DNA from: Paracoccaceae bacterium
GTDB taxonomy: Bacteria > Pseudomonadota > Alphaproteobacteria > Rhodobacterales > Rhodobacteraceae
Assembly (NCBI GenBank): GCA_020832705.1
Contig: JAFIEE010000020.1
Span: 1 to 32,868, forward strand
Length of the DNA: 32,868 bases
Direction: 5' to 3'
Positions 1-32,868 of the stretch are shown piece by piece. The notes under the pieces are model-generated. The model did not search any database and was not told the origin of the DNA. It was given only the letters and a program-made list of their open reading frames with translations. Every line of letters begins with the position of its first letter. The first letter of the stretch is position 1. A program made the position numbers and the translations under genes.

Positions 1-1
1 C

Positions 2-340
2 TATTTCGAATGGGTCAAGAACCTCAGCCATATCCGCTTCGGCCGGATGCAGCGCCGGAACGAGGAAGCGCACGCCATGCTGCTGGTCAAGGAACTGGAA
101 CGGCTGTCGGCGGACAAGGAACTGGGCTGGAACCTGTCGCCGGACTTCAAGCGCCGCTACCTGCAGGGCGCGGACGAACTGACGCTGGTGCGCTCGGGGC
201 TGGATGATACCATGCGCACCGCGTATCAGAGCTTCGCCGAGGTCTGGCGCGCGCGCAAGGACGTGCCGGACCTGCGCACGGCGGCGTTCATTGTCGCCAT
301 CGAAAAGGTCGCCGCAAGCTACAAGGCCAAGGGGTTGTAG
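2..340 (+). CDS. Glu/Leu/Phe/Val dehydrogenase, C-terminal fragment (5' end outside window)
   Basis: The last 112 residues of a protein whose start lies left of the window. The segment SYFEWVKN-like 'YFEWVKNLSHIRFG' at the edge and 'DLRTAAFIVAIEKVA' near the end match the C-terminus of NAD(P)-dependent glutamate dehydrogenases, which interconvert glutamate with 2-oxoglutarate and ammonium in the cytoplasm. The cofactor-binding and catalytic lysine regions are not visible, so substrate and cofactor preference cannot be read. The gene converges on rluA, with 96 bases between the two stops. The frame is intact to a TAG stop. The family is recognised from memory of the conserved tail; the exact paralogue is inference. 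Confidence 0.8.
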   Translation, partial: YFEWVKNLSHIRFGRMQRRNEEAHAMLLVKELERLSADKELGWNLSPDFKRRYLQGADELTLVRSGLDDTMRTAYQSFAEVWRARKDVPDLRTAAFIVAIEKVAASYKAKGL

Positions 341-367
341 ATCCCGACCCGCCATTGCGCGGGGCAC

Positions 368-404
368 GGTGCGGCATGCGCCCGATGTGCTTTCGGGCCG
401 CACC
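368..404. terminator. Possible bidirectional hairpin between convergent genes
   Basis: GGTGCGGC at 368-375 pairs perfectly with GCCGCACC at 397-404. The 21-base loop can itself fold (CCGA with TCGG). It lies between the stops of the dehydrogenase fragment and rluA, where a shared terminator is expected. There is no clear T-run on either strand, so the call is weak. Confidence 0.3.
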
Positions 405-436
405 AGCCCGCGCGCGCGCGGGCGGTGGGTGCCGGG

Positions 437-1087
437 TCAGAACGGCACCGGCGCCGAGGCGGTGATGCCGCGCCCGCCATCGGGGTGGCGCAGGCGCAGG
501 TTGCGCGCGTGCAGCATCAGCCGCGGATGCGTCAGCGCATCGCCGCGCGCATAGAGCGGATCGCCCAGGATCGGATGACCCAGCGCCAGCATGTGCACCC
601 GCAACTGGTGGCTGCGCCCGGTGCGCGGCATCAGCCGCACCCGCGTGTGATCCTCGGCCCGGCGCAGCACCTTCCAGTCGGTGAGGGCCGGGCGCCCGGT
701 TTCATGGCAGACCATCTGCCGGGGACGATTCGGCCAGTCCACGGTCAGCGGCAGGTCCACCTGCCCGCGGTCCCCCGCCATCTGCCCCGCCACCAGCGCC
801 ACATATTCCTTGCGCGCCTGACGGCGTTCGAACTGCAGTCCCAGATGGCGCTGGGCATGCGGGGTCAGCGCAAAGACCATCACCCCCGAGGTGTCACGGT
901 CCAGCCGGTGCACCAGCAGCACCTCGGGGAACGCCCCGCGCAGCCGTTCGATCAGGCAATCGGCAAGCCCCGCACCCTTGCCCGGCACCGACAGCAGCCC
1001 CGCGGGCTTGTTCACGAACAGGAGTTCGTGATCGGCGTGCAGGATCTCCGGCGGGTCGGGCGGCGGATTGTAGGGTGTTTCGGCCAT
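437..1087 (-). CDS. rluA: RluA-type RNA pseudouridine synthase
   Basis: A 216-residue protein that isomerises specific uridines to pseudouridine in RNA. It has the catalytic motif HRLDRDTSG at residues 60-68, with the nucleophilic Asp at 63. Further signatures are 'NKPAGLLSVPGKG' near residue 26, 'RKEYVALV' and 'TGRSHQLRVHM', then 'HPILGDPLY'. It lacks the N-terminal S4 domain of RluC/RluD and its length is close to E. coli RluA (219 aa), which modifies 23S rRNA and some tRNAs. The ATG at 1087 lies 12 bases after the stop of the upstream lipoprotein gene, so it is probably the last gene of that transcript. The RluA assignment rather than a paralogue rests on length and domain content. Confidence 0.88.
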   Translation of the reverse strand: MAETPYNPPPDPPEILHADHELLFVNKPAGLLSVPGKGAGLADCLIERLRGAFPEVLLVHRLDRDTSGVMVFALTPHAQRHLGLQFERRQARKEYVALVAGQMAGDRGQVDLPLTVDWPNRPRQMVCHETGRPALTDWKVLRRAEDHTRVRLMPRTGRSHQLRVHMLALGHPILGDPLYARGDALTHPRLMLHARNLRLRHPDGGRGITASAPVPF

Positions 1088-1099
1088 GAAGTCCCCCGC

Positions 1100-1744
1100 T
1101 CAGAGCGGGCGCTGCGACTCGGCAATGCGCGCGTCCAGTTCCGGGTCCGGATAGCGGAGCGTATGGGTCTGCACCCCGTCCAGCGTGGCAAACTGCGCCA
1201 TCAGGTCATGCGGGAACCAGGTCACGCTGATCCGCTCCAGCCCCGGCAATGCGCGCAGGATCTCGGCCGTGGCGCGGGCACAGAAGGCGTTGCCCACCGG
1301 CCCCTTCTCCTGTGCCAGCCGCAGGGCGCGCTCGGCCACCTCGGGCGGGACGCGCAGGCGCTGGACCACGGTGTGATGCGTCTCGCGCGTGTGGTATTTC
1401 ATGTAGACCGCATACATCTGCGGCACCAGCCCGTGGTGCACGTCATGACGTTCCGGGGCCAGCCGGTGATACCAGCTTCCCGCCGGATCGAAGAGCACGC
1501 GCTCGCTGCCGCTGACCACAAGCGCGGTGTGATCGCCGCGCCCGGTGCGGTTGTTCATGATTGTGATCAGCATGAGTTCCGGCGCGCCGGGATGCGCGTA
1601 GCGCGCCGCCTGCACGTCCGCGTCCGGTGCCCAGACCCCCCGCCCGGCACAGGCCGAAAGCAGCAGCAGCGCCGCAAGGACCAGCCAGACAGCCCGCAGG
1701 CCATTCAGCGCCCCGGGCGGGGCGCGCAGGGGCCGAACGGTCAT
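1100..1744 (-). CDS. Lipoprotein with possible permuted NlpC/P60-like (papain-fold) domain
   Basis: A 214-residue protein with a basic N-terminus, a hydrophobic stretch at about residues 18-31 and a lipobox LLSAC with Cys32, so it should be lipidated and membrane-anchored on the periplasmic side. The mature part contains GDHTALVV (His72), then VLFDPAGSWYH (Asp86), then GNAFCARATAEIL (Cys155). This His, polar residue, Cys order is that of circularly permuted NlpC/P60 (YaeF/YiiX-like) papain folds, so a peptidase or amidase role is possible. That is a motif-level inference, not an established family match. It lies 2 bases after the cytochrome oxidase subunit IV stop and 12 before rluA. Otherwise it is a conserved hypothetical. 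Confidence 0.75.
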   Translation of the reverse strand: MTVRPLRAPPGALNGLRAVWLVLAALLLLSACAGRGVWAPDADVQAARYAHPGAPELMLITIMNNRTGRGDHTALVVSGSERVLFDPAGSWYHRLAPERHDVHHGLVPQMYAVYMKYHTRETHHTVVQRLRVPPEVAERALRLAQEKGPVGNAFCARATAEILRALPGLERISVTWFPHDLMAQFATLDGVQTHTLRYPDPELDARIAESQRPL

Positions 1745-1746
1745 GT

Positions 1747-1881
1747 TCAGGCGTTCACCAGCGCGAGGAAGACAAGGATGCCGATCGAGATGACGGTGCC
1801 CCAGACCACGAATTTCAGGAACCCGTCAAACGTCTTTTCCTGTTCGGCGATGTCCATCTTGCCATGCTCGTGCTCGGCCAT
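1747..1881 (-). CDS. aa3-type cytochrome c oxidase subunit IV (44 aa)
   Basis: A tiny gene encoding 44 residues. It has a charged N-terminus (MAEHEHGKMDIAEQEKTF), then DGFLKFVVWGT leading into one transmembrane helix at about residues 22-42. This is the layout of the small bacterial aa3 oxidase subunit IV known from Paracoccus and Rhodobacter, a single-helix accessory subunit of the cytoplasmic-membrane oxidase. The start is fixed by AGGAGG located 7 bases upstream of the ATG. No other oxidase subunit gene is nearby, so it is an orphan relative to the catalytic subunits. It is followed after 2 bases by the lipoprotein gene, and the MBL hydrolase gene ends 72 bases upstream. Confidence 0.85.
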   Translation of the reverse strand: MAEHEHGKMDIAEQEKTFDGFLKFVVWGTVISIGILVFLALVNA

Positions 1882-1953
1882 GTCGGTCCTCCTGCGGTCG
1901 CTATTTGCCCTGCGATAGCCGATCCGGTGGCGGCTGTCACCCGGATTTGCGCA

Positions 1954-3021
1954 CTATTGCGTTGCTTGTCCGTCGCAGGCCTGCCAGTGCCACGCGCCGT
2001 CATCGCCCATCCACCGGCGGGCACGCCCGCGCTGATGCAGGTGGTTCAGATGCGCGATGGTTTCCACCAGCGCCAGCCCGTATTCGCCCGCGCCGATCTC
2101 GCGTCGGAACAGGGGCGGGAAGCACGCCCCGCCGCGGCGGGGCTGCGCCAGAAAGTCCGCCAGCCGCTCCAGCGCGCCGAGGTGGTTGTCGATCTTCTGG
2201 CGCAGGCGCGTGGGCAGGCCGGTGAACGGCAGCTTGTGGCCCGGCAGCACCAGATGTTCAGGCCGCGCCAGCTTCTGGAACCGCGCGCAGCTTTCCAGCC
2301 AGTCGCCCACCGGGTCGGCCTCGGGCTCGGTGGCATAGACGCCCAGATTGGGCGAGATCGAGGGCAGAAGCTGGTCCGCGCCCAGCACAAGGTTGCAGTC
2401 GCGCGACCACAGCGTGATCTGATCCGGCGCGTGGCCCTGGCCCAGATGCACGTCCCAGTCGCGCCCGCCGACGCGGATCACATCGCCCTGCCGGATGCGC
2501 CGGAACCCCAGCGGCAGCGGCGCCACCACATCGGCGAAGTTGAAGGGGCGTTCCTGCGCGCGGGCGGCCAGCACATCCGGGTCCATCCCGGCCCGGCGCC
2601 AGAAATCCAGCGTTTCCGCAACCGGCAGGGGCTGTTCATCCAGTGTCAGCATGCGCGCAAACAGCCAGGCCGTGCGCGTGGTCCAAAGCTCCGCCCCCTG
2701 CCCCTGGAACCACCCCGCCAGCCCGATATGATCCGGGTGGTGGTGGCTGGCGATGACCCGGCGCACGGGGCGACCTGCCAGTGGCCCGGACAACAGGCGC
2801 TCCCATATGGCGCGGCTGCGGCGGGTGTCAAAGCCGGTGTCGAACACGGTCCAACTGTCGCCATCATCCAGCGCCCAGCCGTTGACGTGGTCCAGCTTCA
2901 TCGGCAGCGGCAGGCGCAGCCACAGCACCCCCTCGGCCACTTCGACCGCCGCGCCTTCGGCGGGCGGATCGGACAACGGGTAGCGGATGCCGTCGGCCTC
3001 GGATGTGGCGCCGTCAGGCAT
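1954..3021 (-). CDS. MBL-fold metallo-hydrolase
   Basis: A 355-residue metallo-beta-lactamase-fold enzyme. The metal-binding motif is SHHHPDH (His93, His95, Asp97, His98), followed by GHAPDQ, an Asp in LVLGADQLLPS and a His in LPGHKLPF, which complete a dinuclear metal site. Members hydrolyse thioesters, lactones and related substrates; this sequence does not tell which. A C-terminal extension after about residue 260 carries a helical region ending in Trp-rich residues. The ATG at 3021 overlaps by one base the TGA of the acyl-CoA dehydrogenase gene (TGATG). A GTG at 3024 is an alternative start. Tight coupling to a dehydrogenase of acyl-CoAs makes a CoA-thioester or related substrate plausible, but that is inference. 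Confidence 0.85.
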   Translation of the reverse strand: MPDGATSEADGIRYPLSDPPAEGAAVEVAEGVLWLRLPLPMKLDHVNGWALDDGDSWTVFDTGFDTRRSRAIWERLLSGPLAGRPVRRVIASHHHPDHIGLAGWFQGQGAELWTTRTAWLFARMLTLDEQPLPVAETLDFWRRAGMDPDVLAARAQERPFNFADVVAPLPLGFRRIRQGDVIRVGGRDWDVHLGQGHAPDQITLWSRDCNLVLGADQLLPSISPNLGVYATEPEADPVGDWLESCARFQKLARPEHLVLPGHKLPFTGLPTRLRQKIDNHLGALERLADFLAQPRRGGACFPPLFRREIGAGEYGLALVETIAHLNHLHQRGRARRWMGDDGAWHWQACDGQATQ

Positions 3022-4727
3022 CACGCCGCCAGATCGTCATCGGAGAGCGCATAGAGCGCGGCCTCACCCGCGCGTGCCTCGGCCAGCAGGCTGGCATGTT
3101 CCGGCAGGATGCGGGTGACGAAGACCGCCGCCAGCGCCCGGCGCGCGCCGTCCCCTTGCCGCGCGGCCTGCAGATGCACATGCGCGCCCAGCACGCGGGC
3201 AAAGGCGCGCAGATACGGCACGGCCCCGGCGTTGCGGGCGGGCGCGTCCTGCGCAACCAGCCATTCGGTGGCCTCGCGCAGGGTTTCGGCGGCCTCCCAC
3301 ACGGGGCCGGCCAGATCCGGCAGGGCGGCGCGGGCGGCCTCGGCCGCATCCTCGATTTCCTGCAGCAGGCGAAAGGCCGCTTCGCCCCCGTCCATCATCT
3401 TGCGGCCCACCAGATCCATGGCCTGAATGCCGTTGGTGCCCTCATAGATCGCGGTCACGCGCACGTCGCGCAGGTATTGCGCAGCACCCGTTTCCTCGAT
3501 GTAGCCCATGCCGCCATGGACCTGAACGCCCATGTTCGCGACCTCGATCCCCATGTCGGTGCCGTGCGCCTTGGTGATCGGGGTCAGCAGCGCGGCGCGG
3601 GCGGCGCAGTCCTCCGACCCGGTGGCGCGCGCCAGGTCGATGGCCACGGCGTTCATCAGGGCAATCCCGCGGATGGCGAAGACCTCGGCCTTCATGCGCG
3701 CGAGCATCCGGCGCACATCGGCGTGTTCGATAATGGCGCCGGTGCTGCTGAGCGGTGTGCGGCCCTGCCTGCGGTCCCGGGCAAAGGCCAGCGCGTGCTG
3801 ATAGGCCCCTTCGGCCGCGCCGATCCCCTGCACGCCGACACCCAGACGGGCGTTGTTCATCATGGTGAACATCGCCGCCATGCCCTTGTGCGGGGCCCCC
3901 ACCATCCAGCCGGTGGCGCCGTCATATTCCATCACCGCGGTGGGCGAGCCGTGCAGGCCCATCTTGTGCTCCAAGGACACCACCCGCAGGGCGTTGCGCG
4001 CGCCGGGGGTGCCATCGGCATCGGGGATCAGCTTGGGCACCATGAACAGGCTGATCCCCCGCGTCCCCGGCGCCCCGTCCGGCAGGCGGGCCAGCACCAG
4101 ATGGCACACGTTTTCGGAAAAGTCGTTGTCGCCCCAGGAGATATAGATCTTCTGCCCGGTGATGGCATAGGTGCCGTCGCCATTGGGTTCGGCGCGGGTG
4201 CGCAATGCGCCCACATCGCTGCCCGCCTGCGGCTCGGTCAGGTTCATGGTCCCGCACCATTCCCCCGCGATCAGCTTGGGCAGATAAAGCGCCTTGATCT
4301 CGTCGCTGGCGTGGTGTTCCAGCGCCTCGATCTGCCCTTGCGACATCAGCGGGTTCAGTTGCAGCGACAGACAGGCCGCTGACATCATGTCATTGACCGC
4401 CGTGGTCAACGCCATGGGCAGGCCCATGCCGCCATATTCCGGGTCAGCGGAAATGCCGGTCCAGCCGCCTTCGGCAATGGCGCGGAACCCTTCGGCAAAG
4501 CCGGGCGAGGTGCGGACCACCCCGTTCTCCAGCCGCGCCGGATGCAGGTCGCCGGGGCGTTGCAGAGGGGCCAGCACCTCCTCGCACAGCCGGCCGGCCT
4601 CGGTCAGGATGGCGCGGGCGGTCTCCGGTGTGGCCTCGGCGAACAGTTCGGTCGCCTGCACGCGGTCGAAGCCGACCACGTTTTCCAGCAGGAACTCGAA
4701 ATCCTTGATCGGGGCGGTAAACGGCAT
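3021..4727 (-). CDS. Acyl-CoA dehydrogenase, DmdC-like long form
   Basis: A 568-residue FAD-dependent acyl-CoA dehydrogenase that introduces a 2,3-double bond into an acyl-CoA. FAD and substrate motifs include MNLTEPQAGSDVGALRT (160-176) and ITGQKIYISWGDND (189-202). The catalytic base is Glu429 in AIYEGTNGIQAMDL. It is longer than ordinary dehydrogenases (about 380 aa): it has an extra N-terminal segment and a C-terminal helical domain, as in DmdC, the 3-methylmercaptopropionyl-CoA dehydrogenase, and relatives acting on various chain lengths. Substrate cannot be decided from sequence. The ATG at 4727 has AAGGA 7 bases upstream; a frame upstream stays open but lacks a ribosome site. It is divergent from the Sua5 gene and overlaps the MBL hydrolase gene by one base. 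Confidence 0.9.
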   Translation of the reverse strand: MPFTAPIKDFEFLLENVVGFDRVQATELFAEATPETARAILTEAGRLCEEVLAPLQRPGDLHPARLENGVVRTSPGFAEGFRAIAEGGWTGISADPEYGGMGLPMALTTAVNDMMSAACLSLQLNPLMSQGQIEALEHHASDEIKALYLPKLIAGEWCGTMNLTEPQAGSDVGALRTRAEPNGDGTYAITGQKIYISWGDNDFSENVCHLVLARLPDGAPGTRGISLFMVPKLIPDADGTPGARNALRVVSLEHKMGLHGSPTAVMEYDGATGWMVGAPHKGMAAMFTMMNNARLGVGVQGIGAAEGAYQHALAFARDRRQGRTPLSSTGAIIEHADVRRMLARMKAEVFAIRGIALMNAVAIDLARATGSEDCAARAALLTPITKAHGTDMGIEVANMGVQVHGGMGYIEETGAAQYLRDVRVTAIYEGTNGIQAMDLVGRKMMDGGEAAFRLLQEIEDAAEAARAALPDLAGPVWEAAETLREATEWLVAQDAPARNAGAVPYLRAFARVLGAHVHLQAARQGDGARRALAAVFVTRILPEHASLLAEARAGEAALYALSDDDLAA

Positions 4728-4746
4728 GGAAGGGTCCTTTGCCTTG

Positions 4747-4761
4747 CGGCTTGGCAAGCCG
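4747..4761. promoter_or_regulatory. 15-bp palindrome in the divergent acyl-CoA dehydrogenase/sua5 region
   Basis: CGGCTTG and CAAGCCG flank a single G, giving seven-base perfect arms. It lies 20 bases upstream of the dehydrogenase start, in the 121-base divergent region, so it would sit in the leader or promoter. It may be an operator for a fatty-acid or acyl-CoA regulator, but the regulator is unknown. Confidence 0.3.
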
Positions 4762-4848
4762 GGTTTCAAAGCCTATGGAGCGCAGGCTAGCGCAGCCCCG
4801 CGCGCCTTGGAACCACAACGCCACGTCACGCCTCTGGACGTCACGGAC

Positions 4849-5850
4849 ATGGACCGCCCGACCACGCAGCAGTTGTCACCCGATGCAACCGGGATTGCCC
4901 AGGCGGCGGCGATCCTGCGGCGTGGCGGGCTGGTCGCGCTGCCCACGGAAACGGTGTATGGTCTGGCAGCGGATGCGCGCTGCGACCGCGCCGTGGCCGG
5001 GATCTTCGCCGCCAAGGACCGGCCCCGGTTCAATCCGCTGATCGTGCATCTGGCCGACACCGACGCAGCCCGTGCCCTGGCCCGCTTCACCCCCGCGGCC
5101 GAGGCGCTGGCCGCTGCCTTCTGGCCCGGGCCGCTGACGCTGGTGCTGCCCCTGCGCGCCGGGCACGGGCTGTCGCCGCTGGTCACGGCGGGGCTGGACA
5201 GTGTGGCGCTGCGCCTGCCCGCGCATCCGCTGGCGCAAGCGGTGCTGCGCGCCTTTGACGGGCCGCTGGCGGCCCCTTCGGCCAACCCGTCGGGCCGGAT
5301 CAGCCCGACCACGGCGGCGCATGTGCTGGCCGGACTGTCCGGGCGGATCGATGCGGTGCTGGACGGCGGCGCCTGCGGCGTGGGGCTGGAATCGACGATT
5401 CTGGACTGCACCGGGGCCGCGCCGGTGCTGCTGCGTCCCGGCGGCGTGCCGTCCGAGGCGCTGGCGCAGGTGCCTGGCGCTGCGCCGCAGCCGCCAGCGC
5501 CAGAGGCCGGCGATGCGCCCCGCGCGCCGGGGATGCTGGCCTCGCATTACGCGCCGCGCGCGGCGCTGCGGCTGAACGTGCGCACCCCGGAGCCCGGCGA
5601 GGTCTGGATCGGCTTCGGCCCGGATTGCCCGGGGGCGGCGCTCACGCTGTCGCCACAGGGCGATCTGACCGAGGCGGCGGCGGCGCTGTTTCGCGTGCTC
5701 CATGCCGCCGATGCCATGGGCCGGCCCATTGCCGTCGCCCCTGTGCCGGTGCAGGGGCTGGGCCAGGCAATCAACGACCGGCTGGCCCGCGCCGCCCACC
5801 CGCGCCCGACGCCGCCGCGCGCACCCCGGACACCGCACCGCGCACCGTAG
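4849..5850 (+). CDS. L-threonylcarbamoyladenylate synthase, Sua5 type
   Basis: A 333-residue protein that makes threonylcarbamoyl-AMP from threonine, bicarbonate and ATP, the first step of the t6A modification at tRNA position 37. The YrdC domain covers about residues 15-200: LPTETVYGLAADA, then AAKDRPRFNPLIVHL with the conserved Lys and Arg, then APSANPSGRISPT. A variable linker leads to a C-terminal Sua5 domain beginning near APGMLASHYAPRA. It is therefore the two-domain Sua5 form, not the short TsaC form. The ATG at 4849 is the only well-placed start; the ribosome site is weak. The partner TsaB is encoded separately near 17.7 kb. The last 20 residues are Pro/Arg/Ala-rich and probably disordered. 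Confidence 0.92.
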   Translation: MDRPTTQQLSPDATGIAQAAAILRRGGLVALPTETVYGLAADARCDRAVAGIFAAKDRPRFNPLIVHLADTDAARALARFTPAAEALAAAFWPGPLTLVLPLRAGHGLSPLVTAGLDSVALRLPAHPLAQAVLRAFDGPLAAPSANPSGRISPTTAAHVLAGLSGRIDAVLDGGACGVGLESTILDCTGAAPVLLRPGGVPSEALAQVPGAAPQPPAPEAGDAPRAPGMLASHYAPRAALRLNVRTPEPGEVWIGFGPDCPGAALTLSPQGDLTEAAAALFRVLHAADAMGRPIAVAPVPVQGLGQAINDRLARAAHPRPTPPRAPRTPHRAP

Positions 5851-5956
5851 CCCGCGACCGGCCCGGCGCGACACGCGCAACCGGCCGCCGCGCGCCCGCT
5901 ACGATGACGGGCAGGCGGCCGAAAGCGCGTATCACCGCGGCAGCGGGGCGGCGGGA

Positions 5957-6733
5957 TCAGCGATCGCGGAACTGCGCCTCGCGCTTTTCCAGGAAGGCGG
6001 CCATGCCTTCCTTCTGGTCGGCGGTGTTGAACAGCATGTGGAACACGCGGCGTTCGAACAGCAGCCCCTCGCGCAGGGTGGTCTCGTAGCTGCGGTTGAC
6101 GGCTTCCTTGACCACCTTGACGGTGATCTGCGACTTGTCGGCGATCTTGCCCGCCGCTTCCATCGCGGTTTCCATCAGCTTCTTGACCGGCACCACGCGG
6201 CTGACCAGCCCCGAGCGTTCGGCTTCCTCGGCGTCCATGAAACGGCCCGTCAGGTGCATGTCCATGGCCTTGGACTTGCCCACGAAACGGGTCAGCCGCT
6301 GGGTCCCGCCGATCCCGGCAACGACGCCGAGGTTGATTTCCGGCTGGCCGAATTTCGCGGTCTCCGAGGCGATGATGAAATCGCACATCATGGCCAGCTC
6401 GCAGCCCCCGCCGAGGGCGTAGCCCGACACGGCGGCGATGATGGGCTTGCGCACGCGCAGCATCGCTTCGGTCTCGGGGGTGAAGAAATCGGCCTCGAAC
6501 ACATCGACGAAGCCTTTTTCGGACATCTCCTTGATGTCGGCCCCGGCGGCAAAGGCCTTTTCCGAGCCGGTCAGCACGATGGCGCGCACCTTCGTGTCCT
6601 GATCGGCCTCGGTCAGGGCGCGGGCCAGTTCCGCCATCAGGGTGCTGTTGAGAGCATTCAGGGCGTCGGGGCGGTTGAGGCGGATCAGCGCGATATGGTC
6701 CTTGATATCGACGATCAGCGTTTCATAGGCCAT
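5957..6733 (-). CDS. Enoyl-CoA hydratase (crotonase family)
   Basis: A 258-residue crotonase-fold enzyme expected to hydrate 2-enoyl-CoA to 3-hydroxyacyl-CoA in fatty-acid oxidation. The oxyanion-hole regions [11 protein letters not shown] and [16 protein letters not shown] are present. Both catalytic glutamates of rat crotonase have counterparts, in GGGCELAM and FGQPEINLG, so it is likely a true hydratase rather than an isomerase. Family length is normal. It lies 64 bases downstream of mutM on the same strand. In many alphaproteobacteria this gene sits between mutM and rpsT-dnaA; here Sua5 follows instead. Confidence 0.92.
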
Positions 6734-6754
6734 GCGCGGCACCTTGGTTGTTGC

Positions 6755-6776
6755 GATATGAGCCCCGGTGCATATC
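6755..6776. promoter_or_regulatory. Inverted repeat upstream of enoyl-CoA hydratase gene
   Basis: GATATG (6755-6760) and CATATC (6771-6776) are perfect arms around a 10-base GC-rich loop. They lie in the 64-base gap between mutM and the hydratase gene, 22 bases before its ATG. The AT-rich arms stand out in this GC-rich region, so an operator or part of a local promoter is possible. Confidence 0.3.
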
Positions 6777-6797
6777 ACCCTTGGACGGTGGTTCAAG

Positions 6798-7661
6798 TCA
6801 TCTCTGGCAGCCGGGGCACCAGAAGCTCGACCGCCCGGACTGCACGATCCGCCGCACCGTGCCTCCGCAGCCGGGGGTGGGGCAGGGCGCGCCTTCGCGG
6901 CCGTAGACGCGGAAAGAATGTTGAAAATAGCCAAGTTCCCCGTCCGCCTGCCGATAGTCGCGCAGGCTGGAGCCGCCTGCGTCGATGGCATCGCGCAGGG
7001 TGGTGCGGATGGCTTCGGCCAGCCGTTCGATCCGGGCCAGCGCGATACGCCCCGCCGCCCGTTTCGGCGAAATCCCGGCCCGGTGCAGCGCCTCGCACAC
7101 ATAGATGTTGCCCAGCCCGGCAACGATTCGCTGGTCCAGCAGCGCCGCCTTGACCGGCATCCGCCGCCCCGCCAGCCGCGCGTGCAGATAGCCCGCGTGA
7201 AACCCGTTGCCCAGCGGCTCCGGCCCCAGCGCGGCCAGCCACGGGTGACGCTCCAGCGCCGCGGTGGCGATCAGGTCCATCGCCCCGAAGCGGCGTGCAT
7301 CGTTGAAGGTGATGCGCGCGCCGCCTTCCATGTCCAGCACCACATGGTCATGGCGTTCGGGCGCCGGGTGGTGGTGGTGAAACCGCCCCGGCACATGCGC
7401 CGCCGCCAGTCCGGACACCACCATCCGCCCGGACATGCCCAGATGCACGATCAGCGTTTCACCCCGGTCCAGATCGGCCAGCAGGTATTTCGACCGCCGC
7501 CCCAGCCGCAGCACCCGCGCGCCCGTCAGCCGCGCGCCCATGCCGGGCGGAAACGGCCAGCGCAGATCGGGTCGGCGGATATCTGCGCGGGCGATCACCG
7601 CGCCCTCCATCGCCGGGGCGAGGCCCCGGCGCACGGTTTCGACCTCGGGCAATTCGGGCAC
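6798..7661 (-). CDS. mutM: Formamidopyrimidine-DNA glycosylase (Fpg/MutM)
   Basis: A 287-residue base-excision repair enzyme that removes 8-oxoguanine and formamidopyrimidines and cleaves the abasic site. After Met removal the N-terminus is [13 protein letters not shown], with catalytic Pro2 and Glu3. RRSKYLL carries the conserved Lys and [12 protein letters not shown]-type '[19 protein letters not shown]' the helix-two-turn-helix. The C-terminal zinc finger has four cysteines in CPTPGC and WCPGC. The start is GTG at 7661, required to place Pro2 correctly, with GGGAGG five bases upstream. The gene is divergent from ubiE. A longer open frame upstream is not coding. Confidence 0.96.
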
Positions 7662-7690
7662 GCGGACCTCCCTGCGGCAACGGGGCCGGA

Positions 7691-7718
7691 TTGTAACGGC
7701 CCCCCATCCCCCTATAAG
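7691..7718 (+). promoter_or_regulatory. Sigma-70-type promoter for ubiE-ubiB
   Basis: TTGTAA at 7691-7696 and TATAAG at 7713-7718 are separated by 16 bases. The -10 matches five of six consensus bases and the -35 four of six. The ubiE ATG is at 7765, giving a leader of about 40 bases. It lies in the short divergent region with mutM and is one of the few AT-rich patches nearby. Confidence 0.6.
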
Positions 7719-7764
7719 TAGCCACAGGCGCCGCTGCCAGCGCTCCGCGCGCGAAAGGACCGTG

Positions 7765-8532
7765 ATGACCGACGACCCCGCCAAAGACGACCCGCGCACC
7801 ACGCATTTCGGCTTTCAGACCGTCGAGGCCGAGGCGAAGGCCGGGATGGTGCATGGCGTATTCTCGCGCGTGGCGTCGAAATACGACCTGATGAACGACT
7901 TGATGAGCGGAGGCATCCACCGACTGTGGAAGGACGCGATGATGGACTGGCTGGCGCCGCGTCCGGGCCAGCACCTGCTGGACGTGGCAGGCGGCACCGG
8001 CGACATTGCCTTCCGCTTTCTGGGCCGCGCCGGGGCGGGGGCGCGGGCAACCGTGCTGGACCTGACCGAGCCCATGCTGACCGAAGGCCAGCGCCGGGCC
8101 GAGGCCGCGAACCTGGCGCATGCGCTGGACTGGGTCCTGGGCGACGCCATGGCGCTGCCCTTCGCCGACAACCGATTCGACGTCTATACGATCAGCTTCG
8201 GCATCCGGAACGTGACCAGGATCGAGGCGGCGCTGGCCGAGGCGTTCCGCGTGCTGCGCCCCGGGGGGCGGCTGATGGTGCTGGAATTCAGCCAGGTGCC
8301 GGTGCCGATGCTGCAGAAAGCCTATGATCTCTATTCCTTCAACGTGATCCCGGCCATGGGGCAGGCGGTGGCGGGGGACCGCGAGAGCTATCAGTATCTG
8401 GTCGAATCCATCCGCCGCTTCCCCGATCAGGAGCGTTTCGCCGCCATGATCCGCGCGGCCGGGTTCGAACAGGTGAAATACCGCAACCTGTCCATGGGGA
8501 TTGCCGCGCTGCACTCCGGCTGGAAGATCTGA
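7765..8532 (+). CDS. ubiE: Ubiquinone/menaquinone C-methyltransferase UbiE
   Basis: A 255-residue SAM-dependent methyltransferase that C-methylates 2-methoxy-6-polyprenyl-1,4-benzoquinol in ubiquinone synthesis (and demethylmenaquinone where present). Visible family signatures are [18 protein letters not shown], the SAM-binding loop [36 protein letters not shown] and [15 protein letters not shown]. The C-terminus '[11 protein letters not shown]' is the typical end of UbiE. Start ATG at 7765 has AAAGGA eight bases upstream. ubiB starts four bases after the stop, so the two are co-transcribed. Confidence 0.97.
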
Positions 8533-8536
8533 GCCC

Positions 8537-10066
8537 ATGCGCGGACCCCATAACCTTCTGCGGCTGATCCGCACCGGCGCCACCTTCGAACGCACCGGCG
8601 CCATGGCGCAGGTGCTGGAGGCCATGAACGCCCCCCCGCGCCTGCGCGTGGCGCTGCGGGTGCTGGCCTGGCCGTTTCGCTGGCTGGGCCTGAAAGGCGA
8701 TCCGGCGCTGCCCCCGGCCACCCGCGCGCTGACCGCACTGGGCCCGGCCTATATCAAGTTCGGCCAGACGCTCGCCACCCGCCCCGATGTCGTGGGCACG
8801 GAAATGGCGGAGCAGTTGCGCTACCTGCAGGACAAGCTGCCGCCCTTTTCCATGGCCGAAGCCCGCGCTGCGGTGGCCGAGGAAATCGGCCTTTCGGTGG
8901 ACGCGGTGTTTTCCGAATTCTCGGACCCGGTGGCCGCGGCCTCCATTGCGCAGGTCCATCAGGCCAGGATCGCGGGCAGCGGGCAGAAGGTCGCGGTCAA
9001 GATCCTGCGCCCCGGCATCGAACGTGCGTTCCGGACCGATATAGACGCCTTCTACTTCGCTGCCCGGATGATCGAACTGCTGCTGCCGCAGACGCGGCGG
9101 TTGCGGCCCACCGATGTGGTCACCCATTTCGAGGCCACGGTGCAAGGGGAACTGGACCTGCGACTTGAGTCCGCCTCGGCCGCCGAATTCGCCGACAACA
9201 CCGCCGATGACGCCGGTTTCGCCGTGCCGCGCCCGGTGTGGGGGCTTTCGGCGCGCAGGATGATGACCCTGGAATGGGCCGAGGGCGTGCCGATGGGCGA
9301 GCGTGCCGCACTGGATGCGCTGGGCGTCGACAAGGCGGCGATCGGGCAGCGGGTGCTGCAACTGTTCCTGCGTCACGCGCTGCGCGACGGACTGTTTCAT
9401 GGCGACCTGCACCAGGGCAACCTCAAGGTCACGCGCGAGGGCACGCTGGTGGCGCTCGATTTCGGCATCATGGGGCGGATCGACGAATACACCCGCCGGG
9501 TCTATGCCGAAATCCTGTTCGGATTCATCCGCCGCGATTACCGCCGCGTGGCCGAGGTGCATTTCGAGGCGGGGTATGTGCCACCCGACCGTGATATCGA
9601 CGAATTCGCCCGCGCGCTGCGGTCGGTGGGTGAACCGATCTTCGGCATGGATGCAACGCAGATTTCCATGGCCCGCCTGCTGGCCTATCTGTTCGAGGTG
9701 ACCGAGCGCTTCGGCATGGAGACCCGGACCGAACTGATCCTGCTGCAGCGCACCATGGTGGTGGTCGAAGGGGTGGCACGGTCTCTCGACCCGCATATCA
9801 ACATCTGGAAGGTCGCGCGCCCGGTGGTCGAGGAATACATCGGCGAGAACATTGGCCCCAGGGCGCTGGCGCGCGATCTCGCGCGCACCGCGCGGGTGCT
9901 GGCCCGCTTCGGCCCGCGCCTTCCGCAGATGGTCGAGGACGCGCTGATCGCCCAGGCGAACACGCCGCGCGGCGCGCCGCCGTCCGGTGGCCACGGGCGT
10001 GTCGGCTGGATCGCACTGGCGCTGGCGCTGTTTGCCAGCGGTCTGTGGTTGGGCAGCACGTTCTGA
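8537..10066 (+). CDS. ubiB: UbiB/ABC1-family atypical kinase for ubiquinone synthesis
   Basis: A 509-residue membrane-associated atypical kinase/ATPase needed for ubiquinone synthesis. The family KxGQ motif is YIKFGQTLATRPD (Lys74, Gln77). It is followed by the Ala-rich nucleotide loop AAASIAQVHQA, the VAVKILRPG lysine, HGDLHQGNL and the metal-binding ALDFGIMG. A C-terminal hydrophobic segment (IALALALFASGLWLG) serves as a membrane anchor. Family length is normal. The gene lies four bases after ubiE and converges on flgD. In many relatives coaBC follows ubiB; here the flagellar genes do. Confidence 0.96.
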   Translation: MRGPHNLLRLIRTGATFERTGAMAQVLEAMNAPPRLRVALRVLAWPFRWLGLKGDPALPPATRALTALGPAYIKFGQTLATRPDVVGTEMAEQLRYLQDKLPPFSMAEARAAVAEEIGLSVDAVFSEFSDPVAAASIAQVHQARIAGSGQKVAVKILRPGIERAFRTDIDAFYFAARMIELLLPQTRRLRPTDVVTHFEATVQGELDLRLESASAAEFADNTADDAGFAVPRPVWGLSARRMMTLEWAEGVPMGERAALDALGVDKAAIGQRVLQLFLRHALRDGLFHGDLHQGNLKVTREGTLVALDFGIMGRIDEYTRRVYAEILFGFIRRDYRRVAEVHFEAGYVPPDRDIDEFARALRSVGEPIFGMDATQISMARLLAYLFEVTERFGMETRTELILLQRTMVVVEGVARSLDPHINIWKVARPVVEEYIGENIGPRALARDLARTARVLARFGPRLPQMVEDALIAQANTPRGAPPSGGHGRVGWIALALALFASGLWLGSTF

Positions 10067-10119
10067 AGCGCCGCGCGCGACAGGCAGATGCGGTTCCAGG
10101 TCCTGTCCCGGATGCCTGA

Positions 10120-10191
10120 AGCGCCCGCTCAGCGCCCCGCCCGCCCGCCCATGGCACTTCGCGGGCGCTGCCCGGCGCCATGGCGCCGGGC
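10120..10191. terminator. Hairpins between convergent ubiB and flgD
   Basis: Two adjacent structures fill the 193-base gap. AGCGCCCGC (10120-10128) pairs with GCGGGCGCT (10161-10169). Immediately after, 10170-10191 is a perfect 22-base palindrome with ten-base arms (GCCCGGCGCC and its complement) around AT. There is no T-run, so termination may rely on structure or Rho. The location between convergent stops supports a shared terminator. Confidence 0.45.
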
Positions 10192-10259
10192 GGGCTACCG
10201 GCGATGGCGCTGCGCATGTGCGCTGTCGCCTCGTGCCGTGCCCGTTGCCGGACGCAGGA

Positions 10260-10922
10260 TCAGCCGGGGCCGCGCAGCCCCTGCACCCTGGCGCTGTCGA
10301 TCATGCCGCCCCCCGCCAGCATCAGCATGATCGCGCCCGAATCGAAGCGCGCTTCCTGCACGCGCGCGTAGCTCAGCGCCGGGTTGGTGGCGATGACCTC
10401 GCCCATGTGCAGGCTCTCGATATGGAAGGTATGCGCGCCGGGTGGCAGGGCGAAGCCGTCGGCGCCGATCCCGTCGAACACGAGGTGCCGGGCGGCGGGG
10501 TCGATCTCCTGCCGGGCGACTTCGGTGCCGAAGGCGTTGTGCACGATCAGTCGCGCCCGGTCGGCGCCGGGCACCTGGGGTGCGACCAGTTCCACGGGGG
10601 TCCCGGTCAGCCGCACGGGCGCGTCGCTCAGCGCCTCCATGCCGACCCATCCGGCCAGTTCGCTCATGCCCATGCGGGTGGAAAGCGCTTCGAGCAACTG
10701 GTTGCCGCGCACCTGCTGTTCGACCCCTGAAAATGTGGCCAGTTGCACCGCAAATTCCTGTGACTCCATTGGGTTGAGAGGGTTCTGGTTCTGCATTTGC
10801 ACGGTCAGCATGCGCAGGAAGGTTTCGAAATCGGTGGTGATGGTCGGCGCGGGTCCCGGTGCCCCTGCGGCGCCGCGGGGCAGGGGGGCGGCATCGGCGA
10901 TGCCCTGATGTGGTGTGATCAT
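10260..10922 (-). CDS. flgD: Flagellar hook capping protein FlgD
   Basis: A 220-residue scaffold that caps the growing hook and directs FlgE assembly. The conserved N-terminal block DFETFLRMLTVQMQNQNPL (31-49) followed by NPMESQEFAVQLATFSGVEQQ is the hallmark of FlgD. The C-terminal half (about 95-215) fits the beta-rich tudor/FlgD Ig-like domains. The protein is secreted by the flagellar type III apparatus, so no Sec signal is expected. The ATG at 10922 has AAGGA seven bases upstream. The frame stays open upstream but that stretch is Arg/Pro/Ala-rich and not convincing. The gene follows fliK after a 227-base gap on the same strand. Confidence 0.95.
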   Translation of the reverse strand: MITPHQGIADAAPLPRGAAGAPGPAPTITTDFETFLRMLTVQMQNQNPLNPMESQEFAVQLATFSGVEQQVRGNQLLEALSTRMGMSELAGWVGMEALSDAPVRLTGTPVELVAPQVPGADRARLIVHNAFGTEVARQEIDPAARHLVFDGIGADGFALPPGAHTFHIESLHMGEVIATNPALSYARVQEARFDSGAIMLMLAGGGMIDSARVQGLRGPG

Positions 10923-11149
10923 CTGCGTCCTTTCCGTGTTGCGGTCCCGGACCATGGCGCCGGGTCCGCCGGGGGGCGGCCCCGTGCGGGGCGTTTCCCG
11001 CGCCCGCGCCGGCGTATGCGCATCGGCGGCACCGTCGCCTTCCCTTCGTTGCGGGCGCCGCGCGGCCGGGGCCGCGATCTCCTGCCTGGCGGTCCCGATG
11101 TTCCGCGCCGCGCTCTGCCGGTCCGTGTGTGCTGCGGGCGCGCCTGGCG

Positions 11150-12688
11150 CTACAATCGCATGTCGAGGCCTCCTTCGGTCACGGCCGCGTTGCGGTGCAG
11201 GGGGGCCTGCGCCGCGTCCGGCATGGCCGCAACGCCACTTCCGGGCGCCATGCCGGGGCCGGGGTGCGCGGGGCCCTGCCATGCCCGCCCGCCCCCGCCA
11301 AAGTCGAACCGGACGCTGGCATGCCCTGCATCGGCCAGCATGTCGCGCAGGTGGTCGATATGGCGGCGCAAGAGGTCCTGCGTTTCGGCCCTGTCGGCCT
11401 GTACGGCGACCAGCAGGCCGGTGTCCGAAACGCTCATGCTGATGCGCACCCGGCCCAGTTCGGCGGGCGACAGGTCAATGCCGAAACTGCCCGGCGGGCC
11501 GGACGCGCTGGCCATGGCGCCCGCCGCCCGGATCGCCACTGCCACCTGCCCGGCGGCGTGGCGCGCAAGGTCCGGCCGGAGGGAATCTGCCCGCACAGGG
11601 TCGGCAGGCGCGGCGGCGCTGCCGGGCGGGCGATGCTCCGGATCATCGGCGAGGGTGTCTGCGATCGCCCGGGCGGTCATGTCCGCGACAGTGGCGCCGA
11701 AGCGCGCGGCATGGAAACCACCAGCCGCCTGCACCGGCGCGCCCGGAAGGGCCGCCGACAAGGTCCGGACCGCCGGGGCGGCTTGCCGGACCGGATCTTG
11801 ACCATGGGGCACCCCGTCCGGAGGCCGTGACGCAGGGCGGCCCGGGCGCAATTGCCCGGTGCCGGTATCTTCCGCCATTGCGGCTTGCGCCAGGGCGTGG
11901 CGCGGGATGGTGGGCCGGTCCCCTTGCTGCGCCGCCGTCAGCCTTGCCGGGAACCGGGCCGTGCCAGGCAGGTCGCGCTCCGGATCATGGTCGGGCCTGC
12001 CGCCGGAGCGGGCGCCCGGCGCGGGGTGGGTGCCGTCAGCGCGCGCAGGGCCGTTCATCTGCGCCAGACCCGGAGTGGCCTCACCGCCCTGGCCTGCTGT
12101 CAGCGCCATTGCGCCGGGCATGGCCTTGTGCCCGGCGGATGTGATGTCAGCCGGTTGCGCCGTACCCGGCACGGGGTTGCCCGCGGCGGTGGGCATTGCG
12201 GGTGCGTGCGCCGGTGATGCGCGCCCGGTGGTGTCGCTGTGATCCGGCGCCGGGCCGGATGCGCGGGGCGCTTGCGCGGACCCCGGGGGCGGGGGGGGGG
12301 CGGCAGGTGCCGACTCCGGCCCGCCCGGTGCCCCGGGCGCGGGCTGTGGGCGGGCCGCGGTCCGGGCCCTGACTGTGTCCGCCGCGCTGCCGGGCCACGC
12401 CCCCGTGTCCCCGATGTCCTCGCTTCCGGTGTCTGCGGGTGCGGCGCTGTTCGAACGGCGGGGAGTGTCGCCCTGCGCATCGGTCCGGGGCGCGCCGATG
12501 TCCGCCTCGCGCGCATGCGGCCCGGGCGGGCGCGCGTGCAGCGCGGCATGGGACCGGGCAAAGCCCCCCGGGGCGCCCGGCGGCGTGCTCCGTGCACGCT
12601 GCAACACGCCGGGCACGGGTTCCGGCGGGCCGCCCGGATGCTCCGTACCGAACGCGCAACCGGGACAATGGATCGGCAATGGGACCAT
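11150..12688 (-). CDS. fliK: Flagellar hook-length control protein FliK
   Basis: A 512-residue secreted ruler and substrate-specificity switch for hook assembly. The first 380 residues are low-complexity Pro/Ala/Gly/Arg-rich, as in FliK molecules, whose ruler region is poorly conserved. The C-terminal Flg_hook domain starts near residue 402 with FGIDLSPAELGRVRISM, continues DTGLLVAVQADRAETQDLL and ends about 463. The ATG at 12688 is chosen because GGAGG lies six bases upstream; a further in-frame start at 12775 has no such site. A run of ten C on the coding strand (12291-12300) encodes part of a proline stretch and could slip. FliK shares its 116-base upstream region with the divergent rod-protein gene. 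Confidence 0.9.
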   Translation of the reverse strand: MVPLPIHCPGCAFGTEHPGGPPEPVPGVLQRARSTPPGAPGGFARSHAALHARPPGPHAREADIGAPRTDAQGDTPRRSNSAAPADTGSEDIGDTGAWPGSAADTVRARTAARPQPAPGAPGGPESAPAAPPPPPGSAQAPRASGPAPDHSDTTGRASPAHAPAMPTAAGNPVPGTAQPADITSAGHKAMPGAMALTAGQGGEATPGLAQMNGPARADGTHPAPGARSGGRPDHDPERDLPGTARFPARLTAAQQGDRPTIPRHALAQAAMAEDTGTGQLRPGRPASRPPDGVPHGQDPVRQAAPAVRTLSAALPGAPVQAAGGFHAARFGATVADMTARAIADTLADDPEHRPPGSAAAPADPVRADSLRPDLARHAAGQVAVAIRAAGAMASASGPPGSFGIDLSPAELGRVRISMSVSDTGLLVAVQADRAETQDLLRRHIDHLRDMLADAGHASVRFDFGGGGRAWQGPAHPGPGMAPGSGVAAMPDAAQAPLHRNAAVTEGGLDMRL

Positions 12689-12729
12689 GCGCAGCCTCCG
12701 ACTTCTGGCGTGAGCCTGCCGCAAACGCA

Positions 12730-12744
12730 TTACGGAATCTTTAC
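12730..12744 (+). promoter_or_regulatory. TTAC-N7-TTAC direct repeat, CtrA-box-like
   Basis: TTAC at 12730-12733 and TTAC at 12741-12744 are separated by exactly seven bases, in the divergent region between fliK and the FlgJ-type gene. The CtrA consensus in Caulobacter is TTAA-N7-TTAA(C), and CtrA controls motility in Rhodobacterales. Each half departs from consensus at one base, so this is a candidate only. Confidence 0.4.
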
Positions 12745-12804
12745 CGCCGACGGCGAAACTGCGCCGAGACATCATTCAGCTTCCATCGCCGGAAGGACGC
12801 CGCC

Positions 12805-13188
12805 ATGCCGGACCCGATCACGCCGCCCGCCTTGCCCCCGCCCGCCTTCCCCCCGGCCACGCCGATCTCCGCGCCGCGTGCGGCGGGGCATGACCCGGGT
12901 CAATTAAAGGGGGAGGCTGCCGAGGGACCGGCAACCGGCAACACGGGGCTGCACCAACTCGCGCAGGAGTTCGAGGCGGTCTTTCTGGCGCAGATGCTGA
13001 AATCGGTGGGGCTGGGGCGTGGGGTTGACGGGTTCGACGGCGGCATGGGCGAGGCGCAGATGCAGTCCTTCCTGATCGATGCCAAGGCCCGCGCCATCGC
13101 CGCATCGGGGGGAATCGGGCTGGCGGAAACCGTCTTCAGGTATCTGGCTGCGAAGGAGGGTGCGGATGGCATGGACCCTGCGCAATGA
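12805..13188 (+). CDS. FlgJ-type rod-binding protein (no muramidase domain)
   Basis: A 127-residue protein. A Pro-rich N-terminus (about 1-45) precedes the Rod-binding domain: LHQLAQEFEAVFLAQMLKSVG, then a Gly/Asp-rich loop, then GEAQMQSFLIDAKARAIAASGGIGLAETVF. This matches the N-terminal rod-scaffold half of FlgJ. The C-terminal glucosaminidase half of enterobacterial FlgJ is absent, as is usual in alphaproteobacteria, where a separate lytic enzyme opens the wall. The start ATG at 12805 has GGAAGGA seven bases upstream. The FlgN-like gene overlaps its last 23 bases. Confidence 0.88.
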   Translation: MPDPITPPALPPPAFPPATPISAPRAAGHDPGQLKGEAAEGPATGNTGLHQLAQEFEAVFLAQMLKSVGLGRGVDGFDGGMGEAQMQSFLIDAKARAIAASGGIGLAETVFRYLAAKEGADGMDPAQ

Positions 13189-13561
13189 CGTGACAGCGCT
13201 GGCCGCCACGCTGGATGCCGAGCGCGATGCGCTGCTGGCGGGCGCGCTGGACCGGCTGGAACCGCTGAGCCGACGCAAGGAGCGCCTGCTGCAGGCGCTT
13301 GCGCACCGCGCCGACCCGCAACGCATTGATTCGCAACGCATGGACGAAATCCGGCGCGAGATCGCACCGCGGCTGGAGCGCAACCGCGCCCTGCTCGAGG
13401 CGGCAGGCGCGGGGCTGCGGGTGGCGCTGTCGGAACTGCGCCCCGGCCCGTCGGATACCATCGGCACCTATGGCGCCGATGGACGGCGGGTGCAGGAAGC
13501 GGACGCTGGTGCGGGCGCGCGCGGCGCGGCGGACGGCCCGCGGATGGAACGCCGGGCATGA
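13166..13561 (+). CDS. FlgN-like flagellar chaperone
   Basis: A 131-residue, mostly helical, charged protein. The segment LAATLDAERDALLAGALDRLEPLSRRKERLLQAL fits FlgN, the export chaperone for hook-filament junction proteins FlgK and FlgL, whose long N-terminal helices look like this. The C-terminal 30 residues are Gly/Ala/Arg-rich and poorly conserved. The ATG at 13166 has AAGGAGG six bases upstream and overlaps the rod-protein gene. Its place next to a rod-binding protein supports a flagellar role. The family match is by pattern and position, since FlgN sequences diverge strongly. Confidence 0.7.
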   Translation: MAWTLRNDVTALAATLDAERDALLAGALDRLEPLSRRKERLLQALAHRADPQRIDSQRMDEIRREIAPRLERNRALLEAAGAGLRVALSELRPGPSDTIGTYGADGRRVQEADAGAGARGAADGPRMERRA

Positions 13562-13623
13562 GCGCGGCTCCGTTAACCCTGTGATCGAAAACCCGGTCCG
13601 GGCCGCCTGCCCGGGCGTGCGGA

Positions 13624-13639
13624 TTAGGCATTGCTTAGG
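13624..13639 (+). promoter_or_regulatory. TTAG-N7-TTAG direct repeat upstream of flagellin, CtrA-box-like
   Basis: TTAGG at 13624-13628 and 13635-13639 repeats with an 11-base period, leaving TTAG-N7-TTAG. The spacing equals that of the CtrA consensus and of the repeat at 12730-12744 in the other flagellar control region. A separate GTTAAC, a consensus half-site, is at 13572-13577. No convincing sigma-28 or sigma-54 promoter was found in this 224-base gap. Confidence 0.42.
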
Positions 13640-13726
13640 GTTTCGTCGCCACAGTCACGTCCAGGCCCAGAACGGGAAACGCAGGCATCCGCAGGGGCGC
13701 CCCGCAAGCGCAGAACGCCACAAGAT

Positions 13727-13767
13727 GCCGCGAAAACGCGGCTTGGCCAACAGCGCCGGAACGGCGC
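13727..13767 (+). ncRNA. Two perfect hairpins in the flagellin mRNA leader
   Basis: GCCGCG-AAAA-CGCGGC occupies 13727-13742 and GCGCCG-GAA-CGGCGC occupies 13753-13767. Each has six perfect pairs and a short A-rich loop. The second ends nine bases before the ribosome site AGGAAC and 18 before the flagellin ATG. In Caulobacter, FlbT acts on the flagellin mRNA leader; flaF and flbT lie directly downstream here, so these hairpins are candidate targets. Labelled here as an RNA element, not as a separate transcript. Confidence 0.45.
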
Positions 13768-13785
13768 GTGCAAACAGGAACAGTC

Positions 13786-15030
13786 ATGTCCAGCATTCTG
13801 ACCAACACCAGCGCCATGGTGGCGCTGCAGACCATGCGCGGGATCAATACGAACCTCGCGCAGACGCAGAACGAGATCTCGACCGGGAAATCGGTCGCCA
13901 ACGCCCGCGACAATGCCGCAGTCTGGGCCGTATCCAAGACCATGGAAGCAGATGTGAAGGGCTTCTCGGCCATTTCCGACACGCTGGCGCTCGGACGCTC
14001 CACCATCGGTGTTGCACGTGCTGCGGCCGAAACCGTGACCGACCTGCTGACCGAAATGCAGGGCAAGATCGTCGCCGCACAGGAAGACAACGTCGACCGC
14101 GCCAAGATCCAGAATGATGTCGATGCCCTGAGCAAGCAGATTCAGGCAGTGGTTGGCGCCGCCCAGTTCAACGGCCTGAACCTGCTGAACGGCTCCAGCG
14201 CCGACGAAGTCAGCATCCTCTCCTCTCTCGATCGCGCTTCGGACGGTCAGGTCTCGACCAGCACCATCGATGTGGGCGCCCGCAATTTCGGTATCAATGC
14301 GTCGGTCGTGGACACGACGGACGGCACCTATGCAGCGGGCGGCGGCGCAGCTGCGCAAACGATCGATGGCGTCAATGCATCGCGCGACTTCACCATTGCC
14401 ACCGTGACCGCTGGAACGGCCTATTCGCTGTCCCTCGACTTCACGGGCATCGCGGGTGACGATGCTGGCGGCACTCTCGCCGCTTCAGGTGACATTGCCT
14501 ACGTCGCCGCTGCCGGCGACACGGCTGCGGATGTGTTGGCTGGCCTGGCGGCAGCATTCGAAGCCTGGGCCGGGGACAACGACGCCGGTGGCATCACCGT
14601 GGCGGCCTCAGGCAATGACCTCACGATTGAGCGCGCCGGCTTGGGAGTGGGCGAGACTATTGCAGTCGCAATCGACACGGTGGTCAGCGACGACAACCAG
14701 GCCGCAGGCGGCCTGTTTGCAATGGCCGGCATCGATGTCTCCACCGCAGAGGGCGCCGAATCCGCCCTGGACCAGATCGAGGGCCTGATCCAGTTCGCCA
14801 TCGGTGCGGCGGCAGATTTCGGTTCGGCCCAGGGACGGATCGACACGCAGGCCGAGTTCGTCCAGAACCTGACCGATGCGCTGACCACGGGTATCGGCGC
14901 GCTGGTGGATGCCGACATGGAGGCCGCCTCGGCCCGGTTGCAGGCGCTGCAGGTGCAGCAGCAGCTGGCCATCCAGTCGCTGTCCATCGCCAACCAGGCG
15001 CCGCAGAACATCCTCGCGCTGTTCCGCTGA
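13786..15030 (+). CDS. fliC: Flagellin
   Basis: A 414-residue filament subunit exported by the flagellar type III system. The N-terminal D0/D1 region (1 to about 165) has the standard pattern: NTSAMVALQTMRGINTNLAQ, ISTGKSVANARDNAAVWAVS and AQFNGLNLLNGS. The C-terminal D1/D0 (about 314-414) ends in LAIQSLSIANQAPQNILALFR. Between about 190 and 308 is an acidic, Gly/Ala/Asp-rich insert that would form the surface-exposed D2-type domain. The ATG at 13786 has AGGAA five bases upstream. It is somewhat less GC-rich than its neighbours, as is common for a highly expressed gene. The symbol follows general usage; some relatives call it flaA or fljK. Confidence 0.95.
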   Translation: MSSILTNTSAMVALQTMRGINTNLAQTQNEISTGKSVANARDNAAVWAVSKTMEADVKGFSAISDTLALGRSTIGVARAAAETVTDLLTEMQGKIVAAQEDNVDRAKIQNDVDALSKQIQAVVGAAQFNGLNLLNGSSADEVSILSSLDRASDGQVSTSTIDVGARNFGINASVVDTTDGTYAAGGGAAAQTIDGVNASRDFTIATVTAGTAYSLSLDFTGIAGDDAGGTLAASGDIAYVAAAGDTAADVLAGLAAAFEAWAGDNDAGGITVAASGNDLTIERAGLGVGETIAVAIDTVVSDDNQAAGGLFAMAGIDVSTAEGAESALDQIEGLIQFAIGAAADFGSAQGRIDTQAEFVQNLTDALTTGIGALVDADMEAASARLQALQVQQQLAIQSLSIANQAPQNILALFR

Positions 15031-15051
15031 TGACAGTGCATTGAGCACACC

Positions 15052-15076
15052 GGGCGGGGCCGGACCGGCCCCGCCC
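15052..15076 (+). terminator. Strong hairpin between flagellin and flaF
   Basis: GGGCGGGGCC (15052-15061) and GGCCCCGCCC (15067-15076) form a ten-pair all-GC stem around GGACC. It begins 22 bases after the flagellin stop and has no T-run, so it may be a partial terminator or a 3' stabiliser. Either would let flagellin mRNA exceed flaF-flbT mRNA. Confidence 0.6.
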
Positions 15077-15125
15077 ATCCTGCCCCCACCCGGACTGCAC
15101 GCCCACCCAGAAAACGAGGTCGAGG

Positions 15126-15503
15126 ATGAACGCCCTTCTGCAGGCCCGCACCGCCTATCGCGTGGCGGAGGATGCCACACGCACCCCGCGCGATGCCGAA
15201 TACCAGGCCTTTGCCCGCGCCACCCGCGCACTGACCGCCGCCGCCCGCACCGGCACGACAGCGCCGGGCAAGCTGGCCGACGCGCTGACCCTGAATCGCC
15301 GCCTGTGGATGGTTCTGGCCGCCGATCTGGCGACCGAAGGCAACCAGTTGCCCGAGGCGCTGCGCATCGGCCTGCTGGGGCTGGCGCAATTCGTGCTGAA
15401 CCACTCCGACGGCGTGCTGAACGGCACGGCCGACATTTCGGCGCTGATCGATGTGAACACCGCCGTCATGCGCGGGCTGCGCGGTGAGGATGGCGCGCCA
15501 TGA
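15126..15503 (+). CDS. flaF: Flagellar biosynthesis regulator FlaF
   Basis: A 125-residue cytoplasmic protein of the FlaF family, required for flagellin production in alphaproteobacteria and acting together with FlbT. Family features are the N-terminal tyrosine segment ARTAYRVAEDATRTPRDAEYQAFARATRAL, NRRLWMVLAADLA, then the helical LPEALRIGLLGLAQFVLNHS. Length is typical. The ATG at 15126 is preceded by GAGGTCGAGG. Its TGA overlaps the flbT ATG (ATGA), so the two are translated together. Confidence 0.93.
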   Translation: MNALLQARTAYRVAEDATRTPRDAEYQAFARATRALTAAARTGTTAPGKLADALTLNRRLWMVLAADLATEGNQLPEALRIGLLGLAQFVLNHSDGVLNGTADISALIDVNTAVMRGLRGEDGAP

Positions 15504-15904
15504 GCGGGCTGGTGATCAAGCTGGCCCCGCAGGAGCGGTTGCTGATCAACGGCGCCGTGATCGAAAACGGCGAACGCCGGTCGCGGCTGGCGATCCTCAC
15601 GCCCAACACCAAGGTGCTGCGGCTGCGCGATGCCATCCGCCCCGATGCCGCGAACACCCCGGTGCGCCGCGTCTGCTACCTGGCCCAACTGGTGCTTTCC
15701 GGTGATGCCGAGGCCGAGGACCTGCGCGCCCATCTGCTGCGCGGGATCGAACAGCTCAGCCAGGTCTTCACCGACCCCGACAGTCGCGCGCTGCTGCACA
15801 CCGCCACCGAAGGGGTGCTTGGCGCCGAGCCCTACATGACGTTGCGCGCCCTGCGCGCGCTGCTCCCGCGCGAGGCGCGCCTGCTGGCCGCGCGCCCGTC
15901 ATGA
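15500..15904 (+). CDS. flbT: Flagellin mRNA regulator FlbT
   Basis: A 134-residue post-transcriptional regulator. In Caulobacter FlbT associates with the flagellin transcript leader and promotes its decay when hook assembly is incomplete. Visible family segments are LAPQERLLINGAVIENGERRSRLAI, KVLRLRDAI, PVRRVCYLAQLVLSGD and the C-terminal LGAEPYMTLRALRALLPREA. The start overlaps flaF by four bases and the stop overlaps the DUF1217 gene by four. Its likely target here is the structured flagellin leader at 13727-13767 (inference). Confidence 0.94.
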   Translation: MSGLVIKLAPQERLLINGAVIENGERRSRLAILTPNTKVLRLRDAIRPDAANTPVRRVCYLAQLVLSGDAEAEDLRAHLLRGIEQLSQVFTDPDSRALLHTATEGVLGAEPYMTLRALRALLPREARLLAARPS

Positions 15905-16707
15905 GCTTCCAGCCGGTCATACCCATGGGCGGGCTGGCCGGCTGGGCGTTCCTGCAGCGCACGCAGGCCACGCAGATGGAGGCCCACGCCCGCGCCCCCG
16001 ACCGGCTGCGCGATACCGAGCACTTCCGTGAGCGGATTGCGCAGGTCGGTTCGGCCGAGGAACTGGTCGCCGACCGTCGGATGCGCCGGGTCATGCTGGG
16101 CGCCTTCGGCCTGCAGGAGGATATCGACAATATCGCCTTCATCCGCCGCATCCTCGAGGATGGCCCCGACCGCCCCGACGGCCTGCCAAGGCGTCTGAGC
16201 GACAAGCGATACCTGGCCATGGCCGAGGCGTTCCGCTTCCCCGAGGGCGCGGCGCAGCCCTTTGCCGAGCCGGGATTCGCGGACCGGATCATCGACGCGT
16301 TCCAGACCCGCGCCTTCGAGGTGGACGTGGGCGCGCAGGACCAGGGGCTGCGGCTGGCGATGACGCTGGAACGCGAACTGCCCGCGCTGCTGGAGGGCAC
16401 CCGCAGCGATGCCGCCGGCTGGTTCGCGGTCATGGGAAACCCGCCCCTGCGGCAGGTGTTCGAGACCGCCTTCGGGTTTGGCGGCGGCTTCGGCGCGCTC
16501 GACATCGACCAGCAACTGGTGCAGTTCCGCCGCCGCGCGGTGTCGCTCTTTGGCAGCGGCGACCTGGCGCAATTCGCCGATCCCGGGAAGCGCCGCGCCC
16601 TGACCGAACGGTTTCTGTTGATGGATCAGATCCGGAACCCGGTTTTCACCTGGTCCCCGGCCTCGGCGGCGCTGACACTGTTGCAGGGCGGTAGCGCCCT
16701 GCGCTGA
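15901..16707 (+). CDS. DUF1217 flagellar-cluster protein
   Basis: A 268-residue protein of the DUF1217 type, often found in alphaproteobacterial flagellar clusters; its biochemical role is not known to me. Family-like features are the N-terminal GLAGWAFLQRTQATQ, DTEHFRERIAQVGSAEELVADRRMRRVMLGAFGL, and repeated 'FADRIIDAFQTRAFEVDVG' helices. There is no signal peptide or membrane segment. It overlaps the flbT stop at ATGA and is the last gene of the flagellin transcript. Its tight coupling to flbT suggests a role in flagellin or hook assembly. Confidence 0.82.
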   Translation: MSFQPVIPMGGLAGWAFLQRTQATQMEAHARAPDRLRDTEHFRERIAQVGSAEELVADRRMRRVMLGAFGLQEDIDNIAFIRRILEDGPDRPDGLPRRLSDKRYLAMAEAFRFPEGAAQPFAEPGFADRIIDAFQTRAFEVDVGAQDQGLRLAMTLERELPALLEGTRSDAAGWFAVMGNPPLRQVFETAFGFGGGFGALDIDQQLVQFRRRAVSLFGSGDLAQFADPGKRRALTERFLLMDQIRNPVFTWSPASAALTLLQGGSALR

Positions 16708-17168
16708 GCCGGGGCCGTGCCCGGCGGCGGTGCGGCAGAGGCGTTGCGCGGGGCCCGTGCCTTGAAGCGTCCGCAGCCCCGCTGCCCTTGTTGCTGTGGC
16801 GCGGGCCCGCAACAGCGCCCGAACCCTGCGGCGGCAATCCCCCCGGACGCAAGGCCCGGCGCTGGCGCCGTGCCACAGTGTGCCCGCTGGGGCAAGCATC
16901 CAGGGGCTGCAAGAGGTGGGCGTGCGGCGACGGGTGGCGGGAACGGCTTGACCGGGCCTTGCGCGGGGCGCCCGGGTCCCCCGCGATCTTTGTCGCGGTC
17001 CGGTCGTCCCGGTAGCGCGCAGACAGAAGCGATATCATTGCCGCTGCGCGCAATGCGCGGCTCCGCATCGGCAGAGGCGCGCGGGCGGGCGCCGGGGCCC
17101 TTGCGCGACGGGCCAACCTTGACAGCTTTCGGAGCGGGGCGCATATCCCCTGCAACGGAGGTTAGCCC
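16708..17168. other. 461-base intergenic region without a convincing gene
   Basis: Open frames here are Pro/Arg/Gly/Ala-rich with no family resemblance and no ribosome site, and look like by-products of GC content. The identifiable items are a hairpin CCGCGA-TCTTTG-TCGCGG (16981-16998) and the nfuA promoter at the right end. This is the longest gene-free stretch in the window. Confidence 0.6.
17119..17147 (+). promoter_or_regulatory. Sigma-70-type promoter for nfuA-tsaB-rimI
   Basis: A perfect -35 hexamer TTGACA (17119-17124), a 17-base spacer and CATATC (17142-17147) as -10. The predicted start is about 15 bases before the nfuA ATG, with CGGAGG as ribosome site. The -10 is weaker than the -35. 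Confidence 0.55.
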
Positions 17169-17738
17169 ATGTTCATCCAGACCGAATCCACGCCCAACCC
17201 TGCAACGCTGAAATTCCTGCCGGGGCAGGAGGTCATGGCCGCGGGCACGGCCGATTTCCCCAGCGCCGAGACCGCGCACACCTCGCCGCTGGCGCGCCGC
17301 GTCTTTGCCGCCGAGGGCGTGACCGGGGTTTTCCTGGGGTCCGATTTCATCACCGTGACCAAGGACGACGGCGCCGACTGGGCGCATATCAAGCCCGCGA
17401 TCCTGGGCGCGATCATGGAGCACTTCCAGTCCGGCGCCCCGGTGATCGAAGGCGACGGCGCCGCTGCGGCCTCGGGCCACGCCGCGCATGACGGCCCCGA
17501 CGCCGAGATCGTGGACCAGATCAAGCAGTTGCTGGACACCCGCGTGCGCCCCGCCGTGGCCCAGGACGGCGGCGACATCACCTTTCACGGGTTCGAGCGC
17601 GGCGTGGTCTATCTGCACATGCAGGGCGCCTGCGCGGGCTGCCCGTCGTCCACGCTGACGCTCAAGATGGGGATCGAGAACCTGCTGCGCCACTACATCC
17701 CGGAAGTGACCGAGGTGCGGCCCGTTGCGGTCGGCTGA
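17169..17738 (+). CDS. nfuA: NfuA-type iron-sulfur cluster carrier
   Basis: A 189-residue Fe-S scaffold or carrier. The N-terminal Nfu_N domain (1 to about 90) begins [19 protein letters not shown]. The C-terminal NifU-like domain (about 112-189) has [13 protein letters not shown] and the cluster-binding CxxC in [14 protein letters not shown] (Cys155, Cys158). This layout is that of mitochondrial NFU1 and alphaproteobacterial Nfu rather than E. coli NfuA, whose N-terminal domain differs. It acts in the cytoplasm, passing clusters to apo-proteins. The start has CGGAGG eight bases upstream. tsaB overlaps its end by 14 bases. Confidence 0.93.
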
Positions 17739-18438
17739 CGCGCCAGGGCTGTCCGGCATACACCCCGCCGAAAAGCCCATCCTTGCCTTCGATACCTCCG
17801 GGCCGTGGTGCTCGGCGGCGCTGCTGAACGGTCCGACCCTCCTTGACCGCCGCCACGCCGCCATGGCGCGCGGGCAGGCCGGGGCGCTGGTGCCGATGCT
17901 GGACGCGCTGCTTGCCGACCATCACCGGGGTTGGCACGACATCGGCGCGATTGCCGTGGGCATCGGCCCCGGAAATTTTACCGGCATCCGCATCAGCGTG
18001 GCCGCCGCGCGCGGGCTGGCGCTGGGGCTGGGCATTCCGGCCATCGGGGTTTCCCTGTTCGAGGTGCTGGCCGCGCAGGTCGCCCCGGACCGGCGCATGT
18101 TGTGCAGTCTCGAGGCACCGCGCGGTTGTGCCTGCGCACAGGTCCTTGACCGGGGCGAGCCGCAGGGCACGCCGTGCCTGATCGACCCGGCCGCGCCGCC
18201 CGCCGGATTGCTGGCGGGGGCACGGGTCGTCATCGGTCATCGCGCCGCCGACATCGCCCGCGCACTGGGTGCCGAGGCGGTCGCGGCCGTGCCCGAGGAC
18301 CCGGCCGCAGGCATCGCATTGATTGCCAGGCAGCGCCTGCGCGCGGGGGCGCGGATCGGCGAACGCCCGGCGCCGCTCTATGTCCGCGCCGCCGATGCCG
18401 CGCCCCCCCGCGCCGCGCCGGTGCCGATCCTGCCGTGA
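17725..18438 (+). CDS. tsaB: tRNA t6A modification protein TsaB
   Basis: A 237-residue ASKHA-fold protein that partners TsaD in transferring threonylcarbamoyl to tRNA A37. Signatures are ILAFDTSGPWCSAAL near residue 19 and AVGIGPGNFTGIRISVAAARGLAL. Length is normal. No ATG or GTG precedes the conserved ILAFDTSG, so the start is taken as TTG at 17725, with GAGG nine bases upstream and a 14-base overlap with nfuA. The exact start is uncertain. rimI follows with an overlapping GTGA. The first pathway enzyme, Sua5, is encoded at 4849-5850. Confidence 0.9.
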   Translation: MRSADAPGLSGIHPAEKPILAFDTSGPWCSAALLNGPTLLDRRHAAMARGQAGALVPMLDALLADHHRGWHDIGAIAVGIGPGNFTGIRISVAAARGLALGLGIPAIGVSLFEVLAAQVAPDRRMLCSLEAPRGCACAQVLDRGEPQGTPCLIDPAAPPAGLLAGARVVIGHRAADIARALGAEAVAAVPEDPAAGIALIARQRLRAGARIGERPAPLYVRAADAAPPRAAPVPILP

Positions 18439-18869
18439 GCGCGACCATGAACGCGCCTGACCCGCAGGCTCTGGCCGACCTCCATGCCAGCGCCTTTCGG
18501 CACCCGCGCCCGTGGCGCGCGGCTGAATTCGCCGCGCTGCTGGACGACCCGCAGGTTATCATCACCACCGCCCCCGCCACGCCCGATGCGCCCCCGCAGG
18601 CCGTCGCGGTGGTGCGCATTGTCCTGGACGAGGCCGAGGTGCTGACCCTTGCCGTGGCGCCCGCCTGGCGCCGCCGGGGGCTGGGGCAGGCTGTGTTGAA
18701 CGATGCGCTGGCTCGCGCCCACGCCGCCGGGGCAACGGCGAGCTTTCTGGAAGTTGCCGCCGACAACGCCGCGGCACTGGCCCTGTACGGCCGCATGGGG
18801 TTTCGCACCGTCGGGCGCCGCCGCGGCTACTACGACGCCGGCACCGACGCGCTGATCCTGCGCCGCTGA
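18435..18869 (+). CDS. rimI: RimI-type ribosomal protein alanine N-acetyltransferase
   Basis: A 144-residue GNAT acetyltransferase; RimI acetylates the N-terminal alanine of ribosomal protein S18 using acetyl-CoA. The acetyl-CoA loop is LAVAPAWRRRGLGQAVL. Beta-strand and helix elements SFLEVAADNAAALALYGRMGF and VGRRRGYY match RimI, in which an N-x-x-A-x-x-L-Y motif and a C-terminal RxxYY are typical. The GTG start at 18435 overlaps the tsaB stop; an ATG at 18447 would give 140 residues. The tsaB-rimI pairing is widespread and supports the name over other GNAT enzymes. Confidence 0.88.
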   Translation: MSATMNAPDPQALADLHASAFRHPRPWRAAEFAALLDDPQVIITTAPATPDAPPQAVAVVRIVLDEAEVLTLAVAPAWRRRGLGQAVLNDALARAHAAGATASFLEVAADNAAALALYGRMGFRTVGRRRGYYDAGTDALILRR

Positions 18870-18912
18870 GCAGACGATTGCGTGCGCTTGCCGGGGCCGC
18901 GCCAGATTCCTG

Positions 18913-18942
18913 TTGACCAACGTGCCACGCTGGGTCCTAAAT
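18913..18942 (+). promoter_or_regulatory. Possible promoter of the BMP-type ABC operon
   Basis: TTGACC (18913-18918) resembles a -35, with CTAAAT (18937-18942) 18 bases further as a weak -10. It lies in the 153-base gap after rimI, about 80 bases before the binding-protein ATG. The -10 is poor, so confidence is moderate. Confidence 0.4.
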
Positions 18943-18951
18943 CGGCCAGTC

Positions 18952-18964
18952 CCGGATCATCCGG
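18952..18964. promoter_or_regulatory. 13-bp palindrome downstream of the BMP promoter candidate
   Basis: CCGGAT-C-ATCCGG has perfect six-base arms. It lies ten bases after the -10 candidate and 58 before the gene, where an operator would sit. No regulator is encoded beside it. Confidence 0.3.
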
Positions 18965-19022
18965 ACGTGGCCAAACTCTCCGGCGGCAAAAAAATGACCG
19001 GGGAATCACAAGGGAGATTGCG

Positions 19023-20018
19023 ATGACTTTGCATGCACGGCTTCTGGGTGCCGCAGCGTTCACGGCGCTGAGCGCGGGCGTCGCCGCCGCCGATCCGGCG
19101 CTGGTTTACGATCTGGGCGGCAAGTTCGACAAGAGCTTCAATGAGGCCGCCTTCATGGGGGCCGAGCGCTGGGCCGCCGAGACCGGCGGCAGCTACCGCG
19201 ACATCGAGATGCAGTCCGAAGCCCAGCGCGAACAGGCCCTGCGCCGTCTGGCCGAGGCCGGACAGAACCCGATTGTCACCACGGGTTTTGCCTTTTCCTC
19301 GGTCCTGAATGAGGTTGCGCCGGATTACCCGGATACGAAATTCGCCATCATCGACGGCTTTGTGGAGCAGCCCAACGTGCTGTCGATCCTGTTTTCCGAG
19401 CATGAGGGTTCGTATCTGGTCGGCATGCTGGCCGGCATGGCCTCGGAAAGCGGGACGGTCGGCTTTGTCGGCGGCATGGACATTCCGCTGATCCGCCGCT
19501 TTGGTTGCGGCTACGCGCAAGGCGTGCTGGCGGCCAACCCGGATGCGACCATCGTTGCCAACATGACCGGCACCACGCCCTCGGCCTGGAATGACCCGGT
19601 GCGCGGGGGCGAGATCACCCAGGCGCAGATCAGCCAGGGCGCCGATGTGGTCTATGCCGCCGCCGGGGGCACGGGGGTCGGGGTGCTGCAGACCGCGGCC
19701 GATGCGGGCATCCTGTCCATTGGCGTGGACAGCAACCAGAACTACCTGCACCCGGGGCAGGTCCTGACCTCGATGCTCAAGCGCGTGGACAATGCGGTGT
19801 TCGACGCGTTCGAAGCCGGCGCCGATCTGGACTCCGGCGTGCTGATAATGGATCTGGCTGCGGGCGGCGTGGACTGGGCGCTGGACGAGCATAACGAGGC
19901 GCTGATCACGGACGAGATGCGCGAAGCCGTGGAAGCTGCCGCCGATGCCATCCGTTCGGGTGAACTGGTGGTGCACAGCTACACCGATGACGACAGTTGC
20001 CCGGTCCTGTCGTTCTGA
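19023..20018 (+). CDS. BMP-family ABC transporter substrate-binding protein (nucleoside type)
   Basis: A 331-residue periplasmic binding protein of the BMP/PnrA family, which binds purine nucleosides or related ligands. The signal peptide MTLHARLLGAAAFTALSAG ends near VAAA, with cleavage before DPALVYDL; there is no lipobox. Family motifs are VYDLGGKFDKSFNEAAF, NPIVTTGFAFSSVLNEVA, FAIIDG, YLVGMLAGMAS and VGFVGGMDIPLIRRFGCGY, then GADVVYAAAGGTG and GVDSNQNYLHPGQVLTS. The ATG at 19023 has AAGGGAGA six bases upstream; the longer open frame upstream has no support. Twelve bases separate it from the ATPase gene. Ligand identity is inferred from family. Confidence 0.92.
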   Translation: MTLHARLLGAAAFTALSAGVAAADPALVYDLGGKFDKSFNEAAFMGAERWAAETGGSYRDIEMQSEAQREQALRRLAEAGQNPIVTTGFAFSSVLNEVAPDYPDTKFAIIDGFVEQPNVLSILFSEHEGSYLVGMLAGMASESGTVGFVGGMDIPLIRRFGCGYAQGVLAANPDATIVANMTGTTPSAWNDPVRGGEITQAQISQGADVVYAAAGGTGVGVLQTAADAGILSIGVDSNQNYLHPGQVLTSMLKRVDNAVFDAFEAGADLDSGVLIMDLAAGGVDWALDEHNEALITDEMREAVEAAADAIRSGELVVHSYTDDDSCPVLSF

Positions 20019-20030
20019 TCGATCGACGGG

Positions 20031-21605
20031 ATGACCGACGCTGCACACCATCTGGAACGGCCCGCCGGGGCCGTTCCCCCCGCCATCGAATTGCGCGGGA
20101 TTTCCAAGGCATTCGGCCCGGTGCAGGCCAACAAGGATATTCACATCCGGGTCGAAAAGGGCACGATCCACGGCATCATCGGCGAGAACGGTGCCGGGAA
20201 ATCAACGCTCATGTCGATCCTTTACGGCTTCTACAAGGCGGATTCGGGCGAGATCCTGATCAACGGAAAGCCCACTGAAATTCCAGACAGCCAGGCCGCC
20301 ATTCGCGCGGGCATCGGCATGGTGTTCCAGCATTTCAAGCTGGTGCAGAACTTCACCGTTCTGGAAAACGTGATCCTGGGCGCCGAGGCCGGGGCGTTCC
20401 TGAAGACTTCGGTGTCCCGTGCGCGCGGCCTTCTGAAGCAACTGGCCGAGGAGTTCGGGCTGAACGTGGACCCCGATGCGCTGATCGAAAAGCTTTCGGT
20501 CGGTCATCAGCAGCGGGTGGAAATCCTCAAGGCGCTGTACCGTGAGGCTGACATCCTGATCCTGGACGAACCGACCGGCGTGCTGACCCCGGCCGAGGCT
20601 GACCATCTGTTCCGCATCCTGCGCGGGCTGAAGGAACAGGGCAAGACCATCGTCCTGATCACCCACAAGCTGCGCGAGATCATGGAGGTGACCGACAACG
20701 TGTCCGTCATGCGGCGCGGCGAGATGGTGGCCACCGTACGCACCGCCGATACCAGCCCGCCGCAACTGGCGGAACTGATGGTGGGGCGCAAGGTGCTTTT
20801 GCGGGTGGAAAAGCACCCGCCCAAACCCGGGCCCGTGGTGCTGGATGTCAAGGGTCTGCGCGTGGTCGATGACATGGGCGTGGAACGCCTGCGCGGGATC
20901 GACCTCCAGGTGCGCGCGGGCGAGATTCTGGGCATCGCCGGGGTCGCTGGCAATGGTCAGTCGGAACTGCTGGAGGCGCTGGCCGGGCTGACCCCCGGCG
21001 AGGGGCAGGCCACGCTGGCAGGCGAACCGCTGGACATGACCGGCAAGACCTCGGACGGGTATACGCGGCGCATGTCCGGTGTTTCGCATGTGCCCGAGGA
21101 CCGGCAGCGGCGCGGGCTGATCATGAATTTCCATGCCTGGGAGAATGTGGCGCTGGGCTATCACCATGACCCCGCCTATAACCGCGGCGCGCTGTGGATG
21201 GACAACCCCGCCATCCTGCGCACCACGGAAAGCCACATGAAAGCGTTTGACGTGCGCCCGCCAAACCCGGTGCTGACCGCCGAAAGCTTTTCCGGCGGGA
21301 ACCAGCAGAAACTGGTGCTGGCGCGCGAGATCGAGCGCGGCCCGGAATTGTTGCTGGTGGGCCAGCCCACCCGCGGAGTGGATATCGGCGCCATCGAATT
21401 CATCCACCAGCGGCTGATCGCGTTGCGCGACGCGGGCAAGGCGGTGCTGCTGGTCAGCGTGGAACTTGACGAGATCATGTCCCTGTCGGACCGGATTGCG
21501 GTCATGTTCGACGGGCGCATCATGGGCGAACGACTGCCCGAGCAGACCGACGAGGCCGCGCTGGGCCTGTTGATGGCCGGGGTCACCGAGCAGGGGGCGG
21601 CATGA
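20031..21605 (+). CDS. ABC transporter ATP-binding protein, nucleoside-type (two ATPase domains)
   Basis: A 524-residue double ATPase that powers the adjacent importer. Domain 1 has Walker [18 protein letters not shown], a signature LSVGHQQRVEILKAL and Walker B ILILDEPTGVL. Domain 2 starts near residue 265; its Walker A region is GVAGNGQSELLEAL, lacking the GKS lysine, and its signature is SFSGGNQQKLVLARE. Walker B reads LLLVGQPTRGVD, with Gln in place of the catalytic Glu. Such a degenerate second site is usual in BMP-type ATPases, so hydrolysis is probably asymmetric. The gene overlaps the first permease at ATGA. Confidence 0.93.
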   Translation: MTDAAHHLERPAGAVPPAIELRGISKAFGPVQANKDIHIRVEKGTIHGIIGENGAGKSTLMSILYGFYKADSGEILINGKPTEIPDSQAAIRAGIGMVFQHFKLVQNFTVLENVILGAEAGAFLKTSVSRARGLLKQLAEEFGLNVDPDALIEKLSVGHQQRVEILKALYREADILILDEPTGVLTPAEADHLFRILRGLKEQGKTIVLITHKLREIMEVTDNVSVMRRGEMVATVRTADTSPPQLAELMVGRKVLLRVEKHPPKPGPVVLDVKGLRVVDDMGVERLRGIDLQVRAGEILGIAGVAGNGQSELLEALAGLTPGEGQATLAGEPLDMTGKTSDGYTRRMSGVSHVPEDRQRRGLIMNFHAWENVALGYHHDPAYNRGALWMDNPAILRTTESHMKAFDVRPPNPVLTAESFSGGNQQKLVLAREIERGPELLLVGQPTRGVDIGAIEFIHQRLIALRDAGKAVLLVSVELDEIMSLSDRIAVMFDGRIMGERLPEQTDEAALGLLMAGVTEQGAA

Positions 21606-22696
21606 GCAAGGGGCGCATTCCTGACTGGGCGGATGTGGTGCTGGTGCCGCTGTTTTCGGTTGTGCTGGCCTTCATCATCTCGGCGATCGTGATCTGGGCC
21701 ATCGGCGAAGACCCGTGGGAAGCCACCAAGATGATGGTGCAGGGGGCGTTTGGCTCCAGCTACGGCTGGGGCTACACGCTCTATTATGCCACCAATTTCA
21801 TCTTCACCGGGCTGGCGGTGGCGGTGGCGTTCCAGGCGAAGCTCTTCAACATCGGCGGCGAGGGGCAGGCCACGCTGGGGGGCCTGGGCGTGGCGATGGT
21901 GTGCCTCTATCTGCCCTGGCCGCACTGGTCCATGGCGCTGGTGGCGGCCATGGCAGGGGCGGCGCTGTTCGGCGCGGCCTGGGCGGCGATTCCGGGCTAT
22001 CTGCAGGTCCGGCGCGGCAGCCATATCGTCATCACCACCATCATGTTCAACTTCATCGCGGCGGCGCTGCTGAACTATCTGCTGGTGAACGTGATGCGGC
22101 CTGCGGGGTCGATGGACCCGGCCAGCGCCCGTTTCCCGCCCGAGGTGCGCCTGCCGCGCCTGCATGAGATCCTCGAGGTCTTCGGCATTCCGTTCTCGCG
22201 CGCGACGCCGGCGAATATCTCGCTGCTGGTGGCGATCGCGGCCTGCGTGCTGGTCTGGTACATGCTGTGGCGCACGCGGCTGGGCTATCAGATCCGCGCC
22301 TTTGGCCAGAGCGAACCGGCGGCGCAGTATGCGGGCATCAGCCCGTTCCGGATCACCATGTATGTGATGCTGATTTCCGGCGCGCTGGCGGGCATGATGG
22401 CGATCAACAATGTGATGGGCGAGGCGAACCGCCTGCTGCTGAACGCGGTCGAGGGGGCGGGCTTCATCGGCATCGCCGTGGCGCTGATGGGGCGCAACCA
22501 CCCGTTCGGTGTGTTCCTGGCCGCCGTGCTGTTCGGCTTCCTGTATCAGGGCGGCGCTGAACTGGCGCTGTGGACCAATATCCCGCGCGAGTTGATCGTG
22601 GTGATCCAGGCGCTGGTGATCCTGTTCACCGGCGCGCTGGACAACATGGTGCGGATGCCCATTGCGGCGCTCTTTGCCCGGCGGAGGCGAAGCTGA
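21602..22696 (+). CDS. ABC transporter permease 1, nucleoside type
   Basis: A 364-residue inner-membrane permease of the BPD_transp_2 type with about eight to ten hydrophobic segments. Distinct features are NIGGEGQATLGGLGVAMV near residue 84, RGSHIVITTIMFNFIAAALLNYLL, GQSEPAAQYAGIS and GAGFIGIAVALMGRNHPFGV. These match the longer of the two permeases (YufP type) in BMP-linked nucleoside importers. It overlaps the ATPase gene by four bases and the second permease by one (TGATG), so all four genes form one transcript. Confidence 0.92.
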   Translation: MSKGRIPDWADVVLVPLFSVVLAFIISAIVIWAIGEDPWEATKMMVQGAFGSSYGWGYTLYYATNFIFTGLAVAVAFQAKLFNIGGEGQATLGGLGVAMVCLYLPWPHWSMALVAAMAGAALFGAAWAAIPGYLQVRRGSHIVITTIMFNFIAAALLNYLLVNVMRPAGSMDPASARFPPEVRLPRLHEILEVFGIPFSRATPANISLLVAIAACVLVWYMLWRTRLGYQIRAFGQSEPAAQYAGISPFRITMYVMLISGALAGMMAINNVMGEANRLLLNAVEGAGFIGIAVALMGRNHPFGVFLAAVLFGFLYQGGAELALWTNIPRELIVVIQALVILFTGALDNMVRMPIAALFARRRRS

Positions 22697-23661
22697 TGGA
22701 CCTGATTGCGGTTGTCCAGATCCTCGATTCCACCCTGCGGCTGGCCACGCCGCTGCTGTTTGCCGCGCTGGCGGGGCTGATTTCCGAACGCGCGGGCGTG
22801 TTCGACATCGGGCTGGAGGGCAAGATGCTGGCCGCGGCGTTCTTTTCCGCCGCCTTTGCCTTCACCACCGGCAACGTGTGGCTGGGGCTGTGCGCGGGGA
22901 TCATCGCGTCGATGTTCCTGTCGCTGATCCATGGGGTGGCGTCGATCACATTTCGCGGCAATCAACTCATTTCCGGCGTGGCCATCAACTTCCTGGCCGC
23001 CGGGCTGACGGTGGTGATTGCGCAGAACTGGTTCCGGCAGGGGGGCCGGACGCCGACACTGACGGGCGATGCGCGGTTTCCGCGTCTGGACCTGCCGGGC
23101 GCCGAGGCGGTGCGCGACGTGCCGGTGCTGGGCCCGTTCTATTCGGTGATCCTGTCGGGGCATTCGATCCTGGTCTATGTGGGGCTGCTGTGCGTGCCGC
23201 TGACCTGGTATGTGCTGTTCCGCACCCGCTTCGGCCTGCGCCTGCGCGCGGTCGGCGAGAACCCGGCGGCGGTGGACACCGCCGGGATTTCCGTGGTTGG
23301 CCTGCGCTACGGCGCGGTGATGATCTGCGGCGTGCTCTGCGGGCTGGCGGGGGCCTATCTGGCCACGGGGCTGTCGGCGGGGTTTGTCAAGGACATGACC
23401 GCCGGGCGCGGCTTCATCGCGCTGGCGGCAATGATATTCGCCAAGTGGCGGCCCTGGCACGCGCTGGGCGCAGTGCTGCTGTTCGGCCTGCTGGAGGCAA
23501 TCGCCAACCGCTATCAGAACATCGATCTGGGCTTCATGGTGCTGCCCGCGCAGTTCATGCAGGCACTGCCCTATATCCTGACCGTGGTGATCCTGGCCGG
23601 GTTCGTGGGCCGGGCGATCCCGCCGCGCGCGGGCGGGGAGCCCTATGTGAAGGAACGCTGA
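22696..23661 (+). CDS. ABC transporter permease 2, nucleoside type
   Basis: A 321-residue membrane permease, the shorter partner in the heterodimeric channel (YufQ type). Typical segments are PLLFAALAGLISERAGVFDIG, LEGKMLAAAF, RGNQLISGVAINFLAAGLT, VGENPAAVDTAGISV and GRGFIALAAMIFAKWRP. The ATG at 22696 shares its A with the TGA of permease 1, and GGAGG lies ten bases upstream. It ends the importer operon; the TSUP gene starts 58 bases later after a small hairpin. Confidence 0.92.
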   Translation: MDLIAVVQILDSTLRLATPLLFAALAGLISERAGVFDIGLEGKMLAAAFFSAAFAFTTGNVWLGLCAGIIASMFLSLIHGVASITFRGNQLISGVAINFLAAGLTVVIAQNWFRQGGRTPTLTGDARFPRLDLPGAEAVRDVPVLGPFYSVILSGHSILVYVGLLCVPLTWYVLFRTRFGLRLRAVGENPAAVDTAGISVVGLRYGAVMICGVLCGLAGAYLATGLSAGFVKDMTAGRGFIALAAMIFAKWRPWHALGAVLLFGLLEAIANRYQNIDLGFMVLPAQFMQALPYILTVVILAGFVGRAIPPRAGGEPYVKER

Positions 23662-23689
23662 GAACCGCGCGCCGCCGTTGCGCTGGACT

Positions 23690-23704
23690 TGCCGCGCTGC
23701 GGCA
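23690..23704 (+). terminator. Small hairpin between the importer operon and TSUP gene
   Basis: TGCCGC-GCT-GCGGCA is a perfect six-pair stem with a three-base loop. It lies in the 58-base gap, without a T-run. It may attenuate read-through into the TSUP gene, or be incidental. Confidence 0.3.
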
Positions 23705-23719
23705 CACTAAGGTCAGGGA

Positions 23720-24640
23720 ATGCAGGTCTATCTGCCCATCGCCGAGATTTCGGTCAACGCCTTCCTTCTGCTGGGGGTGGGTGGCGGTGTGGGCCTGCTT
23801 TCGGGCATGTTCGGCGTGGGGGGCGGGTTCCTGATCACGCCGTTGCTGTTCTTCATCGGCGTGCCTCCGGCGGTGGCGGTGGCGACCGGCGTCAACCAGG
23901 TGGTGGCCTCGTCGATCTCGGGCGTGCTGGCGCATCTGCGGCGCAAGACGGTGGACCTGCGCATGGGGGTGGTGCTGCTGGTCGGCGGCATGTTCGGCTC
24001 GGGCATCGGCATCTGGCTGTTCAACCTGCTCAGCCGGCTGGGGCAGATCGATCTGGTGGTGCAGCTTTCCTATGTGCTGTTTCTGGGCGTGATCGGGCTG
24101 ATGATGCTGCAGGAGGGCACGCGGGCGCTGTTGCGTGCGCGCGATCCGTCCGCGCCCCGGCGCAAGCTGCACACCCACACCTGGGTCCACAACCTGCCGC
24201 TGAAAATGAAGTTCCGCGCCTCGGGGTTGTATATCAGCGTGTTCCCGCCGCTGGGGATCGGCATGGGGGTCGGCGTGCTGGCGGCGATCATGGGCGTGGG
24301 GGGCGGGTTCATCATGGTGCCGGCCATGATCTATCTGCTGGGCATGCCGACGAAGGTGGTGGTGGGCACGTCGCTGTTCCAGATCATGTTCGTCGCCGCC
24401 TTCACCACCATGATGCACGCGGTCACCAACAATTCGGTGGATGTGATGCTTGCGGTGTTCCTGATCCTTGGCGGGGTGATCGGGGCGCAGGTGGGCGCGC
24501 GCATGGGGCTGAACCTGCGCCCCGAGATGCTGCGCATCCTGCTGGCGCTGCTGGTGCTGGCGGTCTGCGGCAAGATCGGCTTCGATCTGCTCTGGACCCC
24601 AGCCGAACTGTATTCGATTTCCACGCCGGGGCGGTTCTGA
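23720..24640 (+). CDS. TSUP (TauE/SafE) family membrane transporter
   Basis: A 306-residue membrane protein of the TSUP family, often linked to export or uptake of sulfite, sulfonates or other organic anions. Two related halves each begin with a GVGGG motif: SGMFGVGGGFLITPLLFFIG near residue 28 and AAIMGVGGGFIMVPAMIYLL near residue 190. About eight hydrophobic segments are visible, with a polar basic loop at about 130-155. AGGTCAGGGA precedes the ATG. The TIGR02186 gene overlaps its stop at TGATG. The substrate cannot be told from sequence. Confidence 0.9.
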   Translation: MQVYLPIAEISVNAFLLLGVGGGVGLLSGMFGVGGGFLITPLLFFIGVPPAVAVATGVNQVVASSISGVLAHLRRKTVDLRMGVVLLVGGMFGSGIGIWLFNLLSRLGQIDLVVQLSYVLFLGVIGLMMLQEGTRALLRARDPSAPRRKLHTHTWVHNLPLKMKFRASGLYISVFPPLGIGMGVGVLAAIMGVGGGFIMVPAMIYLLGMPTKVVVGTSLFQIMFVAAFTTMMHAVTNNSVDVMLAVFLILGGVIGAQVGARMGLNLRPEMLRILLALLVLAVCGKIGFDLLWTPAELYSISTPGRF

Positions 24641-25404
24641 TGCGCGTGATGCTGACGATGCTGACACTTCTGCTGGCCGCCGCGCTGCCGGTGCGGGCCG
24701 AAGAGGTGCTGGCCGGGCTGAGCCAGAAGCAGCTTTCGCTGACCGTGAACTTCGAAGGCTCGGAAATCCTGGTCTATGGCGCGGTGCGGCGCGAGGCCCC
24801 GGTGCCCGAGGACAGCGATCTGCACGTGATCGTCACCATCGAGGGGCCGCCCGCCCCGGCGGTGATCTGGCGCAAGGCGCGGCGGCTGGGCATCTGGGTC
24901 AACGTGGAATCCATGCGCATCCGTGCTGCGCCCAGCTTCTATGCCGTCGCCTCGACCGGGCCGCTGGAGGATATCCTGAGCATGGATGCCGACCTGCGCC
25001 ACCGCATTTCCACCCGGCTGGCGATCTTTGAAGCGCGCGAGGATGCAGCCGTGTCCAACCCGGCGGCGTTTTCCGAGGCACTGATCCGCATTCGCACGCG
25101 GGATGATCTGTATCAGAAGCTGGAAACGCAGGTGACGCTGGAGCGTGAAACCCTGTTCAGCACCATCATTTCGCTGCCCAAGAACCTGATCGAGGGCAGT
25201 TACGCAACCCGGGTGTTCCTGGTCCGGGACGGCGTGGTGATCGACCGGTTCGACAGTGAAATCGACGTGCAGAAGGCGGTGCTGGAGCGGTGGCTCTACA
25301 ACATGGCGTATGAGCAGCCGTTTCTGTACGGACTTCTGGCGCTGGTGATCGCGGTGTTCTTTGGTTGGGGGGCGTCGGCGGCGTTCCGGGTGCTGCGGGC
25401 CTGA
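24640..25404 (+). CDS. TIGR02186-type membrane-anchored protein
   Basis: A 254-residue protein of an alphaproteobacterial family of unknown function (TIGR02186 by my recognition). A Sec signal (MRVMLTMLTLLLAAALPVRA) precedes EEVLAGLSQKQLSLTVNFEG and 'ILVYGAVRR'. The bulk is a periplasmic beta-rich domain, and one transmembrane helix near the C-terminus (FLYGLLALVIAVFFGWGA) anchors it. It is usually encoded next to a TSUP transporter, as here, with a one-base overlap, so it may assist or regulate that transporter. Confidence 0.85.
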   Translation: MRVMLTMLTLLLAAALPVRAEEVLAGLSQKQLSLTVNFEGSEILVYGAVRREAPVPEDSDLHVIVTIEGPPAPAVIWRKARRLGIWVNVESMRIRAAPSFYAVASTGPLEDILSMDADLRHRISTRLAIFEAREDAAVSNPAAFSEALIRIRTRDDLYQKLETQVTLERETLFSTIISLPKNLIEGSYATRVFLVRDGVVIDRFDSEIDVQKAVLERWLYNMAYEQPFLYGLLALVIAVFFGWGASAAFRVLRA

Positions 25405-25578
25405 GTGCGGGCCGGCAGGGTGGCACGGTCGCGGGGGCCGTGTCCATGCGGCCCGTCAGCCGGACGCCCGCCTGGCAGCCGGGCAAGACGACCGCGCCCC
25501 CCCGCGCGATCAGGCGATGGCCCGCCTTCCCGGCCGGGGTCTTCATTGAAGTTGCGCGTGGCAAGCCCCAAACCGGCA

Positions 25579-25608
25579 TTGGACGCTCGAAGGCGCATTC
25601 GCTATCAG
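25579..25608 (+). promoter_or_regulatory. Weak promoter candidate for the methionine sulfoxide reductase gene
   Basis: TTGGAC (25579-25584) and TATCAG (25603-25608) are spaced 18 bases apart, upstream of a gene that needs its own promoter after a 269-base gap. Both hexamers are imperfect. The rest of the gap (25405-25578) shows nothing recognisable. Confidence 0.28.
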
Positions 25609-25673
25609 GACACCGGAAGCGAAACGTGGCACCTTGCCGCCACCCGCGCCGCCCGCAGCAACAGGAGATGCCC

Positions 25674-26123
25674 ATGCCCGACTATCCCGCGCTTGCCGCC
25701 CGCATCCGCGCCCTGACCGAGGGCGAGGGGGATGACGTGGCGCTGATGGCCACGCTGGCCTGCGAGATCCATCATTCGGATGACCGGTTTGACTGGACCG
25801 GGTTCTATCGGGTGACCGAGCCGGGCGTGCTGAAGATCGGCCCCTATCAGGGCGGGCATGGCTGTCTGGTGATCCCGTTCGACCGCGGGGTCTGCGGCGC
25901 GGCGGCGCGCACGGGCGAGGTGCAGCTTGTCCCGGATGTCGAGGCTTTTCCCGGCCATATCGCCTGCGCGGCGTCCACCCGGTCGGAACTGGTGATCCCC
26001 GTGCGCGACGGGGCGGGGCGGCTGCTGGGGGTGTTCGACATCGACAGCGACCAGCCGGATGCGTTCACCGCCGAGGACGCCGAGGCGCTGGGCGCGATCC
26101 TGACGGAGGTGTTCGGGCGCTGA
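25674..26123 (+). CDS. Free-methionine-(R)-sulfoxide reductase (GAF-domain)
   Basis: A 149-residue GAF-domain enzyme of the fRMsr (YebR/MsrC) family, which reduces free methionine-R-sulfoxide using cysteine chemistry. Cys64, Cys74 and Cys98 lie in HGCLVIPF, RGVCGAA and GHIACAAS; their spacing (10 and 24) equals that of Cys84, Cys94 and Cys118 of the E. coli enzyme. The substrate-contact acids in STRSELVIPV (Glu105) and GVFDIDS are kept. The residue after Cys98 is Ala where Asp is common. The ATG at 25674 is preferred over 25668 because AGGAG lies six bases before it. Confidence 0.9.
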   Translation: MPDYPALAARIRALTEGEGDDVALMATLACEIHHSDDRFDWTGFYRVTEPGVLKIGPYQGGHGCLVIPFDRGVCGAAARTGEVQLVPDVEAFPGHIACAASTRSELVIPVRDGAGRLLGVFDIDSDQPDAFTAEDAEALGAILTEVFGR

Positions 26124-26129
26124 GGGGGA

Positions 26130-26181
26130 AGCGCCCTCGGGCCGCGCCCACCCACCCGCCCCTGCACGCCCCGAGGGCGCT
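26130..26181. terminator. 12-bp inverted repeat between convergent genes
   Basis: AGCGCCCTCGGG (26130-26141) and CCCGAGGGCGCT (26170-26181) are perfect arms around a 28-base loop. They lie between the stops of the methionine sulfoxide reductase gene and the rhamnose mutarotase-type gene, so a bidirectional terminator is likely. Confidence 0.5.
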
Positions 26182-26193
26182 GCCCGCGCTGGC

Positions 26194-26208
26194 GGGGGGG
26201 GGGGGGGG
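26194..26208. repeat. Run of 15 G residues
   Basis: An uninterrupted G tract in the convergent intergenic region, 36 bases beyond the mutarotase stop. It does not lie in a coding frame. Such a run is prone to slippage and to sequencing error, and can form G-quadruplex with the following GGGG blocks. Confidence 0.85.
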
Positions 26209-26243
26209 CGGGGCCGGGGCGCCATGCGGCGCGCGGCTGTCGG

Positions 26244-26558
26244 TTATTCCATGTAGAACTGGCGCGGCAGCAGGAAGGGGAAACCGGTCTGGCTGTCCAC
26301 CTCGATCTTCATGATCGGCCCCATCCATTCGCCCCATCTCGCGTTCACGTCGCTTTCCGCCAGCTTCGCCCGCGTGGCGTCCAGATCGTCGGTTTCGAAA
26401 TAGCCGAAGAGCGTCAGCCCGTGGCGGAAGATGTTGTAGTTGCGGATACCCGCCGCGCGCAGGGTGTCCAGCATTTCGGGCCAGATCTCGTCATGGCGGC
26501 GTTGGTATTCCTCCTCGTATCCGGGGCGGACTTCCAGAACCCAGGCATATCCTGGCAT
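26244..26558 (-). CDS. rhaM: L-rhamnose mutarotase-type protein (RhaM/RhaU)
   Basis: A 104-residue small ferredoxin-like-fold protein that interconverts the alpha and beta anomers of L-rhamnose. The diagnostic motif is RRHDEIWPEML (His22, Trp26, Pro27), with NYNIF and LFGYFETDD; His22 corresponds to the catalytic His of E. coli RhaM. The length (104) equals that of the family. The ATG at 26558 overlaps by one base the TGA of the upstream isomerase gene (TGATG). It is the last gene of the sugar operon. Related proteins may act on other sugars, so the substrate is probable rather than certain. Confidence 0.87.
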   Translation of the reverse strand: MPGYAWVLEVRPGYEEEYQRRHDEIWPEMLDTLRAAGIRNYNIFRHGLTLFGYFETDDLDATRAKLAESDVNARWGEWMGPIMKIEVDSQTGFPFLLPRQFYME

Positions 26559-27373
26559 CACGATGCCTCCTTCCAGTTGCGGAACACGTCGCGCATGGTG
26601 ACCGTTTCGGTCAGCACATCCTCGAACAGCGTGTTCATGTAATCCTGATGAACGTATTCGATCGCCAGCGCGCCGGTGTAGCCCGCATCGCGCAGGGTGC
26701 CGAACATGGCCGGAAAGTTCAGCGTGCCTTCGGCGTATTTTGTCTGCAGCGCGCCCATGCGGGCCTGCCGCAGGTGCACATGCACGGCATGGGGGGCGAG
26801 GATGTCCACCTCTTCCTGCCGATAGCCAAGGCAGGCGAAATGCGAATAATCCAGCGCCAGCCCGACGCCGGTCTCCGCCACCAGATCGGCCACCAGCGAC
26901 GGCGATTCGGCCAGCGAATGGACATGCGGCTCGAAGCACAGCTTCGCGCTGAAGGGCGCCGCCACCTCGCCCAGCCGGGTCAGGCTTTCGCGCGACACAC
27001 GCGCCGCCTGCGCCCGCGACTGCCCGGGGTTGATGACGCCGGGCAGGATGAAGACCGTGCCGATCCCGGCGGCATCGGCAAAGCGCATCACCGCTTCCAG
27101 ATCGCGGGCATTGGCGTCCAGCGTGCCGGGGAGCGCCAGGTTGCGGCCCGCCAGGCCCTCGCCGAACAGGTGGTAGTAGTTCGGCACATCGACGCCCAGC
27201 ACGCGCACGCATTCCGCTGCCCCCGTGGGGTCCGAAAGGATCTGGTCGCGGTCCAGCGCCGAGGCATAGAACAGCCCCACGTCCAGCGCCCCGAGTCCCA
27301 GCGCGCGCGAGATGTCGGCGCATTCCTGCAGCGTGCAGGCGGGCATGGACCAGCTTGTGAGCGAAAGTTTCAT
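26558..27373 (-). CDS. Sugar phosphate isomerase/epimerase-like TIM-barrel protein
   Basis: A 271-residue AP-endonuclease-2/xylose-isomerase-like TIM barrel. Probable metal ligands are Glu148 (CFEPHVHS), Asp175 and His178 (LALDYSHFACLG), His200 (HVHL) and Glu239 (LAIEYVHQD), the usual positions for a divalent-metal isomerase or epimerase. The family covers epimerases, isomerases and dehydratases acting on sugars, inositols and 3-keto-sugars, so the reaction is not fixed. It is encoded nine bases after the dehydrogenase gene and overlaps the mutarotase gene. It is not recognisable as a classical RhaA or RhaI rhamnose isomerase, which are much longer. Confidence 0.85.
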   Translation of the reverse strand: MKLSLTSWSMPACTLQECADISRALGLGALDVGLFYASALDRDQILSDPTGAAECVRVLGVDVPNYYHLFGEGLAGRNLALPGTLDANARDLEAVMRFADAAGIGTVFILPGVINPGQSRAQAARVSRESLTRLGEVAAPFSAKLCFEPHVHSLAESPSLVADLVAETGVGLALDYSHFACLGYRQEEVDILAPHAVHVHLRQARMGALQTKYAEGTLNFPAMFGTLRDAGYTGALAIEYVHQDYMNTLFEDVLTETVTMRDVFRNWKEAS

Positions 27374-27382
27374 GGCGCCTCC

Positions 27383-28438
27383 TTACGTCACCTTGGGGGG
27401 GTTTATGGTCTCGGGCCGTCCGCTTTCGGCCGAGGCATAGAGCGCAGCCAGCGCCTCGGTCACGCGGGCGCCGTTTTCGCCGTCGGCGCCGTTCTCGATC
27501 GCCTCGCCTGCGCAGAGCCGGACGAAATGGCGCACCGGCAGGCGCCCGTCATAGGCGGCGTCTTCCTCGCTGATGGCGAGCACTTCGTCGGCGGCATCCA
27601 TGCGGCGCAGTTCCAGCCGCGCGGGCGCGTTGGAAAAGAACAGGCACCCTTCGGTTCCGTAGATGCGGATGTCCATGTGCATGCCGACATGCTTCGGCAC
27701 GGTCGCGGACCCCGACAGCGACACCGTTGCCCCGCAGCGGGTGTGGCCGACGGCGGCATCGTAATAGTCCACGCCCGTGGGCGACTTGCCGGTGATCGCG
27801 AACATGTCGGCAAAGGCCAGATCGCCCACATGGCACAGCCAGGACAGCGCATGCGACATCTGCCCCCAGCCATAACCGCCCGCCCGCGCCGGGTCGGCCC
27901 AGGTCGAGGCCGGGGGCCGGAACATGTGGTCCGCCGTTTCCACCATTGGCTGCCCGGCGAACAGGTCTTCAAGCGCCGAGCCCATCTGGCAGACCGCATG
28001 GCGGATGCGGCCGATCCGGCCGTCGCGCACCATGGCGGCGGCGCGGTGCGAGAAATCGGTGAAGTTCATCCCGCAGGGCACCAGCACCTGCTTGCCCGCG
28101 CGTTCCGCCGCGCGCGCGATCGCGCGCCCGTCGGCGGCGCTTGTGGCCATGGGCTTTTCCACCATCACATGCGCGCCCGCCTTCAGCCCGGCAATCGCCG
28201 GGTCGGTATGCGCCACATGCGGCGTGGAGACGATCAGCCCGTCCAGTGCTTCGGTCGCCAGCATCCGGTCCAGATCGGTGTAACGCGCGCCGATGCCGAA
28301 TTCATCGCCGACCCGGTCCAGCCGCGCGCGGTCCAGATCGCAGATCGCCACCACAGCGCCCCGGTCGCTTTCCTGCACGGCGGGGATATGGTTGAACGCG
28401 GCCCACCAGCCGCAGCCCACAACGCCGATGCGTGCCAT
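27383..28438 (-). CDS. Gfo/Idh/MocA-family oxidoreductase
   Basis: A 351-residue NAD(P)-dependent dehydrogenase acting on sugars or inositols. The Rossmann domain has IGVVGCGWWAAFNH and AICDLDRAR, with the family's EKP motif in VMVEKPMATS (Glu94, Lys95, Pro96), which carries the active-site Lys. The C-terminal domain contains the substrate side, including GQMSHALSWLCHVGDL with a likely catalytic His. Enzymes of this type oxidise sugars to lactones or keto-sugars. The ATG at 28438 overlaps the regulator's TGA by one base; GTG at 28441 is an alternative. Substrate is inferred from its operon, not from the sequence. Confidence 0.9.
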   Translation of the reverse strand: MARIGVVGCGWWAAFNHIPAVQESDRGAVVAICDLDRARLDRVGDEFGIGARYTDLDRMLATEALDGLIVSTPHVAHTDPAIAGLKAGAHVMVEKPMATSAADGRAIARAAERAGKQVLVPCGMNFTDFSHRAAAMVRDGRIGRIRHAVCQMGSALEDLFAGQPMVETADHMFRPPASTWADPARAGGYGWGQMSHALSWLCHVGDLAFADMFAITGKSPTGVDYYDAAVGHTRCGATVSLSGSATVPKHVGMHMDIRIYGTEGCLFFSNAPARLELRRMDAADEVLAISEEDAAYDGRLPVRHFVRLCAGEAIENGADGENGARVTEALAALYASAESGRPETINPPKVT

Positions 28439-29160
28439 CACGCTCCCTCCTGTTTCTGTTCGACTGTGGATTGATAGACGTTGCGCATGTGCTGCGCCGC
28501 CGCTGCCGCCGCTGCATCCGGATCACGCGCGCGCAGGGCGGCGACAAGCGCGTGATGATCCCGGAAGCTCTGCTCCAGCACGCCCTTGGTTTCGGACGCG
28601 CGCTTGCGGAAATCCAGCCCGATCACGTTCAGGCTTTCGCCGATCCGCTTCAGGAACCCGTTGCCGGACCCTTCCCAGATGCATTGATGAAACGCGAAAT
28701 CCGAGGCGCGGAACGCCTGCGGGTCGTCCAGCGTGTCCTTCTGCGCGCGCAGGATCGCCTCCAGCGCATCAAGCGCGTCATCGGGCATCTTGAGCGCCGC
28801 CTGCCGGGCCACGTCGCCTTCGATCAGGATGCGCGCGTCGTAGAGTTCGGCCACGTTCATGTCTTCGAGCGTGAGGTAGAAATGCAGCGGGCCCAGCAAC
28901 GTGGCGGCGTCCAGATCGCTGATGTGGATGCCGCCGCCCTGACGGCTGTTGACCACGCCCAGCAGCGCCAGCCCGCGCACCGCCTCGCGCACCGAAGGGC
29001 GCGAGACGTTCAGCAGCCGCGCCAGTTCGCGTTCGGGCGGCAACTGATCCCCGGCCTTGAGTGCCCCCGAGGAAACCAGATCAAGGATCCGCCCGGCCAC
29101 GATCTCGGCCACGGATTCGCGCTTGATGGGCGCGCTCAGACGGTCGGACAGTTCGCTCAT
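28438..29160 (-). CDS. GntR-family (FadR/FCD) transcriptional regulator
   Basis: A 240-residue one-component regulator. The N-terminal winged helix-turn-helix (about 15-85) includes GDQLPPERELARLLNVSRPS and VREAVRGLALLGVV. The C-terminal FCD ligand domain has LYDARILIEGDVAR, SDFAFHQCIWEGSGNGFL and FRDHHALVAALRARDPDA, with His residues that usually bind a metal and a sugar acid or other organic acid. It is probably a repressor of this operon, responding to the substrate or an intermediate. The ATG overlaps the permease stop at ATGA, and AGAGGA lies four bases upstream. Placing it mid-operon implies autoregulation. Confidence 0.9.
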   Translation of the reverse strand: MSELSDRLSAPIKRESVAEIVAGRILDLVSSGALKAGDQLPPERELARLLNVSRPSVREAVRGLALLGVVNSRQGGGIHISDLDAATLLGPLHFYLTLEDMNVAELYDARILIEGDVARQAALKMPDDALDALEAILRAQKDTLDDPQAFRASDFAFHQCIWEGSGNGFLKRIGESLNVIGLDFRKRASETKGVLEQSFRDHHALVAALRARDPDAAAAAAAQHMRNVYQSTVEQKQEGA

Positions 29161-30161
29161 GGGTTCCTCTCTGCCGCAGTCGGGCGCAGCCGGGCCAGCA
29201 GCACGCCGGGCTTCAACCGGGGCACGATGACCGAGGCGATCAGCAGCGCGCCGATCACACCAGTCTGAATATGCCCGGTGATATTCTGCAGCGCCATGCC
29301 GTTGCGCAGGTTCAGCACGATCAGGATGGACAGGAACACGCCGACCATGGTGCCGACCCCGCCAAAGATGCTGACCCCGCCCAGAAGCACGATGGTGATG
29401 ATGTCCAGTTCGAACCCGAAGGCGACATCGCCGCGCACCGCGCCCACGCGGGCGGCATAGAACAGCCCCGCCAGCGCCGAAATCACCCCCGAGGCGATGA
29501 AGATTACCACCTTGTGCCGCCCGGTATCGATCCCGGCGTATTCCGCCACCTCGCGGTTGGTGCCGATGACATAGGTGCGCCGCCCGAACCCGGTGCGTTG
29601 CAGGATGACGAAGCACAGCACGAAAAGCGCAAGGAACAGGATCACCGACAGCGGCACCGGCCCCACAAACCCGCGCTGGCCCAGCGTGGTGAACCAGTCC
29701 GGGAAGCCGCCGTAGCCGCGATCCTCGACCAGCACGCGGGCAAGGCCGCGAAAGCCGATCAGCGTGGCCAGCGTCACCACCAGCGACGGCAGACCGAAGC
29801 GAACGATGAACAGCGCGTTGAACGCCCCCCCGGCGGCGCCGATGGCCAGGCACAGCACCACCGCCAGCCCGGCGGGGACGCCGCTGTTGACCATCAGCCC
29901 GAAGGCGCAGGCCGACAGCCCCATCATGGAGCCCACCGACAGGTCGATTTCCGCATTGACGATGACGAAGGTCATTACCAGCGCCACCATCGCCTTTTCG
30001 ATCGAAAGCTGGAACAGGTTGATCTGGTTGGAAACGGTCATGTATTGCGGCGTGAGCGCGGTGTTCGTCAGGATGATGAACAGCAGCACCGCCAGCAGAA
30101 ACCCCTCCCAGCTCTGCATGCGGCGGATCATGCCGCGAAAGCCTGCGGGCTGATCGGTCAT
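29157..30161 (-). CDS. Sugar ABC transporter permease 2 (RhaQ/RbsC type)
   Basis: A 334-residue inner-membrane permease of the ribose/rhamnose type (BPD_transp_2). About eight to ten hydrophobic segments are visible. The family motif is [19 protein letters not shown], with [37 protein letters not shown] and [24 protein letters not shown] lies eight bases before the ATG, which overlaps permease 1 by four bases. It forms the channel with permease 1 for sugar import. Confidence 0.9.
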
Positions 30162-31237
30162 CGCAGCGCCTCCTGCTGTTCGGGTTCCGGTGGCGGGGCA
30201 GCGGCGGCGCGGCGGCGGGCCATGGCCGCGCGCTGGCGCATGGCGCGCATCCAGGTCAGGCGGCGCATCACCACGGCATCCACGGCGACCGAGATCAGGA
30301 TCAGCGCGCCCAGCACCGCCTCGCGCCAGAATTCGGTGACAAGCTGCCAGCGCACCAGCGAGGTGTCGATCAGGTTGACCAGCACCGCGCCCAGAAACGC
30401 CCCCAGCACCAGCCCCGAGCCGCCGAAGATATTGACGCCGCCCACCACGGCGGCCGCGACCGACTGCAACTCGAACCCCAGCCCGGCCACCACGGTGATG
30501 TTGCCGAACCGCGCCAGGAACATGAAGCCCGCCAGCCCCGTCAGTGCGCCCGCCAGCACGAAGGCCCAGAACACCACCCATTTTGTGCTGATCCCGGCCA
30601 TTTCCGCCGCTTCCGGGTTCGATCCCACGGCATAGAGCTTGCGCAGCGGCCGCAGGCGGGCCAGCGCCAGATGCAGGACCACCACGACCAGCAGCGCGGT
30701 CATGAAGCCGGCGCGGAACTGCATGTCACCGATCTCGAACAGGCGCATGTTGGGGAACTGCGTCAGCCACAGCGGCAATTGCGCGGTCGAGATCGACTTG
30801 CCGTCGGCGAATTCCACCAGCAGCATCCGGAACAGCGCCATCGTTCCCAGCGTCACGATGATCGCGGGCACCCGCGCGAAGGCCACGAAGAACCCGTTGA
30901 ACGCCCCGAAACAGGCCCCCAGCCCCATGGCAAAGGCGACCAGAGCCAGCGGGTGCAGGTCCGGGAAGGCAGCGATCATCGAGCCGGTCATGTAGGCCAC
31001 GCAGCCCAGCATGGACCCCACCGACAGGTCGATGTTGCGGGTCAGGATCACCAGGGTCTGCGCGGCGGCGAGTATCGCCATCACCGCCACCGCCGCCGAG
31101 ATGCGGTTGAACAGCCGAGGCCCCAGGAAATTGGGTATCTGCGTGGCAAAGAAGCCCAGCACCAGTGTCAGCACCAGCACCAGCGCGAACAGCCGCAGGG
31201 TCTGCGCGCCCAGCCTGTCGAATAATGTCCAGCCCAT
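30158..31237 (-). CDS. Sugar ABC transporter permease 1 (RhaP/RbsC type)
   Basis: A 359-residue inner-membrane permease of the same family. It carries [59 protein letters not shown] and [20 protein letters not shown]. The C-terminal tail (about 325-359) is Arg/Ala-rich then Pro/Glu-rich, cytoplasmic and probably disordered. It starts 13 bases after the ATPase gene stop and overlaps permease 2. Two different permease genes, rather than one, is the arrangement of rhizobial rhamnose importers. Confidence 0.9.
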
Positions 31238-31250
31238 CAGGCGTGCCCCC

Positions 31251-32759
31251 TCATGCTGCCGCCACCCGCTGCCCGGTGGCCAGCGTCATGATGCGCTCCT
31301 GCGTGGCCTCGGCATTGTCCAGAATGTCCATCATCCGCCCCTCGCGCATCACCGCGATCCGGTCGCCCAGCGCCAGCACCTCGGGCAGGTCGGACGATAT
31401 CACCAGCACCGCGCCCCCCTGCGCGGCGAAATCGCGGATCAGGGTGTGCACCTCGGCCTTCGCGCCCACGTCCACGCCGCGCGTGGGTTCGTCGAAGATC
31501 AGCAGGTCGGGGTGCAGGTTCAGCCATTTGGCCAGCATCACCTTTTGCTGGTTGCCGCCCGAAAGCTGGGCCACGGCCATGTCCATGTCAGCGGCGCGGA
31601 TGTTCAGCTTCTCGCGGTATGCCTGCGCGATCTGCAACTCGCGGCGGCGGTCGACCATGCCCCAGGGCGACAGGAAATCGCGCAGGGTCGCCAGCGAGAT
31701 GTTGGCCCGGATCGACATGGGCATCGCCAGCCCCAGCTTGCGCCGGTCCTCGGAGACATAGGCGATGCCCGCATCGATCGCCTGGCGCGGGCTGGTGGCG
31801 CGCAGGGGCTGGCCCTTGAAGCGGATGCTGCCGCCTGTGGCAGGCGCGATGCCGAACAGCGCCAGCGCCACATCGGTGCGCCGCGCGCCGATCAGCCCGG
31901 CCATGCACAGGATCTCGCCCGCGCGCAGATCGAAGCTGATGCCTTCGAACACGCCCGCGCGGGTCAGGTCACGGACCTCCAGCATCACTTCGGGGCGGGC
32001 CCTGGACGGCACATGCTCGAACAGATGGTCGACCTCGCGGCCCACCATTTCGGCGATCATCTGCTCGGAGGTGACTTCGGCGATGGGGCGGGTGGAGATA
32101 TGTTCGCCGTCGCGGATGACCGTCACGCGGTCGCCGATCTCGAAGATTTCCTCCAGCCGGTGCGAGATATAGATCACCGCGACCCCCTGACGGGCCAGCC
32201 GCACGGCCACGGTGCGCAACTGCGCGGCCTCATGCGCGGACAGCGCGGCGGTGGGTTCGTCCATGATCAGCACGCGCACGTCCTGACTGAGCGCACGGGC
32301 GATTTCCACCGCCTGCTGTTCGGCAAGGGTCAGTGTGGCGGCCATCTGGTCCAGATCGAGCGTCATGCCGATGCGCCGGGTCAGGTCCTCGGCCCGCGCG
32401 TGCAGGTCGGCGCGGCGCTGGATCAGCCCCTCGGTGGTCGATGAAATGAAGATGTTTTCGGCCACGTCCAGGTCCGGAAACACCATGGGTTCCTGATACA
32501 TTGCGGTGACGCCATGGCTGCGGGCCTCCTGCGGGCCGCGCAGGTCCACGCGGGCGCCGTCGATTTCCACATGCCCGGCGCTGGGCGCATGCACGCCGGT
32601 CATCACCTTGATCATGGTGGATTTCCCGGCGCCGTTTTCACCGATGATGGCGTGCACCTCGCCGGGGTAGATATCCAGCGACATGTTGCGCAGCGCCTGC
32701 GTGGCGCCAAAGTGCCTGGACACGTCATGCAGGCGCAGGACGGGCTTAGGGTCGGTCAT
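31251..32759 (-). CDS. Sugar ABC transporter ATP-binding protein (RhaT/RbsA type, two ATPase domains)
   Basis: A 502-residue double ATPase powering sugar import. Domain 1 has Walker [10 protein letters not shown], a signature [15 protein letters not shown] and Walker [12 protein letters not shown]. Domain 2 (from about residue 255) has [16 protein letters not shown] in place of Walker A, so it lacks the P-loop lysine, as usual for RbsA-type proteins. Its signature [15 protein letters not shown] and Walker [13 protein letters not shown] are intact. The ATG at 32759 is preceded by GGGGGAA. It is the first complete gene of the sugar operon; a hairpin precedes it and the binding-protein gene is expected beyond the window edge. 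Confidence 0.93.
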
Positions 32760-32781
32760 GGGTTCCCCCGTCGGGCAGGCT

Positions 32782-32808
32782 GGCGGGGGGGGGCCACCGC
32801 CCCCCGCC
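32782..32808 (-). terminator. GC-rich hairpin upstream of the sugar ATPase gene
   Basis: GGCGGGGGG (32782-32790) and CCCCCCGCC (32800-32808) are perfect nine-base arms around a nine-base loop, 22 bases before the ATPase ATG. In sugar operons, such a structure after the binding-protein gene lowers read-through and protects the upstream mRNA. It also lies next to a run of nine G residues (32785-32793). Confidence 0.5.
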
Positions 32809-32868
32809 CGGGGCGCGCGCCTAAGAGGGCGCCGGGTGCCCCCTTTTGGGCGGGGTTCACGCGTAAGG

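Follow-up and report, generated by a model that had tools for sequence, protein, structure and literature searches.

The flagellin gene of the window (the whole stretch of 32,868 nucleotides of Paracoccaceae DNA that was analysed) is preceded by a region, at positions 13664-13788 of the forward strand, that very likely gives the flagellin mRNA a conserved and structured 5' leader. Comparison of this leader with its relatives points to a docking platform for FlbT, a reading that we regard as probable. Small hairpins with a common loop and closing pair, C-ARAA(N)-G, are enriched on the sense strand of flagellin leaders in FlbT-encoding Alphaproteobacteria beyond the window's family, which is a new observation. 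The motif is concrete, it occurs in many alphaproteobacterial families and it often sits on the ribosome site, so the mechanism of FlbT becomes open to point-mutation tests.

Anatomy of the leader and its probable promoter

All the features described here lie on the forward strand. The last two of five small hairpins predicted in front of the flagellin gene (P1-P5), namely P4 (GCCGCG-AAAA-CGCGGC, 13727-13742) and P5 (GCGCCG-GAA-CGGCGC, 13753-13767), are perfect 6-bp hairpins, and the sequence-only reading that first drew attention to this region had them exactly, in tandem and with AAAA and GAA loops. It had also rightly set the second one close to the ribosome site, as the AGGA of a probable Shine-Dalgarno sequence (AGGAA, 13776-13780) begins eight bases after P5. 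The leader ends at the flagellin ATG (13786), the identity of the flagellin gene (13786-15030) being given by Pfam (PF00669, PF00700). The two genes expected downstream were found there, flaF at 15126-15503 (PF07309) and flbT at 15500-15904 (PF07378, 128.1 bits, match at 15509-15886). In the upstream half of the leader, a motif scan placed P1 at 13666-13676 (CCC-AGAAC-GGG, an ARAA(N) loop with C-G closure), and P3, around CAGAACG at 13708-13718, is the most conserved element of the leader. The P2 region (13681-13705) contains a helix that covaries and is well formed in the family but poorly formed in the window, where the alignment to the covariance model R2 (see below) shows several non-pairs.

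Two perfect hairpins (stem of at least 6, loop of 3-5) appeared within the 66 bases 13720-13785 in 0.065% of 20,000 dinucleotide shuffles; elsewhere in the window, a pair of such hairpins in a 59-base stretch recurs only at 4370-4451. The folding energy is unremarkable, with z values of -1.10 (13720-13800), -0.41 (13660-13800) and +0.42 (13640-13815), and the case for the structure of the leader is therefore comparative, not thermodynamic. These energies would suit hairpins that arose by chance in G+C-rich sequence; against this stand their rarity in shuffles and the covariation presented below, which refutes it, and we find such an origin scarcely credible. The minimum-energy fold of 13660-13800 retains P5, with P4 giving way to long-range pairing. 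This is a GGCAUC/GAUGCC pairing across P2-P4 (13684-13729) that, by eye, is not retained in the genus alignment and could be either a switch or an artefact of the model.

Upstream of the leader, a CtrA-like box of the form TTAG-N7-TTAG (13624-13638) is the probable site of the promoter's activator, and its sequence suggests CtrA. Both half-sites are invariant in the window and four members of its genus, and TTA[AG]-N7-TTA[AG] is present between -200 and -135 in 92 of 150 family leaders against 0.9 in shuffles. In Rhodobacter sphaeroides, CtrA sites lie near -35 (PMC6180460), and by analogy with those promoters the putative start zone (13655-13668) would be placed about 35 bases 3' of the left half-site, with transcription beginning near 13660. 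Judged only from this box, the start would not lie downstream of 13742, in keeping with the sequence-only reading. In Phaeobacter inhibens, mutants of the CtrA phosphorelay showed a 64-fold lower expression of fliC (PMC11974857).

Covariation and loop conservation in the family

The flagellin leaders came from relatives and from 80 named loci, whose labels were almost all Rhodobacteraceae or a genus belonging to it. Dropping identical leaders left 152 distinct ones of 155, of which 131 had flbT downstream in the locus and 130 were long enough to score. Of these 130 flbT-linked leaders, 115 carry CAGAANG between -100 and -50 (shuffles give 2.2), and hairpins with 5 or more pairs occupy the P5 zone in 108 (37.0 in shuffles) and the P4 zone in 98 (46.9 in shuffles).

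Covariation was measured in two alignments. The first comprised 35 leaders, hand-picked for alignability and aligned by sequence without structure, with the five-hairpin structure drawn on one leader; its score was 0.239, which none of 500 shuffles reached (their score being 0.134), and sliding the structure along gave 0.067-0.131. The second, of 94 leaders aligned to the model, gave 0.381 against 0.161, bearing in mind that a model alignment leans toward its structure. Changes on both sides were seen in the latter at 24 of 26 pairs, all five helices included. Helices 4 and 5 are paired in 85.3% and 85.0% of cells, respectively, and in each of them every one of the 5 pairs shows changes on both sides; helix 1 also covaries, as the weakest of the five (67.9% of cells paired). 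At the genus level (window and four members) P4 and P5 vary with compensation, the CGCAGAA of P3 and the AGGA at 13776-13779 are invariant, and the AGAA loop of P1 stands between runs of C and G in four of the five sequences, G003 having AGCA. The compensatory changes in relatives on which the sequence-only reading staked its hairpins are thus present in the 35-leader, the 94-leader and the genus alignments.

A closer look at the loops separates the hairpins. The loop of P3 with its closing pair reads CAGAA(N)G in 88 of the 94 leaders and the loop of P5 contains RAA in 85, whereas the loop of P4 has 87 distinct readings and is not conserved; that of P1 has 82. Given conserved loops in P3 and P5 and a variable one in P4, it is P3 and P5 that carry the information, and P4 is, from these alignments, probably a spacer or clamp and not a target. 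The earlier picture of a structured flagellin leader forming a module with FlbT is consequently kept as regards the leader, its compensatory changes and a plausible link to FlbT, and altered in that the hairpins are five, not two. The interval that it proposed as the RNA target (13727-13785) holds one conserved loop, that of P5; the P4 loop in it is variable and the most conserved element, P3, lies upstream of it.

Reach of the covariance models

Of 295 family genomes, the covariance model R1 matched 206 at E 0.01 and 182 at 1e-5. The 24 genomes with a best E between these values possibly include chance matches, because matches away from flagellin genes reach 25.2 bits; 89 genomes, including that of the window, had none at E 0.01. 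All of the 30 best R1 loci, which were chosen by the RNA and not by the flagellin, end at a flagellin start codon. R1 gave 94 matches in 100 loci fetched for their flagellins, 93 of them ending at a flagellin start codon and one being a partial match inside a leader. A lenient search (E up to 1) yielded 28 loci, 13 ending at the flagellin start and 15 without a flagellin, the latter scoring at most 25.2 bits.

On the leader of the window R1 gave 10.0 bits, level with a chance place, and its best match in the window's own genome lies elsewhere (12.5 bits); the window's own locus (L002), one of the 100 above, did not reach E 0.05. With 10.0 bits only and its own genome missed at E 0.01, R1 was dropped as proof for the window leader. 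Within the genus, where 150 of thousands of candidates per genome were scored, the flagellin leader was the best R1 match in G001 only and not in G002, G003 or G004. A direct search of L003 gave 20.3 bits, and in the window's nearest relative the leader is the best R1 match of that genome (E 0.0084).

A second model, R2, was built from the 94 leaders found by R1 with the window excluded and a close relative (L035) in the training set. In a search of the window, R2 places the leader at 13664-13788 as its top match (24.5 bits, E 1.4e-5), followed by a chance match at 473-577 (15.0 bits). Given the 25.2 bits reached by R1 matches off flagellin genes, the 24.5 bits count for the place of the leader in the window and not as a blind whole-genome match. 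With R2, a search of 48 further loci, among them some that had served to train R1, yielded 38 matches at E 0.1.

Across the class, R1 matched 20 of 289 genomes, three of them of the window's own family, and with the window's flagellin as query, a search that may overlook distant flagellins, 2 of the 20 class loci end at a flagellin start. A spread of the leader beyond the family was not retained as a conclusion, the remaining matches outside it being weak and probably due to chance. Neither the window nor 31 loci of other families contained a known RNA family at gathering score, and raising E to 5 brought only weak matches; the five-hairpin leader would be a cis-regulatory RNA not found in Rfam 15. 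The name of the flg-Rhizobiales RNA (RF01736; PMC2864571) likewise points to flagellar genes of an alphaproteobacterial order; this family matched neither the whole window at gathering score nor 13400-15200 with E allowed up to 5, and none of the loci searched contained it.

Two genomes of the R1 searches stand apart. G058 carries a match of 52.4 bits (L210, 1501-1626) between a flgN-like gene and a downstream MFS-type gene, as read from the translations, with no match for flagellin or FlbT in the genome; this leader without a flagellin is probably a relic. G137 has six R1 matches in one search and seven (at E of at most 0.01) in another, on four contigs, and the three of them covered as loci (L168, L195 and L209) end at a flagellin start.

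C-ARAA(N)-G hairpins in other families

The motif, a hairpin closed by C-G with a loop ARAA or ARAAN, was first noticed by eye, before any count was made. Where a 4-base and a 5-base reading overlap at one site, both enter the count, in real and shuffled sequences alike. In a first set from other families, FlbT-encoding genomes (28) showed 37 motifs in 24 of 50 leaders (4.15 motifs in shuffles) and genomes without FlbT (29) showed 3 motifs in 3 of 30 leaders (1.9 motifs and 1.7 leaders in shuffles). The Fisher p between both groups is 5e-4 for stems of at least 2 pairs, 0.03 for 3 and 0.007 for 4. The genomes without FlbT that carry the motif are G397, G404 and G100, the last of which shares its genus with the FlbT-encoding G455.

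Because the motif had been chosen partly on the first set, fresh genomes were tested, comprising 60 FlbT loci outside the definition of the motif; 43 of them held 70 flagellins with a start and 17 held none. The motif is present in 44 of these 70 leaders (5.9 on average in 200 shuffle runs, 15 at most), with 74 motifs against 6.44 expected, numbers to be read with many of the fresh genomes belonging to families already in the first set, FlbT presence confounded with phylogeny and shared ancestry left in by the shuffles. The background in random 123-base stretches from the fresh loci is 4.9%, and the strict motif is missing from 26 of the 70 fresh and 26 of the 50 first-set FlbT-encoding leaders.

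An open count of 5-base loops (stems of at least 4 pairs) in the 120 leaders with FlbT led to the same loop class: the seven commonest are all ARAAN, AAAAT alone occurring 18 times against 0.8 expected, and C-G closes 66 of 96 ARAAN loops. The Shine-Dalgarno sequence in other families is often inside an ARAA(N) hairpin (e.g. CCAGAANGGA), and AGAA..GG at the ribosome site is present in 50 of 120 leaders with FlbT against 1 of 30 without. In G359, whose flagellin is the nearest to FljK in the sample (60% identical, with an approximate FljK query), the leaders of L254 and L256 have ARAA(N) hairpins and that of L255 does not. As for the window, P1 and P3 have the strict form, and shuffling the window leader yields two strict motifs in 2.6% of runs; the AAAA and GAA loops of P4 and P5, closed by G-C, fall outside it.

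Perfect inverted repeats in an upstream region could also be palindromic sites for transcription factors, acting in DNA and not as RNA structure. However, the motif was counted 111 times in sense and 6 in antisense in other families (154 and 5 in the window's family), so the signal lies in RNA and not in a DNA palindrome. The elements are, moreover, 3' of the putative start, and DNA sites are in our view very improbable.

When any closing pair is allowed (stem of at least 3, loops of 4-6), loops starting with ARAA number 171 against 42.5 expected in the 120 leaders with FlbT, and a small excess is also seen without it (12 against 5.0 in 19 leaders with CsrA, 6 against 3.1 in 11 with neither protein). 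This excess would be consistent with another reader that shares the distribution of FlbT, either a small RNA or an RNA-binding protein such as Hfq, a candidate for A-rich loops; the ARAA loops are short A-rich single strands. Such a reader is distinctly improbable in view of the prevailing C-G closure, the location of the sites at flagellin starts and the strict motif being near shuffle level in leaders without FlbT.

FlbT, CsrA and the proposed reader of the loops

Among 116 class genomes with a flagellin, FlbT is found in 62, CsrA in 34, both in 1 and neither in 21, a near-exclusion with a Fisher p of 1e-13, uncorrected for ancestry. The window's own genome, in an assembly that is 87% complete, gave no match for CsrA (PF02599). 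Loops of the type A(N)GG[AT] number 26 against 8.2 expected in 19 leaders with CsrA, 12 against 4.5 in 11 with neither protein and 70 against 42.3 in 120 with FlbT; as the excess is also present without CsrA, a CsrA-specific loop is only a hint. We suggest tentatively, with belief falling slightly short of doubt, that C-ARAA(N)-G is the recognition code of FlbT across Alphaproteobacteria and that FlbT replaces CsrA in flagellin control, the code being distributed over five hairpins in the window's family and on the ribosome site elsewhere, with AGG[AT]-type loops perhaps going with CsrA. Our confidence in this was lowered because AGG[AT]-type loops are in excess with neither protein as well. 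If true, one flagellin regulator (CsrA) would have been swapped for another with a different loop code.

The fold of FlbT was predicted with a pLDDT of 92.5 for the whole protein, and residues 1-54 predicted alone form five strands. A CsrA fold, suggested by a CsrA-like N-terminal sequence and strand order, is not supported: the best Foldseek E values are 0.63 (residues 1-54) and 0.94 (whole FlbT), the best VIA-align Z for residues 1-54 is 3.5, and CsrA is not among the 50 matches listed in each structural search. A profile comparison (hhalign) of FlbT with 30 CsrA sequences did not detect relatedness (probability 0.6%). The C-terminal helices were also considered as a FliS-like flagellin chaperone and this was rejected, FliS ranking 35 (Z 6.7) among many unrelated helical bundles. 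Among the matches listed, the predicted structure of FlbT has no clear match to a known fold, RNA-binding folds included.

A predicted fold with no clear match hinting at RNA binding would be in line with a leader that works without FlbT as its ligand, its hairpins guarding an abundant mRNA from 5'-end decay or tuning ribosome loading structurally, and five covarying hairpins near the putative 5' end suit such protection. A mere clamp, however, needs no specific loop, whereas P3 and P5 have conserved loops and P4 has not, and the same loop class marks FlbT-encoding genomes in other families; we consider this explanation unlikely while granting it some weight. From the sequence comparisons, FlbT is the likely reader of the leader loops, and the loops of P1, P3 and P5, together with the ARAA(N) loops elsewhere, are likely to be its docking sites.

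Proposed mechanism and relation to known systems

In the mechanism proposed for FlbT, CtrA would turn on transcription near 13660 and the leader would fold into its hairpins, as the covariation in relatives suggests. FlbT, encoded 1.7 kb downstream, would bind, at P1, P3 and P5, either the C-ARAA(N)-G loops or the related AAA/GAA ones. Placed eight bases 5' of the ribosome site, it would hold back translation or pass the mRNA to decay until flagellin export, and FlaF would oppose it, both by extension from Caulobacter. In several other families, a hairpin with the ribosome site inside (CCAGAANGGA) would allow direct blocking.

In Caulobacter, FlbT acts on the 5' region of flagellin mRNA promoting its decay (PMC4347634), or blocking its translation (PMC3930126), and is reported to work with the flagellin FljJ (PMC7591256). 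In Brucella, FlbT is an activator (PMC4347634; PMC8781033; PMC9812332), and FlaF/FlbT have been regarded as possibly analogous to CsrA-FliW (PMC4894983). The available text of a 2015 review treats the mechanism of FlbT as unresolved and gives no binding sequence (PMC4347634). The FlbT-controlled leaders of C. crescentus (Anderson and Gober 2000; Ardissone et al. 2020; via PMC4347634, PMC3930126, PMC7591256, PMC9812332) share with the present one the nearby flaF and flbT and, as proposed here, the 5' untranslated region of a flagellin mRNA as the site of FlbT action and a feedback of flagellin via secretion. They differ in having RpoN-dependent promoters and a special flagellin, FljJ, as co-repressor, in contrast to the CtrA-like box and five-hairpin leader of the window. 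On flagellin mRNAs such as C. jejuni flaA, the CsrA/RsmA hairpins are likewise small, with a fixed loop pattern by the ribosome site and a flagellin-tied regulator, but their loop is GGA and not ARAA(N), the window's own genome has no CsrA match and FlbT is not detectably related to CsrA. No prior description of the leader or of the motif was found in the literature searched; one may be in print, as most subscription papers were outside its scope.

Two further elements were seen between the flagellin gene and flaF. A very strong G+C hairpin with no T run, GGGCGGGGCCGGACCGGCCCCGCCC (15052-15076), lies directly 3' of the flagellin stop and before flaF, and may serve in trimming or stabilising the 3' end of the flagellin mRNA. 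Just 5' of the flaF start, CCCAGAAAACGAGG (15106-15119) is an AGAA-type stretch by the ribosome site that departs from the strict motif; flaF-flbT could perhaps be under the same control as flagellin.
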